DNA from: Gallionella sp.
GTDB lineage: Bacteria; Pseudomonadota; Gammaproteobacteria; Burkholderiales; Gallionellaceae
Length of the DNA: 36,321 nt
Direction: 5' to 3'
Assembly: GCA_024641025.1 (NCBI GenBank)
Contig: JAHEDW010000022.1
Span: 1-36,321, forward strand
Part shown: positions 1-36,321 of the stretch, in pieces
Position numbering within the stretch: the first letter of the stretch is position 1
How the letters are laid out: each line of letters opens with the position of its first letter
The notes under the pieces: model-generated
What the model saw: only the letters and a program-made list of their open reading frames with translations
Database searches by the model: none
Told to the model about the DNA's origin: nothing
Program-made: the position numbers and the translations under genes

Positions 1-1
1 G

Positions 2-352
2 AAAACTGGTAAAGTTGATCCAACTACGCCCCCGGCCAAACCTGCCACTCCTCCAGCTGGCAAGCCTGCGGCGCAAGGCGATCCTGCAAAGATCGCCGTG
101 GTGCAGATATTGACCGGTGCGAATGCAGGCAAGGAACTCGAGTTGGTAAAGAACCTGACCACTTTGGGTAAGCCAGGCTTGCAGGTTGCGGTCCTTACCC
201 GGCGCCCGCAAGGTTTCTTTATCACCCATGTCGAGGGAGCAAAATTCCCATTAGTGAACGGCCAGACACTCACAAATCAGGCATATCAACTGAAGGATCA
301 TGACGTGATCGAACTGGCAGGCATCAAAATGGAATTCTATTTCAAGGGTTAA
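2..352 (+). CDS. FHA-domain protein, C-terminal part (5' end outside window)
   Basis: The reading frame is open from the first complete codon, so only the C-terminal ~116 residues are visible. They begin with a low-complexity Pro/Ala/Lys linker (about residues 1-32), followed by a compact beta-rich domain. That domain has the spacing of a forkhead-associated fold: a glycine-rich first strand (LTGANAGKELEL), an LTTLGKPG turn where canonical FHA domains have the phosphopeptide-binding Gly-Arg, an HVEG turn, and an NG pair before a final strand. FHA domains usually read phosphothreonine. Here the turn is GKPG, not GRxx, so binding is uncertain. A cyclase gene follows 261 bp downstream, and a Ser/Thr kinase lies about 10 kb away, so a role in the same phospho-signalling is an inference. 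The internal GTG codons at 98 and 101 are not needed as starts. Confidence 0.7.
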   Translation, partial: KTGKVDPTTPPAKPATPPAGKPAAQGDPAKIAVVQILTGANAGKELELVKNLTTLGKPGLQVAVLTRRPQGFFITHVEGAKFPLVNGQTLTNQAYQLKDHDVIELAGIKMEFYFKG

Positions 353-613
353 CGGGTGGCAGTAGACGCTGTTGTGGTCGCTGCGCCGAGCCTGATCATA
401 TTCACAGCAATTCTGCAAAATTGCCTTACCGTGACCCTTGGGCAATCCTGCTGTCATTACTGCCGACCTTCAGACGCGTGAATCATCCAATGAGAAGATC
501 ATCGCTCTGACCCGGCCTGGCAAAGTCGGTGTTCAGTCCATGTGGTATTGCAAACCATCACACCACAAAGATACGGTGGCAGCATTCATGACAATGTCAA
601 TTAAGGGAGATGC
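353..613. other. Intergenic region before the cyclase, possible FHA-like remnant
   Basis: No convincing complete gene is present. One forward frame is open from about 435 to 615 without a good start. Its stretch LTRPGKVGVQ (507-536) resembles LTTLGKPGLQ of the FHA protein just upstream. This may be the decayed end of a related domain or chance. A short palindrome TGACAATGTCA occurs at 588-598. I see no strong promoter. Confidence 0.3.
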
Positions 614-2836
614 GTGAAGAAGAACGCGATATTGATCGGACTTGGTTTGCTGATCGTCCTTTTTTTTGTCGGCAATGCCGCGCACTTCTACCGTCTGGGA
701 TTTATCGATCGTCTCTCAGAAAATCTTTACGATTACAGCATGCGATTGACAATGCCGCAAACAGTGGATCAGCGCATCGTCATTCTGGATATAGACGAAA
801 AAAGCCTCAAGGAAGAAGGGCGTTGGCCATGGGGGCGAGATCGCATGGCCATGCTGATGGACAAGTTGTTCGATAAACACGAAGTTGCAGTAGTGGGTTT
901 CGATGTGGTCTTTGCCGAAAAGGATGACAGTTCTGGGCTTAAGGTATTACAGGCGCTGGCGCAACACCAACTCAGGGATGATCCTCAATATCGCGCTGTC
1001 CTGAGCCAGATCCAGCCTCAGCTCGAATACGACAAAATGTTCGCCGACAAGATCGCTGGCCGCAAGGTGGTACTTGGGTATTACTTTACAGACCAGAAAA
1101 ACACACGCATCTCTGGAGAACTTCCCGAGCCGATTTTAAGGGCAGGTTCATTCAAGGGGCACACAAAAGGCTTTGCTTCCTGGAATGGCTATGGAGCCAA
1201 TCTTGCCGAGTTGCAGCAAGCAGCGAGTGGTGCAGGCCACTTTAATCCCATGATCGACTTTGACGGGTTGGTAAGGCGTGTACCGATGCTGTCTGAGTAT
1301 AACGGGGCTTATTATGAGCCCCTTTCCCTTGCGGTGGTGCGTACCCTGCTGGGGAGGACCGAATTGCAGCCAGGATTTGTCGAAGCCAAGCAAGGAGGAT
1401 ATGCCAGGCTCGAGTGGCTGGAGTTGCGCACGGCCAATGGCTCATTGAAAATCCCGGTGGATGATGATTTGGCGACCTATATTCCCTACCGCGGAAGACA
1501 AGGGAGTTTTCCTTATATCTCCATCGCAGATGTGTTGCATGACCGAGTCGCAACGTCACAATTGAAGGATAAGATCGTGCTGGTTGGCACAACTGCACCA
1601 GGTTTGATGGATATGCGCGCCACACCGGTGGCTGAGGTTTATCCAGGGGTAGAAGTCCACGCAAACATGATTTCCGGGATACTGGATCAGAACTTGAAAG
1701 AACGGCCAGCATACATGTTGGGCGCAGAAGTGGTTTGGTTGCTGCTGATCGGTATTACCATGAGCATCTTACTGCCCCAGTTGAACCCGGCCAACGCGAT
1801 CATCGTCTCGGGTTTCTTCTTTGCCGGTACGGCAGGGATGAGCCTAGCCTCCTGGCAATACGGGGACATATTGATGCCAATGGCGAACAGCCTGGTGATG
1901 ATTGCCTTGATATTCGCGTTGGACATGTCCTATGGTTACTTCGTCGAATCACGCACCAAGCGTCTGATTACCGGGTTGTTCGGCCAATATGTGCCGAACG
2001 AGTTGGTCGAGGAAATGGCTCAGCATCCTGAGCGCGTCTCCCTGGCAGGCGAGAGCCGCGAAATGACCATCCTGTTCTCCGATGTGCGCGACTTCACCTC
2101 CATATCCGAAGGGCTGGACCCGAAGGAATTGGCGTCAATGATGCATGAGTTCTTGACCCCATTGTCTCGAGTGATATACAAACATCGCGGTACTATCGAT
2201 AAGTATATGGGCGACTGCATCATGGCTTTTTGGGGAGCACCCTTGCCAGATAAGGGTCATGCCCATCATGCGTTACAGGCAAGTATCGAGATGCAACAGG
2301 AAATGGCGCGATTGCGGCCGCACTTTAAAGCGCGCGGCTGGCCGGAGATACATGTTGGAATCGGCATCAACACAGGAAATGTCAACGTTGGCAACATGGG
2401 TTCTGAATTGCGCGTAGCCTATACTGTGATGGGGGACGAAGTTAACCTGGCATCACGGCTTGAAGGAATCACTAAGCAATACGGTGTGGAAATCATCATC
2501 GGTGAAAACACCCGTAATGCTGCCAAGGACTTTATCTATCGTGAACTTGACCATGTGCGGGTAAAAGGTAAAGATAAGCCCGTGGCGATATACGAACCGA
2601 TAGGTCTTGCCGAAAATGTGAGCAGCGCAAAGCATGACGAGATCAAGCTGTTTCATGAGGTGCGTCGCTTGTATCGCAAGCAGGACTGGGACCAGGCAGA
2701 ATTGCAGTTGATGAATCTGCAGCGCATTTCACCTGATACCCCGTTGTATCAAACCTATGTCAGTCGCATTGCCTATTTTCGAAAAAACCCGCAGGCTGCG
2801 GATTGGGATGGTGTATTCGTATTCGATACAAAGTAG
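614..2836 (+). CDS. CHASE2-domain class III adenylate cyclase
   Basis: Membrane-bound cyclase of 740 residues that should make cAMP from ATP. Segment order: an N-terminal membrane helix (about 5-24), a large periplasmic CHASE2 sensor (about 30-345, with the typical VILDIDEKSLKEEGRWPW region), three closely packed membrane helices (about 368-440), a short linker (FGQYVPNELVEEM), and a class III catalytic domain (about 480-655). Both metal-binding aspartates are present (FSDVRDF near 489 and GDCIMAFWGAP near 533). So are the Lys of DKYMGD and the Asp of VMGDEVN that favour adenine, and the Asn/Arg of VNLASRLE. The catalytic set therefore looks intact. The start is GTG, four bases after AAGGGAG; the ATG at 610 is in another frame. 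The phosphodiesterase gene follows after 21 bp, so the two are probably co-transcribed. The ligand sensed by CHASE2 is unknown. Confidence 0.93.
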   Translation: MKKNAILIGLGLLIVLFFVGNAAHFYRLGFIDRLSENLYDYSMRLTMPQTVDQRIVILDIDEKSLKEEGRWPWGRDRMAMLMDKLFDKHEVAVVGFDVVFAEKDDSSGLKVLQALAQHQLRDDPQYRAVLSQIQPQLEYDKMFADKIAGRKVVLGYYFTDQKNTRISGELPEPILRAGSFKGHTKGFASWNGYGANLAELQQAASGAGHFNPMIDFDGLVRRVPMLSEYNGAYYEPLSLAVVRTLLGRTELQPGFVEAKQGGYARLEWLELRTANGSLKIPVDDDLATYIPYRGRQGSFPYISIADVLHDRVATSQLKDKIVLVGTTAPGLMDMRATPVAEVYPGVEVHANMISGILDQNLKERPAYMLGAEVVWLLLIGITMSILLPQLNPANAIIVSGFFFAGTAGMSLASWQYGDILMPMANSLVMIALIFALDMSYGYFVESRTKRLITGLFGQYVPNELVEEMAQHPERVSLAGESREMTILFSDVRDFTSISEGLDPKELASMMHEFLTPLSRVIYKHRGTIDKYMGDCIMAFWGAPLPDKGHAHHALQASIEMQQEMARLRPHFKARGWPEIHVGIGINTGNVNVGNMGSELRVAYTVMGDEVNLASRLEGITKQYGVEIIIGENTRNAAKDFIYRELDHVRVKGKDKPVAIYEPIGLAENVSSAKHDEIKLFHEVRRLYRKQDWDQAELQLMNLQRISPDTPLYQTYVSRIAYFRKNPQAADWDGVFVFDTK

Positions 2837-2857
2837 CAAAACAGGATTACAGGACTT

Positions 2858-3622
2858 ATGAAATTAAGAGTGTTGGGATGCAGTGGTGGAATCGGTGGCG
2901 ATCTGCGCACCACTTCGTTCCTGCTCGATCAGGACGTCCTGATCGATGCGGGGACCGGAGTGAGTGAACTTACCTTGGATGAATTGTGTGCTATCGACCA
3001 TATCTTTGTTACGCATTCGCACCTTGACCATATCGCCTGCATACCAATGTTGCTCGACAGCGTTTGGACAATGCGAGATCGCCCGATAACGATATATGCG
3101 ATTGACGAAACGCTGGAAATGCTCAAGCAGCATATCTTTAACTGGAAGATTTGGCCCGATTTCAGTGAAATACCAAGCGCACTTCAGCCATCGATGATTT
3201 ACCAGCAGATCGAATTGGGCAAGACGGTGGAGTTGGGTGGGCGCAGTATCACTGCGGTACCGGCCAATCATGTCGTGCCTGCGGTCGGTTACCATCTGGA
3301 CAGTGGCGCAGCGAGCTTGGTTTTTACCGGGGACACTACGACCAATGATGCACTATGGAAGGTGGTCAACGAAATCGATAATTTACGCTACCTTATCATT
3401 GAGTCAGCTTTCTCTAACAGTGAGCGTGAACTAGCGGTGCTTTCCAAGCATCTATGTCCAAGTATGCTCTCGGTGGAATTGGCCAAGTTCAAGCTCAAGG
3501 CAGAAGTATTCATCACGCACCTCAAGCCCGGTGAACTGGAGTTAACCATGCGGGAGATCGAGGAGGATGTTCCCGGTATCCGGCCAAAGATGCTGCTGAA
3601 CAATCAAGTGTTCGATTTATAG
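2858..3622 (+). CDS. Metallo-beta-lactamase-fold 3',5'-cyclic-nucleotide phosphodiesterase
   Basis: A 254-residue cytoplasmic protein of the metallo-beta-lactamase fold, most like class II (PDE1/CpdP-type) cyclic-nucleotide phosphodiesterases. The metal-binding motif THSHLDH is at about 52-58 (His53, His55, Asp57, His58). Further ligands are at FTGD (Asp159) and in THLKP (His221). The N-terminal LGCSGGIGG and LIDAG strands are typical. It sits 21 bp after the adenylate cyclase on the same strand, so the pair would make and destroy cAMP under common control. That pairing is the main reason for preferring cAMP over an RNA or other phosphodiester substrate. RNase Z and arylsulfatase-like relatives cannot be fully excluded from sequence alone. 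Confidence 0.82.
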   Translation: MKLRVLGCSGGIGGDLRTTSFLLDQDVLIDAGTGVSELTLDELCAIDHIFVTHSHLDHIACIPMLLDSVWTMRDRPITIYAIDETLEMLKQHIFNWKIWPDFSEIPSALQPSMIYQQIELGKTVELGGRSITAVPANHVVPAVGYHLDSGAASLVFTGDTTTNDALWKVVNEIDNLRYLIIESAFSNSERELAVLSKHLCPSMLSVELAKFKLKAEVFITHLKPGELELTMREIEEDVPGIRPKMLLNNQVFDL

Positions 3623-3656
3623 TGGCGCATATTCTGCATCCTCGTAAATTTTTTGT

Positions 3657-3675
3657 CAGTTCAGTTTTTGAACTG
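3657..3675. other. Hairpin between phosphodiesterase and ATPase genes
   Basis: A perfect 7-bp inverted repeat CAGTTCA/TGAACTG with a GTTTT loop. It has no T-run on its 3' side, so it is not a clear intrinsic terminator in the forward direction. It could be a protein site or an mRNA processing hairpin in the 166-bp gap. Confidence 0.4.
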
Positions 3676-3788
3676 GTGTGTGAGTTAATCAAGGCGCATT
3701 GTCGGCGAGAGGTTGGTCCAGTAAGGCACACAAGCCGGATGGATGATTGGAAATCCTTGAGGTTAGATGAGATAGGCGGGAGTAAGAG

Positions 3789-6191
3789 ATGAGTACAGTA
3801 ATGGCAACCAAGGGTGCGGTTGGTAATTCCGCAGAAATGAACATCAAGCTCGAGTTCAATAAGAACCTTAATCAAGTTACCAACAAGATCCACGCAACTG
3901 GCAATGTGGAAGAAATCATGCTGGATGTCAGCAAGGACATCTGTGCCTTGTTTAATGCAGACCGCATGACTATTTATGTAGTCGGCGACGACAACATTTC
4001 GCTCGTTTCCAAAGTCAAGACCGGACTAAACTCATTCAAGGATCTGAAGTTGCCTATCGCCGAGCAAAGCATCGCTGGTTATGTGGCGATGAAGAAAAGG
4101 CTGCTTAACATCAAAGATGTTTACGATGAAAAGGAATTGGCCACCATTAGTCCGCACTTGCGTTTTTTGCAGGAGGTGGACAAGCGCACCGGTTACCGTA
4201 CCAAGCAAATGCTTGTCGTTCCTGTAGTGGATGCCACCAGCAACGACCTGATCGGCGTGATACAGGTCATAAACAACAAGGCTGGTGTACCTTTTGCCTC
4301 CTCAATCGAGGAGGGAGCGAAGGAACTTTCGCAAACCATGGCAGTAGCGTTGCGCCAACGGCTGCAAACCACAACGGCCAAAACAAAATATGATTACCTG
4401 GTTGCCGACGCGGTACTTTCAGCGGCGGAATTTGAATTGGCTACGCGAACAGCAAGGCGCAAAGGGATCGACATCGAAGATGTGCTGATAGATGAATTTC
4501 AGGTCAGTAACGCTGCCTTGGGTAAGGCCTTGTCCACTTTCTTCGGGGTTCCTTATGAACCCTTTAGGGGGGACCGCGTCAAGCCGGCAGAGTTGTTGCG
4601 CAACTTGAGGCGTGAGTATGTCAAAAGCGGTCATTGGCTTCCGATAGACGAGAACCAGGATGGGCTGATGATATTGACCACTGACCCGGAACGGATCCAG
4701 GCCTCGCGTGTGGTGAACAACATCTTCCCCAAGAGCAGGCTTAACTACCTGGTTTGCTCACAGCGTGAGTTCAACCAATACCTTGATTTGTTCTATGGTG
4801 GGAAATCTTCTGCGGATGCTACTGGCATTTTTGCAGCGGATGATTCGTCAGTGGACGAACTACTGACCAATCTTGGCGGAGACGAGGAAGATATCTCCAG
4901 CATCAGCCAGGAGGATGTCAGCGCGGCAGCAGACAATGAACTGGTCAAACTGGTCAACAAGATCATCGTTGATGCATACCGGATGGGTGCTTCTGACATA
5001 CATGTAGAACCTGGGCCAGGCAAGATGAAGACCCAGATCCGGGTTCGCAAGGACGGCTCGCTGCTGAATTACATCGAGGTTCCATCGACTTACCGTAATG
5101 CGCTAGTGACACGCCTCAAGATTATGTGCGATCTGGATATATCCGAGAAACGCAGACCCCAGGACGGCAAGATAAAGTTCAAGAAATTCGGTCCGCTGGA
5201 TATCGAACTTCGTGTGGCGACAATCCCTTCGCAGGGTGGCGTGGAAGACGTGGTGATGCGTATCCTGGCCTCAGGTGAGCCATTGCCGCTCGAGAAGATG
5301 GGCTTCTCCGCAAGAAACAATGAATTGATCCAGGCTACAGTCAGCAAACCCTACGGCTTGTTCTTCGTATGCGGCCCGACCGGTTCAGGTAAGACCACCA
5401 CGCTGCACTCCATTCTCAAGTTCATCAACAAGCCCGAAACCAAGATCTGGACAGCGGAAGACCCTGTGGAGATCACCCAGAAGGGATTACGCCAGGTGCA
5501 AATCAACAAAAAGGCCGGCCTTGACTTTGCCACCATCATGCGTGCATTCCTGCGTGCCGATCCTGACGTGATCATGGTCGGTGAGATGCGCGACAAGGAG
5601 ACGGTTTCTATAGGTATCGAGGCATCCCTGACCGGTCACCTGGTTTTTGCAACACTGCACACCAACAGCGCCCCGGAATCCATCATCCGCCTGCTGGACA
5701 TGGGCATGGACCCGTTCAACTTCTCCGATGCGCTGCTGGGCATACTTGCACAGCGTCTGGCGAAACGCCTGTGTCCAGACTGCAAGAAACCACATGTCGC
5801 GACAAGCGAGGAGATCAAGGCGCTGCTTACCGAATACAGCTCGGAACTGACCAACACCGTTTCCTGGAAGAAAGACCCTGCAGCGGAAATGAAGGCACTT
5901 TATACAGAATGGGGAAAATTGTATGCAAACAAACAGGGACAATTCACTCTTTATACACCGGTAGGTTGCGAGAAATGCACGGGAACTGGTTATCGCGGGC
6001 GGGTCGGCCTGCACGAGTTGCTGATTGGTTCAGATCCGGTAAAGAAAGCCATCCAGGAGCATGCACGCGTCGCTGAACTACTGGCAATCGCCCTGGACGA
6101 AGGGATGCACACGTTGAAACAGGACGGTATGGAAAAGGTGCTGCAGGGTATCACTGACATGCATCAAGTGCGTGCTGTTTGCATCAAGTAA
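3789..6191 (+). CDS. GspE/PilB-type secretion ATPase with N-terminal GAF domain
   Basis: An 800-residue cytoplasmic hexameric ATPase of the type II secretion/type IV pilus assembly family, with an extra sensor. Residues about 20-195 form a GAF domain (VVPVVDATSNDLIGVIQVIN core). Residues about 205-340 form a GspE N-terminal (MshEN-like) domain, starting with a degenerate R-x-K-G...VLIDEFQVS...LGKALS element. From about 385 onward comes the motor: Walker A GPTGSGKTTT (529-538), Walker B with VIMVGEMRD, the His box GHLVFATLHTN, and the zinc tetracysteine CPDC (662) with CEKC (727). The normal PilB/GspE length is 500-580, so the GAF domain explains most of the excess. The SD is GGGAGTAAG. No pilC or pilD lies nearby, so the partner machine is uncertain. 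A pilin gene and an HD-GYP protein follow, which suggests signal-gated pilus assembly. What the GAF domain binds is unknown. Confidence 0.9.
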   Translation: MSTVMATKGAVGNSAEMNIKLEFNKNLNQVTNKIHATGNVEEIMLDVSKDICALFNADRMTIYVVGDDNISLVSKVKTGLNSFKDLKLPIAEQSIAGYVAMKKRLLNIKDVYDEKELATISPHLRFLQEVDKRTGYRTKQMLVVPVVDATSNDLIGVIQVINNKAGVPFASSIEEGAKELSQTMAVALRQRLQTTTAKTKYDYLVADAVLSAAEFELATRTARRKGIDIEDVLIDEFQVSNAALGKALSTFFGVPYEPFRGDRVKPAELLRNLRREYVKSGHWLPIDENQDGLMILTTDPERIQASRVVNNIFPKSRLNYLVCSQREFNQYLDLFYGGKSSADATGIFAADDSSVDELLTNLGGDEEDISSISQEDVSAAADNELVKLVNKIIVDAYRMGASDIHVEPGPGKMKTQIRVRKDGSLLNYIEVPSTYRNALVTRLKIMCDLDISEKRRPQDGKIKFKKFGPLDIELRVATIPSQGGVEDVVMRILASGEPLPLEKMGFSARNNELIQATVSKPYGLFFVCGPTGSGKTTTLHSILKFINKPETKIWTAEDPVEITQKGLRQVQINKKAGLDFATIMRAFLRADPDVIMVGEMRDKETVSIGIEASLTGHLVFATLHTNSAPESIIRLLDMGMDPFNFSDALLGILAQRLAKRLCPDCKKPHVATSEEIKALLTEYSSELTNTVSWKKDPAAEMKALYTEWGKLYANKQGQFTLYTPVGCEKCTGTGYRGRVGLHELLIGSDPVKKAIQEHARVAELLAIALDEGMHTLKQDGMEKVLQGITDMHQVRAVCIK

Positions 6192-6207
6192 ATTCCAGAG
6201 CTTGCTT

Positions 6208-7836
6208 ATGCAATCTTCAGATTATCTGTTGCATCGTCTCAAGGAACTCAACGAGGTCGGTATAGCGCTGTCCCGACAGCACGACATCAATAGTCTGCTT
6301 GAGACCATACTGGTCGCAGCAAAACGCTTTACCAATGCTGATGCAGGGACGCTTTATCTGCATGAACCTGAACAGCAACTGCTTCGTTTCGAGATCTTGC
6401 GTAACGATACGCTAAATACTGTCATGGGTGGCACCAGTGGTGTGCCGATCAGCTTCTATCCGATCCGTCTGTACAGTGAAGCAGGGAAGCCCAATCATGC
6501 CATGGTTGTGAGCCACGCGGCTTTGACCGGCGAGACGATAAACATTCCTGACGCATACATTGCACAGGGCTTCGATTTTTCCGGTACGAAGAATTTCGAT
6601 AGCAAGACAGGCTATCGTTCGCATTCTTTCCTGACCGTACCGATGCTGAATCATGAAGATGAAGTCATCGGCGTGCTCCAACTCATCAATGCCAAAGACC
6701 GGAACAGCGGAAAGATCGTGGAGTTTTCTGCGGATGACCAGCAGATGCTGGAGTCGCTTGCATCACAAGCTGCAATCGCACTGACCAATCGTCGCCTCAT
6801 CGGTCAGCTGGAATCTTTGTTCGAGTCCTTTATCCAACTGATAAATACAGCGATCGATGACAAATCGTCTTATACCGGCGGGCATTGTGCCCGCGTTCCG
6901 GCCCTTACCATGATGCTCGCCGAGGCTGCCAACCGCACCCAGCAGGGGCCGCTGAAGGATTTCGTGATGACTGACACGGATCGGAAGGAGCTCCGGATCG
7001 CAGGATTGCTGCATGACTGCGGGAAAATCACCACCCCGGTGCATGTGGTGGACAAGGCGACCAAGCTGCAGACCCTGTTCGACCGTATCCATATGCTGGA
7101 TACTCGTTTCGAAATTCTCAAGCGTGATTCGGAAATAAACATGTTGCGGAAGTTGGCTGAAGCAGGTGGTGATGCGCATCGTGTCGATTCGGCAAGACAG
7201 GAACATGAAGCGCGAATCGCGCAACTGGATCAGGACCGTGAATTTCTGCGACATTGCAACGTCGGTGGTGAGGCTATGTCAGTCGAGGAGCAGCAGCGAA
7301 TACACCAGATCGCGGCATATAGATGGCAAGGCATTGAAGGATTGGAATGCAATTTCCTCAGCGAGGATGAGTTAGAGAACCTGACCATCAGATCCGGTAC
7401 GCTGACCGCAGCCGAGCGCGAGACCATCAACCATCACATCGATGTCACGATAAAGATGCTGGAATCCCTGCCGTGGCCTAAGCACCTCAAGAATGTTCCG
7501 GAATATGCCGGCGGGCATCATGAGCGGATGGATGGTCAGGGTTACCCGCGCGGACTATTGCGCGATCAAATGTCGGTTCAGGCAAGGATCATGGGCATCG
7601 CGGATATTTTCGAGGCGCTCACCGCCAAGGATAGGCCATACAAAAAGGGCAAGACCCTGACCGAATCCTTGACTATCCTGGGAAAATTCAAACTGAATGG
7701 GCATATCGATCCTGACCTGTTCGACATCTTTATCCGAGAAAAGGTGTATCTAGACTATGCGGGTCAGTTCCTTCCCGCCGAGCAGGTCGACGATGTCGAC
7801 CTGGACAAAATTCCTGGTGTCAGTTCCAGGGCGTAA
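6208..7836 (+). CDS. GAF/HD-GYP cyclic-di-GMP phosphodiesterase
   Basis: A 542-residue soluble protein with an N-terminal GAF domain (about 20-200, core FLTVPMLNHEDEVIGVLQLIN) and an HD-GYP domain predicted to hydrolyse c-di-GMP. The HD pair is in LLHDCGKI (His269, Asp270), followed by INHHID, then GGHHERMDGQGYPRG with His437-His438 and the GYP at 445-447. About 130 charged, probably helical residues are inserted between the HD motif and the next His pair, so the domain is longer than a minimal HD-GYP. I chose the ATG at 6208, 17 bp after the ATPase stop. A GTG at 6172 in the same frame would overlap the ATPase by 20 bp and add 12 residues with no better SD. Tight coupling to a GAF-ATPase suggests both act on the same pilus or secretion process. 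Confidence 0.9.
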   Translation: MQSSDYLLHRLKELNEVGIALSRQHDINSLLETILVAAKRFTNADAGTLYLHEPEQQLLRFEILRNDTLNTVMGGTSGVPISFYPIRLYSEAGKPNHAMVVSHAALTGETINIPDAYIAQGFDFSGTKNFDSKTGYRSHSFLTVPMLNHEDEVIGVLQLINAKDRNSGKIVEFSADDQQMLESLASQAAIALTNRRLIGQLESLFESFIQLINTAIDDKSSYTGGHCARVPALTMMLAEAANRTQQGPLKDFVMTDTDRKELRIAGLLHDCGKITTPVHVVDKATKLQTLFDRIHMLDTRFEILKRDSEINMLRKLAEAGGDAHRVDSARQEHEARIAQLDQDREFLRHCNVGGEAMSVEEQQRIHQIAAYRWQGIEGLECNFLSEDELENLTIRSGTLTAAERETINHHIDVTIKMLESLPWPKHLKNVPEYAGGHHERMDGQGYPRGLLRDQMSVQARIMGIADIFEALTAKDRPYKKGKTLTESLTILGKFKLNGHIDPDLFDIFIREKVYLDYAGQFLPAEQVDDVDLDKIPGVSSRA

Positions 7837-8196
7837 CGATGGTTCGTTTGCATTCACCGTTGGTGTTGCTGCCAAACCCGGTTCTTCCATAATGCACTTT
7901 CAATCGCCGTCATACTGACAAAAATCGTCAGTCGACTGCCAGTTTTGGTCTGATTATCGAAGGAATTTATTGCGCATGTACGATGGTAGGTGCCATTTCA
8001 ATTTGTGTTCGTCTTGAATTTGAAATGCGATGCTATGGTAATAGACATAATAAAACAATAAGTTATAAAAATAATTTCATGCGAAAAATTAATTTGTCCC
8101 GGTAACCTGCGAGCAACTGGCATTTTTGGCACGGCTATTGCTCCCTATTACATCGACACACACCAAGTGTGTTTAATATTACACAAGGAGCTTTAC
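7837..8196 (+). promoter_or_regulatory. Upstream region of the pilin gene with inverted repeat
   Basis: 360 bp without a gene, AT-rich between about 8035 and 8100. A perfect inverted repeat ACTGAC-N7-GTCAGT lies at 7914-7932, about 195 bp before the sigma-54 core, a typical enhancer distance for a PilR-like activator. Assignment to PilR is inference. A second, weaker inverted repeat (ATTTCAA ... TTGAAAT) lies near 7995-8027. Confidence 0.4.
8127..8142 (+). promoter_or_regulatory. Sigma-54 promoter of the pilin gene
   Basis: TGGCAC-N5-TTGCT matches the -24/-12 consensus exactly, with the GG and GC doublets 10 bp apart. Transcription should start near 8153, giving a UTR of about 44 bases before the pilin ATG. 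Type IV pilin genes are classically RpoN/PilR controlled. Confidence 0.88.
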
Positions 8197-8718
8197 ATGA
8201 AGAACATACAAAAAGGTTTCACGCTGATCGAATTGATGATCGTGGTTGCGATCATCGGTATCCTGGCTGCTGTTGCGATTCCTGCTTACGGCGACTATAC
8301 CGCACGTGCCCAAGCTGCTGAAGCATTTACACTGATGGACGGTTTCAAGACACCGCTGACCGAACTTTATACATCCTCAGGCGCTTTCCTAATCGATGAT
8401 GGTACCGCTGGCGTTAAAGGTATCACCTCTGGTAAATATGTTGCATCTGTCGGCACTGGTGATGGTACGACCGGCCAAGCTTTCAGCGTTGTTTCACAAT
8501 TTGGTACGACTGGCGTGAGCGGCAAGATACAGGGCCTGTTCGTGCATATGTACTACAATCCTAACGACGGTAGCTGGTCCTGTGCGAACGGTGATGGTTC
8601 CTCAGACGACGCAACTGCTATTGTTGACGTTGTTTCTGGTACTCCTGCTGCAGGTGTGTTGGCTGTTGCTGGCGCGAACCCAATCCCAGCAAACATTTTG
8701 CCTAAGGCTTGCGCTTAA
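8197..8718 (+). CDS. pilA: Type IV major pilin
   Basis: A 173-residue prepilin. The short basic leader ends in Gly7 and is cut before Phe8 by a prepilin peptidase, giving a mature N-terminus [20 protein letters not shown] with the essential Glu5. This helix forms the pilus core, and the rest is a globular head. Two cysteines near the C-terminus (in SCANG and KACA) fit the D-region disulfide of type IVa pilins. The start is the ATG at 8197, eight bases after AAGGAG; an upstream in-frame start at 8167 would put 10 extra residues before the leader and is rejected. A sigma-54 promoter precedes it and a strong terminator follows, so it is transcribed alone. Proximity to the GAF-ATPase suggests that motor may polymerise it, but a separate pilB elsewhere is possible. 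Confidence 0.93.
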
Positions 8719-8745
8719 TACTGCCTGAGCTTACTTAAGGTAAAT

Positions 8746-8771
8746 AAAAGCCCCTCGCAAGAGGGGCTTTT
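8746..8771. terminator. Bidirectional intrinsic terminator, pilA / bepA
   Basis: A perfect 11-bp stem AAAAGCCCCTC/GAGGGGCTTTT with a GCAA tetraloop, followed by TT. The mirrored A/T tracts let it work in both directions, ending pilA from the left and the convergent bepA from the right. Confidence 0.93.
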
Positions 8772-8795
8772 TTATTGGGTTTGAGATGTTGGTTT

Positions 8796-10232
8796 CTACG
8801 GTTTGGTGCGCGCATCCAGCATTTCACGCAATTCGCGCAAGTCACTCTCGACCGTTGAGAGCTGGTAAAAACTTCCACCCGCCTGTTTCGCCAATTCGAG
8901 CTGCTCGAGTGCTGCATACAGCTTGCCCTGCCAGGCGTAGCTGTAGGCAAGCGCCTTATGTTGCTCAAGTACCTTGCCTTGCTTTGCGTAGGCCCTGGCT
9001 TGCAGGTCGTAGAGCGTGGTGTCACTTGGGTGCCGGATGATCTGTGTGCCGAGAAGTTTTACCGCAGTTTCAGACTGGCCGCTCTGGATCAGCAAGTCGG
9101 CGTAGTCATAAATCAGGGCGCGATGCTGCGGGAAGTTCTGAACCGCGGTTTCATAGAACGCGAGGGTCGCCGCGGGATTGTTTTCAGCGCGTTTCACCTG
9201 TCCCGAGAGGGTTTCTATCATTGCGTTATATCTAAGGTTCAGGGAGGAGTTGGTCAGTTTGCGCAAGGTATCCAGTTCCTGAGCTGCTCGGCCGACTTCG
9301 TTGTTGTGCAATAGCGAACCCACCAGTCCGTAGCGTTGCGCGATCGGATTGCCGTGTTTTTGTGAACCCAGGGCATCGCTGAAATAGGTGATTGCGTCCG
9401 CAGGGGTCTTTTGCGAAGCGATCAGCTTGGTGCGCACGAGTTGAAAATCCAGGCTGTCCGGTATCAGGCGATAAGGTAGCTTCTGTACCCGATTTTCAAT
9501 GTCTGCGACCCGATCGGTCGTGATCGGGTGGGTACGCAGATAGTTCGGTGCATTGTTGTCCAGCAAGCGCGTGGCTTTTTGTAGACGATCCAGGAATTCT
9601 GGCATCGCGTGGATATTCAAGTTCGACTTTTGCAATATATCGAGCCCGATCCGATCCGCTTCCTGTTCGTTTGCGCGCGTGAAATCGAGCTGTCTTTGGA
9701 TCGAACGTGCCTGCACGCTGGCGATCGCAGCTTCAGTCACTTGAGGACTGGTGCGGGCGGCGAGTATTGCGACGGCGAGTGCTGCCATCGACGCCAGGCC
9801 TTCGCCTTGTTGCCCCGCAATCATGCGTGCCAGATGGTGCTGGGTCACGTGAGCGATCTCGTGGCTCAACACGGCGGCCAATTCAGATTCGCTTTGTACA
9901 GTCAGCAACAAGCCACTGTTCACGCCGATATATCCTCCGGGCATCGCAAACGCATTGATACTAAGGTCGTTTATCGCGAAGAACTCGAAGCCCAGGCCTG
10001 GCTCGGTGCTGTTCTCAACCAGTTTGCCGCCGAGTTGGTTGAGGTAGTCATTGATCTCGGGGTCATCCAGGAACTGTTTGCTGGCACGAATCTCCATCAT
10101 GCTCTGCTGTCCGATCTGGCGTTCCTGCAACGGTGTCAAGACGATTTGAGAGGCATCCCCAAGATCGGGGAGACCATCGCCCAGTGCGTAAGGTGAAAAG
10201 CACAGCAGCACCGCCAGAGTCAGTTTTTTCAT
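8796..10232 (-). CDS. bepA: Periplasmic M48 metalloprotease/chaperone with TPRs (BepA/YfgC type)
   Basis: A 478-residue exported protein matching BepA in layout and length (487 in E. coli). It starts with a signal peptide MKKLTLAVLLCFSPYALG, then an M48 zinc protease domain with HEIAH (124-128) and the third ligand Glu in NEQEADRIG, and a C-terminal half of TPR-like helices (about 300-478). BepA-type proteins help fold or degrade beta-barrel proteins such as LptD at the BAM complex. I chose the ATG at 10232 because it puts the signal peptide at the N-terminus; an in-frame GTG at 10259 adds nine residues. The gene is convergent with pilA and divergent from the kinase gene. Confidence 0.9.
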   Translation of the reverse strand: MKKLTLAVLLCFSPYALGDGLPDLGDASQIVLTPLQERQIGQQSMMEIRASKQFLDDPEINDYLNQLGGKLVENSTEPGLGFEFFAINDLSINAFAMPGGYIGVNSGLLLTVQSESELAAVLSHEIAHVTQHHLARMIAGQQGEGLASMAALAVAILAARTSPQVTEAAIASVQARSIQRQLDFTRANEQEADRIGLDILQKSNLNIHAMPEFLDRLQKATRLLDNNAPNYLRTHPITTDRVADIENRVQKLPYRLIPDSLDFQLVRTKLIASQKTPADAITYFSDALGSQKHGNPIAQRYGLVGSLLHNNEVGRAAQELDTLRKLTNSSLNLRYNAMIETLSGQVKRAENNPAATLAFYETAVQNFPQHRALIYDYADLLIQSGQSETAVKLLGTQIIRHPSDTTLYDLQARAYAKQGKVLEQHKALAYSYAWQGKLYAALEQLELAKQAGGSFYQLSTVESDLRELREMLDARTKP

Positions 10233-10366
10233 GGTTACTATGATAGTTGTTTTTACCACAGGTTCACATCGTATCCCTGTTTATGGCGCTTCAGGTGTGA
10301 TTCCATATAGACAGCACGCGGCAAAGTGCTCAGAATTGAGCTGTTTAACATCATGCAGCCAGGAAA

Positions 10367-11665
10367 ATGAAAAAAATCGGGAAATATGAAGTCGTGCGTG
10401 AGCTCGGTAGCGGTGCAACAAGCACCGTATATCTGGCGACCGACGAATTCAAGAAGGAGCAGGTCGCAATCAAAGTGTTCGACCTGAAGATACTGAAAGA
10501 TCCCAGCCGGGAAAAGATCTTTCGCAAGCTGTTGATGACTGAAGCATCGCTGGCTGGAAAATTATCCCATCCACACATCGTAAAAATCCTCGATGCCGTG
10601 ATGGAAGGTGATATCAATTACATGGTGATGGAATACGTCGAAGGCGAAACATTGGAGAAGTACGCCGAGGTAGACCATCTGTTGCCGATCAGTACCATCG
10701 CCGAAATCATTTACAAGTGCTGCAAAGCCCTTGAGTACGCACAGCACCAGGGCGTGATACATCGTGACATCAAGCCTGCCAATATCCTGTTCCTGGGCGA
10801 ATCCGATATCAAGATCTTCGATTTCGGCGCAGCCGCACTGCAGACCAACCAGAGCACGCAAGTTTCAGGGGTGGGTTCTCCGGCCTATATGTCACCGGAG
10901 CAAGTCATGGAGCATCCGCTGACGCATCAGACCGACATCTATTCCGTCGGAGTGGTGATGTACAAGCTGCTCACCGGGAAATTGCCCTTCGATGCAAGCA
11001 ACAACTACAGCATGATTTACCACATCATCAACATCGAGCCGCCTCCGCCGAGTTCCTTTCGACCTGAAATGCCGCCTGAACTGGACAGGATCGTGCGCCG
11101 TGCGATGGCAAAGGATACGGCAAAGCGTTACCAGCAGTGGGAGGAGTTCTCGAATGACCTCGTCAAATTCTTCAGTGATGTTGTCCCGTCACAAACAGAG
11201 ATATTCGATACCGAAAAATTCGATACCCTCCGAAGCCTTGCATTCTTCAAGAGTTTCAGCGATGTCGAACTTTGGGAAGTTCTGCGTACAAACGAGTGGC
11301 GCAAGGTGCCGGAAGGCGAATACATACTCCGAGACGGTGAAAAAGGAAGGATCTTTTACATCATTGCGCAAGGCACGGTTCGCGTTGTCAAGCAAGGCAG
11401 GTTGTTGAGCCTATTGCATCGCGGAGATTGTTTTGGAGAAATGGCGCACATTTTGGAGCAGCAATTCAAGCGTAGTACAGACGTGATCGCAAAAAACGAT
11501 GTGATCCTGATCGAAATCAATCCAGATATGCTTGCACATGCAACGACAGGCTGCCGCTTCCAGTTCAGCGAGGCGTTCCTGCGCATGCTGGTGAAACGGT
11601 TGTCGGTCGCAAACACGCGTATCTCATTATTATTGGCAGACCAGAGCCAAGCCGAACAGGAATAG
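10367..11665 (+). CDS. Ser/Thr protein kinase fused to a cyclic-nucleotide-binding domain
   Basis: A 432-residue soluble protein. Residues 7-265 are a Hanks-type kinase: glycine loop LGSGATSTV, catalytic Lys36 (VAIK), HRDIKPAN (Asp134), DFG (Asp152), and SPAYMSPEQ in the activation segment. Residues about 285-420 form a cyclic-nucleotide-binding domain, with the phosphate-binding cassette starting FGEMA (356) and the phosphate-contacting Arg in FKRST (369). No membrane helix is visible, unlike many bacterial Ser/Thr kinases. The likely ligand is cAMP, since a cyclase and a cyclic-nucleotide phosphodiesterase lie 8 kb upstream; cGMP cannot be excluded. The layout is reminiscent of eukaryotic PKG with the domain order reversed. 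SD AGGA precedes the ATG. It heads a tight cluster with the rhodanese (4-bp gap) and the TusA-like gene. The substrates are unknown. Confidence 0.92.
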   Translation: MKKIGKYEVVRELGSGATSTVYLATDEFKKEQVAIKVFDLKILKDPSREKIFRKLLMTEASLAGKLSHPHIVKILDAVMEGDINYMVMEYVEGETLEKYAEVDHLLPISTIAEIIYKCCKALEYAQHQGVIHRDIKPANILFLGESDIKIFDFGAAALQTNQSTQVSGVGSPAYMSPEQVMEHPLTHQTDIYSVGVVMYKLLTGKLPFDASNNYSMIYHIINIEPPPPSSFRPEMPPELDRIVRRAMAKDTAKRYQQWEEFSNDLVKFFSDVVPSQTEIFDTEKFDTLRSLAFFKSFSDVELWEVLRTNEWRKVPEGEYILRDGEKGRIFYIIAQGTVRVVKQGRLLSLLHRGDCFGEMAHILEQQFKRSTDVIAKNDVILIEINPDMLAHATTGCRFQFSEAFLRMLVKRLSVANTRISLLLADQSQAEQE

Positions 11666-11669
11666 AAAT

Positions 11670-12005
11670 ATGCCAGGAATCATGACCAACAGTGGTTACA
11701 GGAATATCTCCATCGACGAACTGCAGTCGATGATGCAGCAAGGAGGCGTGCTCTTGCTTGACGTTCGCACCGATGCCGAAGTTGCCCGGGGAATGATTCC
11801 ACAGGGCATGTCACTGCCTTTGCATTTGCTGCCGTTGAAATTGCACGAGATGGACAAGAATGCCATTACTGTTTTCTATTGCCAGACAGGTGGTCGTTCC
11901 GGGCAGGCTGCCGCTTTCGCCGCTGCGAACGGGTTTGTCGAAGCCTACAACGTTCAGGGCGGTATCTTTGCTTGGGCGAATGCTGGTTTGCCGATCGCGA
12001 CATGA
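11670..12005 (+). CDS. Single-domain rhodanese-like sulfurtransferase
   Basis: A 111-residue single rhodanese domain. It has LLLDVRTDAEV, a buried strand (ITVFYCQTGGRS) carrying the active-site Cys in CQTGGRS, and a C-terminal NVQGGIFAWANAGLP typical of the family. It would carry sulfur as a cysteine persulfide in the cytoplasm. It starts 4 bp after the kinase stop and overlaps the next gene as ATGA, so the three are one transcript. An in-frame ATG at 11682 is an alternative start. Its pairing with a TusA-like protein suggests a small sulfur relay. Confidence 0.88.
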   Translation: MPGIMTNSGYRNISIDELQSMMQQGGVLLLDVRTDAEVARGMIPQGMSLPLHLLPLKLHEMDKNAITVFYCQTGGRSGQAAAFAAANGFVEAYNVQGGIFAWANAGLPIAT

Positions 12006-12232
12006 ACGAATTCGATGCAGAACTTGATGCGCGTCAGCTCGCCTGCCCGCTACCCATTCTGAGAGCCAAGAAATCCCTCTCACAGATGAACAGCGGCCAA
12101 TTGCTCAGGATAGTCGCAACTGACAAGGGTGCGCCAAACGACTTCGATGAGTTTTGTCGAAAGACTGGCAATGACCTGCTGTCTTCAACGGTACAGGATG
12201 GGGAATTCGTTTTCCTGATCCGTCGACGCTAG
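12002..12232 (+). CDS. TusA-like sulfur carrier protein
   Basis: A 76-residue protein of the TusA/SirA/YeeD family. The N-terminal motif LACPLPILRAKKSL contains the persulfide-bearing Cys in CPLP, and the rest fits the two-layer alpha/beta fold. The start ATG overlaps the rhodanese stop. TusA-type carriers accept sulfur from a sulfurtransferase such as a rhodanese and pass it to tRNA thiolation, cofactor synthesis or sulfur oxidation; nothing here decides which. The coding sequence ends 3 bp before the convergent valS end, with no room for a separate terminator. Confidence 0.88.
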   Translation: MNEFDAELDARQLACPLPILRAKKSLSQMNSGQLLRIVATDKGAPNDFDEFCRKTGNDLLSSTVQDGEFVFLIRRR

Positions 12233-12235
12233 GGC

Positions 12236-15070
12236 TCACCCATACTTCTTTCGTTGCACCTGCATCTGCGCTAACGTTGCGCTGAAGTCTTCCAGTCGCT
12301 TGCGCTCCTGTTCTACGACTTTTGCCGGGGCGCGATCCACGAAGCTGGCATTAGACAGCTTGGCTTGTGCTTTGGTGATCTCGTTGTCCAGGCGAGAGAT
12401 TTCCTTGTCTAGCCGTTCTTTCTCTGCCGCTATATCGATATCGACTTTAAGCATCAGCCTGAGTGTGCCGACTATCGCAACAGCTGCGTCGCCAGCGGGC
12501 AAATCTGCCACGATCTGAACGTCGCTCAGTTTGGCGAGGCTTATGATATAGGGGGCAAGTGCACTGAGTGTCGCGGGATCTTCCGTCGTGCTTCCTGAAA
12601 CGATGATCAAGGGTACCCGCTGCGCAGGGGAAAGGTTCATTTCACCGCGCAGGCTGCGGCATGCGGTAACGATTTCTTGCAACAGTGCGACTTGTTCGAC
12701 CGACGCATTGTCGATCTTGCCGACATCAGGCTGCGGGTAGGGCTGAATCATTATGCTTGCGCCGGTCATGCCCGAGAGCGGCGCAACGGATTGCCAAAGC
12801 TCTTCGGTGATGAACGGGATGATCGGGTGAGCAAGGCGAAGAATCGCTTCAAGAACACGCACCAGCGTGCGGCGAGTGGCACGTTGCCGGGCTTCATTGC
12901 CTTCGGCGATCTGTACTTTTGCCAATTCAACATACCAATCACAATAGCTGTTCCAAACCAGCTCATAAACCGTACGTGCTGCCATGTCGAAGCGATAATC
13001 GGCAAAGTGGGCCGCCATGTCTGCCTCTGCCTGCTGAAGCATGCCGATCATCCATCGGTCGGGGGCGGAGTACTCAAGTGGCAGCGTACCATCCAGTCCC
13101 ACATCTTTGCCATCGCAGTTCATCAATACGAATCGTGTGGCATTCCAGAGCTTGTTGCAGAAGTTGCGGTAGCCCTCGCAACGCTGCATGTCGAACTTGA
13201 TGTCGCGCCCAGGCGAGGCAAGCGAGGCGAAAGTGAACCTTAGGGCATCCGTGCCGAACGCCGGGATTCCTTCAGGGAATTCCTTGCGCGTGCGCTTTTC
13301 AATCTGCTCGGCCTGTTTCGGGTTCATCAACCCGGTCGTGCGTTTTTTCACAAGTTCGGAGATTCCGATGCCATCGATCAGGTCGATCGGGTCGAGCACG
13401 TTTCCCTTGGACTTGGACATCTTCTGGCCTTCAGCGTCCCGGATCAACCCATGCACGTACACATCCTTGAAGGGGATCTTCCCGGTGATGTGCTTTGTCA
13501 TCATCACCATGCGTGCCACCCAGAAGAAGATAATGTCGAATCCAGTCACCAGCACCGAGGAAGGTAGATACATGTCGAGCGCAGGATTCGACTTCGCAGG
13601 ATATTCAGGTGTCCAGTCCAGCGTTGAAAATGGCCACAATGCTGAGGAGAACCAGGTGTCGAGCACGTCTTCGTCGCGATCCAGTTGCCCCGCGTAGCCT
13701 TGCTTGTCGGCCAGTTGCCGTGCCTCAGCTTCGTTGTGTGCGACGAACACTTCACCGTTGACGCCATACCATGCGGGAATCTGATGTCCCCACCACAACT
13801 GTCGCGAGATGCACCAGTCCTGGATATTGTTTAACCATTGGTTGTATGTGTTCACCCAGTTGTCAGGGTGAAACTTGATCTCGCCGGAAGCGACGCATTC
13901 GAGCGCCTGCTCGGTGATGCTCTTGCCAGCCTTGCCATTTACTTTCGGCCCTGGTTTGCTCATGGCGACGAACCACTGGTCGGTAAGCATCGGCTCGATC
14001 ACCACGCCGGTTCGATCTCCACGTGGCACCTTGAGCTTGTGTTTTTCAACTTTATCGAAGGCCCCGGCTGCTTCCAGGTCAACGACGATCTGTTTGCGGG
14101 CGACGAAACGATCCATGCCCTGGTATTGCTTGGGCGCATTATCATTGATCTTGGCATCCAGGGTGAGGATGCAAATTTGCGGCAGATTGTGACGTTGGCC
14201 CACAGCGTAATCGTTGAAATCATGTGCAGGCGTTACTTTCACCACCCCGGTACCGAATTCCTTGTCAACGTACTCGTCGGCAATGATCAGCAGATCGCGA
14301 TCACACAGCGGCAGCCTGACTTTCTTGCCGATCAGGTGCTGATAGCGCTCGTCTTGCGGGTGAACCATCACGGCAACGTCGCCCAGCATGGTTTCGGGGC
14401 GGGTAGTCGCGACAGTAAGGTGACTCAGTCCATGCACATCATCTTGTTCGGCGAGCGGATAACGGATGTGCCACATGAAGCCATCCTCCTCTTCCTGCAC
14501 CACTTCCAGGTCGGACACAGCAGTGTGCAGTTTGGGATCCCAGTTCACCAAGCGCTTGCCCCGATAGATCAGTCCTTCGTTGTACAAGCGCACAAATATC
14601 TCGGTGACTGTTTTCGACAGACCCTCATCCATTGTAAAGCGTTCGCGTGACCAATCCGGGGAGGTGCCGAGGCGGCGCATCTGGCGGGTGATGGTGTCAC
14701 CAGAATAACCTTTCCATTCCCAGATCTTCTCGATGAATTTTTCCCGCCCCAAGTCATGCCGGGAGATGCCCTGTCCATCGAGTTGGCGCTCAACGACGAT
14801 CTGGGTGGCGATCCCGGCGTGATCGGTGCCTGGTTGCCATAGCGTGTTGTCACCCTTCATGCGGTGATAGCGGGTCAGCGCGTCCATCAGGGTCTGATTG
14901 AAACCATGCCCCATGTGCAGCGTACCGGTCACATTGGGTGGGGGAAGCAGGATGCAGAAGTTTTCTGTTTTGTTCGCGTCGAATCCAGCTTTGAAATATC
15001 CGGATTCTTCCCATTTTGGGTACCAGCGCGATTCGATGAGTTTCGGCTCGAAACTTTTGGCGAGTTCCAT
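12236..15070 (-). CDS. valS: Valyl-tRNA synthetase
   Basis: A 944-residue class I aminoacyl-tRNA synthetase of normal length. Seen are the HIGH-type motif in [11 protein letters not shown] (near 50), the editing (CP1) domain in the middle, [12 protein letters not shown] (near 550), an anticodon-binding domain, and the C-terminal tRNA-binding coiled coil (last ~65 residues, [16 protein letters not shown] and onward). It charges tRNA-Val in the cytoplasm. SD AAGG lies upstream of the ATG at 15070. It is the last gene downstream of pepA-holC-small orf on the same strand, separated by 132 bp that contain a possible promoter of its own. Confidence 0.97.
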
Positions 15071-15162
15071 TGAATTACCTTATGGTGCGAAATAATGCGA
15101 CAGTTAGACTGTCCTGGTCATGTTACGCCTGCCAACACGATACTAATGCTGACAGGCGCGCG

Positions 15163-15193
15163 ATTATAGCGGGATTCGTAGCTGACTATTCAA
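15163..15193 (-). promoter_or_regulatory. Possible valS promoter
   Basis: On the minus strand, a perfect TATAAT (15163-15168) is preceded by TTGAAT (15188-15193). The 19-bp spacer is longer than the ideal 17. It lies in the gap between the small unknown gene and valS. Confidence 0.4.
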
Positions 15194-15202
15194 GAAAAGC
15201 GC

Positions 15203-15532
15203 CTACTTGCGTGAATCGAGATGCGCGTTCAGTGTAACGCGCAGCAGTTCTGGCAATTCCGCCTTCAACTCACTGATGGCTTGCTTGACGGTTTGGCGCT
15301 GCAACTGTTCGAGTTTCTGTGCGAGTTTCTGCGAGAACAGGGATTCAATATGCTTCTCAAGTTGCCTCAGCAGTTGCTGCTTCTCCCTTGCGCTGAGAGA
15401 GGCATGCGAAACTGTCTCATCGACGATCTCAGTCAAGGTTGGCAAATCTTGCATTGCTGCTTTACTGGCAACGTGAGTCAGAACAGGCAATTTGCCAAAA
15501 ACATCGCTTGCAGGGTGCTTAACGGAATTCAT
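15203..15532 (-). CDS. Small helical protein of unknown function
   Basis: 109 residues, family not recognised. The sequence is almost entirely helix-forming and charged from about residue 30, with heptad-like leucines (EKQQLLRQLEKHIESL ... KLAQKLEQLQRQTVKQ), which suggests a coiled coil or helical bundle. There is no signal peptide, membrane segment or cysteine. Its ATG overlaps the holC stop codon by one base (TAATG), so translation is coupled to the DNA polymerase subunit. A function linked to its neighbours is not established. Confidence 0.75.
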   Translation of the reverse strand: MNSVKHPASDVFGKLPVLTHVASKAAMQDLPTLTEIVDETVSHASLSAREKQQLLRQLEKHIESLFSQKLAQKLEQLQRQTVKQAISELKAELPELLRVTLNAHLDSRK

Positions 15533-15975
15533 TAATGTTGTGCCTCGTTGGACGCTTTGTTGGACAAGTCGATATGGCGAAGTTCATAGCCGCGGTCACG
15601 ATAAAACTTGAAGCGTAAGCGACCAAGTCGGCTGTCTTCAGTGTCATTGCTGATGATCTCGATCACTCGATCGAAGCGGCTGAAGAAAGGCACGCAGTCG
15701 TCGTGCAGACTGATCAGCAATTCATGGTGCGGGAATTTATCGTCTCCCTGGTATAGCACGACTGGCGAATGATCAGCTTCAACTTCATTCCCCCGGCAAT
15801 GCGGGATGAAAGCTGTGGCGGGGAAATGCCAGAGTAATTTATCAAGGGCATCAGTGGTTGCCGGGTCAGGGGCGCTGAGGACAACGCGAACGCCCTTTTG
15901 CATCGCCTTGTCGATCAGTTGGCAGGCAGTGCGAAGCTTGTCCTTCGAGCCGGTATAGAAATCCACCTTGGTCAT
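15532..15975 (-). CDS. holC: DNA polymerase III chi subunit
   Basis: A 147-residue HolC. It starts MTKVDFYTGS and contains KGVRVVLSAPDP, the LLWHFPATAFIPH stretch and SPVVLYQGDD, all typical of chi. Chi links the clamp loader to single-strand DNA-binding protein at the replication fork. The start at 15975 overlaps the pepA stop as ATGA; this pepA-holC coupling is common in proteobacteria. The frame is open further upstream, but that extension lies inside pepA and lacks family resemblance. Confidence 0.92.
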   Translation of the reverse strand: MTKVDFYTGSKDKLRTACQLIDKAMQKGVRVVLSAPDPATTDALDKLLWHFPATAFIPHCRGNEVEADHSPVVLYQGDDKFPHHELLISLHDDCVPFFSRFDRVIEIISNDTEDSRLGRLRFKFYRDRGYELRHIDLSNKASNEAQH

Positions 15976-17459
15976 GATTTCTGGGCAAGGTTGACCAAGT
16001 ATTGCGTGAGCAGCGGAACCGGGCGTCCGGTCGCTCCTTTTTCCTTGCCGGATTTCCAGGCCGTGCCGGCGATGTCCAGGTGTGCCCAGCGATAATCCTT
16101 GGTGAAGCGTGCCAGGAAGCAGGCTGCAGTGATGGTGCCGCCGGCGCGACCACCGATGTTCTGCATGTCGGCGAAATTGCTGTCCAATAGTGGCTGATAA
16201 TCTTCCCACAGCGGCAGTTGCCATGCGCGGTCGTGGGCTTGTTCGCCTGCAGCCAGCAGTTCCTTGGTGAGCTTTTCTTCATTGCTGAGCAGGCCACTGG
16301 CGACGTGGCCCAGGGCGATGACGCAAGCACCGGTAAGGGTTGCGATGTCGATCACGGTTTCTGGGTGGAACTTTGCGGCATAGGTCAGCGCGTCACAAAG
16401 GATGAGGCGACCTTCTGCATCGGTGTTGAGTATCTCTATGGTCTGTCCTGACATGCTGGTGACGATATCACCAGGCTTGACTGCTGTGCCGCTGGGCAGG
16501 TTCTCGCAACTCGGGATCACGCCGACCACGTTTAGTTTCAAGCCCATCTCGGCGATGGCCTGCATCGTGCCGAGTACGCTGGCTGCGCCACACATGTCAT
16601 ATTTCATTTCATCCATCTCGGCTCCCGGCTTGAGCGATATGCCGCCGGAATCGAAGGTGATGCCTTTGCCGACCAGCACGACGGGCTTATGCTTTTTATC
16701 AGTGCCGCGATACTCCATGGTAATGAGCTTTGCCGGTTGCTCGCTGCCACGGGTGACGGAAAGGAAAGATCCCATCCCCAGTTTTCGCATGTCCTTTTCT
16801 TCAAGCACAGTGGCCTTGATCGATTTGTGCGTCTTTCCAAGTGAAATCGCTTGCGAGGCTAGGTAGGTTGGCGTACAGACGTTGCCGGGAAGGTTGCCCA
16901 GTTTTTTGGCAAGGTCCATGCCATGTGCGGTTGCGGTGGCATACTCGAGGATGGCTTTCAAGGCTGAAGAAGGTTTTTCCAGGGTGGCCAGGGTGATGCT
17001 CTTCAGGGATGCAGCTTTTGCCGGCTTGCTCTTTAGGGTGTCTGCGCGGAAGGCATGTTCAGTTGCGACAAACACCGTTTGCCTGATTGCCCATCCGGTA
17101 TCCTTACCCATGCCATCCTCGATGAGGTAAAGCGTGGCATCCTTCGCTGGGGTGGCATTCAACTTGCTGAAGGTCGCATGCAAGATTTCAATCCTTGCCT
17201 TGTTGTTCATCTCACTCGCCTTGCCCAGGCCGACCAACAGCACGCGCTCCGCAGCGATGCCCGGCAGTTTATGCAACAGCAGCGTGGAAGCGGACTTGCC
17301 GTCGATATCGCGACGTGCAACCAAATCACTGAGCGCATTCTTGGTGGCCTTGTTCAATATCTGTGCCGAAGCAGTCAGTTTCCCGCCTTCATAGACGCCG
17401 ACCACCAGGCAGCCACTGCGCTGCTTCTCCGGAATGCTTTGTTTTATGCTAAATTCCAC
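15972..17459 (-). CDS. pepA: Leucyl aminopeptidase (M17)
   Basis: A 495-residue cytosolic M17 aminopeptidase with two metal ions. The catalytic domain shows VGKGITFDSGGISLKPG (Lys and Asp ligands), a further Asp in KYDMCGAASVLG, and NTDAEGRLILCDAL with the Asp/Glu ligands and catalytic Arg. The N-terminal domain is less conserved, as usual. The start is GTG at 17459 with a strong AAGGAGT SD. PepA releases N-terminal residues, and in E. coli it also binds DNA. It is the first gene of pepA-holC-orf-(valS), divergent from lptF with only 33 bp between them, so the two promoters must overlap. Confidence 0.96.
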   Translation of the reverse strand: MEFSIKQSIPEKQRSGCLVVGVYEGGKLTASAQILNKATKNALSDLVARRDIDGKSASTLLLHKLPGIAAERVLLVGLGKASEMNNKARIEILHATFSKLNATPAKDATLYLIEDGMGKDTGWAIRQTVFVATEHAFRADTLKSKPAKAASLKSITLATLEKPSSALKAILEYATATAHGMDLAKKLGNLPGNVCTPTYLASQAISLGKTHKSIKATVLEEKDMRKLGMGSFLSVTRGSEQPAKLITMEYRGTDKKHKPVVLVGKGITFDSGGISLKPGAEMDEMKYDMCGAASVLGTMQAIAEMGLKLNVVGVIPSCENLPSGTAVKPGDIVTSMSGQTIEILNTDAEGRLILCDALTYAAKFHPETVIDIATLTGACVIALGHVASGLLSNEEKLTKELLAAGEQAHDRAWQLPLWEDYQPLLDSNFADMQNIGGRAGGTITAACFLARFTKDYRWAHLDIAGTAWKSGKEKGATGRPVPLLTQYLVNLAQKS

Positions 17460-17492
17460 GTGTTACTCCTTAAGGAAATAATCCATACCTAG

Positions 17493-18707
17493 ATGCACGA
17501 TTATCCGCAATCAAGACACATAAAGTCAAAGCCGTTACGAAAAGGCATCTTTCAGCGCGCTATGGTGGGGGAGTTTGCGAGCAATGGATTGCTGGTGTTT
17601 GCAGTGTTGCTCGGCATTGTGGTGGTAAGTCAATTGATTCGATTGCTGGGAGACGCGGTCAGCGGGAGAATCGCTGTGGATGCAGTGCTGGCGCTGCTTG
17701 GTTTCAGCGCGATGAACTATCTCCCGGTGTTGCTTTCCGTCAGCCTATTCATATCCATCTTGTTGACGTTGTCGCGGAGTTATCGGGACAGCGAGATGGT
17801 GGTGTGGTTCAGTTCCGGCATTGGCCTGATACGCTGGATGGGTCCGGTGCTATGGTTTGCGGTGCCGGTAGTAGCAGTGATTGCACTGCTCAGCATGGTG
17901 CTGACGCCGTGGGCCTTGCTAAAGGCCGACCAGTTCAGGAATAAGCTGGAAAGCCGCGACGATGTTACTGCCGCTACTCCGGGGATGTTCCGTGAGTCAA
18001 GTCAGGCTGATCGTGTTTATTTTATTGAGAATGTGGATGCAGGCTCGAATCGCATCGGCAATGTTTTTGTCCAGTCGAATCAAAACGGCAGGACAGGTGT
18101 GATGGTGGCCCAGCAAGGCTTGCAGGAGACGCTGGCGAACGGGGATCGGTTTCTGGTGCTGCTCAATGGCACGCGCTATGAAGGGGAACGCGGGCAGCAT
18201 GACTACAGCATCGTAGAATTCGAGCGCTATGCGATTCGGATCGACAACGTGCCGGTCAAGCCGTCTCATGTTGGCGTACGCACCATGTCCACTCCCGAAT
18301 TGTGGCGCAATCCGACGCCATGGAATCTTGCGGAGCTTGATTGGCGCCTGGGTTTGCCAATCAGTGCTGCGCTGCTCGCAATAATGGCGATCCCTTTGGG
18401 TTACGTCAATCCGCGTGCGGGAAGATCGCTTAACCTGATCCTGGCCCTCGTGCTGTACATGCTCTACAACAACATGATCAGTGTCTCGAATTCCTGGGTA
18501 GGGCAGGGAAAATTGTCTCATGCCGTAGGACTTGCGGGGATACATGCCGTGATGCTACTGATTACCGTACTGATGTTCTACCGCCGGGTAAAACTTTTTT
18601 CGTTGCACCGGTTGCTTGCGAACAGGCATCGGCATCAAGGGGCCGAATCGCCCGGTGAGGCTGAACCGAACCTGCCTGCTCCGATTGAAAGTAGAGATAC
18701 GAGGTGA
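17493..18707 (+). CDS. lptF: LPS export ABC transporter permease LptF
   Basis: A 404-residue inner-membrane permease of the LptB2FG complex, which extracts lipopolysaccharide and passes it to LptC. There are three N-terminal membrane helices (about 30-50, 65-90, 115-140), a periplasmic beta-jellyroll (about 150-290) and three C-terminal helices (about 300-385). RDSEMVVWFSSG is the cytoplasmic coupling region that meets LptB. The extreme N-terminus is about 20 residues longer than in typical homologues, which begin near the IFQRA segment; no good SD precedes the ATG at 17493, so the true start is somewhat uncertain. The stop codon is embedded in the lptG Shine-Dalgarno. Confidence 0.93.
   Translation: MHDYPQSRHIKSKPLRKGIFQRAMVGEFASNGLLVFAVLLGIVVVSQLIRLLGDAVSGRIAVDAVLALLGFSAMNYLPVLLSVSLFISILLTLSRSYRDSEMVVWFSSGIGLIRWMGPVLWFAVPVVAVIALLSMVLTPWALLKADQFRNKLESRDDVTAATPGMFRESSQADRVYFIENVDAGSNRIGNVFVQSNQNGRTGVMVAQQGLQETLANGDRFLVLLNGTRYEGERGQHDYSIVEFERYAIRIDNVPVKPSHVGVRTMSTPELWRNPTPWNLAELDWRLGLPISAALLAIMAIPLGYVNPRAGRSLNLILALVLYMLYNNMISVSNSWVGQGKLSHAVGLAGIHAVMLLITVLMFYRRVKLFSLHRLLANRHRHQGAESPGEAEPNLPAPIESRDTR
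18701..18707 (+). promoter_or_regulatory. Strong Shine-Dalgarno of lptG, overlapping the lptF stop
   Basis: GAGGTGA ends four bases before the ATA at 18712. Its last three bases are the lptF stop codon, so lptG translation is probably coupled to lptF termination. The site fixes the lptG start better than the upstream TTG codons, which have no SD. Confidence 0.65.
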
Positions 18708-18711
18708 AGCC

Positions 18712-19788
18712 ATAAATCTGCTTACACGTTATCTGGGCCGAGAAATCTATGTCAGTGTTGCGCTGGTGCTCGCGGCATTGTTGATGCTGTTTGCCTTCCT
18801 GGACTTTATCCGTGAACTGAGTTCGATGGGGGAGGGTGAATATCACCTGGGTTATGTGTTGCTGTTCGTGCTGCTGACGGTGCCCGGCCACATATACGAA
18901 CTGTTTCCGGTCGTGGTGCTGGTGGGAACCATCTTTGCGCTGGTGCAGATGGCTTCCAATTCTGAGATCACGGTCTTCCGGTCCTCAGGCGCATCCTTGG
19001 GCCAATTGATCGGCGCGCTTTTCAAGATTGCCCTGCCATTGGTTCTGTTCAGTTTCATTTGTGGTGAATTTCTGGCGCCACCGAGCGAACGTATGGCCCA
19101 GAAATTGAGGTTGAAGGCCCAGAATGCACAGGTGTCCCTGAAGGAGTTTCGTTCAGGCGTGTGGGTCAAGGATGAGCGCAGCTTCGTGAACGTGAAGAAC
19201 GTGATGCCAGATACCAGCCTGACAAATATCGAAATCTTCCGCTTCGATGAAAAATATCACCTGCAGGAGATCATCAACGCCAAGCGGGCAAGTTTTGTCG
19301 AAAAAGGAATATGGAGACTCGAAGAGGTTATGGAGACGAGTTTCAGGAGTTCGGGCGTGACCGTCTCGGACTGGCCCAGCCTGGAATGGCGCTCGGCACT
19401 GAACCCGGAGATCTTCAGCGTTTTGCTTGTCGTTCCTGAGCAGATGTCGGCATGGCATCTGTATCAGTATACCGAGCATCTTCGAGACAATCGCCAAAAG
19501 AGCGGGCGCTATGAAATCGCGATGTGGAACAAGCTGGTATATCCATTCGCCACCTTGGTGATGATGATTCTGGCACTGCCTTTTGCAAACTACCATCGAC
19601 GTGCGGGCGGGGTGGGCGCGATGGTGTTCATGGGTATCGTGCTTGGTTTGCTGTATCACTTCTTCGGGCGACTGGTTGGCAGTCTGGGCGCGCTCAATGA
19701 CTGGCAGCCGTTCATCAGTGCAACGGCGATGACAGGCGTATTCTTGTTATTTGGGTTTGCGACGCTTTGGTGGACCGAGCGGCGTTAG
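18712..19788 (+). CDS. lptG: LPS export ABC transporter permease LptG, probable ATA start
   Basis: A 358-residue partner of LptF in LPS export: three N-terminal membrane helices (about 12-32, 53-80, 98-118), a periplasmic jellyroll domain (about 125-270) and three C-terminal helices. FRSSGASLGQLIG is the coupling region. Homologues begin with Met directly before the NLLTRYLGREIY-like stretch, and here that codon is ATA, four bases after GAGGTGA. No ATG or GTG lies in frame nearby. Alternatives are TTG at 18685 or 18616, inside lptF and without an SD. Rare AUA initiation, or a sequencing error for ATG, would explain this. It is convergent with the DUF3106 gene. Confidence 0.92.
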   Translation: MNLLTRYLGREIYVSVALVLAALLMLFAFLDFIRELSSMGEGEYHLGYVLLFVLLTVPGHIYELFPVVVLVGTIFALVQMASNSEITVFRSSGASLGQLIGALFKIALPLVLFSFICGEFLAPPSERMAQKLRLKAQNAQVSLKEFRSGVWVKDERSFVNVKNVMPDTSLTNIEIFRFDEKYHLQEIINAKRASFVEKGIWRLEEVMETSFRSSGVTVSDWPSLEWRSALNPEIFSVLLVVPEQMSAWHLYQYTEHLRDNRQKSGRYEIAMWNKLVYPFATLVMMILALPFANYHRRAGGVGAMVFMGIVLGLLYHFFGRLVGSLGALNDWQPFISATAMTGVFLLFGFATLWWTERR

Positions 19789-19837
19789 ATCAACAAGCAC
19801 CGCTGAAGCGGGGCAGAATTCGGGATGGCCTGCCGCA

Positions 19838-20281
19838 TCATTTGGCAGAATCGTTGGTCCCAGTGTCAGATTGTTGTGCTTTTTGTTGCTGTTCTTGCTT
19901 GATCATCTGCTTTACCTCCTCGCGCGTATCTGCCGGCACCTTTTGAAAGGCTTGATACTTTTCCCGTGCAGCCTCGCGTTGTTCAGGGGTAAGTTTGCTC
20001 CAAACCGTCAGGCGTTCCTGAAAGCGCTGTTTTTCCACATGTGACAGTTGATGGTAGCCTTTTGCAGTCTTGAGCAGGCGTTGTTGCTGGGTCTCAGGCA
20101 GGCTGTCCCATTGTTGTGCCAACGGAGCGAGTGCTTCCTTCTGCGCATGGGAGAGCGATTGCCAGGATTCTGGTGCAGCGCTGGCTGGTGAACTGACCAG
20201 GAACGGCAGCAATACGATAGCGGCTAGAAATAGTCTGGTGAACACAAGAATAATCTTAACGAATATGTGGTTATGATTCAA
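19838..20281 (-). CDS. Periplasmic DUF3106 protein with LTxxQ-like repeats
   Basis: 147 residues with an N-terminal signal peptide or anchor (about 8-35, ending SSPASA). The rest is all helix and contains repeated Leu-x-x-x-Gln/Glu turns: LSHAQ, LPETQ, LSHVE and LTPEQREAAREKYQAF, each followed by charged residues and spaced about 20 apart, with conserved Trp (SWQSL, QWDSL, VWSKL). Such LTxxQ motifs are known from the periplasmic CpxP/Spy/CnrX group. The family name DUF3106 is from memory. It overlaps the DUF3619 gene as ATGA, the third gene of a sigma-factor triad. A role as a periplasmic sensor or chaperone is inference. Confidence 0.85.
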   Translation of the reverse strand: MNHNHIFVKIILVFTRLFLAAIVLLPFLVSSPASAAPESWQSLSHAQKEALAPLAQQWDSLPETQQQRLLKTAKGYHQLSHVEKQRFQERLTVWSKLTPEQREAAREKYQAFQKVPADTREEVKQMIKQEQQQKAQQSDTGTNDSAK

Positions 20282-20610
20282 TCGACAAAAACTTCTATCG
20301 GCAACTCGTCCGTCAGGATGGCAACATCAAGCTCGCTGATCTGTTGCTCCCTGGCGTGTTTCCAATAGCCTGCGGTGAACATCAGAATAGCCACAAGCAA
20401 GCCGGTTGCCAGCCATTGCTGTCCCGAGTGGGGTGTCAGATTATGTGTCCAGTTGCCTGTGCTAAGCGCGGTTGAGGGCGAGCGAACCAGTTGTCTTTCG
20501 AGCGCATTCTTGCGTGCCTCAGCCAAGGCGGACAACGTGCTGGTGTCCAGTTGCCGTGAACTTTGTGTCAGTAATTGAGCGACCTTCCCGGGATCCAGCT
20601 TGGTGGTCAT
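20278..20610 (-). CDS. DUF3619 single-TM protein, anti-sigma candidate
   Basis: 110 residues. The N-terminal ~65 are helical and probably cytoplasmic, with no signal peptide. One membrane helix follows (about 66-83, WLATGLLVAILMFTAGYW), then a short acidic tail (ELDVAILTDELPIEVFVD), probably periplasmic. It overlaps the sigma-factor stop (ATGA) and the DUF3106 start (ATGA). Position and topology fit a small membrane anti-sigma factor such as CnrY; there is no zinc-binding HxxxCxxC motif of the ZAS type. DUF3619 is recalled, and the anti-sigma role is inference. Confidence 0.85.
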   Translation of the reverse strand: MTTKLDPGKVAQLLTQSSRQLDTSTLSALAEARKNALERQLVRSPSTALSTGNWTHNLTPHSGQQWLATGLLVAILMFTAGYWKHAREQQISELDVAILTDELPIEVFVD

Positions 20611-21176
20611 GGCAATTCGACTCCTTTCGATTTAAGGGTAGCGGCGAGTGCGTGGGTCGCTCGAGAACAGTGGGTTTTTACACTTCCTTCCGTGCAGCCC
20701 ATCGCAGCGGCTGTTTCAATTGTATCCAGTCCCTCCCAGTAACGCAGCAGGAATGCTTCGCGTTGACGCGCCGGAAGCTCGCTCAGGGCATTTTCAATCA
20801 ACTCGATAATTTGCTTTTGTTGTATGGCGCTGTCGGGTGCGGCTGGAACGGAGGGATTTTCGCTATCCTCCAGTATATCCAGCGGATCGAATTCCTCTTC
20901 CTCGTGTTTCGATTGCATGCCGGAAAACAGAGTTACCCAGGCGGTCCTTACCTTTTGCCTGCGATAATGATCGCGGATAGTGTTTTGCAGGATCCGCTGG
21001 AAGAGCGGCGGCAGTTCATCCGCCGGTCGGTCACCGTATTTCTCGGCGAGCTTGAGCATCGCATCCTGGACAATGTCCAGCGCTACCTGAGCATCTCTTA
21101 CGGCAAAGACTGCATGCTTGTATGCCCTGCGTTCGACACTGCTGAGAAATTGGCTTAGTTCGGCGGGAGTGCTCAG
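20607..21176 (-). CDS. ECF-type RNA polymerase sigma factor, probable CTG start
   Basis: 189 residues. Region 2 runs over about 13-60 (RAYKHAVFAVRDAQVALDIV, QDAMLKLAEKY, LFQRILQNTIRDHYRR). A Glu/Asp-rich linker follows (KHEEEEFDPLDILEDSE). Region 4 has LPARQREAFLLRYWEGLDTIETAAAMGC and the helix-turn-helix GCTEGSVKTHCSRATHAL. The first ATG in frame (21059) would delete half of region 2. Upstream of it there is no ATG, GTG or TTG before the in-frame stop at 21186-21188, but a CTG at 21176 sits four bases after GAGGTGA and gives the expected N-terminus. It is divergent from ilvB. Its regulon is unknown. Confidence 0.9.
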   Translation of the reverse strand: MSTPAELSQFLSSVERRAYKHAVFAVRDAQVALDIVQDAMLKLAEKYGDRPADELPPLFQRILQNTIRDHYRRQKVRTAWVTLFSGMQSKHEEEEFDPLDILEDSENPSVPAAPDSAIQQKQIIELIENALSELPARQREAFLLRYWEGLDTIETAAAMGCTEGSVKTHCSRATHALAATLKSKGVELP

Positions 21177-21180
21177 TTTT

Positions 21181-21187
21181 TCACCTC
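21181..21187 (-). promoter_or_regulatory. Strong Shine-Dalgarno deciding the CTG start of the sigma factor
   Basis: GAGGTGA on the minus strand, four bases before CTG (21174-21176). It has the same sequence and spacing as the lptG site. The in-frame stop at 21186-21188 overlaps it, so no longer N-terminus is possible. Confidence 0.7.
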
Positions 21188-21257
21188 ATACTAGTTCGCG
21201 CATGGTAGCAAATTGTCAGTCTTGCCGCTTGAAACCATGTCATTAGCACGGCAAAGG

Positions 21258-21286
21258 TTGACCAAAACGTCGCCAACCATTATCTT
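21258..21286 (+). promoter_or_regulatory. Sigma-70 promoter of ilvB-ilvH-ilvC
   Basis: TTGACC (21258-21263), a 17-bp spacer, then TATCTT (21281-21286). The predicted start is near 21293, giving a leader of about 45 bases. I see no Ile/Val/Leu-rich leader peptide in that leader. Confidence 0.65.
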
Positions 21287-21337
21287 ACACGGTCTTTTTT
21301 GGCTTAAATCCAAGGTGTCTGTGATGGGGTGCATGTG

Positions 21338-23047
21338 ATGGAATTGACCGGTGCGGAGATCGCTATCCGCTGTTTGCAGGAAGAGGGGGTCGAGTATATA
21401 TTCGGTTACCCGGGCGGTGCGGTGCTGCATATCTATGATGCACTGTTTGAGCAGGATAAGGTCAAGCATATATTGGTTCGCCATGAACAGGCGGCGGTAC
21501 ATGCCGCGGACGGTTATGCACGTTCTTCGGAGAAAGTGGGCGTAGCGCTGGTCACCTCCGGACCAGGACTCACCAATGCGGTTACCGGCATTGCCACTGC
21601 ATACATGGACTCCATTCCTCTGGTTATCATCAGTGGCCAGGTTCCTACCTATGCCATCGGTGAAGATGCCTTCCAGGAAGTGGACGCCGTAGGCATAACC
21701 CGACCCTGTGTAAAGCACAACTATCTGGTCAAGGACGTCAAGGACATCGCCACGACCATCAAGAAGGCGTTTTACCTGGCCAAGTCAGGACGCCCCGGGC
21801 CGGTGCTGGTGGATATTCCAAAAGACATATCCAATAACAAGACCGAATTCGACTATCCCAGCAGCGTTTCTATCCGATCCTACAATCCGGTCGGCAAGGG
21901 CGAAATTGAACAGGTAAAGCGTGCAGCAAAGTTGCTGTTGGAAGCAAAACGTCCAATGGTTTATAGCGGCGGTGGCGTGGTGCTGTCAGGTGCAGCGTCG
22001 CAGCTGACCGAGTTAGTGCGCATGCTCGGCTTTCCTTGCACGAACACGCTGATGGGTTTGGGCGGTTATCCTGCCACAGACAAGCAGTTCCTTGGCATGC
22101 CTGGCATGCATGGCACGTATGAAGCATGCATGGCGATGCAACATTGTGATGTGCTGATCGCGATCGGTGCGCGATTTGACGACCGTGTCGTTGGCAATGT
22201 CGAGCATTTCGCCCAGGTTCCTCGCAAGATCATCCATATCGATATCGATCCTTCCTCGATCGCCAAACGGGTAAAGGTGGATGTCCCGGTGGTTGGCGAT
22301 CTCAAACTGGTGCTTGAGCAATTGTTGGTTGAGTTCCGCAACATCAAGCGCAAGCCAAACGCCAAAGATTTGGCTGCATGGTGGAAGCAGATCGATGAAT
22401 GGCGTGTCAAGGGTGGCGGCTTGCGCTATAAGAATTCCACCGAGATCATCAAGCCACAATTCGTGATCGAGAAACTCTACGAGATCACGGGCGGCGATGC
22501 ATTCGTGACTTCGGATGTCGGCCAGCATCAAATGTGGGCAGCGCAATATTACAAGTTCAACAAGCCGCGCCGCTGGATCAATTCGGGTGGCTTGGGTACG
22601 ATGGGTTTCGGCTTGCCTGCTGCCATGGGGGTTCAGCTCATCAATCCGGGTGCAACGGTGGCATGCGTCACGGGCGAAGGAAGCATCCAGATGAACATTC
22701 AGGAGCTGTCCACCTGCAAGCAGTTCCATTTGCCGATAAAGCTGTTGTCACTTAACAACCGTTATCTCGGCATGGTGCGGCAATGGCAGGAATTCTTCCA
22801 CGGTAACCGCTATTCTGAATCCTACATGGATGCATTGCCTGATTTTGTTAAGCTGGCAGAATCCTACGGACATATCGGGATACGCATAGACAAGCCTTCC
22901 GATGTCGAGCCTGCAATTAAAGAGGCTTTTTCACGCAAGGACGACCTGGTGTTCATGGACTTCCAGACCGACCCGACGGAAAACGTATTTCCGATGGTGC
23001 CCGGCGGCAAGGGGTTGTCGGAAGTGATTTTGTCGGAGGACCTGTAA
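21338..23047 (+). CDS. ilvB: Acetolactate synthase, large catalytic subunit
   Basis: 569 residues, a ThDP- and FAD-dependent enzyme that condenses pyruvate to acetolactate (or with 2-oxobutyrate), the first common step to valine, leucine and isoleucine. Visible are GYPGGAVLHIYDALF, the catalytic Glu in RHEQAAVHAADGYAR, the FAD-binding centre (GARFDDRVVGN), and the ThDP motif in its GEGSIQMNIQELST form ending in LNN. The start ATG at 21338 has GGGGTG six bases before it; a GTG at 21329 is an alternative. The stop overlaps the ilvH start (TAATG). Some annotations would call this gene ilvI. Confidence 0.96.
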   Translation: MELTGAEIAIRCLQEEGVEYIFGYPGGAVLHIYDALFEQDKVKHILVRHEQAAVHAADGYARSSEKVGVALVTSGPGLTNAVTGIATAYMDSIPLVIISGQVPTYAIGEDAFQEVDAVGITRPCVKHNYLVKDVKDIATTIKKAFYLAKSGRPGPVLVDIPKDISNNKTEFDYPSSVSIRSYNPVGKGEIEQVKRAAKLLLEAKRPMVYSGGGVVLSGAASQLTELVRMLGFPCTNTLMGLGGYPATDKQFLGMPGMHGTYEACMAMQHCDVLIAIGARFDDRVVGNVEHFAQVPRKIIHIDIDPSSIAKRVKVDVPVVGDLKLVLEQLLVEFRNIKRKPNAKDLAAWWKQIDEWRVKGGGLRYKNSTEIIKPQFVIEKLYEITGGDAFVTSDVGQHQMWAAQYYKFNKPRRWINSGGLGTMGFGLPAAMGVQLINPGATVACVTGEGSIQMNIQELSTCKQFHLPIKLLSLNNRYLGMVRQWQEFFHGNRYSESYMDALPDFVKLAESYGHIGIRIDKPSDVEPAIKEAFSRKDDLVFMDFQTDPTENVFPMVPGGKGLSEVILSEDL

Positions 23048-23538
23048 TGCGCCACATCATTTCTCTGCTGATGGAAAACGAAGCGGGTGCGCTGTCACGT
23101 GTGGCCGGACTGTTCTCTGCACGTGGATATAACATCGAGTCACTTGTGGTCGCACCGACAGAAGACCCGACCTTGTCTCGCATGACCATCGTCACGAGCG
23201 GTTCGGATGCCGTCATCGAGCAGATCAACAAGCAGCTCAACAAACTCATCGACGTTGCAGCGGTAATGGACCTGAGCGAAGGCGAACACCTTGAGCGCGA
23301 ACTGATGCTGGTCAAGGTGAGCGCCCTCGGTCAAGACCGTGAAGAACTGAAGCTCATGACTGACATCTTCCGCGGTCGCATCATCGATGTTTCCGACAAG
23401 ACCTATATCATCGAGCTTACTGGAACCGGCCATAAGTTGGACAGTTTCCTGCAGGCGATTGACCACGGCCTGATTCTTGAAACAGTGCGAACAGGTGCAT
23501 CCGGCATTGGTCGCGGCGGACGGATTTTGAAACTTTAA
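23047..23538 (+). CDS. ilvH: Acetolactate synthase, small regulatory subunit
   Basis: 163 residues, the normal length. It has an N-terminal ACT domain (ISLLMENEAGALSRVAGLFSARGYNIESL) followed by a second ferredoxin-like domain (about 80-160, ELMLVKVSA ... GRGGRILKL). It activates IlvB and confers feedback inhibition by valine bound at the ACT interface. Translation is coupled to ilvB by a one-base TAATG overlap, and ilvC follows after 18 bp. Confidence 0.96.
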   Translation: MRHIISLLMENEAGALSRVAGLFSARGYNIESLVVAPTEDPTLSRMTIVTSGSDAVIEQINKQLNKLIDVAAVMDLSEGEHLERELMLVKVSALGQDREELKLMTDIFRGRIIDVSDKTYIIELTGTGHKLDSFLQAIDHGLILETVRTGASGIGRGGRILKL

Positions 23539-24573
<1,035 letters not shown>

Positions 24574-24592
24574 ATACAAGAGGGCGGCAAAG

Positions 24593-24629
24593 GGGAACGG
24601 TTTGTTGCAGTACTGCTCAGATCGTTCCC
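24593..24629. other. Stem-loop after ilvC
   Basis: GGGAACG (24593-24599) pairs with CGTTCCC (24623-24629). The loop contains the palindrome GCAGTACTGC. No T-run follows, so it may be a weak terminator or an mRNA-stabilising hairpin between ilvC and psd. Confidence 0.45.
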
Positions 24630-24653
24630 TGGGCTACCTTTCTCAACCATTAA

Positions 24654-25295
24654 ATGAATAATTACCCTCACCCGATCATTGCCCGAGAGGGCTGGCCGTT
24701 CCTGGCCATTTCAATAATCTTGGCGATCGCTGTCACCGCTTGGTGCGCGGTATGGTCGATTCCTTTTTGGATCATTGCGCTGTTCGTGCTGCAATTCTTC
24801 CGTGATCCGCCGCGAGATGTCCCGCAGGACGCAGGTGCGGTTCTGTCGCCGGCAGACGGAAGAATCGTCGCGGTGGAACGAACCAACGATCCTTACGTGC
24901 AGCGCGAGGCGATCAAGGTCAGCGTGTTCATGAACGTGTTCAATGTTCATTCGAATCGCAGTCCGGTAGATGGCACGGTGCAAAAGGTCAGTTATTTCCC
25001 CGGTAAGTTCGTCAATGCCGATCTGGACAAGGCTTCGACCGATAATGAGCGAAACGCAGTATGGTTGAAAACTGCTAGTGGCGTAGATGTCACCTCGGTT
25101 CAGGTTGCGGGATTGATCGCGCGGCGTATACTTTGTTATGTAAAGGCTGGGGATGTGCTGACGCGCGGACAACGCTATGGATTTATCCGCTTCGGTTCCC
25201 GAGTGGACGTATATCTTCCTTTGGATGCAAGCGTGAAGGTCAGCATCGGTGACAAGGTTTCGGCAACCACGACCATATTGGCAATGCTGGCTTAA
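24654..25295 (+). CDS. psd: Phosphatidylserine decarboxylase proenzyme
   Basis: 213 residues, the short bacterial form. It decarboxylates phosphatidylserine to phosphatidylethanolamine at the inner membrane. There are one or two N-terminal membrane segments (about 15-48), the conserved [11 protein letters not shown], the LSPADGRIV strand, the [16 protein letters not shown] core, and the self-cleavage site RFGSRVDVY, where the Ser after Gly becomes the pyruvoyl cofactor. No clear SD precedes the ATG, but the N-terminus matches the family. It is followed by pssA after 17 bp, so consecutive steps of PE synthesis are co-expressed. Confidence 0.95.
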
Positions 25296-25312
25296 TGGGT
25301 TTACTCTAGCGC

Positions 25313-26062
25313 ATGGACGAATTCGATACTCGCAAACCAATGAACCTGCGCAGGCGGGGCATATATCTGCTGCCCAACCTGTTCACGACTGGCGCGCTGT
25401 TTGCTGGCTTCTATGCGATCGTGCAGGCAATGAACAGCCGTTTCGAATATGCCGCCGTGGCGATTTTCATTGCCATGGTGCTGGATGGTCTGGACGGGCG
25501 CGTGGCGAGGCTGACACATACACAGAGTGAATTTGGCGCGGAATACGACAGTCTTTCAGACATGGTCTCGTTTGGCGTTGCGCCTTCGCTGGTGGTTTAC
25601 GAATGGGCGCTAAAGGGTCTGGGTAAATGGGGTTGGTTCGCGGCCTTTATATACTGTGCAGCCACTGCGCTTCGCCTGGCGCGCTTCAACACAAACATCG
25701 ACGTGGTCGACAAGCGATATTTCCAGGGCTTGCCCAGTCCTGCAGCAGCGGCACTGGTCGCAGGATTTGTCTGGGTGATGCACGACTACGAGATCAGCGG
25801 CGAATCCGTGCATTGGTATGCTGCCGCACTGGCTGTGTTTGCAGGCTTGAGTATGGTCAGCAACCTGCCGTTCTATAGCTTCAAGGACCTGAACATGCGC
25901 AAGAGCGTGCCTTTCGTGGCGATCTTCCTGGCGGCCTTGTTTCTCATATTCATTTCAAGTTACCCGCCTGGGGTGCTGTTCGGCCTTTTCATGTGCTATG
26001 CGCTGTCCGGCTACGTGATCTGGGTATGGCGAAAACGCCACAAACCATCACCCATTGCGTGA
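25313..26062 (+). CDS. pssA: CDP-diacylglycerol-serine O-phosphatidyltransferase
   Basis: 249 residues, an integral-membrane CDP-alcohol phosphatidyltransferase that makes phosphatidylserine, the substrate of Psd. The family signature D-G-x2-A-R-x8-G-x3-D-x3-D is intact at about 63-87 (LDGRVAR ... FGAEYDSLSD). Seven or so membrane helices are visible, from NLFTTGALFAGFYAIV to the C-terminal LFGLFMCYALSGYVIWVW. An in-frame ATG at 25340 is an alternative start, and neither has a strong SD. The end of the gene overlaps the -35 box of the proposed leuA promoter. Confidence 0.95.
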   Translation: MDEFDTRKPMNLRRRGIYLLPNLFTTGALFAGFYAIVQAMNSRFEYAAVAIFIAMVLDGLDGRVARLTHTQSEFGAEYDSLSDMVSFGVAPSLVVYEWALKGLGKWGWFAAFIYCAATALRLARFNTNIDVVDKRYFQGLPSPAAAALVAGFVWVMHDYEISGESVHWYAAALAVFAGLSMVSNLPFYSFKDLNMRKSVPFVAIFLAALFLIFISSYPPGVLFGLFMCYALSGYVIWVWRKRHKPSPIA

Positions 26063-26083
26063 GATGGCAAAACTGGTTATATT
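26055..26083 (+). promoter_or_regulatory. Candidate promoter of the leuA leader
   Basis: TTGCGT (26055-26060), a 17-bp spacer, then TATATT (26078-26083). The predicted start falls at about 26090, the first base of the leader ATG, so the leader message would be leaderless or nearly so. Confidence 0.5.
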
Positions 26084-26089
26084 CGAGCC

Positions 26090-26170
26090 ATGCACTTTTC
26101 TACCCACATCGCAATACTCCACTCCACGTTCAGCCTGTTGGCTGCGCTGCTGCTGCGCTGCGCGCGCTAA
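26090..26170 (+). CDS. leuL: Putative leu leader peptide (attenuator)
   Basis: A 26-codon ORF, too short for ordinary gene calling, ending 81 bp before leuA. Six of 26 residues are Leu, concentrated in SLLAALLL (residues 15-22), with codons CTG TTG ... CTG CTG CTG. It lacks a good SD, but a promoter places its ATG at the transcript 5' end. Downstream, two mutually exclusive hairpins can form (26201-26220 and 26214-26231). The position, Leu run and alternative structures fit a transcription attenuator sensing Leu-tRNA. A classical T-tract terminator is lacking, so the mechanism is uncertain. Confidence 0.5.
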   Translation: MHFSTHIAILHSTFSLLAALLLRCAR

Positions 26171-26200
26171 CAATCTTTCCCTAAAAGTTTGAATTAAGCG

Positions 26201-26231
26201 CGGCAACCGTATCGGTTCCGCAGGTTGAACC
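26201..26231 (+). promoter_or_regulatory. Alternative hairpins in the leuA leader
   Basis: Hairpin A pairs CGGcAACCG (26201-26209, one bulge) with CGGTTCCG (26213-26220). Hairpin B pairs GGTTC (26214-26218) with GAACC (26227-26231) and is followed by TATTTGTAT. They share bases 26214-26218 and exclude each other. Confidence 0.4.
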
Positions 26232-26251
26232 TATTTGTATCGGAGAACAGC

Positions 26252-27787
26252 ATGACAGACAAGTTAATCATTTTTGACACCACCTTGCGCGATGGCGAGC
26301 AAAGTCCCGGTGCCGCCATGACCATGGACAAGAAGATCCGTATCGCCCGTCAACTGGAAAAAATGGGCGTGGATATCATCGAGGCGGGCTTTGCTGCAGC
26401 CAGTCCGGGTGACTTCGAGGCGGTACGTGCGGTTGCTGGAACCATCAAGGACTCCACGGTATGTTCGCTGGCGCGCGCGATGGAGAATGACATTCGCCGT
26501 GCCGGTGAAGCGATCAAGCCGGCCAGTTCCGGTCGTATCCACACCTTTATCGCAACCAGTCCCATCCACATGCAGCACAAGTTGCGCATGACCCCGGACC
26601 AGGTCGTCGAACGCACGATCAGTGCAGTGAAATGGGCACTGGAATATACCGACGACGTGGAATTTTCTGCCGAGGACGCGGTGCGTTCCGACATGGATTT
26701 TTTGGTGCGCGTATTCGATGCGGCAATAAAGGCCGGCGCCAAGACCTTGAATGTTCCAGATACGGTGGGTTACTCGATCCCGGGATTGTGGGGGGAGCGC
26801 ATCAAGCAACTGATCGAGCGTGTGCCCAATTCTGACAAGGTGATCTGGTCCACGCATTGCCATAACGATCTGGGCTTGGCCGTTGCGAACTCATTGGCGG
26901 CCGTGATGAATGGCGTGCGCCAGGTGGAATGCACCATCAACGGTTTGGGTGAGCGTGCCGGCAATGCTTCTCTCGAAGAGATCGTGATGGCGGTAAGAAC
27001 CCGCCACGACGTGTTCAATCTGGACACCCGCATCGACACGACACAGATCGTGCCGACGTCAAAACTGGTATCCAGCATCACTGGCTATCCGGTCCAACCG
27101 AACAAGGCGATCGTCGGTGCGAACGCGTTCGCGCACGAATCCGGCATACACCAGGACGGCGTGCTAAAGCACCGGGAGACTTACGAGATCATGCGTGCCG
27201 AGGATGTGGGCTGGAATGCCAACAAGCTTTCATTGGGCAAGCTATCCGGGCGCAATGCCTTGCGGCAACGTTTTGCAGCGCTGAACATCGAGTTTGCTTC
27301 CGAGGAACTCTTTAATGCTGCCTTCGAGCGCTTCAAGGAACTGGCTGATCGAAAGCACGAGATCTTTGACGAGGACTTGCAGGCGCTCGTCAGCGATGAG
27401 GCCGTAGCCCAGGTTAGCGAGCATTTTCGTCTGGTGGCCATGGGCGCCCATTCCGAGACGGGCGTATTGCCGGTCGCGCGCGTGATCATGAGCATGGACG
27501 GTGTCGAGCACCAAGCCGATTCGCAAGGGGGCGGGCCGGTGGATGCGACTTTCAAGGCGATCGAGAAGATCGTCAAGAGTGGCACCAAGTTGCAGCTTTA
27601 TTCAGTCAACAACATCACCAGCGGGACCGATGCCCAAGGCGAAGTGACCGTACGCTTGTCCAAGGACGGCCGTATCGTGAACGGGCAGGGTGCGGATACC
27701 GACATCGTGGTGGCATCCGCCAAGGCTTACCTGAATGCGCTTAACAAGCTGCATAGCAAGCAGGAGCGCGCCCATCCTCAGGTTTAG
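26252..27787 (+). CDS. leuA: 2-isopropylmalate synthase
   Basis: 511 residues, full length, the committed step of leucine synthesis (2-oxoisovalerate plus acetyl-CoA). The TIM-barrel domain starts [18 protein letters not shown] with the metal Asp and catalytic Arg. [15 protein letters not shown] carries the metal-binding His pair, and [13 protein letters not shown] follows. The C-terminal regulatory domain (about 390-505) should bind leucine for feedback inhibition. The ATG at 26252 has GGAG seven bases upstream; an in-frame start at 26225 has none. It follows a Leu-rich leader. Confidence 0.96.
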
Positions 27788-27804
27788 GTTTGGGTCCGGG
27801 TGTC

Positions 27805-27856
27805 TGTCCACCGCCTGTTCGACCAGGGATACCGTTCATCGGCAGGTTGGTGGACA
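27805..27856. repeat. Imperfect inverted repeat after leuA
   Basis: TGTCCACCGCCTG (27805-27817) pairs with CAGGTTGGTGGACA (27843-27856) across a 25-base loop, with one mismatch/bulge. No T-run follows. It could be a factor-independent end structure, an mRNA stabiliser or a REP-like element; only one copy is seen in this window. Confidence 0.5.
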
Positions 27857-27934
27857 CATTGTCGGCAACTGCGCTAAGCTGCTGGTGCAATAGCATATTG
27901 TACGAATTGAAATATAACTACAGAGGATCAATCC

Positions 27935-28651
27935 ATGATGAAGAAGAGCTTGATGTTGTGCGTGCTGGGTTGCTTGGTGCAGCCAGTATGGGCGGGCAGT
28001 ATCGATAATATTGGGGGTTTGTCCCAGTCTGAATTCAAGTTGTTCTCCGAGGATATGGGCTCGGTCGTGAGCTATAAGCCAGTGAGTCCTTCGGAACCGC
28101 TGGGCGTGCTCGGCTTTGACCTGGGACTGGAATTCACCAGCACGACATTGCAGCACAAGGATCTCTGGAAAACAGCAACAAGTGGCGTATTCACCTCGAG
28201 TTCCGTGATCGTGCCCAAGCTGCACGCCCACTTGGGCCTGCCGCTTAATTTTGATGTCGGTGCCTTTATTTCCTCAGTGCCGGACACCAATATCAAAGTG
28301 TTTGGCGGGGAAGTGCGCTATGCGTTTGTTGAAGGAGGTACTGCCATACCTGCCATTGCAGTTCGCGGCTCAATGAGCAAGGTGACCGGTGTAGATCAGC
28401 TCTCGCTAAACACCAAGGGTTTGGATGTTTCCATCTCCAAGGGCTTTGCGATGTTCACGCCCTATGCAGGTATCGGCAACGTCTGGGTGGACAGTACGCC
28501 TAATGTGTCAGGTATGTCCAAAGAGTCCTTCACGCAATCCAAGTTCTTTGTGGGTGGGAATCTCAATCTAGGCCTTGTCAATTTTGACCTGGAATATGAC
28601 AAGACAGGTTCTGCCCAATCCTACAGCGTCAAGGCAGGCTTCCGTTTCTAG
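27935..28651 (+). CDS. Small outer-membrane beta-barrel protein (YfaZ-like)
   Basis: A 238-residue exported protein. Signal peptide about 1-20 (MMKKSLMLCVLGCLVQPVWA). The mature part alternates polar and hydrophobic residues in short beta-strands and ends in a terminal Phe (KAGFRF), the hallmark of outer-membrane barrels. The length suggests 8-10 strands. The resemblance to YfaZ-type proteins is loose, and function is not inferable. SD AGAGGA lies upstream; ATG 27935 or 27938 could be used. It stands alone, flanked by hairpins on both sides. Confidence 0.75.
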   Translation: MMKKSLMLCVLGCLVQPVWAGSIDNIGGLSQSEFKLFSEDMGSVVSYKPVSPSEPLGVLGFDLGLEFTSTTLQHKDLWKTATSGVFTSSSVIVPKLHAHLGLPLNFDVGAFISSVPDTNIKVFGGEVRYAFVEGGTAIPAIAVRGSMSKVTGVDQLSLNTKGLDVSISKGFAMFTPYAGIGNVWVDSTPNVSGMSKESFTQSKFFVGGNLNLGLVNFDLEYDKTGSAQSYSVKAGFRF

Positions 28652-28675
28652 TATTACATCATCACTGATAAGTGA

Positions 28676-28718
28676 GCACACCCTGTTTGCCCTGAGGTAA
28701 CAAGGGCTAAGGGTGTGC
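28676..28718. terminator. Long two-part hairpin after the barrel gene
   Basis: The outer stem GCACACCCT/AGGGTGTGC (9 bp, perfect) encloses an inner stem GCCCT/AGGGC with a 9-base loop. It lies between the convergent barrel and HugZ-like genes. No T-run follows, so efficiency as an intrinsic terminator is doubtful. Confidence 0.55.
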
Positions 28719-28753
28719 GACGCTTGTTGATCACGATGCTTGCCTTTGCCTTG

Positions 28754-29452
28754 CTATTGCTTGGCCAGGCGCGCCATCTCTACCAGCGCTTTCCTTGCCT
28801 GTAGGGCATCGGTTACCGGTTCGGGGAAGTCGAAGCGCAGTACCTGGTCATCAGCGCGCACATCGAATCCGTCAATGTCCATGCCCACCATTTCGACATC
28901 AAGTGCAGAGTACTTGTGGGAATGGTTGCAATAATTCCTCATCGTGTCCTGATGATCCGAGTTCATGTGTGCGATCACACCTGATTCCTCATCGATCAAA
29001 GCACAACGTTGTGCCGCGTAGTTTTCCATGTCCACCCAGTGGATCCGTCCAAAACCCCCGATGTAGCGGATCGCCATGGGGCGGATGCGGTAGAAGGAAA
29101 AATCGTGCATCGCGAAGTAACTCGTGGCTTCAGGAAAGTAGCGCAGGTAACGCAATCCGGCCTGCTCGCGGTCTGGCTCTAGTTCGGCGTTTGCCAATAC
29201 CGTGACGCGCCCCTGGGTCTGAATATGTGGGTGGCGCTGGTCGTGGGTGATGATGCTGACACGAGGGTCATTCAGGATATTCTTGGTATGTTCGGCGAGC
29301 GTACTGATGAGGATGAGCAGGCTGCCATCGTGGTCCACCAAGTAGGGCGTGATCGAGCCGAAGGGATAGCCATCGAATTTTTTTGAATGCGTACTGAGGA
29401 CCCCGTAACGGTGGGCGCGCAACATCAGTCTTGCTTCACGTGCATTGTTCAT
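28754..29452 (-). CDS. HugZ-family / PNPOx-fold protein with DUF2470 domain
   Basis: 232 residues. Residues about 1-140 form a split-barrel of the pyridoxamine-phosphate-oxidase/flavin-reductase type (YGVLSTHSKKFDGYPFGSITPYLVDHDGSL). Residues about 155-232 form a DUF2470-like domain (IAHMNSDHQDTMRNYCNHS ... MDIDGFDV). This layout is that of HugZ-type haem-utilisation proteins, some of which degrade haem. I could not confirm the distal haem-ligand His of HugZ, so haem oxygenase activity is uncertain; a general flavin- or haem-binding protein is the alternative. It starts 7 bp after the wrbA stop with a GAGG SD, so it is co-transcribed with a flavodoxin-like quinone reductase. Confidence 0.8.
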   Translation of the reverse strand: MNNAREARLMLRAHRYGVLSTHSKKFDGYPFGSITPYLVDHDGSLLILISTLAEHTKNILNDPRVSIITHDQRHPHIQTQGRVTVLANAELEPDREQAGLRYLRYFPEATSYFAMHDFSFYRIRPMAIRYIGGFGRIHWVDMENYAAQRCALIDEESGVIAHMNSDHQDTMRNYCNHSHKYSALDVEMVGMDIDGFDVRADDQVLRFDFPEPVTDALQARKALVEMARLAKQ

Positions 29453-29459
29453 GGGCGCC

Positions 29460-31302
<1,843 letters not shown>

Positions 31303-31388
31303 CACCAGCTGCCTTTGGCCAATAAAGTTGTCGCAGGGTTACATTGAAGGATCGTGTATCTTGCAGGCAGGTGGGGAATGTTACTCGC

Positions 31389-31417
31389 TTGCTCATCTTG
31401 TTTAATTGCGCTTTAAT
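31389..31417 (+). promoter_or_regulatory. Possible promoter of the yqhA-tlpA pair
   Basis: TTGCTC (31389-31394), a 17-bp spacer, then TTTAAT (31412-31417), 29 bases before the GTG start at 31446. The -10 is only a fair match. Confidence 0.35.
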
Positions 31418-31445
31418 GCGCGGCGTTTATGTCTAGGAGTGTAAC

Positions 31446-32024
31446 GTGAAGCTTATCGAGAGTGTTTTTGAAGGTACATTGTGGAACAGCCGTTTCGTGA
31501 TCCTGGCTGCGGTTGTGGGCAGTTTGCTTGCCGGATTTGCGATCTTTTACATGGCTACCGTGGATGTCATTTATTTATTCGAGCACGCAATGCATTATGC
31601 CGATTCCAGCCTCACCGAGGAGGCGCGCAAGATTCTGCATGACAGTACCGTCTCACATATCGTTGAAGTTGTGGACGGATACCTGCTGGCGATCGTGATG
31701 CTGATCTTCTCGCTGGGCTTGTACGAACTGTTCATCAGCGATATCAATCAGGCGCATGGCAGCAAGTCTTCAAGCAAGATCCTGGTCATCAACAACCTGG
31801 ACGACCTGAAGTCACGCTTGGCAAAAGTGATCCTGATGATCCTGATCGTAACCCTGTTCGAAGAAGCGATGAACATGAAACTCAGCACACCGCTGGACCT
31901 GGTTTACCTTGGCGGCAGCATTGCATTGATCTCGCTTGCACTTTACCTGACGCATGCTTCGGAACACGAAAGCAGCCAGGATAGTGGGGGCGAGGAGAAT
32001 AAATCCGAAGATCGTGCTCACTGA
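31446..32024 (+). CDS. YqhA/UPF0114 family membrane protein
   Basis: 192 residues. Four hydrophobic segments are visible (about 16-40, 78-100, 118-140 and 152-170). The core stretch YLLAIVMLIFSLGLYELFIS is typical of UPF0114/YqhA. The family has no established biochemical role. The start is GTG with a strong TAGGAGT SD. The tail is acidic and Ser-rich. The next gene, a secreted thioredoxin-like protein, begins within a few bases, so the two are probably co-transcribed. Confidence 0.85.
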   Translation: MKLIESVFEGTLWNSRFVILAAVVGSLLAGFAIFYMATVDVIYLFEHAMHYADSSLTEEARKILHDSTVSHIVEVVDGYLLAIVMLIFSLGLYELFISDINQAHGSKSSSKILVINNLDDLKSRLAKVILMILIVTLFEEAMNMKLSTPLDLVYLGGSIALISLALYLTHASEHESSQDSGGEENKSEDRAH

Positions 32025-32028
32025 GAAT

Positions 32029-32571
32029 ATGGGCTCTACTTCCATGTCTGTATCGTTAACCAGCGCGTCAATTCGACGAGGTTCCGTGAACCTGCATCGA
32101 GGTTCTTGGTTCGCCATGCTTGGACGCAGCATGATGCTCGTGCTGATGCTGGCATTTTCGCCTGCCAGCCATGCTGCTGACTTCGAGCTGGAGGACATCG
32201 AAGGCAAGATACATCGACTTGAGGATTACCGCGGCAAATGGGTGCTGGTTAACTTCTGGGCGACCTGGTGTTCACCTTGCCTGACCGAGATTCCCGAACT
32301 TAGCAGTTTGCATGATGCGCACAAGGACAAGGATTTGTTGGTGATCGGGATTGCCCTGCAATCAGAATCGCGAAGCACGGTTGCCGACTTTGCCCGGGAA
32401 CATGGCATCAGCTATCCGGTGGTTCTGGGTGATTTCAAGATGGCCCGGAAGATCGGTTCGGTGGATGTCTTGCCGTCCAGCTTTCTGTATAACCCGAAGG
32501 GTGAGCTGGTAAATTATCAGGCGGGCGTGGTGACTCGCGACGTCATCGAGAACTACATCAAGAACAACTAG
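32029..32571 (+). CDS. TlpA-like periplasmic thioredoxin-fold protein
   Basis: About 180 residues. A hydrophobic signal segment lies near residues 30-52 (MLGRSMMLVLMLAFSPASHA), followed by a TlpA/ResA-type thioredoxin domain: DFELEDIEGKIHRLEDYRGK, then the redox motif WATWCSPC, a central insertion (VIGIALQSESRST), and the conserved cis-Pro in VLPSSFLYN. It would reduce disulfides in the periplasm, for example during cytochrome c maturation. The start is uncertain: ATG 32029 is four bases after the yqhA stop, while ATG 32044 and ATG 32116 give shorter N-termini, the last with the cleanest signal peptide. It converges with the transglycosylase gene, leaving one base between stops. Confidence 0.88.
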   Translation: MGSTSMSVSLTSASIRRGSVNLHRGSWFAMLGRSMMLVLMLAFSPASHAADFELEDIEGKIHRLEDYRGKWVLVNFWATWCSPCLTEIPELSSLHDAHKDKDLLVIGIALQSESRSTVADFAREHGISYPVVLGDFKMARKIGSVDVLPSSFLYNPKGELVNYQAGVVTRDVIENYIKNN

Positions 32572-32572
32572 G

Positions 32573-33223
32573 TCAACTTGTCGGATCCATACGCCTGCTG
32601 GCGGTGGGCTTGGGCAGTGTCCAATGATTTCGCCATGCGGCGTGTACCAGGTTCGGGTACTTTGATTTTCCCAGGCTGCCGTTGTAGCGGCCTAGCGCGC
32701 GGTACAAGTTTCCCTTTTCGATATCCAGATAGTGCCGCAAGATGGTGCAGCCGTAGCGCAAGTTGATGCGGGGGTTGAACAAGTTGTGGTCAGACGTGCC
32801 GATCTGTTTTACCCAGAACGGCATCACCTGCATGTACCCACGGGCACCTGAACGCGAAACGGCATATTTCTTGAAGCCGCTTTCCACTTCGATCAAGCCG
32901 AGCACCAGCTGCGGATCAAGCCCGGCCCGGGTAGCTTCGTAATGCACGGTCTTGAGAAAGTCCATGCGCATTGCCTCATCCGGGAAGTGTCTTTTCAGGC
33001 GACGTGACATATCCATCAGCCACACATCAGCTTCATACTGTGTCGGAAAGGCGAGCTTCGGTTCGTTCAGGTCTGACACACTGTGATGCAGGACCGCCCG
33101 TACGCTTGCGGAAAGTGGCGTATAAACCTGCGTGCCAGCGTATGCAGAAGAGGCATACAGCATGCCGACCAAGCAAGCCTGCAAGGCCAGTCCAGCTAAA
33201 CATGAAGGTAATTTCAGCTGCAT
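32573..33223 (-). CDS. Periplasmic lytic transglycosylase (SLT domain)
   Basis: 216 residues. Signal peptide about 1-29 (ending SSAYA), a linker helix region, then a lysozyme-like SLT domain (about 95-200) with the catalytic Glu in GLIEVESGF and the signature [27 protein letters not shown] and ALGRYNGS follow as expected. It would cleave peptidoglycan to 1,6-anhydro products. The coding sequence overlaps the proS end by 10 bp, so it is translated from the proS message; this pairing is common in Betaproteobacteria. Confidence 0.92.
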
Positions 33224-34929
33224 ACCTTTGATTTTAAGAATTCCTGGGCATTTTGCAAGGGGATCGCTTGTGCGGAGGTGTCCTGTCGGCCCTGGTATTC
33301 CAGCATCCCCTCCTTGAGGCTGCGCTCTCCGATGACGACGCGGTGCGGGATGCCGATCAACTCCATATCGGCAAACATCACACCGGGGCGCTCGTCACGA
33401 TCGTCGAGCAGTACTTCAATGCCGACAGATTGCAATGCTGCATAAAGGTGCTCAGCTGCTTTGCGTACAGCATCGCTTTTGCCCAATCCGATGGGAACAA
33501 TGACGATCTGGAACGGCGCCATTGCAGTCGGCAATACGATACCGCGCTCATCGAAATTTTGTTCGATCGCAGCGGCGACGATGCGTGACACACCGATGCC
33601 ATAGCAACCCATCTCGATGATCTGCGCTTTGCCCTGGGCGTCAAGATAAGTCGCCTTGAGTGCCTCGGCATATTTGGTGCGCAACTGGAAAATATGGCCG
33701 ACTTCGATCCCCCTGCAGATCTCGAGTTTACCCTTGCCATCCGGAGACAGGTCGCCATCGACCACATTGCGGATATCGGCGACCAGGTCTGGCTCAGGCA
33801 GGTCGCGCTGCCAGTTCACGCCTGCGGTGTGGAACTTGGGGCGATTCGCCCCGACCACGAAGTCACTCATTGCGGCAACAGTGCGATCTGCAATCACCCG
33901 GATTTTCGGTCTGTCGATGCCGATCGGGCCGAGGAAGCCAGGCGGACAGTCGAAGCTGGCACGGATCTCTTCATCCGAGGCGAAGCGGAAATCGGCGAGG
34001 CCAGGCAGCTTGCTTGTCTTGACTTCGTTCAGGCTGTGGTCGCCCCGCAACAGCAGTACCTGAAGTTTGCCGTCAGAGATGACTGCTATCAGTTTCACCG
34101 TGCGCTGCAGCGGGATGCCGAGCAGTTCTGCCACTTGCTCGCAGGTGGTCTGTTTTGGTGTCTCAACATCACGCATCGACTCAGCCGCGGTGGCGCGTGG
34201 CGTTGGTGGTGCGACAGCGACTGCCAGTTCCACATTCGCGGCATACCCGGAAGCGGGGCAATATGCCAAGGCGTCTTCGCCTGCATCCGCCAGCACGTGA
34301 AATTCGTGCGAACCGCTGCCGCCGATCGCACCTGTATCTGCGGCGACAGCACGGAACTTCAATCCCAGGCGCGTGAAGATGCGGCTATAGGTTTCATGCA
34401 TCGCGTGATAAGTTTCCTCCAGGCTCGCCAGGTCGGCGTGGAAGGAATAGGCATCCTTCATCAGGAACTCACGCGCGCGCATCACGCCGAAACGCGGCCG
34501 GACTTCATCGCGAAACTTGGTCTGGACCTGATAGAAATTAACGGGAAGCTGCCGATAGCTTCTGATTTCCCGGCGTGCGATATCAGTGATCACTTCCTCA
34601 TGGGTCGGGCCAAAACAGAATTGATTGTCATGCCTGTCCCTGATCTTGAGCATTTGCGGACCAAACAATTCCCAGCGTCCGGTTTCCTGCCAGAGTTCCG
34701 CAGGTTGTACTGCGGGCATCAGCAGCTCGATGGCGCCGCTCCTGTTCATTTCCTCGCGCACCACCGCTTCGACCTTGCGCAAAACGCGCAGGCCAAGCGG
34801 CATCCAGGTGTACAGTCCGCTGGCCAGTTTTTTTATGTAGCCGGCACGCACCATCAGTTTGTGGCTGGGAAGTTCCGCCTCCGAAGGGGCTTCCTTGAGG
34901 GTGGAGATGAAGAATTGTGAAACGCGCAT
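33214..34929 (-). CDS. proS: Prolyl-tRNA synthetase
   Basis: 571 residues, bacterial-type class II synthetase. Motif 1 and 2 regions are in the first 200 residues ([63 protein letters not shown]). Residues about 225-385 form the INS/YbaK-like editing domain that hydrolyses Ala-tRNA-Pro. Motif 3 is in [18 protein letters not shown], and the C-terminal anticodon-binding domain follows (FQIVIVPIG). I chose the ATG at 34929 ([15 protein letters not shown]), the usual family start; a start at 34965 would add 12 residues. It is divergent from rppH and followed by the transglycosylase. Confidence 0.96.
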
Positions 34930-35129
34930 GGTGGTTACTGAATTGCCATAAGTTAGATGCGCCAATTTTACAGGGAATGCGCGCTATTCGTCTCGTTCAT
35001 CGACAAGCGGTACTCAAGGGCAGGGATAACCAATTTACGGGGCAATGCGAAGTGGCGGTTGATTGTCTTTTCATAACAGTGGAAATGTGAAAGAATCAAG
35101 CCATTAATGATTAACGAATAGAGTAGCAA

Positions 35130-35642
35130 ATGATAGACCGAGACGGCTACCGCCCGAATGTCGGCATCATTATCACGAATGACTTGAACCAGGTGTTCTG
35201 GGGAAAAAGAGTACGCCAGCATGCATGGCAGTTTCCTCAAGGCGGCATACAGCATGGCGAAACGCCAGAGCAGGCGATGTACCGCGAGTTGCATGAGGAA
35301 GTTGGTTTGATGCCAGAGCATGTGAAGATACTCGGGCGCACCCGTGACTGGATGCGCTATGAAGTTCCGCAGAGCTGGAGCAGGCGCGAGTCGCGTAATG
35401 GATATCGCGGCCAGAAGCAGATCTGGTACCTGCTGCGCTTGATCGGTCGTGATTGTGATGTTTGTCTTCGTGCCAGTTCACATCCAGAGTTTGATGCATG
35501 GCGCTGGAATGATTACTGGCTGGATATCAATTGTGTGATCGAATTCAAGCGTGAAGTGTATACGATGGCGCTTAACGAGCTGGTACGCTTCCTTCCTTCT
35601 CCCACTAACAGCGTCCCACATCCGCACAAAGGCCAGAGGTGA
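35130..35642 (+). CDS. rppH: RNA 5' pyrophosphohydrolase (Nudix)
   Basis: 170 residues. RppH removes pyrophosphate from 5'-triphosphate RNA and so triggers mRNA decay; relatives act on dinucleoside polyphosphates. The N-terminus [17 protein letters not shown] and WQFPQGGI are typical, and the Nudix box [17 protein letters not shown] followed by HEEVG is complete (about 38-60, with the metal-binding Glu residues). Length agrees with beta/gamma-proteobacterial RppH. It is divergent from proS across a 200-bp gap in which I see no strong promoter. Confidence 0.94.
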
Positions 35643-35791
35643 TCACCAGCCACAACCCGGAAATCCTGGTGTGCAGAAACTGTTGCAACATCTCGAACCT
35701 TTGGTGTTGCTTGATTGTGCCGATGGTTCTGCCACAATAAGCCTGGTCAAGTGACGACGGCTCGATTGAAATATTTTCCTGGGTAACATCT

Positions 35792-36321
35792 ATGTCCACA
35801 CTGCGTCTTCAAGTCGCACTCATCGTGTCATTGTTCGTTGTAACCGGATGTGCAACTGTCAAGGATGACGGGAGCCAGGATGCGGGGTGGTTCGGCACCG
35901 ACAGTACCCTGCGTACCCTCGACAAGCAGAAATCAGCTGCAGGCAAAGTCCAACCTTCGGTCAAATATGCCGCAACCCTTCAGGTCAGCAGATATGAGGA
36001 TCAACGCAAACAGGTGAATCCACGCTTGCTCGGAACCAGCACCGAACTTATTCGCGGCATCAGTGGCAGCCAGTTGCTGCTCGACCAGGATGTTTCAGAC
36101 CTGGTTACCACGGCCATGAAGATGCAATTCGCAACTGAAGGGTATCGACTGGTGGAAGCGGGCGGTCCTGGAAACGGAATGTTCGAAGTGTCCGGAAAGA
36201 TCAAGGATTTGACCCTCGACGTCAAATATCGCGACGAGATCAACATTGTAATCGAGACAACCGTGAAGGACATGCGCGACGGGACGATCGTCTGGTCTGG
36301 CATGGTGACGGAGAAGCATGA
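35792..36321 (+). CDS. Lipoprotein, N-terminal part (3' end outside window)
   Basis: An open frame running off the right edge, 176 complete codons. The first 20 residues are a lipoprotein signal (MSTLRLQVALIVSLFVVTGC) with the lipobox VTGC, so Cys20 should be lipidated. The following sequence includes VSRYEDQRKQVNPRLLGT, VTTAMKMQFATEGYRLVE and LDVKYRDEINIVIETTVKDM, which suggests a mixed alpha/beta periplasmic domain. It is faintly YajG-like, but the family is not recognised with confidence. Residue +2 after Cys is Ala-Thr, not Asp, which would favour outer-membrane sorting. Confidence 0.75.
   Translation, partial: MSTLRLQVALIVSLFVVTGCATVKDDGSQDAGWFGTDSTLRTLDKQKSAAGKVQPSVKYAATLQVSRYEDQRKQVNPRLLGTSTELIRGISGSQLLLDQDVSDLVTTAMKMQFATEGYRLVEAGGPGNGMFEVSGKIKDLTLDVKYRDEINIVIETTVKDMRDGTIVWSGMVTEKH

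What the first reader, a model, noticed from the sequence alone, without database searches (positions are those of the whole stretch)
2..12005. A compact cAMP - Ser/Thr kinase - FHA circuit around a pilus-type motor and pilin
Within 12 kb the window carries a CHASE2 adenylate cyclase, a cyclic-nucleotide phosphodiesterase of the metallo-beta-lactamase fold, a soluble Ser/Thr kinase with its own cyclic-nucleotide-binding domain, and an FHA domain protein that could read the phosphorylation. Interleaved are a GAF-bearing GspE/PilB ATPase, a GAF/HD-GYP c-di-GMP phosphodiesterase and a sigma-54 pilin. This suggests that an external signal sets cAMP, cAMP sets kinase activity, and phosphorylation plus c-di-GMP gate pilus or secretion activity. 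Domains are seen; the circuit is inferred.
Basis: partly seen in the sequence, partly recalled or inferred. Interest (0 to 1): 0.72.

Follow-up and report, generated by a model that had tools for sequence, protein, structure and literature searches.

The report
Conserved cAMP-and-kinase pilus motor cassette
In a Gallionella-like bacterium, and in the same order in many of its relatives, genes that make and destroy the messenger cAMP sit beside a pilus motor that carries a cAMP-type sensor domain, together with protein-phosphorylation genes, suggesting that cAMP acts on the motor directly, which these computations cannot prove.

Summary
The domains are real, and the genes form one conserved cassette, not a chance cluster. 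The window starts inside it: a contig of the same genome overlaps window 1-145 and carries the missing front. The full order is CHASE2-Ser/Thr kinase, PP2C phosphatase, FHA protein, CHASE2-adenylate cyclase, class-II cAMP phosphodiesterase, GAF-MshEN-PilB motor, GAF-HD-GYP, sigma-54 pilin.

In 137 non-redundant loci the core pairs keep strand and order (PDE-PilB 119 of 121, AC-PDE 104 of 104, PilB-HD-GYP 100 of 100).

The FHA protein's likely kinase is the off-window CHASE2 kinase, not the cNMP-binding kinase. The latter is a looser, optional unit, missing from a congener. The motor's GAF is nearest in sequence to cyclic-nucleotide GAFs (best solved relative: cAMP-binding CyaB2, 3.9e-24). It keeps CyaB2's cAMP contacts but has lost K and D of the NKFDE motif. 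Its MshEN domain lacks the c-di-GMP motif that another motor of the same genome has.

Best reading: cAMP acts directly on an additional type IV pilus motor, with a phosphorylation switch in parallel. Ligand binding and function are untested. Ten searches of the held library listed no description of it.

The parts
2..352 (+). C-terminal part of the FHA protein (N-terminal FHA sequence off-window on contig C26 = L093, frame 9132-9761)
614..2836 (+). CHASE2-adenylate cyclase; D490, D534, K530, T604, N611, R615 identical in 41 of 41 sequences
2858..3622 (+). class-II type cyclic-nucleotide phosphodiesterase (metallo-beta-lactamase fold; H53, H55, D57, H58, H138, D159, H221 invariant in 33 of 33)
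3789..6191 (+). GAF-MshEN-PilB type motor ATPase; Walker A invariant in 37 of 37; GAF nearest in sequence to CyaB2/PDE GAFs
6172..7836 (+). GAF-HD-GYP c-di-GMP phosphodiesterase; LHDCGK in 43 of 43; H449, H450, E451, D454, G455, G457, Y458 in 43 of 43 and P459 in 40 of 43; start codon uncertain (GTG 6172 overlaps the motor gene)
8127..8142 (+). sigma-54 (-24/-12) promoter element TGGCACG-N4-TTGCT
8197..8718 (+). type IV pilin PilA (ATG 8197 preferred over the upstream GTG 8167); one of 2 Pilin-family matches in the genome
8746..8771 (.). terminator-like hairpin between pilin and BepA (the scan lists it on the - strand)
10367..11665 (+). Ser/Thr kinase with C-terminal cyclic-nucleotide-binding domain (second, looser unit); G357, E358, R369 identical in 30 of 30
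11670..12005 (+). rhodanese gene next to the kinase, here and in many relatives
12008..12232 (+). TusA-like gene next to the kinase, here and in many relatives
8796..10259 (-). BepA-type M48 protease; flanking, neighbour of the kinase in many relatives, not proposed as part of the circuit

Best explanation
The region is one signalling-and-motor cassette. Shown here: gene content, order, conservation and intact catalytic residues. Inferred: everything about ligands and flow.

A membrane CHASE2 sensor drives a class-III adenylate cyclase, and a class-II phosphodiesterase removes the cAMP. cAMP is read directly by the GAF domain at the N terminus of an additional PilB-type type IV pilus motor (inferred). 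It may also be read by the GAF domain of the HD-GYP enzyme, so that local c-di-GMP is destroyed when cAMP is high (inferred, weaker).

In parallel a CHASE2 Ser/Thr kinase and a PP2C phosphatase, encoded just upstream, set the phosphorylation of a target that the FHA protein binds (inferred), probably to recruit or gate the motor complex.

The separate kinase with a cyclic-nucleotide-binding domain is a further, optional receptor that links the two arms in species that have it. The output is assembly of pili, for which the linked sigma-54 pilin is the likely subunit.
For: Co-occurrence over 150 genomes: PilB-AC OR 20.6, PilB-HD-GYP OR 33.6, PilB-kinase OR 26.9; p 1.8e-5, 1.8e-5 and 5.9e-7 after collapsing to 51 families. 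PilQ over cut-off in 68 of 70 GAF-motor genomes.

PDE and HD-GYP are fused in one frame in L048.

Motor GAF: best solved relative is the CyaB2 cyclase (1ykd), 3.9e-24. 19 of the 20 chains with E up to 0.0011 are cyclases or cyclic-nucleotide phosphodiesterases, one is an HD-GYP protein; PtsP follows at 0.0058. CyaB2 contacts R291, T293, I308, D356, N359 (passages of PMC4411481) correspond to R59 (37 of 37), T61 (T 36, S 1), V76 (V 31, I 6), D131 (37), T134 (T 36, S 1).

PDE: best solved relative is 4ojv, 3',5'-cyclic-nucleotide phosphodiesterase 1, at 3.6e-12.

A protein with cNMP-binding and rhodanese domains lies between PDE and motor in 45 of 119 non-redundant loci.
Against: The NKFDE motif of cyclic-nucleotide GAFs is only partly kept in the motor: N and F in 37 of 37, but K at its position in 0 of 37 (the next residue is K or R in 27) and D in 0 of 37. 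Each NKFDE residue was needed for cGMP binding in PDE2 GAFb (passage of PMC11977230). The N359 position of CyaB2 is T in the motor.

By fold alone the GAF is about as close to PtsP (Z 19.7) as to PDE2A (20.7) and closer than to CyaB2 (16.2); fold does not decide.

14 of 70 GAF-motor genomes have no cyclase match at E 1e-90. Some loci keep only PDE-PilB (L052, L053, L068, L069), and AC-PDE pairs occur without this motor beside them (L076, L077, L086-L088). The own genome has 5 cyclase-domain matches and 10 cNMP-binding matches, so cAMP need not be private.

In 8 of 13 distant loci with a related motor no cassette partner was seen nearby.

Whether this motor works with the linked pilin is not shown; the HD-GYP-PilA order could be scored in only 27 loci (25 in order).
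Confidence: 0.5

Rival explanations
1. One reading: cAMP activates the cNMP-binding kinase, which phosphorylates the target read by the FHA protein; the motor is gated only through phosphorylation and c-di-GMP.
For: The kinase keeps G357, E358 and R369 of the phosphate-binding cassette in 30 of 30. It co-occurs with the motor (48 of 54 kinase genomes). Of 48 genomes with both, 20 have them on one contig, 16 of these within 45 kb.
Against: FHA is preceded by its own CHASE2 kinase and PP2C phosphatase. No full-length kinase match in 22 of 70 motor genomes, including a congener. In 28 of 48 genomes it is on another contig of mostly draft assemblies. The MshEN c-di-GMP motif is missing in the motor.
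Confidence: 0.15
2. The GAF domain of the motor is a structural or dimerisation relic that binds nothing or another ligand; the genes are linked because cAMP and phosphorylation control pilus gene expression or another envelope process.
For: K and D of NKFDE are in 0 of 37 sequences. PtsP GAFs are as close by fold as PDE GAFs. The genome has 9 other cNMP-binding matches that could serve as receptors.
Against: Contact positions R59, T61, V/I76, D131 and T134 are nearly invariant across 37 motors, hard to explain for a relic. PDE-PilB is kept even where the cyclase is not beside it.
Confidence: 0.25
3. The ATPase is not a pilus motor but drives another type II or pseudopilus-like machine regulated by the cassette.
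For: It falls below NCBIfam cut-offs for both PilB (485.4 of 675.65 bits) and GspE (439.8 of 630.25). Among the 20 window proteins scanned with Pfam there is no PilC or PilM-Q; not every window frame was scanned.
Against: The best-scoring NCBIfam model is PilB. 68 of 70 genomes with it have PilQ over cut-off, against 59 of 80 without it. A sigma-54 type IV pilin lies near in many loci.
Confidence: 0.1

Closest known systems
Vibrio cholerae MshE / MshEN motors
   Same: PilB-family motor with an N-terminal second-messenger domain; the 197-336 segment has the MshEN fold (Z 13.9 to 5htl)
   Different: The c-di-GMP motif RLGxxL..G....L...L..Q (given in passages of PMC10519070 and PMC12943098) is missing (5 of 11 fixed positions in the window motor, 4 to 7 in 37 sequences); a GAF domain is added in front
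Anabaena CyaB2 tandem GAF adenylyl cyclase and mammalian PDE2/5/10 GAFs
   Same: Nearest GAFs by sequence; cAMP-contact positions kept
   Different: The output is a pilus motor, not a cyclase or phosphodiesterase; K and D of NKFDE lost
PpkA-PppA-Fha threonine phosphorylation pathway of type VI secretion (recalled)
   Same: Ser/Thr kinase, PP2C phosphatase and FHA protein encoded side by side
   Different: The kinase's sensor is CHASE2 and the neighbours are cAMP and pilus-motor genes; type VI genes were not searched for
Pseudomonas CyaB-Vfr control of type IV pili (recalled)
   Same: cAMP and type IV pili linked
   Different: There cAMP acts through a transcription factor; here the candidate receptor is part of the motor itself
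PmGH GAF-HD-GYP (4mcw; Persephonella, PMC12943098 passage)
   Same: GAF plus HD-GYP; also the top structural match of the motor's GAF
   Different: Here the GAF-HD-GYP is co-encoded with a motor, cyclase and PDE

Membership tests
Class IIIb adenylate cyclase | two metal Asp, Lys plus Thr for adenine, Asn-Arg pair (criteria recalled) | tested here: met
   D490, D534, K530, T604, N611, R615 in 41 of 41
Class II cyclic-nucleotide phosphodiesterase | PDEase_II profile over cut-off and HxHxDH | tested here: met
   48.9 bits, cut-off 23.7, best stretch over profile positions 83-145 of 340; H53, H55, D57, H58 in 33 of 33; best solved relative 4ojv
Class II cyclic-nucleotide phosphodiesterase | NCBIfam cyclic nucleotide-degrading phosphodiesterase equivalog cut-off (NF041851) | tested here: not met
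   40.6 bits, cut-off 400; it is not that equivalog
Class II cyclic-nucleotide phosphodiesterase | hydrolysis of cAMP or cGMP | not testable with these tools
   needs an assay
Cyclic-nucleotide-binding GAF | sequence closest to CyaB/PDE GAFs | tested here: met
   1ykd 3.9e-24; PtsP GAF only at 0.0058
Cyclic-nucleotide-binding GAF | complete NKFDE motif | tested here: not met
   N and F in 37 of 37; K and D in 0 of 37
Cyclic-nucleotide-binding GAF | CyaB2 cAMP-contact residues | tested here: met
   R59, T61, V76, D131 kept or similar; the N359 position is T134
Cyclic-nucleotide-binding GAF | binding of cAMP or cGMP | not testable with these tools
   needs an assay
c-di-GMP-binding MshEN motor | two copies of RLGxxL(V/I)xxG..xxxxLxxxLxxQ | tested here: not met
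   at most 5 of 11 in the window motor; another motor of this genome (L095) scores 10 and 8 of 11
cNMP-binding kinase | Gly-Glu and Arg of the phosphate-binding cassette; active kinase motifs (criteria recalled) | tested here: met
   G357, E358, R369, K36, D134, D152 in 30 of 30
Type IVa pilus assembly ATPase PilB | NCBIfam PilB equivalog cut-off | tested here: not met
   485.4 bits, cut-off 675.65; a PilB relative, not filed as canonical PilB
FHA domain protein | FHA domain over cut-off | tested here: met
   ortholog L062 74.0 bits, cut-off 20.7; own N-terminus reads GRKAHND...SGEHA...DSTNG but was not itself scanned; window part alone below cut-off
Type VI PpkA-PppA-Fha pathway | located with type VI secretion genes | not tested
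   no type VI profile was searched

The most novel reading that the evidence does not exclude
A type IV pilus motor that is itself an allosteric cAMP receptor: the CHASE2 cyclase and class-II PDE form a private cAMP pool that switches an additional PilB motor through its GAF domain, while a CHASE2 kinase-PP2C-FHA relay and a GAF-HD-GYP enzyme add phosphothreonine and c-di-GMP inputs. One genome would thus run one motor on c-di-GMP (L095) and another on cAMP.
Probability: 0.38. Interest if true: 0.78.

Novelty: new variant of a known kind. Interest (0 to 1): 0.62.

Why it matters
Second-messenger control of pilus motors is described for c-di-GMP, through MshEN (passages read), and cAMP control of type IV pili is known as transcriptional (recalled). 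A motor with a cAMP-type GAF, encoded with the enzymes that make and destroy cAMP and with a kinase-phosphatase-FHA set, would be a direct cAMP route to surface filaments. The motor occurs in 70 of 150 sampled genomes of the order, with named relatives in Gallionella, Sideroxydans, Azospira, Propionivibrio, Accumulibacter and Nitrosomonas, so it is general rather than a local oddity and can be tested in cultured species.

Tried and rejected
Rejected: that the cNMP kinase is the core of the circuit (no full-length match in G115 and 21 other motor genomes of 70). Rejected: c-di-GMP control of this motor through MshEN. Tried without a decision: fold comparison to separate cNMP GAFs from PtsP GAFs. 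Tried: wider distribution. Of 398 genomes of the phylum, 41 (own included) match the motor's N-terminus. Of 13 loci fetched from other classes or from another family of the class, HD-GYP is near in 5 (L217, L219, L220, L223, L228) and cyclase in 2 of these (L217, L223); in the other 8 no cassette partner was seen. L227, of the same order, keeps PP2C-FHA-PDE-PilB-PilA. Foldseek of the kinase model: the 50 rows shown are kinase matches, so the cNMP domain rests on Pfam and residues.

Limits: the 60 loci were chosen because they held PDE or motor matches, and the 80 named loci are the best 80 of 573 PDE relatives, so pair counts are conditional on that. Three of the 80 duplicate loci of the 60; the counts with duplicates are, without. 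Co-occurrence uses thresholds (E 1e-30 PDE, 1e-25 motor, 1e-90 AC, 1e-80 HD-GYP; for the kinase the listed matches at 1e-80 or better, one of them, G006, a fragment). The PDE set includes distant relatives down to 34 % identity. Genomes are related; the family-level test only softens this. Shuffles were single-base.

Literature: ten searches; no title or abstract start listed describes this cassette. I read passages only of PMC7690835, PMC12943098, PMC10519070, PMC11139211, PMC4411481, PMC11977230. PDE2A contact positions used as a side check were recalled and are not used as evidence.
Full report
WHAT IS THERE. The window is G000:C14:1-36321, from a 2.5 Mb draft genome. Its PDE has its best named matches in Gallionella (up to 78 % identity), so the host is most likely of the Gallionellaceae (inference). 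Contig C26 (L093) of the same genome overlaps window 1-145 with one mismatch. It carries, in the same direction, a universal stress protein, an 843-residue CHASE2-Ser/Thr kinase, a PP2C phosphatase and the N-terminal FHA sequence.

THE CASSETTE. I searched 150 genomes of the order with the kinase, PDE, motor N-terminus, cyclase and HD-GYP. I fetched 60 neighbourhoods and 80 named loci, 137 after removal of 3 duplicates. The order CHASE2 kinase - PP2C - FHA - cyclase - PDE - motor - HD-GYP - pilin recurs. Of loci where both members were found, same strand and order hold for STK-PP2C 82 of 87, PP2C-FHA 91 of 91, FHA-AC 71 of 75, FHA-PDE 93 of 93, AC-PDE 104 of 104, PDE-PilB 119 of 121, PilB-HD-GYP 100 of 100 and HD-GYP-PilA 25 of 27. 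Reduced forms exist: PDE-PilB alone (L052, L053, L068, L069) and AC-PDE without this motor (L076, L077, L086-L088). In L048 PDE and HD-GYP form one reading frame. Searches give the same open-frame length for both in G105 (797), which I did not fetch.

CO-OCCURRENCE. In 150 genomes at the thresholds used: motor 70, cyclase 69, HD-GYP 70, PDE 94, full-length cNMP kinase 54, PilQ over cut-off 127. Motor with cyclase 56 of 70, with HD-GYP 59 of 70, with PDE 64 of 70, with kinase 48 of 70, with PilQ 68 of 70 (the exceptions, G030 and G048, have a weak or split PilQ match). Collapsed to 51 families the associations of the motor with cyclase, HD-GYP and kinase stay (p 1.8e-5, 1.8e-5 and 5.9e-7), though relatedness is not fully removed.

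THE SECOND UNIT. The kinase with a cNMP-binding domain sits beside BepA, rhodanese or TusA in many relatives. Of 48 genomes with kinase and motor, 16 have them within 45 kb, 4 on one contig but farther apart, and 28 on different contigs of mostly draft assemblies. In G115, of the same genus, BepA, rhodanese and TusA are adjacent with no kinase between. There the CHASE2 kinase, PP2C, FHA, PDE, motor, HD-GYP and two pilins stay together, while the cyclase ortholog (50 % identity) is on another contig. The cNMP kinase is thus associated but optional.

ENZYMES LOOK ACTIVE. Cyclase: metal, base-selecting and transition-state residues (roles recalled) in 41 of 41. PDE: HxHxDH, H138, D159 and H221 in 33 of 33, best solved relative 4ojv, 3',5'-cyclic-nucleotide phosphodiesterase 1. 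HD-GYP: LHDCGK and H449, H450, E451, D454, G455, G457, Y458 in 43 of 43, P459 in 40. CHASE2 kinase: VAIK lysine, HRD and DFG aspartates in 32 of 32; PP2C aspartates D25, D40, D207, D247 in 45 of 45. cNMP kinase: K36, D134, D152 and cassette residues G357, E358, R369 in 30 of 30.

THE MOTOR'S SENSOR. Against all solved chains the motor's GAF matches CyaB2 adenylate cyclase best (3.9e-24). Of the 20 chains at E up to 0.0011, 19 are cyclases or cyclic-nucleotide phosphodiesterases and one is an HD-GYP protein (4mcw); PtsP follows at 0.0058. CyaB2's cAMP contacts (R291, T293, I308, D356, N359; passages of PMC4411481) map, on the alignments, to R59, T61, V76, D131 and T134: R 37, T 36, V or I 37, D 37 and T 36 of 37 motors. 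Against this, of the NKFDE motif only N and F are fully kept; K and D are in 0 of 37, and the motif was needed in PDE2 and PDE5 (passage of PMC11977230). Fold comparison puts PtsP and PDE GAFs level. The HD-GYP's GAF is also nearest to PDE5 and CyaB2 but has G or A, not Arg, at the R291 position in 43 of 43, so its ligand is more open.

NO c-di-GMP MOTIF. The motor keeps an MshEN fold (Z 13.9 to MshE). Scored on 11 fixed positions of the published motif it reaches 5 in the window and 4 to 7 in 37 sequences. The 572-residue motor at L095 of the same genome scores 10 and 8 in two successive copies. The genome thus holds one motor with the c-di-GMP motif and one with a cAMP-type GAF.

EXTRA RECEPTOR. 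In 45 of 119 non-redundant loci a relative of the L033 protein with cNMP-binding and rhodanese domains (75.0 and 55.3 bits in L033; the others by similarity to it) lies between PDE and motor. The window lacks it (PDE ends 3622, motor starts 3789). A rhodanese also adjoins the cNMP kinase. This recurrence of cNMP-binding domains around the PDE and motor supports cAMP or cGMP as the common ligand.

PILIN. The pilin's exact sigma-54 element is conserved upstream of pilins of related loci (62 of 69 at 2 or fewer mismatches, against 15 of 1380 shuffles). The pilin is one of two Pilin-family matches in the genome.

MECHANISM. Shown: composition, order, conservation, intact sites. Inferred: CHASE2 signal to cAMP; cAMP to the motor's GAF; kinase-PP2C-FHA as a parallel gate; HD-GYP as a cAMP-to-c-di-GMP bridge; cNMP kinase as an optional link.

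NOVELTY. Each part is of a known kind; the combination, and a CyaB2-type GAF on a pilus motor, I did not find in ten literature searches of the held library (listed under Tried and rejected), which lacks most subscription papers. I file it as a new variant of a known kind.

Noticed in passing
L035:13404-15564: In a genome of the same genus BepA, rhodanese and TusA are adjacent and the cNMP kinase gene is absent between them: a natural presence/absence site.
   Followed up: partly
L048:6968-9385: PDE and HD-GYP fused in one reading frame (family f14); G105 of the same family shows the same open-frame length for both in the search tables.
   Followed up: partly
L033:7784-8857 and 44 other non-redundant loci: A cNMP-binding plus rhodanese protein inserted between PDE and motor; why rhodanese keeps company with cNMP domains here is unexplained.
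   Followed up: partly
window:6172-7836: The HD-GYP seems to have a long insert between its HD and GYP halves (roughly residues 300-410), by my reading of the sequence only.
   Followed up: no
L056:12944-14437: An O-antigen-ligase-like (Wzy_C) gene follows the pilin here, with relatives near the pilin in several loci: a possible pilin glycosyltransferase.
   Followed up: no
L062:16957-17798 and L075:11949-12763: SoxZ- and SoxY-like genes (named from the sequence by recall) lie between the cassette and the kinase unit in two relatives.
   Followed up: no
L217, L223: In another class a motor 39-40 % alike lies near an HD-GYP 56-58 % alike and a CHASE2-cyclase relative (36-45 %) in a different arrangement, hinting at an old link.
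   Followed up: partly
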